A stretch of 21,798 nt of DNA from a virus, in IMG/VR virus record IMGVR_UViG_3300025138_000432, positions 1-21,798 of that record. One strand, 5' to 3'. Each line of letters opens with the position of its first letter. Positions within the stretch are counted from its first letter, which is position 1. Below, piece by piece: positions 1-21,798 of this stretch. The position numbers and the translations under genes were made by a program. The notes beneath the pieces are model-generated. The model ran no database searches. It saw only the letters and a list, made by a program, of their open reading frames with translations, and was not told the origin of the DNA.

Positions 1-2
1 TA

Positions 3-122
3 AAAACTATGAACAACGAGATTGTTCGTATTGATGTAAAGATGTGTCAAGCATTTGGCATTGCACCTGACTTAGACCGTATTGCACGAGCTGATGGTCA
101 GAAAGATGCGAGGAAAGATTAA
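3..122 (+). CDS. Small hypothetical protein, possibly cut by the window edge
   Basis: An open frame runs from the window edge to a TAA at 120-122. The first ATG is at 9, giving 37 residues (MNNEIVRIDVKM... ending in KDARKD). The frame stays open upstream of that ATG, so this may be either a complete mini-protein or the C-terminus of a longer one. The product is hydrophilic, with an acidic/basic tail and no recognisable domain. Its stop overlaps the next start (TAATG at 120-124), the sign of translational coupling with the holin-like gene, which suggests a shared transcript and perhaps a shared stage of infection. I do not recognise the family. The ribosome binding site lies outside the window. 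Confidence 0.5.
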   Translation, partial: KTMNNEIVRIDVKMCQAFGIAPDLDRIARADGQKDARKD

Positions 123-382
123 TGGAAACAGCAGTAGAACTAGACATTGGTGCTTTAATTGGTCAATATGGATTCCCAATTATCGCCGCAATCGGACTAG
201 GTTACTTTATCTATTACATATGGCAATGGGTTACTGAAGAAGTAGACCCAGTTGTACACGAAAGTCATATGACTCTCATTGCACTTATAGATAGGATTAG
301 AATGTTAGATAACGATTTGATTCGTCTGAACGCTAAACTTGATATGGTTATTCAACAACAAAAGGATAACAAAAAGAAATAG
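122..382 (+). CDS. Holin-like small membrane protein (one helix plus coiled coil)
   Basis: 86 residues. A short acidic N-terminus is followed by one strong membrane helix (about residues 17-37, rich in Ile, Gly and aromatics). A charged amphipathic segment (about 45-80) with Leu/Ile heptad-like spacing ends in a Lys-rich tail (DNKKK). This layout matches small phage holin-like proteins of the BhlA/UviB type, which form or gate pores in the inner membrane at lysis. Membrane topology and length are seen directly; the holin role is inference because such short families share little sequence. The start is fixed by a TAATG overlap with the upstream frame. No endolysin gene is visible in the window. 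It could instead be a phage membrane protein unrelated to lysis. Confidence 0.55.
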   Translation: METAVELDIGALIGQYGFPIIAAIGLGYFIYYIWQWVTEEVDPVVHESHMTLIALIDRIRMLDNDLIRLNAKLDMVIQQQKDNKKK

Positions 383-384
383 GG

Positions 385-540
385 TGGCAGAAGTTGACGA
401 ACAAAGTTTAAGGGTGCACCTTCATTGTCAATCAACTCATAGTCAAGCAAATAAGGATATACTCAACTAATTTATAGTCTTACCGAGGACTACTAGGGTT
501 TCTGTTCATATGATTTACCGGTCCCTAGATTTCGAGAGAT
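385..540 (-). ncRNA. Candidate small RNA behind an orphan promoter
   Basis: A perfect TTGACA-N17-TATAAT promoter at 547-575 predicts a leftward transcript starting near 540. No credible reading frame lies behind it before it would run antisense into the holin-like gene (frames of 9 codons or fewer). The predicted RNA would contain a CTAGGG/CCCTAG stem near its 5' end and the long 392-437 hairpin near its 3' end. The 3' boundary given here is a guess at the end of that hairpin; if transcription continues, the RNA would be antisense to the holin-like gene. Promoter and hairpins are seen; the RNA itself is inference. I recognise no known RNA family. Confidence 0.25.
392..437. repeat. Long imperfect inverted repeat just after the holin-like gene
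   Basis: AGTTGAC at 392-398 and its surroundings pair with the segment ending TCAACT at 437. About 13 of the first 15 positions pair, counting two G-U pairs. A second short stem (AAGG/CCTT) then sits around a small GGTGCACC-containing loop. As RNA this would be a strong hairpin on either strand. No U-tract follows directly on either side, so it is not a textbook intrinsic terminator. It could be an RNase processing site, a 3'-end stabiliser, or the 3' part of the minus-strand RNA proposed here. Confidence 0.5.
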
Positions 541-546
541 AATTCT

Positions 547-575
547 ATTATACACTACTCAACATTAAATGTCAA
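547..575 (-). promoter_or_regulatory. Consensus sigma70-type promoter, minus strand
   Basis: Reading the minus strand, TTGACA (570-575) is followed by a 17-base spacer and TATAAT (547-552), both exact consensus boxes. The bases next to the -10 box (TAGTGTATAAT) match those in the promoters at 2411 and 3033. The predicted start is near 540. It lies just past the ferredoxin stop, so it would not drive that gene. Confidence 0.75.
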
Positions 576-587
576 GCTTTATATTTA

Positions 588-1017
<430 letters not shown>

Positions 1018-1018
<1 letters not shown>

Positions 1019-1236
1019 TATTGAAGTGTAGGTGATTCCATTTTGGTAATGCTGTCGCTACTTTCTAGTATGGTTTTAATCATTGATTCGTAATCTTCTG
1101 GCGACAATGCCGTTTTGTAGATTCGCATTGCTTGTGCCATCATCATGGCTGCACATTCTAAGATATCGTGTTTTTCTTCAACGACCATATCTACGGTTAG
1201 TTTTTCAAATTTTCTGTATAGTTCTTCAACTGTCAT
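1018..1236 (-). CDS. Small hypothetical helical protein, 72 aa
   Basis: 72 residues, mostly predicted helix: an acidic/basic N-terminal half (MTVEELYRKFEKL) and a Met/Ala-rich middle (AAMMMAQAMRI). A good ribosome binding site (AAGGAG, 5 bases before the ATG) supports the start, which also overlaps the stop of the tiny membrane gene upstream (TAATG). I recognise no family. Its place in a chain of early phage micro-genes suggests a host-interaction or regulatory role, but nothing in the sequence proves that. Confidence 0.7.
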
Positions 1237-1352
1237 TACTTCTCCTTTTCATATAAATTATTTATTCGTTCATTCTCATTTAGGAAGAATGGAACAAAAA
1301 CGCAAGATAGTCCAATAAGTATTAAAATAAAAATAAATATATTCATTAGCAT
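1236..1352 (-). CDS. Tiny single-pass membrane protein, 38 aa
   Basis: This frame encodes MLMNIFIFILILIGLSCV followed by FVPFFLNE and a charged tail (NERINNLYEKEK). That is one hydrophobic helix of about 20 residues and a short charged C-terminal tail. A strong AGGAG lies 9 bases before the ATG at 1352; a second ATG at 1346 would give 36 residues. The stop overlaps the next ATG (TAATG at 1238-1234). Ribosome binding site, helix and overlap together make it likely to be expressed. Function unknown; small phage membrane peptides of this kind can alter host membrane proteins or exclude other phages, but that is only analogy. Confidence 0.6.
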   Translation of the reverse strand: MLMNIFIFILILIGLSCVFVPFFLNENERINNLYEKEK

Positions 1353-1358
1353 TATTTA

Positions 1359-1682
1359 TTACTCCTGATAATGGTCTTGTGATAATTGTATCATGGCATA
1401 ATGGATAACTTTCATCAAGTCGGCCTTATTATGTCCTTCTTTTTTACCATATCGTTGAGCATATTTCATAATGTTGCCCATACAGAAACCAGTACCATGA
1501 CCTTGGTCAATAATGATTTCTGTTGCCTGATAACTCTTTGTTTGAGCATAGTGAGAATCATAAGTTGCCTCAACATATTGTTGTAGGTCAGCAAGTATTC
1601 TATCTTCACTAAACTTAAAATCAATTCCGTTTTTATTTTTTTCAGCGGCACGAACTGTTTCATTATAAGTCAACTTAGGCAA
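1359..1682 (-). CDS. DUF3310 family protein (T7 gp1.7-like)
   Basis: 107 residues. The C-terminal half (about 48-100) carries the DUF3310 pattern: a short strand ending in I-x2-Q-G, then TGFCMGNIMKYAQRYGKK, then a helix (ADLMKVIHYAMIQL). DUF3310 proteins are common in phages. The T7 member, gp1.7, is a nucleotide kinase that acts on dTMP/dGMP and affects sensitivity to dideoxythymidine, so a nucleotide-metabolism role is plausible. The start is TTG at 1682: a strong GAGGAG lies 7 bases upstream, inside the end of the previous gene, and no ATG occurs before Met-68 or so. The gene overlaps its upstream neighbour by 8 bases. Family call good; activity inferred from the family. Confidence 0.75.
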   Translation of the reverse strand: MPKLTYNETVRAAEKNKNGIDFKFSEDRILADLQQYVEATYDSHYAQTKSYQATEIIIDQGHGTGFCMGNIMKYAQRYGKKEGHNKADLMKVIHYAMIQLSQDHYQE

Positions 1683-1941
1683 AAAACTTCTCCTCTGATT
1701 TAATTTTTAATTTTTGTTTTTGTGTGTAAGACATATCGACATTTGCAATAATCTTGTTTCGTATCGTGTCAACATCCATAGCCAACATCTTACAGTAGTT
1801 TAGAAATTCAGGATGACGGCCTACAATCCAGTCGATTGCGTCCATCTTGAATTTAATTTTGTTTTTACTTTTGCCTTTGTAAGCACAATCTTCAATTGCT
1901 TGTTCAATAATTGCTGTTACAAGTTGTTCTTCACCAGTCAT
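1675..1941 (-). CDS. Hypothetical phage protein, 88 aa
   Basis: I choose the ATG at 1941 (MTGEEQLVTAII...) rather than the one at 1953. A GGAG lies 6 bases before 1941, and this ATG overlaps the stop of the 20-residue peptide gene (ATGA); the 1953 ATG has no such site. The helix-rich product has an acidic N-terminal helix (EQAIEDCAYKGKSK), a middle of the form AIDWIVGRHPEFLNYC and a D-x-D-x-I-R segment. That pattern resembles small proteins common in phages (W-(I/L)-...-F-x2-(V/Y)-C-...-L-(D/x)-x-(D/x)-x-(V/I)-R), which have no agreed function. It overlaps the DUF3310 gene by 8 bases and donates its ribosome binding site. Confidence 0.7.
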   Translation of the reverse strand: MTGEEQLVTAIIEQAIEDCAYKGKSKNKIKFKMDAIDWIVGRHPEFLNYCKMLAMDVDTIRNKIIANVDMSYTQKQKLKIKSEEKFFA

Positions 1942-2000
1942 AGAGTACTCCATATAATTGCATTAATAATAAGTAAGATAATAATAATAATATTTTTCAT
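1938..2000 (-). CDS. 20-residue hydrophobic micropeptide (candidate)
   Basis: A 20-codon frame encodes MKNIIIIILLIINAIIWSTL: two charged/polar residues, then an almost pure Ile/Leu membrane helix. Three things support it. GGGGA lies 7 bases before the ATG. Its ATG overlaps the previous stop (TAATG at 2002-1998). Its TGA overlaps the next chosen start (ATGA at 1941-1938). It would fill what is otherwise the only gap in the gene chain. Being so short, it could still be a leader whose role is to carry ribosomes to the next gene. Confidence 0.45.
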   Translation of the reverse strand: MKNIIIIILLIINAIIWSTL

Positions 2001-2224
2001 TACACTATCCCCAAAGCATGTTTTGGAAGTTGCATTCCCAAAGTTGCATATTTCTTTGCATCATTGCAGCCCATTACTTGAGGTATGGCCGTGTGAGGCA
2101 TATCAGTATCAAGTATAACAGAACCGTCATGTTCAAAGTGCATTTCAAGACAGTCATGTTTACTGCCCTTGAACATAACTTTACCGAATGTATCTACTAC
2201 AATGTAGTTTGGTATATTTTTCAT
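2000..2224 (-). CDS. Small hypothetical protein, 74 aa
   Basis: 74 residues starting MKNIPNYIVVDTFGKVMFKG. The N-terminal half looks like a small beta-sheet (alternating hydrophobics in YIVVDTFGKVMF and GSVILDT); the rest is mixed, with DAKKYATLGMQL. His is relatively frequent. No domain recognised. Its ATG overlaps the stop of the upstream 45-residue membrane gene (ATGA at 2224-2221), and its own stop overlaps the 20-residue peptide start. It belongs to the same transcript as the ferredoxin gene. Confidence 0.65.
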   Translation of the reverse strand: MKNIPNYIVVDTFGKVMFKGSKHDCLEMHFEHDGSVILDTDMPHTAIPQVMGCNDAKKYATLGMQLPKHALGIV

Positions 2225-2358
2225 AACATCATTCCAATTTCAATACCAATCCAAAGAATCATAACACCTATAATAGAGTAGCCGCTTTTCATTATGCTAT
2301 CATAAGATGCTCTGATTGATTCCATATTTTCATCTAGTTCTTTTTCCCAATTTTCCAT
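2221..2358 (-). CDS. Small tail-anchored membrane protein, 45 aa
   Basis: The ATG at 2358 has a strong AAAGGAG 5 bases upstream and gives MENWEKELDENMESIRASYD... followed by a C-terminal membrane helix (about residues 26-44, ending WIGIEIGMML). An earlier in-frame ATG at 2412 lies upstream of the predicted transcription start (about 2404), so it cannot be used from that promoter. Topology is an acidic amphipathic helix in the cytoplasm with a C-terminal anchor. No family recognised. It is the first gene of the 2358-588 chain, and its stop overlaps the next start (ATGA). Confidence 0.65.
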   Translation of the reverse strand: MENWEKELDENMESIRASYDSIMKSGYSIIGVMILWIGIEIGMML

Positions 2359-2410
2359 TTTAACTCCTTTCATAATATAATTTGTGTGTTTCTCAATCTC
2401 TATGGGTACC

Positions 2411-2440
2411 ATTATACACTAAAACGATACTCTTGTGTAA
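2411..2440 (-). promoter_or_regulatory. Sigma70-like phage promoter, minus strand (drives the ferredoxin chain)
   Basis: On the minus strand TTACAC (2435-2440), an 18-base spacer and TATAAT (2411-2416). The layout TTACACA-N9-TTTTAGTGTATAAT is the same, base for base in the named blocks, as in the promoter at 3033-3062. The predicted start near 2404 leaves a 46-base leader before the ATG at 2358. Confidence 0.7.
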
Positions 2441-2451
2441 CTATTTGGTCG

Positions 2452-2474
2452 AAAAAGGTTCACCTTAGGTTGAA
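2452..2474 (-). terminator. Possible intrinsic terminator after the 64-aa gene
   Basis: On the minus strand a short imperfect stem (TTCA-CC / GG-TGAA with one bulged A and a TAA loop, 2459-2474) is followed by CC and five T residues (2452-2456). It begins 7 bases after the stop of the 64-residue gene and just before the next promoter, a sensible place for a terminator. The stem is short, so it may be leaky. Confidence 0.4.
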
Positions 2475-2480
2475 TTATAT

Positions 2481-2675
2481 TCACCACCTACTTGGCTTCT
2501 TTAGTTCTCGTTCTGTAATTGCTTTATGCAATTTCTCGCCTCGAAACAAAAGTTTAGATTTAATCTCTATTTCTTTGTTAAGAGTATCTCTAATCATATG
2601 CAGTTCTTCAAAGTCAAGTTTTTTAAAATTCTTCTCAAGTCGCATCATTAGTTTTATTTTTTCAGTAGCTTTCAT
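2481..2675 (-). CDS. Small charged helical protein, 64 aa
   Basis: 64 residues, almost all Lys, Glu, Leu and Met in helical, heptad-like patterns (LEKNFKKLDFEELHMIRDTL), suggesting a short coiled coil. The tail is basic (RELKKPSRW). No family recognised. It starts one base after the stop of the upstream gene (TAA-T-ATG), so the two are probably translated together. The local ribosome binding site is weak. The second gene of a two-gene block bounded by the promoter at 3033 and the possible terminator at 2452. Confidence 0.6.
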   Translation of the reverse strand: MKATEKIKLMMRLEKNFKKLDFEELHMIRDTLNKEIEIKSKLLFRGEKLHKAITERELKKPSRW

Positions 2676-2676
2676 A

Positions 2677-2997
2677 TTACCAAACCCTATCTAATAGGTT
2701 AGGCAACACCCGTAACACAGGAACCAAGCGAGTTGATATGTGTAAACACCTATCATCAACCATGCCGCCTGGTATATCATCACCAAGACGATGGACTAAA
2801 ACACCATCATTATCTAAAGTCTTTAAGTCAGAAACTTTTAAACCGTGTTTTTGTAATATGCCACGAGCAGTTCTATCAGGAACATCATCACAGTCGTTTT
2901 GGTCTATGCACCATCTAACTATATTGTCATTATCTAAACAAACTTGGTCAGCAAGATTGTCTAACTTCCATAATATATCTGGAGTATTTAATTTCAT
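2677..2997 (-). CDS. Hypothetical acidic protein, 106 aa
   Basis: The open frame reaches ATGs at 3021 and 3018, but the promoter just upstream predicts a transcript starting near 3026. Those codons would be almost at the 5' end with no ribosome binding site. The ATG at 2997 has AAGGA about 10 bases upstream and gives a 106-residue protein (MKLNTPDILWKLDNLADQVC...). It is Asp-rich, with an NDNIVRWCIDQNDCDDVPDR stretch, a possible helix-turn-helix-sized segment (RTARGILQKHGLKVSDLKTL) and a hydrophobic C-terminus (LVPVLRVLPNLLDRVW). I do not recognise it; DNA binding is only a weak suggestion. First gene of its block. Confidence 0.6.
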   Translation of the reverse strand: MKLNTPDILWKLDNLADQVCLDNDNIVRWCIDQNDCDDVPDRTARGILQKHGLKVSDLKTLDNDGVLVHRLGDDIPGGMVDDRCLHISTRLVPVLRVLPNLLDRVW

Positions 2998-3032
2998 ATT
3001 TTTTTCATCCTTTTTCATCATAATATAGGTAT

Positions 3033-3062
3033 ATTATACACTAAAAAGAGGGGTCTGTGTAA
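3033..3062 (-). promoter_or_regulatory. Sigma70-like phage promoter, minus strand
   Basis: TTACAC (3057-3062), an 18-base spacer and TATAAT (3033-3038) on the minus strand, sharing the TTACACA and TTTTAGTGTATAAT blocks with the promoter at 2411-2440 at identical spacing. It should drive the two genes ending at 2481. Confidence 0.7.
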
Positions 3063-3074
3063 AAACTTATGGTA

Positions 3075-3132
3075 CCAGTACCCCACTATTTGGAGTGAAA
3101 CTGGGATAGTAGTTTTCCCTATTAGAATAGGG
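3075..3132. repeat. Two inverted repeats between minus-strand gene blocks
   Basis: CCAGT (3075-3079) with CACT (3084-3087) pairs with AGTG (3094-3097) and ACTGG (3100-3104), a two-part hairpin. CCCTAT (3117-3122) pairs with ATAGGG (3127-3132) around a 4-base loop, directly after the stop of the 126-residue gene. Neither is followed by a good T-run on the minus strand. They may still slow polymerase or protect the 3' end of the 3762-3134 transcript. Confidence 0.4.
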
Positions 3133-3133
3133 T

Positions 3134-3514
3134 TTATACCTTCTTACCAGCCGTATGTAACTCATGAACAGGTACAACCATGTAAGGACCTTTGTTATAT
3201 GCAGGCACTACTGTGTATTGTTTACTGATTTCTAGTTTTTCTTTGTGTTTGAGCCAGTCAATGCCTGTTGCAGACTCTTTTATTGACGACATACTAGGAA
3301 TAAATTCGCTTTCTCTGACTTTTGGTATAGAGTATCTCTTAATAGACTGCGATTGTATTGAAACTTTGTAGTAGCCGTCAATATAGTCGACATAATCGTC
3401 AAAAGTAAGTTGTGCAGAGTGCAAGTATCGTTGTCTAAGTCGTTTGTTGTATGCTTTGTGTTCGACTCTAAGTGAAACTTTGCGTTTTTCCGTTAAAAGC
3501 TTGCGTTTTTGCAT
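3134..3514 (-). CDS. Hypothetical basic phage protein, 126 aa
   Basis: 126 residues. The first 30 are very basic (MQKRKLLTEKRKVSLRVEHK, then NKRLRQRY), which suggests nucleic-acid contact. The middle is Ser/Tyr-rich, and the end reads YNKGPYMVVPVHELHTAGKK, a C-terminal pattern seen in small phage proteins of unknown role. The start is well supported: AGGAG 9 bases upstream and a TAATG overlap with the previous gene's stop (3516-3512). Second gene of the block behind the promoter at 3770-3798. I cannot assign a function. Confidence 0.7.
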   Translation of the reverse strand: MQKRKLLTEKRKVSLRVEHKAYNKRLRQRYLHSAQLTFDDYVDYIDGYYKVSIQSQSIKRYSIPKVRESEFIPSMSSIKESATGIDWLKHKEKLEISKQYTVVPAYNKGPYMVVPVHELHTAGKKV

Positions 3515-3762
3515 TATTTCCTACTCCTTTTAGTTATTTTTTGAGTCTTGACTTGTTTTTGAGTGTGATTTCCGTTATTAACTGACTTTTTTGAGTCATC
3601 AAGTAGTTTTATTGTCTTTTTTTCGCCATAGATTACAACAAAACAGTCTAAAATCAAGTTAAAGCAAATGGAAATGACTTTTTCTAAGGATTTTGGATAT
3701 TTTTCAAATATTCGTATTAAATCGTTCTCAATATCCTTCTTAGATATTCGCTTATTATTCAT
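3514..3762 (-). CDS. Hypothetical protein, 82 aa, possibly read from a leaderless message
   Basis: 82 residues: a basic/acidic N-terminal helix (KDIENDLIRIFEKYPKSLEK), a hydrophobic stretch (VISICFNLILDCFVVIYG, residues about 30-47) that could be a buried helix or a membrane segment, and a Lys/Gln-rich tail ending KITKRSRK. The ATG at 3762 is only 7 bases past the -10 box at 3770-3775, so the message would begin at or within a base or two of the start codon. No internal ATG offers an alternative. Family not recognised. Its stop overlaps the start of the 126-residue gene (TAATG). Confidence 0.6.
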   Translation of the reverse strand: MNNKRISKKDIENDLIRIFEKYPKSLEKVISICFNLILDCFVVIYGEKKTIKLLDDSKKSVNNGNHTQKQVKTQKITKRSRK

Positions 3763-3769
3763 ACTAGGT

Positions 3770-3798
3770 ATTATACGTTATATTGAATAGTTTGTCAA
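3770..3798 (-). promoter_or_regulatory. Consensus sigma70-type promoter, minus strand
   Basis: TTGACA (3793-3798), 17-base spacer, TATAAT (3770-3775), both exact consensus. Predicted start near 3763, immediately before the ATG at 3762. It lies back to back with the late promoter at 3809. Confidence 0.75.
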
Positions 3799-3808
3799 GC
3801 ACTTTCGT

Positions 3809-3816
3809 TATAAATA
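3809..3816 (+). promoter_or_regulatory. T4-type late promoter (TATAAATA)
   Basis: An exact TATAAATA box, the whole recognition element of T4-type late promoters read by RNA polymerase carrying a gp55-like sigma. The predicted start near 3822 gives a 27-base leader before the ATG at 3849. The flanking CGT is shared with the box at 4864 (CGTTATAAATA). Confidence 0.7.
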
Positions 3817-3848
3817 GTTTAAAGCAATCTTTAATAAAGGAAAAAATC

Positions 3849-4550
3849 ATGCATGAGTACAAAGTAAGCATTATAAAAATAGTTGACGGAGATACAGTTG
3901 ATGTCGATATAGATTTAGGATTTGGTATGTGGCTTAAGAACGAAAGAGTTCGTATCATGGGCATTGATACACCAGAATCAAGAACAAGTGATAAGATTGA
4001 AAAGGTATTTGGTATGTTGGCTAAGGCTAGACTTAGTTCACTATTAGGTGCTGAAGCAGTCTTACAAACACAAGTTAGTAAAAAGGGTGTGGATATGAAA
4101 GGTAAGTTTGGTCGTATTCTTGGAAACTTTATTGTTGACTATAAAGGCGGTACAGACTCTTGCGCTAACATTCTAATGAAAGAAGGCCACGCTGTTGAAT
4201 ATACTGGAGGCAGTAAAGAAGAAGTTCAAACAAAACATTTAGAAAATAGAAGAAAGTTAATAGTTAGAGATAAAAATTTACCTGGCGGCGCCAACTGGAA
4301 ACAATTTGGTGATTCTTTAAGTGAGGCTTTGATAAATGTTACTCCTCCTGGAATTAAACCTTCAATTGAAATACCTGGAATAGGAACAATCACAACAACT
4401 TCAAAATCTTTTCAAGAAACCACAGGCGTAACTACTTCAAATGTTAAAGGTGTGTCGACTGTAATTGATGCAAACGATTCGCCAATAGTAAAACCAGAAC
4501 CAGTTAAGAAAAAAGCTAAAAAGAAAAAAACGACTACTAAGAAGAAGTAA
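3849..4550 (+). CDS. Staphylococcal-nuclease-like protein with Lys-rich tail
   Basis: 233 residues from the ATG at 3849, chosen because AAAGGA lies 7 bases upstream and the late promoter would miss the earlier ATG at 3783. Residues about 4-130 form an SNase-like (thermonuclease) domain: VDGDTVDVDID (12-22), VRIMGIDTPES with Arg-35 and Glu-43, and KFGR with Arg-89. These match the catalytic Arg/Glu/Arg and the Asp-containing calcium site of staphylococcal nuclease, so it is probably an active phosphodiesterase on DNA or RNA. A Gly/Pro/Thr-rich linker (about 160-215) leads to a highly basic end (KKKAKKKKTTTKKK). SNase-like genes occur in several marine T4-like phages. Here the stop overlaps the PAAR gene start (TAATG), so nuclease and spike tip are co-translated. 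Whether it acts in the cell or travels in the virion is unknown. Confidence 0.85.
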   Translation: MHEYKVSIIKIVDGDTVDVDIDLGFGMWLKNERVRIMGIDTPESRTSDKIEKVFGMLAKARLSSLLGAEAVLQTQVSKKGVDMKGKFGRILGNFIVDYKGGTDSCANILMKEGHAVEYTGGSKEEVQTKHLENRRKLIVRDKNLPGGANWKQFGDSLSEALINVTPPGIKPSIEIPGIGTITTTSKSFQETTGVTTSNVKGVSTVIDANDSPIVKPEPVKKKAKKKKTTTKKK

Positions 4551-4858
4551 TGCCTGCTGTAACCAGAACAGGCGATGCTACAACTACGGGGCACGGATGT
4601 AATACTACAACAACAGTAGTCGGACCGTCAACGAATGTTTTTTGTAATAGTAAAGGTGTAGAACGCAAAGGCGACCCTACAGCTGCACATACTATTCCAA
4701 ACTCAGCAAGTCCTCCTGTTTGTGTTTCACATGCAGGTGCGGTTATTAATGCTGGGTCTAGTACTGTTTTTGTAAATAGTAAAGCGATTGCACGAGTGGG
4801 AGATTCTTGTGATGCTGGAGCTATTACTGGTGGTTCTAGTAATGTATTTGCTGGGTAA
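4550..4858 (+). CDS. PAAR-domain spike tip protein (T4 gp5.4-like)
   Basis: 102 residues, the usual size of a stand-alone PAAR protein. It has the N-terminal T-R-x-G-D motif, Gly/Thr-rich turns and three copies of a beta element: GPSTNVFCNSKGVERKGD, AGSSTVFVNSKAIARVGD and GGSSNVFAG. His-15, His-47, His-61 and one of Cys-17/58/87 are candidates for the metal site that rigidifies the cone. PAAR proteins cap the central spike (T4 gp5/gp5.4; also type VI secretion VgrG) and make first contact with the outer membrane. The start overlaps the nuclease stop (TAATG). There is no C-terminal toxin extension. The hub/spike lysozyme (gp5) is not in the window. Confidence 0.88.
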   Translation: MPAVTRTGDATTTGHGCNTTTTVVGPSTNVFCNSKGVERKGDPTAAHTIPNSASPPVCVSHAGAVINAGSSTVFVNSKAIARVGDSCDAGAITGGSSNVFAG

Positions 4859-4863
4859 ATCGT

Positions 4864-4871
4864 TATAAATA
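4864..4871 (+). promoter_or_regulatory. T4-type late promoter (TATAAATA)
   Basis: Exact TATAAATA box 24 bases before the gp25 ATG, with the same CGT flank as the box at 3809. The predicted start near 4877 leaves a short leader that contains the CGGAGAGG ribosome binding site. Confidence 0.7.
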
Positions 4872-4895
4872 TAATCATAACGGAGAGGTTACTTA

Positions 4896-5321
4896 ATGTC
4901 AAGATATGACGCTACACAAACTAACGAAAGTACAAGAAGTTCTAAGATTTTTAAAGACTTAAATTTAGACTTTCAACAGAATACTGCAACGAAAGATATT
5001 CAAAAGATAACAGCTGTTGAAGCAGTAAAAAGAAGTGTAAAAAATCTACTCAATACGAATCATTATGAAAAACCCTTTCATCCTGAAATTGGTTCTAATC
5101 TAAGAGGAATGTTGTTTGAGTTAATGAGTCCTCAGATGAATCATGTAATCACAAAACAAATCGAAAACTTAATTAACAATTACGAACCAAGATGTAGATT
5201 AGTTCAAGTACATACACAACCAATGTTTGACAGAAATGGATACTCTGTTCAGATATCGTTTTATGTACAGAACTATCCAGACCCTGTAGTAGTAGAATCC
5301 TTTTTAGAGAGATTGAGATAA
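4896..5321 (+). CDS. 25: Baseplate wedge protein gp25
   Basis: 141 residues (T4 gp25 is about 132). The GPW/gp25 domain occupies the middle and C-terminal part, with the diagnostic KPFHPEIGSNLRGMLFEL segment near residues 59-76 (family form: F-x-P-x-x-G-(S/T)-x-(L/V)-R-x-x-L-F-E). A helix-rich N-terminus (DIQKITAVEAVKRSVKNLL) and a C-terminal strand (YSVQISFYVQN) complete it. In T4, gp25 sits at the inner baseplate with gp6 and gp53 and helps start sheath polymerisation; the fold is shared with the type VI component TssE. A strong ribosome binding site (GGAGAGG) precedes the ATG. The gp6 gene starts 3 bases after its stop, as expected for proteins of one complex. Confidence 0.93.
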   Translation: MSRYDATQTNESTRSSKIFKDLNLDFQQNTATKDIQKITAVEAVKRSVKNLLNTNHYEKPFHPEIGSNLRGMLFELMSPQMNHVITKQIENLINNYEPRCRLVQVHTQPMFDRNGYSVQISFYVQNYPDPVVVESFLERLR

Positions 5322-5324
5322 CCT

Positions 5325-7202
5325 ATGGCAACTAAATTAGAAATTTCAGAATTAGACTTTGATGGTATTAAAAGTAACCTCAAAACATTTTTATCACAAC
5401 AGAACGAATTTACAGACTACGACTTCGAAGGTTCGGGTATGTCAGTACTTCTTGATACACTAGCATATAATACACACTACCTGGCATATAACGCCAATAT
5501 GTTAGCAAACGAAATGTATCTTGATAGTGCAGATTTGCGTTCTAGTGTTGTATCACTTGCAAAACAAGTTGGTTATACACCAACAAGTTGTACAGCCGCA
5601 ACTGCGACAGTTAATGTTCTTGTGAATGACGCTACTGGCGCTTCTCTAACAATGTCAAGAGGAACTAAATTTACAGCAACAATTGATGGACAGTCATACA
5701 ATTTTGTCAACAATGCTGATGTAAGTATTTCGCCAGCCTCTGGTGTTTATCAATTTAGTAATCTAGTTATTACTGAGGGTTCTTATTTAAATTTTAAATA
5801 CACAGCAAACACATCTGATACTGACCAACGATTCATAATACCAAATGATAATGTTGATACAACTACATTGACTGTTAAGGTTCAAGAATCATCTTCAGAC
5901 TCAACAACAAAGACTTATAAATTGGCAGACGGTATTACAGGAGTTGATGACTCATCTGAAGTATACTTTTTACAAGAAGTAGAAGGTGGTCGTTTTGAAG
6001 TCTTCTTTGGCGATGGTGTTATAGGCAAAGCAATTGCTGATGGTAATATTGTTATCTTTGATTACATCAATACAAACAGAGATGCGCCGAACGGTGCTAC
6101 TTCATTTACTCTATCAGGCACAATCGGCGGTTTTACATCTGCAACGGTTACAACAGTCAGTAACGCCTCAGGCGGAACTGGACTTGAATCAATCAATTCA
6201 ATTAAATTTAATGCTCCAAGAGATTATTCTGCACAAGACAGGGCTGTTACTTCTGAAGATTATAAAACACTCGTTAAGAGTTTATATGCAAACGCTCAAT
6301 CAGTTCAAGTTTATGGCGGTGAAGATGCGGCTATTCCTGATTACGGAAAAGTTTATATTTCTATTAAGGCAAAATCTGGCTCAAATCTAACAGTTGCAAC
6401 AAAAGAAAGTTTAGTGTCAAGTCTTAAATCATATGCTGTTGCTTCAGTAACTCCTGTAATTATCGACCCTGAAACAACTTTCATTACACTTACTGTTAAT
6501 TTTAGATATAATTCTGGCGCAACAACAAAAGATGTATCTACACTACAAACAAATGTTCTTACAAAGATTATAGATTACAACAATAACACACTAAATGATT
6601 TCGCTGGCATGTTTAGATACTCACAAATACTTGAAGATATTAATAATGCAGACACATCTATTTTAAGTAATATTACAACTGTAAAGATGTACAAGTTAAT
6701 AACACCAACTCTTAGTTCGGCGTTAAAGTACACTCTTTCTTTTAATAATGCATTGTACAATCCACACTCTGGACACAATATGACAGGCGGCGGTATTATT
6801 TCTTCAACAGGATTTAAAATCAATGATGACGATTCGACTAACGAACATTTCTTAGATGATAATGGTTCAGGTATTTTAAGAGTTTACTATCTAAGTGGTA
6901 CTGCAAGAGTTTACACAGACTCAACTTATGGTACTGTTGATTATGCAACAGGTGAGGCCATTCTTACATCTGCAAATATAACATCTATTTCTAATGTCGA
7001 TGGTGCAACAAGTACAACAATTAGAGTTTTTGCTACACCAAGTTCTAATGATGTTGTACCTGTAAGAAATCAAGTACTATCTATTGACACAGCTAATTCA
7101 ACAATCACTGGCGAAGTTGATGGAATTATAAGTGGTAGTTCGGCTGCAGGAACAACTTATACGACTACAAGTAGTTATTCTAGTGGTGGTTCTACCTACT
7201 AA
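5325..7202 (+). CDS. 6: Baseplate wedge protein gp6
   Basis: 625 residues (T4 gp6 about 660). The N-terminal third carries the gp6/baseplate J-like helical segment: FDGIKSNLKTFLSQQ, DYDFEGSGMSVLLDTLAYNT, then YNANMLANEMYLDSA. A beta-rich middle (about 90-300) follows. The RDYSAQDRAVTSEDYKTLVK segment near 295-315 and the DPETTFITLTVNFRYN stretch are typical of the gp6 C-terminal half. In T4, gp6 dimers form the iris-like inner ring that joins neighbouring wedges and drives the baseplate conformational change. The Ser/Thr/Gly-rich end (about 590-625) looks like an extension beyond the core fold. It follows gp25 by 3 bases; the next gene starts 12 bases after its stop. Confidence 0.9.
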   Translation: MATKLEISELDFDGIKSNLKTFLSQQNEFTDYDFEGSGMSVLLDTLAYNTHYLAYNANMLANEMYLDSADLRSSVVSLAKQVGYTPTSCTAATATVNVLVNDATGASLTMSRGTKFTATIDGQSYNFVNNADVSISPASGVYQFSNLVITEGSYLNFKYTANTSDTDQRFIIPNDNVDTTTLTVKVQESSSDSTTKTYKLADGITGVDDSSEVYFLQEVEGGRFEVFFGDGVIGKAIADGNIVIFDYINTNRDAPNGATSFTLSGTIGGFTSATVTTVSNASGGTGLESINSIKFNAPRDYSAQDRAVTSEDYKTLVKSLYANAQSVQVYGGEDAAIPDYGKVYISIKAKSGSNLTVATKESLVSSLKSYAVASVTPVIIDPETTFITLTVNFRYNSGATTKDVSTLQTNVLTKIIDYNNNTLNDFAGMFRYSQILEDINNADTSILSNITTVKMYKLITPTLSSALKYTLSFNNALYNPHSGHNMTGGGIISSTGFKINDDDSTNEHFLDDNGSGILRVYYLSGTARVYTDSTYGTVDYATGEAILTSANITSISNVDGATSTTIRVFATPSSNDVVPVRNQVLSIDTANSTITGEVDGIISGSSAAGTTYTTTSSYSSGGSTY

Positions 7203-7214
7203 TATAGGATAACA

Positions 7215-10200
7215 ATGGCAACAAAATATAAAACTAATAAGAGAAAAATATCGAGTCTTGTTAAACAACAAGTACCTCAGTTTGTCTTAGAGGAACACCC
7301 AAAATTTACTGAGTTTCTTTCGTCTTACTTCCTTTTCATGGAATCTGCGGAGTTAAATTTAGACGAAATTAGTGAAACTGATAATATTCTTTTAGAAACT
7401 GAGGGAGTAGCTAACAGTTATGTATTACTTGACCAAACTGATAATTTTGGTTTAGACGCTGGTGGCCAAGTTATCAACGAGTCAACTGAATTTAGTGGTT
7501 CTTTTGAAAAAAACGAAGTTATTACAGGCGCAACATCTGGTGCTACATCTACAGTTCTTGCAGAAGATTTAGTTAATAATTCTCGACTGTTTGTTTCAGC
7601 CAATAACTTGTGGATTACAGGAGAAACTGTAACTGGCGGTACATCTGGCGCAACTGCAAAAGTTAACAAGTACCGTGCAAACCCTGTAGAGAATCTTCAA
7701 CAACTTTTAAACTACTCTGACCCAGACCACACGATAAGTGATTTCTTAACTCAGATGAAAGAGGAGTTTCTTAATTCAATTCCTAAAGACACACACGAAA
7801 GTGTAGATACAAGAAAATTAATTAAAAATATTAAGTCTTTATATCGTTCAAAAGGAACAGTAAAGGCTAACAAGACATTTTTTAGATTATTATTTAATGA
7901 AGACTCTGAAGTTTATAGACCAACAGACGACATGTTACGATTGTCTGATGGAAAATGGTCTACAATAAACTTTATTCGTTGTACACAGACAACAGAACAA
8001 CAATTAAATGATAGTATTCTTTTAGTTGGTCAAACAATAACACAAGCAAATAATCCTCTTGATGATGATATTTCAGAAGCAACTGCAATTGTAGAAAGAG
8101 TTACTAAGTTTCAACAAGGTAGTGTTGAGATAATTGAAGTAGAAATTAATCCTGAAACATCAGTCGGAACTTTTGTTAATGGTGAATTGTTAACAGGTAT
8201 AAGCAATGAAGATTCTGATGTCATTGTTAAGATGGTAATAAGTCAGGCAATTTCAGATACCACAATCACTAATGACGGAAGTACAATGACCGTTGGTGAT
8301 GAGGCAACTTTGACTAACGGTTCAGAAGACACCACTGGTGCCGGCGGAAGAATACAGGTACTAGATATTTCTGGTGCCGGTGTAGATAGTGTTATTGTTG
8401 ATACGGCCGGAACTGACTATGAAGAATCTGACATTTTAACATTTAGTTCAGGAACTGCTGAGGCGAAAATTTCTATTGTTGGTGGCGGATTTGCCCCCGA
8501 AACAGGAAATATTGATATTCATGTAGAATTAGAATCTGGAACTATTACTGGTGGAGGTTCAGGTGATTTATCATTAGAAACTCATGGCGATGGCACAGAA
8601 GGTAAATTTTTAGATTCGTCTTCGTATATGTATGACAATGAAGTTAAGATAGAATTAGAAAATGAAGTAGGACATATGTTGTCTGAAGAAGATGGCGGTA
8701 CTCAAACTGCTGAAAGATTTTACATTGTCCATCAAGAACATGAACCAGAACAGCCTTCTAATTTTGAAGAAGACGACCGAATTGGACTAGAATCAAAAAC
8801 AACAGTTGCTGATGGTTATCTTGGTAGTGCAATAGTTCAAGAAAACCAGACAATCGAGCAGTTCGAGTTTACATTAGAAAAAAGCACTATAACTGGTGCT
8901 GGTGGTACTATAGCATTAGAGAATGAAGTTGGTAATTTAGTTAATGAGGTCCAAAATATAGATACTGGTGACATAACTGATATAAGAATGATTGCAAGTG
9001 GTTCTGGTTATACAACTTTACCGACTGCAACGATTACTACTGGTAATAGATTTATAAGTTTAGAAACAGAAACTAATTTACAACGACTAGCAGGTATTCA
9101 ACTAGAACAAGGCCTTGGACTTATACAACTTCAACAATCAGAGCATCATATAATAGATGAACAAAATTCAACTGTTGCTCTTGAGGGCGGTGGTACTGGT
9201 GCTGGTCGAATTGAATTCGAAGACGGCGGAACAATACTATCAGAAACATTCACTGGTGAGAGTACTACTATTATACCATTTGGCGATGATATTGGTCGTG
9301 CAACATCATTACTTATTTCTGAGCATGGAATTAATTACACACAGGCTCCAACACTTTCATTCCCTCATTATGCCGTTATTAAAACAGTTTCAGGCGCTAT
9401 TACAGAAGATGAAACATTTACATCTAATATTAGTGGTGCAACAGGAACAGTTATTGACTTTACGGCACCTCTTTTAAAATATACTGCAACAACAAGCTCA
9501 CTAGAAATTAAAGATACAATTACTTTCTCAGGCGGAAGTACTGCTGTTGTGGCAAAATCTGACCCACTCACCGGCACAGGAGCAATTAATACAAATATTC
9601 AGACTGTTGGTAAATATGTTAATCAAGACGGATTCCTTAATGAATCTTCTAAAAAGATTCAAGATAGTCTATACTATCAAGATTATTCTTATGTTGTAAA
9701 AGTATCAGAAAGTATTAACAAGTGGAGAGATGCACTTAAACGAGCAATTCATCCAACTGGCTTCTATGTAACTGGCGAAGTTAATATCGCAACCGTATTA
9801 AATGGTCAAGTGAAACAACCTGTTGGTGCAACATTAAGTCGTGGACTATTCTCTGGTACTTCAGACAGTCCAATCTACATGAGATTAAATACTCTATTTA
9901 ATAGAATCTTCGGTAGAAGAACAGGCGTTGGATTCCATTCTATGAGTAACGGTATCGAATTAGATGGCAAAACTAAACGAACTCGAGCAGCTGCAAATGC
10001 TGGATATGCTCTCGCCGTTCATAATGACTATAGAGCGCCGTATACAGCAGGTGAGAAAGATGTAAATCTATCACCTGAAACAACAATTGAATTAGAACAA
10101 AGAAACAGAAATAGTTTCTATGATTTAAGACCGGTCATAATTCAAGATAACCTTATCTATGAAAGCGCAACAAGTGCCGACCAGATAGAGTTAGAAAACG

Positions 10201-10592
10201 AAGTTGGAAATCTAGTTGTTAATTTTAGAAACGAAGGCTATACAGTTCGTGATGTAGAAGTGAGAAACGGTTTCGCATACGGCGGACCGAGAGTAAAGAA
10301 TTTAAGTGACCGTGCATTTACAACCTTCTCGGCGAATAATGCAATCACTTTAGAGGGCGGCGCTGGCGACGGAGAAATAATGTTAGAAAATGAATCTGGT
10401 GTTTTACAACATCCACAATCAGATTCTTGGTCTACAACAATAGCGGATTGGAACACATTACGCTTCTCAGGCACACTAAATAGTAATGTAGATGGCGAAA
10501 CAATGAGATTGTCAGACATCAACGGAACAAAATCAAGTCAGAACCACAGAATCAACTTCGCTTTTCCTACTGAGGTAACGAAAAGCGCTTAG
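7215..10592 (+). CDS. Large virion structural protein in the gp7 position
   Basis: 1,125 residues, placed between gp6 and gp8 where T4 has gp7 (about 1,030), though I see no clear gp7 sequence match. Conserved marine T4-like segments: residues 1-50 (SSLVKQQVPQFVLEEHPKF); 156-250, with LYRSKGTVKANKTFFRLLFN and the LRLSDGKW motif (residues 241-248); and about 822-860 (VSESINKWRDALKRAIHPTG). These flanks are probably the assembly core. Between and after them lie inserted modules: TGATSGAT (near 103) and TGGTSGAT (near 139), SGATGTV (about 740), and LENEVG repeats at about 479, 566 and 991 with LENESG near 1055. Good ribosome binding site (AGGA, 5 bases). A structural baseplate wedge role is likely by position; homology to gp7 is unproven. 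Confidence 0.75.
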   Translation: MATKYKTNKRKISSLVKQQVPQFVLEEHPKFTEFLSSYFLFMESAELNLDEISETDNILLETEGVANSYVLLDQTDNFGLDAGGQVINESTEFSGSFEKNEVITGATSGATSTVLAEDLVNNSRLFVSANNLWITGETVTGGTSGATAKVNKYRANPVENLQQLLNYSDPDHTISDFLTQMKEEFLNSIPKDTHESVDTRKLIKNIKSLYRSKGTVKANKTFFRLLFNEDSEVYRPTDDMLRLSDGKWSTINFIRCTQTTEQQLNDSILLVGQTITQANNPLDDDISEATAIVERVTKFQQGSVEIIEVEINPETSVGTFVNGELLTGISNEDSDVIVKMVISQAISDTTITNDGSTMTVGDEATLTNGSEDTTGAGGRIQVLDISGAGVDSVIVDTAGTDYEESDILTFSSGTAEAKISIVGGGFAPETGNIDIHVELESGTITGGGSGDLSLETHGDGTEGKFLDSSSYMYDNEVKIELENEVGHMLSEEDGGTQTAERFYIVHQEHEPEQPSNFEEDDRIGLESKTTVADGYLGSAIVQENQTIEQFEFTLEKSTITGAGGTIALENEVGNLVNEVQNIDTGDITDIRMIASGSGYTTLPTATITTGNRFISLETETNLQRLAGIQLEQGLGLIQLQQSEHHIIDEQNSTVALEGGGTGAGRIEFEDGGTILSETFTGESTTIIPFGDDIGRATSLLISEHGINYTQAPTLSFPHYAVIKTVSGAITEDETFTSNISGATGTVIDFTAPLLKYTATTSSLEIKDTITFSGGSTAVVAKSDPLTGTGAINTNIQTVGKYVNQDGFLNESSKKIQDSLYYQDYSYVVKVSESINKWRDALKRAIHPTGFYVTGEVNIATVLNGQVKQPVGATLSRGLFSGTSDSPIYMRLNTLFNRIFGRRTGVGFHSMSNGIELDGKTKRTRAAANAGYALAVHNDYRAPYTAGEKDVNLSPETTIELEQRNRNSFYDLRPVIIQDNLIYESATSADQIELENEVGNLVVNFRNEGYTVRDVEVRNGFAYGGPRVKNLSDRAFTTFSANNAITLEGGAGDGEIMLENESGVLQHPQSDSWSTTIADWNTLRFSGTLNSNVDGETMRLSDINGTKSSQNHRINFAFPTEVTKSA

Positions 10593-10600
10593 TAAACCAT

Positions 10601-10608
10601 TATAAATA
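10601..10608 (+). promoter_or_regulatory. T4-type late promoter (TATAAATA)
   Basis: Exact TATAAATA in the 54-base gap before the gp8 gene. The predicted start near 10614 leaves room for the AGGA ribosome binding site before the ATG at 10647. Confidence 0.7.
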
Positions 10609-10646
10609 GATATAAAGAACACTAATTCTAGTACAGGACAAAAACT

Positions 10647-12104
10647 ATGGCAGCCATAATCACTAATAAATTCAGAATAAACAATGCAGAGCAATTCTTC
10701 GAATCATTTTCGGAAACGGCCTCTGAAACATATTATTTATTTATAGGAAGAGCACACTCTTGGGCATCAGATGTTGATGTACAAGGAAACACAATCGCAG
10801 AAGGAACAGATGCTTCGCCCCCAACACCAAATGATGATGTAACATCAGAGTTCTATAACTGGGACGATATGTTAGGTGCAAAACTTATTGCAGCTGCTGA
10901 TGTATCTTATGTAATTCCAAGAAGAAACTGGACGACAGGCACAACTTACGATATGTACGAACACAATATTGGTTCAGGAAACGCTGCGGCGAGTGGTGCT
11001 ACTAATCTTTTTGATTCTAGCTTTGTTGTAATGAATAGTTCATATGCAGTTTACAAAGTTATCGAGAATGATGGTGCAACAGCGTCAACAGTAGAACCAA
11101 CTTCTACATCAAACTCAATCTTTGCTACATCTGACGGATATCGTTGGAAGTATATGTACTCGTTAACATCTGCTGAAACTCTTAACTTTATGTCAACAGA
11201 CTTCATTCATGCTTCAACAGACTCTACTGTATCAGCTGCTGCCGTTGATGGTGCATTAGATACTGCATTAGTTGTTGCTGGTGGTTCAAGTTATAATACT
11301 TCTTCGGGTTCTACAATTTCTGCAATCCCAATTCGAGGCGATGGTTCATCTGGTGTTGCTTCAGTCGTAATTACTTCTGGTGCTGTAGCGTCATGTTCTA
11401 TCACAACTGCTGGAACAGGATACACTTATGCATATATTCGTAGTGAAGATATTATTGCTGCTACAAACGCCGGCGGCGCTGGTTCTGGTGCAAACATTAA
11501 TGTAATCATTGGCCCTAAGGGTGGTCACGGTTCAAACGTACTAAAAGAATTAGGTGCTTTCTATGTGATGATGAATAAATCACTTGTTGGTATCGAAGGC
11601 ACATCTGACATTGGTGTAACAAATGACTTCAGAAGAATTGGTCTTATGAGAAACCCAACTAACTTTGGAACATCTACAGTTGCAAGTGCAGACACTAGAC
11701 GACAAATCTATGCTGCTCTATTTTCATCTGTATCAGGAACATTTGTTGCTGACGAAGAAATCAATCAAGCATCCACTGGTGCTGTTGGTAAAGTAGTTGA
11801 ATATGATGCAACAAACAAGTTACTGTATTGGGTTCAAACAAGATTCCCAGATGTTGGAACAGACACGGATGGTAACGCAACTGCATTTAGTGGTGAAAAC
11901 GCAATCACAGGACAAACATCAAGTGCTGCTGCGACACCATTAGTAGCTAGTTCTGCTACAACAAACGGCGTAACGATTGCTTCTGGTTATTCAACACCAG
12001 AACTTACAGCTGACTCAGGAGATATAATCTATGTTGAAGAAAGAAGTCCTATCACAAGGGCGTCTGACCAAACAGAAAATATTAAACTAATTATAGAATT
12101 TTAA
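10647..12104 (+). CDS. 8: Baseplate wedge protein gp8
   Basis: 485 residues against about 334 in T4. Matches to T4 gp8, from memory, run along the chain: an N-terminal I-x-(T/S)-(N/S)-KFR segment, IGRAHSWAS (like FGRSEPWSS), VIPRRNW at 89-95 (T4 VIPRRDW), DGYRWKYMY near 163-171 (T4 DGYVWEYLF), and a C-terminal ERSPITRASDQTENIKLIIEF-like end (T4 ENRPPI...DQTEEINILFTF). In T4 a gp8 dimer joins gp7, gp10 and gp6 in the wedge. The extra length lies mostly in Ala/Ser/Gly/Thr-rich inserts at about 190-280 and 360-455. The latter contains STGAVGKVVEYD, a relative of the modules in the neighbouring proteins. It has its own late promoter and an AGGA site. Confidence 0.9.
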   Translation: MAAIITNKFRINNAEQFFESFSETASETYYLFIGRAHSWASDVDVQGNTIAEGTDASPPTPNDDVTSEFYNWDDMLGAKLIAAADVSYVIPRRNWTTGTTYDMYEHNIGSGNAAASGATNLFDSSFVVMNSSYAVYKVIENDGATASTVEPTSTSNSIFATSDGYRWKYMYSLTSAETLNFMSTDFIHASTDSTVSAAAVDGALDTALVVAGGSSYNTSSGSTISAIPIRGDGSSGVASVVITSGAVASCSITTAGTGYTYAYIRSEDIIAATNAGGAGSGANINVIIGPKGGHGSNVLKELGAFYVMMNKSLVGIEGTSDIGVTNDFRRIGLMRNPTNFGTSTVASADTRRQIYAALFSSVSGTFVADEEINQASTGAVGKVVEYDATNKLLYWVQTRFPDVGTDTDGNATAFSGENAITGQTSSAAATPLVASSATTNGVTIASGYSTPELTADSGDIIYVEERSPITRASDQTENIKLIIEF

Positions 12105-12118
12105 AATAAAGGAACGCC

Positions 12119-15100
12119 ATGCCATCTAAAACTGATTTTAATGTTAGTCCTTATTATGACGATTACACGGACTCTAAAAAGTTTCATAGAGTCATGTATC
12201 GACCAGCGTATGCTGTTCAAGCAAGGGAACTAACAACACAACAATCTATAACTCAAAATCAAATTGAGAAAATGAGTGATTCCATGTTTAAACATGGTGC
12301 AATGGTTGTCGCTGGAAATGCAACCTACGACTTAAATTATTATGCAGTTAAACTCACTTCATTTACTGGAACATTATCTCTATATAAAGGTAACACACTA
12401 ACAGGCGGAACATCTGGTGTTGTTGCTGATGTTATTGAAGTTAGTGCTACAGACGGTACTGACCCCGACACACTATTTGTAAAGTATAGAAACTCAGGTA
12501 CAGACAATGTTAGTACTAAGTTCACAGAAGGCGAAACAGTAACAAGTGGTCAAACTGCGGCCTCTACTGCTGTTGTTTCTGCTTGTGCGACTGGTTCACG
12601 AGCAACTATTGATGCTGGCACTTACTACATAAATGGTTTCTTTGTCAATGTAGATGAACAAGCTATTACTTTAGACAAATATACAAATGCTCCAGACTAT
12701 CGTGTTGGTTTAACTATTGTTGAAAATTTCATAACATCAACAGATGACACAACTCTATTAGATAACGCAACAGGTTCTTCAAATGCAAATGCTACTGGCG
12801 CCCACAGATTTAAAATTGATTTAACATTAACAAAGTTATCATTAGAGTCAACTGCGGATGCAAGTTTTGTTGAATTGTTTAGATTAAGTAATGGTAACTT
12901 ACAAAGTAAAGCTACAAATGATATTTCAACAAAACTTGAAGAAACACTTGCAAGACGAACTTTTGATGAAAGTGGAGATTATGCTGTAAGACAATTTGAA
13001 TTAGATATAAGAGAACATCTAATTTCTGGCAGTAATCGTGGAATCAATGCTGCTGGTGCAACTTCAAGAGATGGTAATGTTGCTGATGAAGCTAAATTAG
13101 CATTTGGTTTTTCACAAGGCAAGGCATATGTTAAGGGTTTTGAGATTGCTAAAATTGGAACAACATATGTTGATGTAGACAAGGCAAGAGATTTTGATAC
13201 AACTTCTGGTATTACTACAAGATTTAATGTTGGTTCTTTTCTTAATGTCGAAAATGTCTTTGGTTCACCAGACATTGGATTTGTATCTGGCGAAGTAGAA
13301 AACTATAAGACGCTTCGATTAGTGTCTGAAGCAATGCCAACAAGAGGTACTGCATTTGCTACTGGACTTGCATTTGTCTATGACATTGGTCGTGCAAAAA
13401 CTAGAGCATTCGAATACAACTCTGGAAGCGCCGCCTCTGTAGACTCTGGAACAACAACTGCATTATCAAATTCAGCAACAACAGGAACAATATTTAAACA
13501 CTTTCTATTTGATATAGAAATGTTTGCTCATTTAAATGTTAAAGGTTCTATGTCAGGTGCATTAACAACTGGCGACATATTAACTGGTGGCACTTCGGGT
13601 GCGACTGGTATAATTGAAAGTATCTCGACTGCTGCTTCGGGAACAATCACAGGCGTATCTCAGTCTGATATTGGCGTAGTAACTTGCTCTGGCGGCCACT
13701 CATTTACAGAAGGTCAACAAGTTCTTATTGCTGGCGTTAGCGGAATGACAGACTTAAACGGCGAATACTATACAGTAAAGAATCCAAGTGCAACAACTTT
13801 TGAATTGTTTCAACCACAAGCCTCTGCAAGTACTGTACCTACAGCCGTAAACACTAGTGGGTTTGGGACATGGACATCTGGTGGTACAGCAGTACACACA
13901 GTTATTATATTAAACAATGTCAAAGGCGAATTTGCTGATGGCGAAGCAATTACGGCCCCAACTAATTCAAGAAGTGGTGTTGTTCAATTTACTGCTTTTG
14001 GTTGTTTAGGATTTGGCCAGAAAGAATTTAATCAAACTAAAGGCGTATCAATGGCGGGTAGTCCAACATATACCGCTAGCGCTTCTTTAGATTCTACATT
14101 CGGTGCCAATGTAACATTAACAGGAACAATTTCAACGACTGAAGGGTCGGTATCAGGAGGCAAATTACTCTTAAACGGTACAAACGGTTCTTCTGCAAAT
14201 GCTGGAGATGATATTATCCTTGAAGATAATTCTGGCGATACAATAGGCCTAGAAGCCAACGCAGCTGATACAGTATTCGGTTCTGGAACTCGTTTCTTAA
14301 CAGAATTAAAGATTGGCGACCAAATTACATTTACGGATAATGATAACAACACAGTTACTAGAGTAATCGAAAGCATTGTGTCTAATACACAAGCAGAAAT
14401 GTCTGCTGGATTAGGCGGCACTTCTGCAACAACAAAAAGTTTCATTAGACAAAGAGCGAAACTACAAGATGCTGATAAGAATATTGCTGTATCAAAATTA
14501 CCTTATGATGTAGTTAAAACACTATTGACAGCAGATAATGATTCTGTAAGTGATACAAGTTTCAAGATAAGACGACAGTTTGTTGCAACACTTTCAAGTT
14601 CTGGTACTGCAACACTAACTGCTGGTACAAACGAAATATTTAGTGCGTTCTCAGAAAATGATGTTACTGTTTCTATCATGGCAACAGGTTCTGGTGGTAC
14701 AGGTGCTGTTGGTGATATTTTATCACCGTCAACTGCTAATGACTACACACTTGGTGGTTCTCCAACAGGCAAAACTTTAGCATTTAATTTTGGTAGTGGT
14801 TACAACGGACATAAGATTAAAGTTATTGCGACAATTTCTGCTTCAGTTGTTGGTGCAAAAACAAAAACACAAACAACAGATAATTTATTAACTGTTGATA
14901 CCGAAGCACTTGCTGCTACAGCAACAACAATTAGTCTTGGTAAGGCAGATATAACTAAACTTACTAGTGTTCACATGGCTGCAGACTTTAGTACGGCTGC
15001 AACAACCGCTGATACAGATATTACAGATAGATTCGACTTAGACACTGGTCAAAGAGATAACTTCTATGATATTGGCCGTATAGTTAGAAAAACTAACAAA

Positions 15101-18100
15101 CCTGCTCCAACAGGAAGATTACTTATTACATTTGACTTTTTCTCGCACGGTGCTGGAAATTTCTTTAATGTAGACAGTTACTCTGGTATTGATTATGCAA
15201 ATATTCCAGCCTACACATCTGATGTTAGTGGAACAAAATTCGAATTAAGAGATGTTTTAGATTTTAGACCAAGAGTAGATGATGCTTCAACAATCGATTC
15301 AGGTGACGTTGACAGGTCATTTGATGGCTCTGGCTCATCTGCAATTGAAATAATGAAGATTAATACAGACGTTACTTCTGACTTAGAATTCTACTTATCG
15401 AAACGGGCAAGAATTTATATGACAAGTACTGGTAATTTTAAAGTAATAGAAGGCGCTTCGGCGATTGAACCTACTCACGGAGATACTTTAGATGATGCTA
15501 TGCACCTTTATGATGTCTTCTTACCAGCATTTACATTTAAGACAAGTGATGCTGAGGTAAAAGCTATTGATAATAGAAGATACACAATGAGAGATATTGG
15601 TGGTCTTGCTAAACGACTTGAGAATGTAGAATACTATACTCAGTTATCTTTATTAGAATCAAACGCACAAAGTTTACAAATACAAGACGCTGATGGATTT
15701 GATAGATTCAAAAATGGAATTATTGTAGACAACTTTACTGGTCATGGTATTGGTGATGTTGCTGATAATAACTATTCAATATCTATGGATATGGCCAAAG
15801 GCGAATTGCGACCGGCACACCACATGGATAACACTAATTTAATTGAGGCTGATTCTTCATTAGATAATAGTACTGCAATGACTGATGCGATTAGAACAAC
15901 TAACGGTTATCAAAAAACTGGCGATTTAATTACACTACCGTATACTGAAGAAGCATATATCACCCAATCAACCGCAAGTAGTACAGTTAATCTACAACCT
16001 TATGAAACAATATCTTATGTTGGACAAATTGCACTAACTCCAGACCAAGATGAGTGGATGGAAACAGAAGTTTTACCTGAGATGACTATTAATGTTCCTG
16101 GTATATTTGATACATTAAAAGACCGAGCCGGTAATGCTGTGAAAGAATTAGGACTAGGTACTATTTGGAACGAATGGAACACTAACTGGTCAGGCGTAGA
16201 TATTGCTGGTAGTGAAGTTACAGTTGCTCCTGGATTAGGTCGAAGAGGTACAACTACAATATCTAGTCAACTAGTAGGTAATCAAACAAGAACAGGAGTT
16301 AGAAGTTCTTTAGTTCCTGGTGGCCTACAAACGCAAAGTCTGGGCAATAGAGTCGTACAGGTTGCTTTTGCAACATTTATGAGAAAAAGAGATATATTCT
16401 TTAGTGCGGTTATGATGAAACCAACAACAAGAGTATTCCCATTCTTTGATGGTATAGATATATCGCAATATGTAACTCCGACTGGCAGTAGTGCTGGAGC
16501 CGCTCTTACAACGGACGCTGCTGGTAATGTTTCAGGCATATTTGCTCTACCTGACCCTAAAGTAGACGCCAATCCTAAATGGAGAGTTGGTAAGAGAGCA
16601 TTTAGATTGACAACAAGTTCAACAAATGTTTTAACTGAAGGCCTTGTGTTTTCTTCTGCTGAAACAGATTATACTGCAAAGGGAATGTTACAAACAACTC
16701 AAGGTTCTGTTATTTCTACAAGAGAAGTTGCAATACATAGAGAAACTATGAATGATGAAAATGTAACCTTTGGACCAATTTCTACTAGACTTCTTAGGTC
16801 GACTCCAGGTCTGCGAAGGGATCCAAGCGACAGACCGGCTTCTATTCAGAGAGACCCTGTTTGTCAGTCGTTTGCGATTGATATGGAAGATGGTCTTTAT
16901 GTTTCTAGTATTGATTTATTCTTTGCAACTAAATCTAGTGTAGAACCAGTAACACTTCAAATTAGAACAATGCAGAATGGATATCCAACAAGCGAAGTTC
17001 TTCCTTTTGGTCAAGTTAATGTTCCTTCTGGAAGTATAAACACTTCATCAGACGCTTCTGTGGCTACAACATTTACTTTTCCAAGTCCTGTATTCTTATC
17101 AAATAATACAGAATATGCTTTTTGCGCTTTGGCAAATACTCTTGACTTTACAATCTATACATCTATTATGGGACAAACAACACTAGATGGAAGTAGATTA
17201 ATTTCACAACAACCATATCTTGGTAGTATGTTTAAATCACAGAACTCAACTACTTGGTCTGCTGAACAAAATGAAGATGTTAAGTTTACAGTTAAACGTG
17301 CTAAGTTTACAACAGATACGAGTGGTACAGTACAACTAGTTAATGATGTTGTTCCAGAGTTAACATTACGCCAGAATCCTATTACAACAACTGCTTCGTC
17401 AGCGGTAATAACTGTTCATCATAGAAATCATGGTATGCACTCGACTGCAAACAATGTTACAATTGCTGGTGTTCCTTCAGGTGTACATAATGGCATTAAT
17501 TCTACAAACATTAATGGAACATATACTGCAATAGGCAACATCAAAATGGACTCGTACACAGTAACGGCCCAGAATTCTGACACTGCCAGTGCAACGGGTG
17601 ATGTTGGTGGAACTGCTGTAACAGCAACAAGAAATATGTTGTTTGATGTTATTAAACCGATTGCAGGAATAATTACTCCTCCAGGCACAACAGTTTCAAG
17701 TACACTAAGAACAACTAGTGGAAAAACTCTTGAAGGCGGCGAAACTGAATTTGCTTTTGATACTGTAGCTAAACAGAAAACGGTTGATTTAAATACTGAC
17801 TTCTATCTAACTGCACCGTCATTAGTTGCTTCTGCACTAAACGAAACAAATGAAATGTCTGGTAGTAAATCATTAGGCCTAGCACTTACTATATCAACGC
17901 CGAATAATAATATTTCTCCTGTAATTGATACTGCGAGAATGAGTGCTCACTTAATAAGAAATAGAATATATAGTCCTGTTTCAGGCACAACACCAGACTT
18001 TGTTGCTGATACAGCCAACACAGGCGGTTCAGGCCCTGCACAGTATATAACTAGAGCGATTGTATTAGAAAACGAATCTACATCTTTAGATGTTAGGTTG

Positions 18101-18388
18101 TCTGCACATGTACCATCTACTTCAGAAGTTGAGATGTTCTTCAGAGTGTCAAACGCCGATGATGCTCGTCTAATGGGCGACCTCGCTTGGACGCCATTTA
18201 ATACTGATGGTTCTCCTGATAAAGCAGTACCGCCATCTGATGATGATATTACATTTAAAGAACATCAATATAGTGTTGAAGACATTACTACATTTACAGC
18301 ATTTCAGTTGAAGATAATATTAAAAGGTACTGTTAGTTCATATCCACCTAGAGTAAAAGACATGAGAGGAATTGCCTTGGCAGTTTAA
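12119..18388 (+). CDS. Giant DUF4815-type virion structural protein
   Basis: 2,089 residues, the largest gene here. The N-terminus matches DUF4815 proteins of marine T4-like phages: FNVSPYYDDYTDSKKFHRVM, then RPAYAVQARELTTQQSI, then FSQGKAYVKGFEIAKIG near 340. After an apparently inserted beta-rich block (about 440-990) the conserved core resumes with FDFFSHGAGNFFNVDSYSGI (about 1000), RRYTMRDIGGLAKRLENVEY (about 1150) and MKPTTRVFPFFDGIDISQYV (about 1425-1450). Residues about 1560-1700 form a DPVCQSF...YVSSIDLFFATK beta-sandwich-like region. It probably forms an outer baseplate or fibre-anchoring part, filling the place of gp9/gp10/gp11, though that equivalence is inference. Strong AAAGGA site. 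A clean start at 12119, 14 bases after gp8, suggests co-transcription. Confidence 0.82.
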   Translation: MPSKTDFNVSPYYDDYTDSKKFHRVMYRPAYAVQARELTTQQSITQNQIEKMSDSMFKHGAMVVAGNATYDLNYYAVKLTSFTGTLSLYKGNTLTGGTSGVVADVIEVSATDGTDPDTLFVKYRNSGTDNVSTKFTEGETVTSGQTAASTAVVSACATGSRATIDAGTYYINGFFVNVDEQAITLDKYTNAPDYRVGLTIVENFITSTDDTTLLDNATGSSNANATGAHRFKIDLTLTKLSLESTADASFVELFRLSNGNLQSKATNDISTKLEETLARRTFDESGDYAVRQFELDIREHLISGSNRGINAAGATSRDGNVADEAKLAFGFSQGKAYVKGFEIAKIGTTYVDVDKARDFDTTSGITTRFNVGSFLNVENVFGSPDIGFVSGEVENYKTLRLVSEAMPTRGTAFATGLAFVYDIGRAKTRAFEYNSGSAASVDSGTTTALSNSATTGTIFKHFLFDIEMFAHLNVKGSMSGALTTGDILTGGTSGATGIIESISTAASGTITGVSQSDIGVVTCSGGHSFTEGQQVLIAGVSGMTDLNGEYYTVKNPSATTFELFQPQASASTVPTAVNTSGFGTWTSGGTAVHTVIILNNVKGEFADGEAITAPTNSRSGVVQFTAFGCLGFGQKEFNQTKGVSMAGSPTYTASASLDSTFGANVTLTGTISTTEGSVSGGKLLLNGTNGSSANAGDDIILEDNSGDTIGLEANAADTVFGSGTRFLTELKIGDQITFTDNDNNTVTRVIESIVSNTQAEMSAGLGGTSATTKSFIRQRAKLQDADKNIAVSKLPYDVVKTLLTADNDSVSDTSFKIRRQFVATLSSSGTATLTAGTNEIFSAFSENDVTVSIMATGSGGTGAVGDILSPSTANDYTLGGSPTGKTLAFNFGSGYNGHKIKVIATISASVVGAKTKTQTTDNLLTVDTEALAATATTISLGKADITKLTSVHMAADFSTAATTADTDITDRFDLDTGQRDNFYDIGRIVRKTNKPAPTGRLLITFDFFSHGAGNFFNVDSYSGIDYANIPAYTSDVSGTKFELRDVLDFRPRVDDASTIDSGDVDRSFDGSGSSAIEIMKINTDVTSDLEFYLSKRARIYMTSTGNFKVIEGASAIEPTHGDTLDDAMHLYDVFLPAFTFKTSDAEVKAIDNRRYTMRDIGGLAKRLENVEYYTQLSLLESNAQSLQIQDADGFDRFKNGIIVDNFTGHGIGDVADNNYSISMDMAKGELRPAHHMDNTNLIEADSSLDNSTAMTDAIRTTNGYQKTGDLITLPYTEEAYITQSTASSTVNLQPYETISYVGQIALTPDQDEWMETEVLPEMTINVPGIFDTLKDRAGNAVKELGLGTIWNEWNTNWSGVDIAGSEVTVAPGLGRRGTTTISSQLVGNQTRTGVRSSLVPGGLQTQSLGNRVVQVAFATFMRKRDIFFSAVMMKPTTRVFPFFDGIDISQYVTPTGSSAGAALTTDAAGNVSGIFALPDPKVDANPKWRVGKRAFRLTTSSTNVLTEGLVFSSAETDYTAKGMLQTTQGSVISTREVAIHRETMNDENVTFGPISTRLLRSTPGLRRDPSDRPASIQRDPVCQSFAIDMEDGLYVSSIDLFFATKSSVEPVTLQIRTMQNGYPTSEVLPFGQVNVPSGSINTSSDASVATTFTFPSPVFLSNNTEYAFCALANTLDFTIYTSIMGQTTLDGSRLISQQPYLGSMFKSQNSTTWSAEQNEDVKFTVKRAKFTTDTSGTVQLVNDVVPELTLRQNPITTTASSAVITVHHRNHGMHSTANNVTIAGVPSGVHNGINSTNINGTYTAIGNIKMDSYTVTAQNSDTASATGDVGGTAVTATRNMLFDVIKPIAGIITPPGTTVSSTLRTTSGKTLEGGETEFAFDTVAKQKTVDLNTDFYLTAPSLVASALNETNEMSGSKSLGLALTISTPNNNISPVIDTARMSAHLIRNRIYSPVSGTTPDFVADTANTGGSGPAQYITRAIVLENESTSLDVRLSAHVPSTSEVEMFFRVSNADDARLMGDLAWTPFNTDGSPDKAVPPSDDDITFKEHQYSVEDITTFTAFQLKIILKGTVSSYPPRVKDMRGIALAV

Positions 18389-18392
18389 TCTT

Positions 18393-18620
18393 ATGAAAGA
18401 TACTGCAAAAGTAGAAGGACACGCCCACTTAGTTAGAGATTTAAAATCTCAAGCAATAGTCAATACTGACTCTGATGCCTATGCTCGCTATATGGCAACT
18501 AAGACAAAACAGAAGGCGAAAAATGACGAGATAAGAAATGTGATTCGTGATGTTAACGAATTAAGAACAGAGATGCGAGAAATTAAAGACTTACTTTTAG
18601 GTATTGCAAATGGCAGATAG
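18393..18620 (+). CDS. Small coiled-coil protein between baseplate and fibre genes
   Basis: 75 residues from the ATG at 18393. The N-terminal part (KVEGHAHLVRDLKSQAIVNT) resembles a short motif that recurs in small and fibre-associated proteins of marine T4-like phages. The rest is a charged helix with heptads (DEIRNVIRDVNELRTEMREI). It starts 4 bases after the stop of the giant gene and has no ribosome binding site of its own, so it is probably translated by re-initiation. Its end overlaps the first fibre gene by 11 bases. Placement suggests a connector or assembly helper for the fibres, but that is inference. Confidence 0.7.
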   Translation: MKDTAKVEGHAHLVRDLKSQAIVNTDSDAYARYMATKTKQKAKNDEIRNVIRDVNELRTEMREIKDLLLGIANGR

Positions 18621-20256
18621 AGTAGTAAACACAACAGACACGTTAAATTACTTTAGACACGAGTTTAATGGTACAGCGGAAGATATTGGTGATATCGCTG
18701 ATATTCAGAGCGCAAGTAGTTTTATTGCTAATGCAACCGATGTTGTTGAGGCTATTGTACTATTAAATCCAGAACTTCCTGAGATTACGACAGATGCGTT
18801 TGTATTTCCTATGTCGACTATGATTTTTGAAGGCAGTGATTTTAGTTATACAGATTCTGGTGATGCATTTGAAATGACTCTTGCATTTACTGATGCAACT
18901 GCCGACCGTACTTGGACTTTTCCAGATGGTGGTGGCAGTGTAATGTTGACAGATACTACCGATACATCTTCAAATAAAACTTTTACAAGTCCAGTAATTA
19001 ACGGCGGTACATTTAGTGGTTCATTTACTGGTACTATGGACATTACTGGTAGCGTATTGTCTGGCGCAAGTCCTCTTGTCTTTGAAGGCGCTTCAGCTGA
19101 TGCACACGAAACAACTTTAGCATTAGTTGACCCTACTACTGACAGAACAGTATCTTTGCCAAATGCTACTGATACATTAATTGGTAAGGCAACAACAGAC
19201 ACACTTTCAAACAAGTCATTTGATTTTAATGGCACAGGTAATAGTATAACAGGTTCTTTATCAGAATTTAACGCTGCTCTGCAAGGCGATAGTTTTGCGA
19301 CATTAACTGGCTCAGAAACATTAACTCAGAAAACTCTAACAAGTCCAACGATTAATGGCGGTACATTTAGTGGTGCATTTACTGGCACTATGGATGTTAC
19401 AGGAACAGTATTATCGGGTGCAAGTCCATTAGTATATGAAGGCGCAAGTGCAGACGCTCATGAAACAACTTGGGCATTTACAGACCCAACTGGCGACAGA
19501 ACAATTAGTATTCCTAATGCAACTGACACATTAATTGGTAAGGCGACTACTGATACACTTACAAACAAAACTCTTGATTTTGATGCTAATACTTTTACCG
19601 GCTCAGTATCAGAGTTTAATTCAGCACTTCAAAGTGAAAGTTTTGCTACATTAGCTGGTTCTAATACACTAACTAATAAAACTTTAACAAGCGGAGTAAT
19701 TACAAGTGGTGTTTTTAATACTCAAGTTTCTGGTAGTGCCTTCTTAGACGAAGACACCTTATCGTCTGATAGTGCAACAAAATTGGCATCTCAACAAAGT
19801 ATTAAAGCATATACTGATACTTTATTAACGGCTCAAGATTTAGACGGAACAACTGATAGTGGAAATTTCGTAGCTGATTTAGATAGCCAAACACTAGCGA
19901 TTGCTGGAGGAACACAGATTACAACCGCAGCATCAAGCCAAACACTAACAGTTACAATTGGTTCGGGTGTTAGTATTACTAATGCTTCAGAAACATTATT
20001 GGCTAAAACTTTTACTGAACCAGTAATTGATACTTTAACATTTGCGTCAGGAACTTCAACATCAGGTTTGTTAATCGGCGCAACGGGTATTATTTTTGAA
20101 GGGTCAAGTGCTGATGCTCACGAAACACTTTTGGAAGTTGAGTTTCCATCACAAGATAATATAATAACAATACCAGATGCAACAATGACTTTGTTAACAA
20201 CAGCAACTCATGCTAGTCGGGCTTCTCATCTTGTTAGAGTTATTGCATTAAGTTAA
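18610..20256 (+). CDS. Tail fibre protein with tandem repeats (copy 1)
   Basis: 548 residues from the ATG at 18610 (AGG 8 bases upstream, inside the previous gene). The N-terminus (MADRVVNTTDTL... to ATDVVEAIVLLN, about 1-50) is shared with the next gene and is probably the attachment domain. Next comes a repeat region of about 118 residues per unit: FEGASADAHETTLA, DPTxDR, PNATDTLIGKATTDTLTNK, EFNxALQ, TLTSPTINGGTFSG. This is followed by a linker (LSSDSATKLASQQSIKAY). Such repeats, with TLTNKTLTSP strings, are typical of trimeric beta-rich phage fibres. The end (THASRASHLVRVIALS) shows no obvious receptor-binding or chaperone domain, so the copy may be a short or proximal fibre segment. Confidence 0.8.
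   Translation: MADRVVNTTDTLNYFRHEFNGTAEDIGDIADIQSASSFIANATDVVEAIVLLNPELPEITTDAFVFPMSTMIFEGSDFSYTDSGDAFEMTLAFTDATADRTWTFPDGGGSVMLTDTTDTSSNKTFTSPVINGGTFSGSFTGTMDITGSVLSGASPLVFEGASADAHETTLALVDPTTDRTVSLPNATDTLIGKATTDTLSNKSFDFNGTGNSITGSLSEFNAALQGDSFATLTGSETLTQKTLTSPTINGGTFSGAFTGTMDVTGTVLSGASPLVYEGASADAHETTWAFTDPTGDRTISIPNATDTLIGKATTDTLTNKTLDFDANTFTGSVSEFNSALQSESFATLAGSNTLTNKTLTSGVITSGVFNTQVSGSAFLDEDTLSSDSATKLASQQSIKAYTDTLLTAQDLDGTTDSGNFVADLDSQTLAIAGGTQITTAASSQTLTVTIGSGVSITNASETLLAKTFTEPVIDTLTFASGTSTSGLLIGATGIIFEGSSADAHETLLEVEFPSQDNIITIPDATMTLLTTATHASRASHLVRVIALS
18997..19698 (+). repeat. Two tandem coding repeats in fibre copy 1 (354 and 348 bp)
   Basis: Unit 1 spans 18997-19350 and unit 2 spans 19351-19698, taken from the Ile codon of each INGGTFSG element; a degenerate third start follows at 19699 (ITSGVF). 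Units share long protein identity but differ at many third codon positions, so they are not a recent duplication. Units of the same length and content occur in the next gene. Confidence 0.75.
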
Positions 20257-20274
20257 TTATTACTTATTAGGATA

Positions 20275-20282
20275 GATAAATA
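20275..20282 (+). promoter_or_regulatory. Late-promoter-like box (GATAAATA)
   Basis: GATAAATA in the 31-base gap between the two fibre genes differs by one base from the T4-type late box. The transcript would begin about 6 bases later, at or next to the ATG at 20288, so either the second fibre message is leaderless or this is a chance match. The only Shine-Dalgarno-like bases (AGGA) lie about 15 bases from the ATG. Confidence 0.35.
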
Positions 20283-20287
20283 GTATT

Positions 20288-21798
20288 ATGGCAGATAGAA
20301 ACGTAGCAAACACAGCAACCTTAGACACACTAAGAACAACTTATAACTCAACGGCAGTAGATGTCGGTGATATTACAAGTGTTACTGGTGCAAGTGGTGT
20401 AATCGGGGCAGCAACAGATATAGTTGAGGCAATTACTTTGATGAATACAGAAGTAACGGGCATCAAGACTGGTGCTACAACTTTTGGTTCTCAAATTACT
20501 TTTGAAGGCGCAACTGATGATGCTCATGAAACCACACTTGCAGTAACAGACCCAACCGCAGACAGAACAATTACTTTTCCTGACGCTTCTGGAACTCTTG
20601 TAATAACAGATGCAACACAAACATTAACAAATAAAACTCTAACAAGTCCAACGATTAATGGTGGTACTTTTAGTGGTACATTTACTGGAACGCAGGACTT
20701 AACCGCAGTTGTTTTATCTGGTGGCAGTCCTCTTATATTCGAAGGCGCAACTGATGATGCTCATGAAACCTCATTAGCAGTAGTTGACCCGACTGCTGAT
20801 AGAGTTGTTTCATTACCAAATGCTACTGATACCCTTGTTGGTAAAGCAACGACTGATACCCTAACAAATAAAACAATTGACTTAGGCTCTAACACTCTTA
20901 CAGGTTCTTTGGCCGAGTTCAATAGTGCATTGCAAAGTGTTTCTTTTGTATCACTTACAGGTAGTGAAACACTTACAAATAAAATTCTAACAAGTCCAAC
21001 GATTAACGGTGGTACATTTAGTGGTTCATTCACAGGCACACAAGATTTAACTGGACTCGTAATGTCTGGTGCTAGTCCTCTTGTCTTTGAGGGTGCAACA
21101 GCTGATGCACACGAAACAACTATAGCATTTGTTGACCCAACTGCTGATAGAACTATTACATTCTTTAATGCAACAGATACTCTTGTTGGTAAGGCAACTA
21201 CTGATACACTCACAAACAAAAGTGTTGACTTAGGGAATAATACTCTAACAGGTTCTCTTGCAGAATTTAATAGTGCATTACAAAGTGATAGTTTTGTATC
21301 ATTAACTGGTTCAGAAATACTTACAAATAAAACTCTGACTACACCAACACTTACAAGTGCTGTTCTGAATACTGGTGTTTCGGGTAGTGCTGTACTTGAT
21401 GAAGATAATATGAGTTCTAATAGTGCAACAAAACTTGCGACTCAACAATCAATCAAGGCATATGTTGATGCACAAGTAACTTTACAAGATTTAGATGTAA
21501 CTTCAGATAGTGGCACAATTGCAGTTGACTTAGATAGTCAAACCTTTACAGTTGCTGGTGGCACAGGTATTAATACTTCAGGTTCAGGTCAAACTATAAC
21601 TGTTGCGGTTGATAATACAGTAGTTTTGTTGGGTGCAACACAAACACTAACAAATAAAACTATAACGGGTGGAACATTTAACTCGCCTACTATTACGAGT
21701 TTAATTGCTACTGCATTAAATTTAACAGATAGTAGTATTGTGTTTGAAGGTGCAACTGTTGACGATTTTGAAACTACTTTAACAGTAGTTGACCCAAC
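20288..21798 (+). CDS. Tail fibre protein with tandem repeats (copy 2, cut by window end)
   Basis: An open frame from ATG 20288 to the window end, at least 503 residues, with no stop. The N-terminus (MADRNVANTATLDTLRTTYN ... ATDIVEAITLMN) is paralogous to copy 1 (about the first 50 residues). The repeat region carries the same FEGATDDAHETTLAV, DPTADR, ATDTLVGKATTDTLTNK, SLAEFNSALQ and TLTSPTINGGTFSG elements, then the SSNSATKLATQQSIKAYVD linker. It then continues with a further FEGATVDDFETTL element where the window stops. It should be another beta-helical trimeric fibre, probably longer than copy 1 and perhaps carrying the receptor-binding tip beyond the window. Confidence 0.8.
   Translation, partial: MADRNVANTATLDTLRTTYNSTAVDVGDITSVTGASGVIGAATDIVEAITLMNTEVTGIKTGATTFGSQITFEGATDDAHETTLAVTDPTADRTITFPDASGTLVITDATQTLTNKTLTSPTINGGTFSGTFTGTQDLTAVVLSGGSPLIFEGATDDAHETSLAVVDPTADRVVSLPNATDTLVGKATTDTLTNKTIDLGSNTLTGSLAEFNSALQSVSFVSLTGSETLTNKILTSPTINGGTFSGSFTGTQDLTGLVMSGASPLVFEGATADAHETTIAFVDPTADRTITFFNATDTLVGKATTDTLTNKSVDLGNNTLTGSLAEFNSALQSDSFVSLTGSEILTNKTLTTPTLTSAVLNTGVSGSAVLDEDNMSSNSATKLATQQSIKAYVDAQVTLQDLDVTSDSGTIAVDLDSQTFTVAGGTGINTSGSGQTITVAVDNTVVLLGATQTLTNKTITGGTFNSPTITSLIATALNLTDSSIVFEGATVDDFETTLTVVDP
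20654..21349 (+). repeat. Two tandem coding repeats in fibre copy 2 (348 bp each)
   Basis: Units at 20654-21001 and 21002-21349, again counted from the first codon of INGGTFSG, with a degenerate third start at 21350. They match the units in copy 1 in element order and length (116 against 118 codons), which shows that the two genes arose by duplication or exchange sequence. Confidence 0.75.

Follow-up and report, generated by a model that had tools for sequence, protein, structure and literature searches.

A previously unlisted structured RNA family confined to a small set of related marine T4-type phages, some of which have an early promoter dedicated to it

What does a perfect bacterial promoter transcribe when no gene lies behind it? 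The question is raised by a sigma70-type promoter on the minus strand of the phage sequence analysed here (hereafter the window, meaning the whole stretch of 21,798 bases, to which unprefixed coordinates refer). An earlier note on this DNA had described the promoter as exact and as lacking a credible frame downstream, and both descriptions are accurate: TTGACA-N17-TATAAT is present without a mismatch, and no minus-strand open reading frame (ORF) of at least 40 aa starts in 383-546. The window holds two exact copies of this promoter against 0.02 expected, and two sites occurred in 0 of 100 shuffles; across 120 kb of contigs bearing the RNA described below there are 22 exact N17 promoters against about 0.1 expected, and none with N16 or N18 spacing. 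The second exact site in the window (3770-3798, minus strand) opens a minus-strand operon, and an ATG follows its -10 element at a distance of exactly 7 bases. A credible same-strand gene follows every exact N17 site except those that face the RNA, which are found in the window, in L149 (the same as L001), and in L064; in L145, L144, and L153 we read the start by eye, as an ATG lying 6-7 bases beyond the -10 element, since the ORF finder begins those ORFs upstream. At the promoter without a gene, transcription is expected to start near 540, 7 bases beyond the -10 element, as at other promoters in these phages. An ATG stands exactly 7 bases past TATAAT in the window (3762-3798, minus strand), L149 (368 and 6196), L146 (1053), and L147 (2747), and mRNAs from such promoters would be leaderless. 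Early-promoter spacers in the RNA-bearing contigs are N17 only and often end in ...TAGTG ahead of TATAAT, hinting at an extended promoter consensus.

The interval behind the promoter is conserved. Among relatives gathered by flanking proteins and core patterns, the same intergenic element is carried by 12 distinct IMG/VR contigs and by L166, a contig in a Pelagibacter metagenome-assembled genome (MAG). The earlier note had held that an interval not conserved in homologous phages, or occupied there by a real gene, would speak against an RNA; the element is conserved, and the proposal survives. Three different core patterns gave essentially the same set of contigs, and a covariance model of the element (R1) scores 150-188 bits in all members and finds nothing credible in relatives without the RNA or elsewhere in the sequences searched, so the family is narrow and sharply bounded. 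The RNA-bearing set is small, about a dozen related contigs. Five relatives that share an operon gene (L185-L188 and L196) lack the RNA in the sequence available for them, and matches of 12 and 9 bits in L179 and L177 are at chance level.

The baseplate wedge protein of the window (5325-7199) is 56% and 55% identical to those of the Pelagibacter phages Mosig and HTVC008M, 53% to that of the Methylophilales phage Melnitz, and about 40% to those of cyanophages; these values place the window, a genome fragment, among marine T4-type phages like HTVC008M and Melnitz. The binning of L166 with an uncultured Ca. Pelagibacter is only a hint of the host. R1 finds no convincing or significant match in the complete HTVC008M and Melnitz-1 genomes. 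The further suggestion that the RNA mimics a host RNA fares poorly, since Rfam offers nothing relevant at E <= 10, 297 Pelagibacterales genomes contain no significant host homologue (only the phage contig, from one MAG, and a single chance match), and a pattern search of 84,980 genomes led only to a phage contig; structural mimicry of a host RNA without sequence similarity is compatible with these results. Among the 20 pattern matches in the larger search, 19 were due to chance and the one real match was the same Pelagibacter-MAG phage contig. The chance match in the Pelagibacterales genomes (L201, 17.4 bits) was rejected, as it lies antisense inside a NAD-kinase-like gene.

The proposal that the promoter makes a phage small RNA is borne out: the strand read by the promoter bears a structure that is conserved and covaries. 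In an alignment of thirteen homologues made from sequence only (A1), RNAalifold recovers four main helices, the same as those counted for covariation. They comprise 31 pairs with 98.8% of cells paired, and pairing falls to 23-47% when the partner strand is slid along the alignment. Changes on both sides are seen in 9 pairs, against 5.9 in shuffles (reached by 6 of 500), and double-changed cells number 30, against 9.6 (reached by 0 of 500), although these counts overstate the independent events because the shuffles keep relatedness and several copies are at least 90% alike (mean identity 82%). The clearest covariation is the exchange of CUAGGG/CCCUAG for CUUGGG/CCCAAG in P1, of A-U for C-G in P2, and of five pairs in P4; by our reading, the changes in these three helices appear to split the sequences into at least two groups. 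P1 and P2 have one covarying pair apiece, and their pairing probability is low in several sequences. The consensus helices lie at most about 3 kcal/mol above the minimum free energy in every sequence. Folded alone, the window copy has an unremarkable energy (z about -1.5), so the evidence for structure is the covariation. The helix cells also point to a strand: 360 are Watson-Crick, 38 are G-U, and none is A-C, and the opposite strand would carry 38 A-C mismatches, which argues that the minus strand is transcribed, in the direction of the promoter. Judged from sequence comparison, a conserved structured RNA read from the minus strand is very probable.

Table 1. Features of the promoter and RNA locus in the window
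Feature	Position	Strand	Sequence or basis
Small membrane-protein-like gene, convergent	122-382	+	holin label weak
Structured noncoding RNA, about 158 nt	383-540	-	5' end placed from promoter, 3' end from conservation
Conserved C-rich tail	383-390	-	CUGCCACC (sister clade CUGCCCCC); alignment
P4 3' arm	391-403	-	covariation
Apical palindrome of P4	413-420	-	GGUGCACC; other copies GAAGCUUC, also palindromic; alignment
P4 5' arm, 13 columns	426-438	-	both-sided changes in 5 columns
P3 3' arm	440-445	-	UGACUA; covariation count and pairing probability
P3 5' arm	464-469	-	UAGUUG; pairing probability 1.0 in window sequence
P2 3' arm	476-479	-	GACU; covariation
L2, 8-nt loop	480-487	-	CUCGGUAA; 7 of 8 columns invariant
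P2 5' arm	488-491	-	AGUC (sister clade CGUC); A-U to C-G covariation with 476
P1 3' arm	493-498	-	CCCUAG; covariation
L1, 24-nt loop	499-522	-	ACCGGUAAAUCAUAUGAACAGAAA; 20 of 24 columns invariant
P1 5' arm	523-528	-	CUAGGG; CUAGGG/CCCUAG covaries to CUUGGG/CCCAAG
Sigma70-type early promoter	547-575	-	TTGACA TTTAATGTTGAGTAGTG TATAAT; 0 mismatches, spacer N17
4Fe-4S ferredoxin-like gene	588-854	-	Fer4_7, 3.1e-9

Against the window, R1 aligns to 382-538 on the minus strand with 159.7 bits. From 5' to 3' the RNA consists of a short variable lead, AAAUC, the hairpins P1/L1 and P2/L2, an A-rich joiner, P3 with a variable loop, P4, and a C-rich tail (Table 1). The two inverted repeats reported earlier correspond to P3 and P4, both supported by covariation; P1 and P2, which make up the 5' half, had been missed and are visible only by comparison. 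Conservation peaks in L1, L2, and the P1/P2 helices while L3 drifts freely, a pattern from which we infer a contact surface carried on a scaffold. The CGGU of L2 could pair with the ACCG of L1, both segments being invariant. The apical 8-mer of P4 is palindromic in both allele types (GGTGCACC and GAAGCTTC) and would permit loop-loop dimers. No intrinsic terminator is called after P4, and no U-run stands directly behind it. The RNA holds no conserved protein frame, only a short frame, MNRYPS(R/S)PR, in L1/P2 (about 480-512 in the window, minus strand), whose start ATG is shared by 13 of 14 copies.

The RNA belongs to no known family that we could find. No family in Rfam 15 reaches its gathering score, and the sole match at E <= 10, to RsaE (13.6 bits against a cut-off of 79, E 7), is attributable to chance. 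A likeness to helix 24 of 16S rRNA (GAUACCCUAGUAGUCC) was discarded, as it is broken in the sister clade (GAUACCCAAGUCGUCC), the pairing differs, and no small-subunit rRNA model matches at E <= 10. ARAGORN and the Rfam tmRNA models at E <= 10 reveal no tRNA-like domain. When the region was compared with the phage collection by blastn, AT-rich matches on the promoter side were the only ones, with no cyanophages among the matches listed; no cultured phage with the RNA turned up in that collection, and we found no report of the ~158-nt RNA in the literature. According to a 2010 review, functional characterisation had not been achieved for any small trans-acting RNA of T4, the roles of rnaC and rnaD being unknown (PMC3014915), and an earlier search of pelagimyophages, for riboswitches only, found none (PMC7029224).

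Several structured phage RNAs offer precedents. T4 rnaC (species 1) and rnaD (species 2) are likewise small RNAs of a T4-type phage, stable and 139 and 119 nt long (AF158101), but they lie within a tRNA cluster, and comparison with the unfiltered covariance model gave nothing significant (the best match, overlapping rnaD, reaches 4.8 bits, E 0.42). CfrI of cyanophage S-PM2, about 225 nt long and of unknown function, is also an RNA of a marine T4-like phage (PMC2984593); it is antisense to psbA and a homing endonuclease gene, whereas the window RNA is tied to no single antisense partner, a distinction that we draw from the description of CfrI. The two-piece tmRNA of Melnitz, with its glutamine riboswitch, is another structured RNA, from a related marine phage, and closely follows an early promoter (PMC9004378), but the window RNA has no tRNA-like domain, no tag frame, and no tmRNA or glnA match. 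The RNA is thus a structured phage RNA like these precedents, and by the comparisons made it stands outside the families of rnaC/rnaD and the Melnitz tmRNA.

A further precedent suggests a different reading of the locus, as one of the mobile regulatory cassettes of T4-like phages called PeSLs, whose early promoter and stem-loop would serve as an island of homology for module exchange. The promoter and stem-loop of the window follow the layout that PMC4503421, our source for these cassettes, names PeSL, and like PeSLs they lie among shuffled genes: those flanking the RNA on both sides change between relatives. However, PeSLs pair an early promoter with a stem-loop terminator and recur in several copies, whereas the window RNA is single-copy per contig, lacks a promoter in most phages, shows no U-run directly behind P4, and is a covarying RNA of several helices; DNA homology would need neither compensatory changes nor G-U pairs confined to one strand. 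We regard a PeSL cassette as improbable.

The genes around the RNA bear on whether it acts on a neighbour. In most relatives the RNA lies no more than a few tens of bases behind the counterpart of window gene 854-1018; the ferredoxin-like gene sits between the two in the window, L001, and L003 and is absent in most relatives. Few RNA-bearing phages have the ferredoxin-like gene, which has relatives at 52-99% identity in 63 viral loci. For an upstream 70-aa protein (L066, 1045-1257) a fold of three helices is predicted (pLDDT 73, single-sequence input), which is uninformative. On the other side of the RNA, most copies face a convergent gene of the 122-382 type. The earlier note called this gene holin-like; it is a small membrane-protein-like gene for which the holin label is weak: the top family, at E = 3e-29, is phrog_18771, which has no assigned function, phrog_4898, which carries the label, matches at E = 0.0076, and Pfam gives no match. 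In L144 and L150 the RNA instead faces a convergent carbamoyltransferase-like gene, and in L066 and L151 it lies about 30-50 bases ahead of a codirectional oxygenase-like ORF, both names being read from sequence. L064, L147, L148, and L166 have porin-like and glutamine-synthetase-like genes near the RNA locus, and in several of them an exact early promoter precedes the porin-like gene by about 128 bases.

Two further explanations make the RNA a regulator of what lies next to it. An RNA that brakes the convergent lysis gene by acting antisense to it, as the earlier note suggested, would suit the convergent layout in the window, where any transcript that continued beyond 383 would overlap 122-382; however, the conserved RNA stops at the gene end, the partner gene differs between relatives (L144 and L150 among them), and the lysis role of 122-382 is itself doubtful. 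The RNA keeps its upstream link while its downstream neighbour varies, so what has been conserved cannot be antisense action on a single gene, and we give this explanation hardly any credence. The oxygenase-like ORF of L066 and L151 and the shared ATG of the short frame could instead indicate a cis-acting leader (a riboswitch or attenuator) or an encoded peptide. Most copies, however, have no codirectional gene behind them and no riboswitch family matches at E <= 10, while the frame spans 9-28 codons without a fixed end, is lost in L003, and changes in step with base pairing; a leader or peptide is very improbable.

The promoter is less constant than the RNA. An exact promoter precedes the RNA in the window, L001, and L064, where its spacer is unrelated and it lies 25 bases farther from the RNA, and the remaining copies have no near-consensus promoter nearby. 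L003, of the ferredoxin lineage, has lost the promoter and is the sole copy with a damaged L1 (L003, about 1270-1340), which fits, but does not prove, decay once expression was lost. The constant is the RNA itself, at the end of a minus-strand operon of small genes, with a varying gene beyond. Since most homologues lack the promoter, they probably make the RNA by read-through, in which case it may start as a 3'-UTR RNA, and independent expression is not general.

This arrangement could also mean that the element is only the structured 3' end of an early operon mRNA, acting in cis as a decay block, a processing mark, or a stop between convergent units. The RNA does lie directly behind the last minus-strand gene and between convergent genes in most copies, usually without its own promoter, and P4 is a strong helix close to the 3' end. 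Yet P4 has no direct U-run and no terminator is called, a decay block does not need a near-invariant 24-nt loop, three phages place a separate perfect promoter ahead of the RNA, and in L066 and L151 the RNA precedes a codirectional gene. We consider a purely cis-acting 3' end unlikely.

We favor, with a probability of roughly 0.6, the reading that the RNA is free-standing and acts in trans, as these sequences suggest. Host RNA polymerase would transcribe it early in infection as a structured RNA of about 158 nt, from its own promoter in the ferredoxin lineage (window and L001) and in L064, and elsewhere by read-through from an operon promoter about 2.4 kb upstream. P3 and P4 would form the scaffold, and the near-invariant loops of hairpins P1 and P2 (L1 and L2) would provide the contact surface, whose partner is more likely to be a protein than a single antisense RNA. 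More tentatively, and with considerable doubt, it may represent a new class of phage RNA in early takeover that binds a host or phage protein through L1/L2, possibly dimerising through kissing loops (by way of GGUGCACC or GAAGCUUC) or switching between two states, with the GGG of P1 paired to the CCC of either P1 or the tail.

Small structured RNAs have long been a gap in the knowledge of T4-type phages, and the locus described here adds a previously unlisted structured RNA family, restricted to a narrow group of marine T4-type phages and equipped in some with a dedicated early promoter. With a covariance model ready, a defined locus, and a perfect promoter of its own in some phages, its expression and partner are directly testable. 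More generally, an early promoter with no protein gene behind it can be the sign of an RNA gene.
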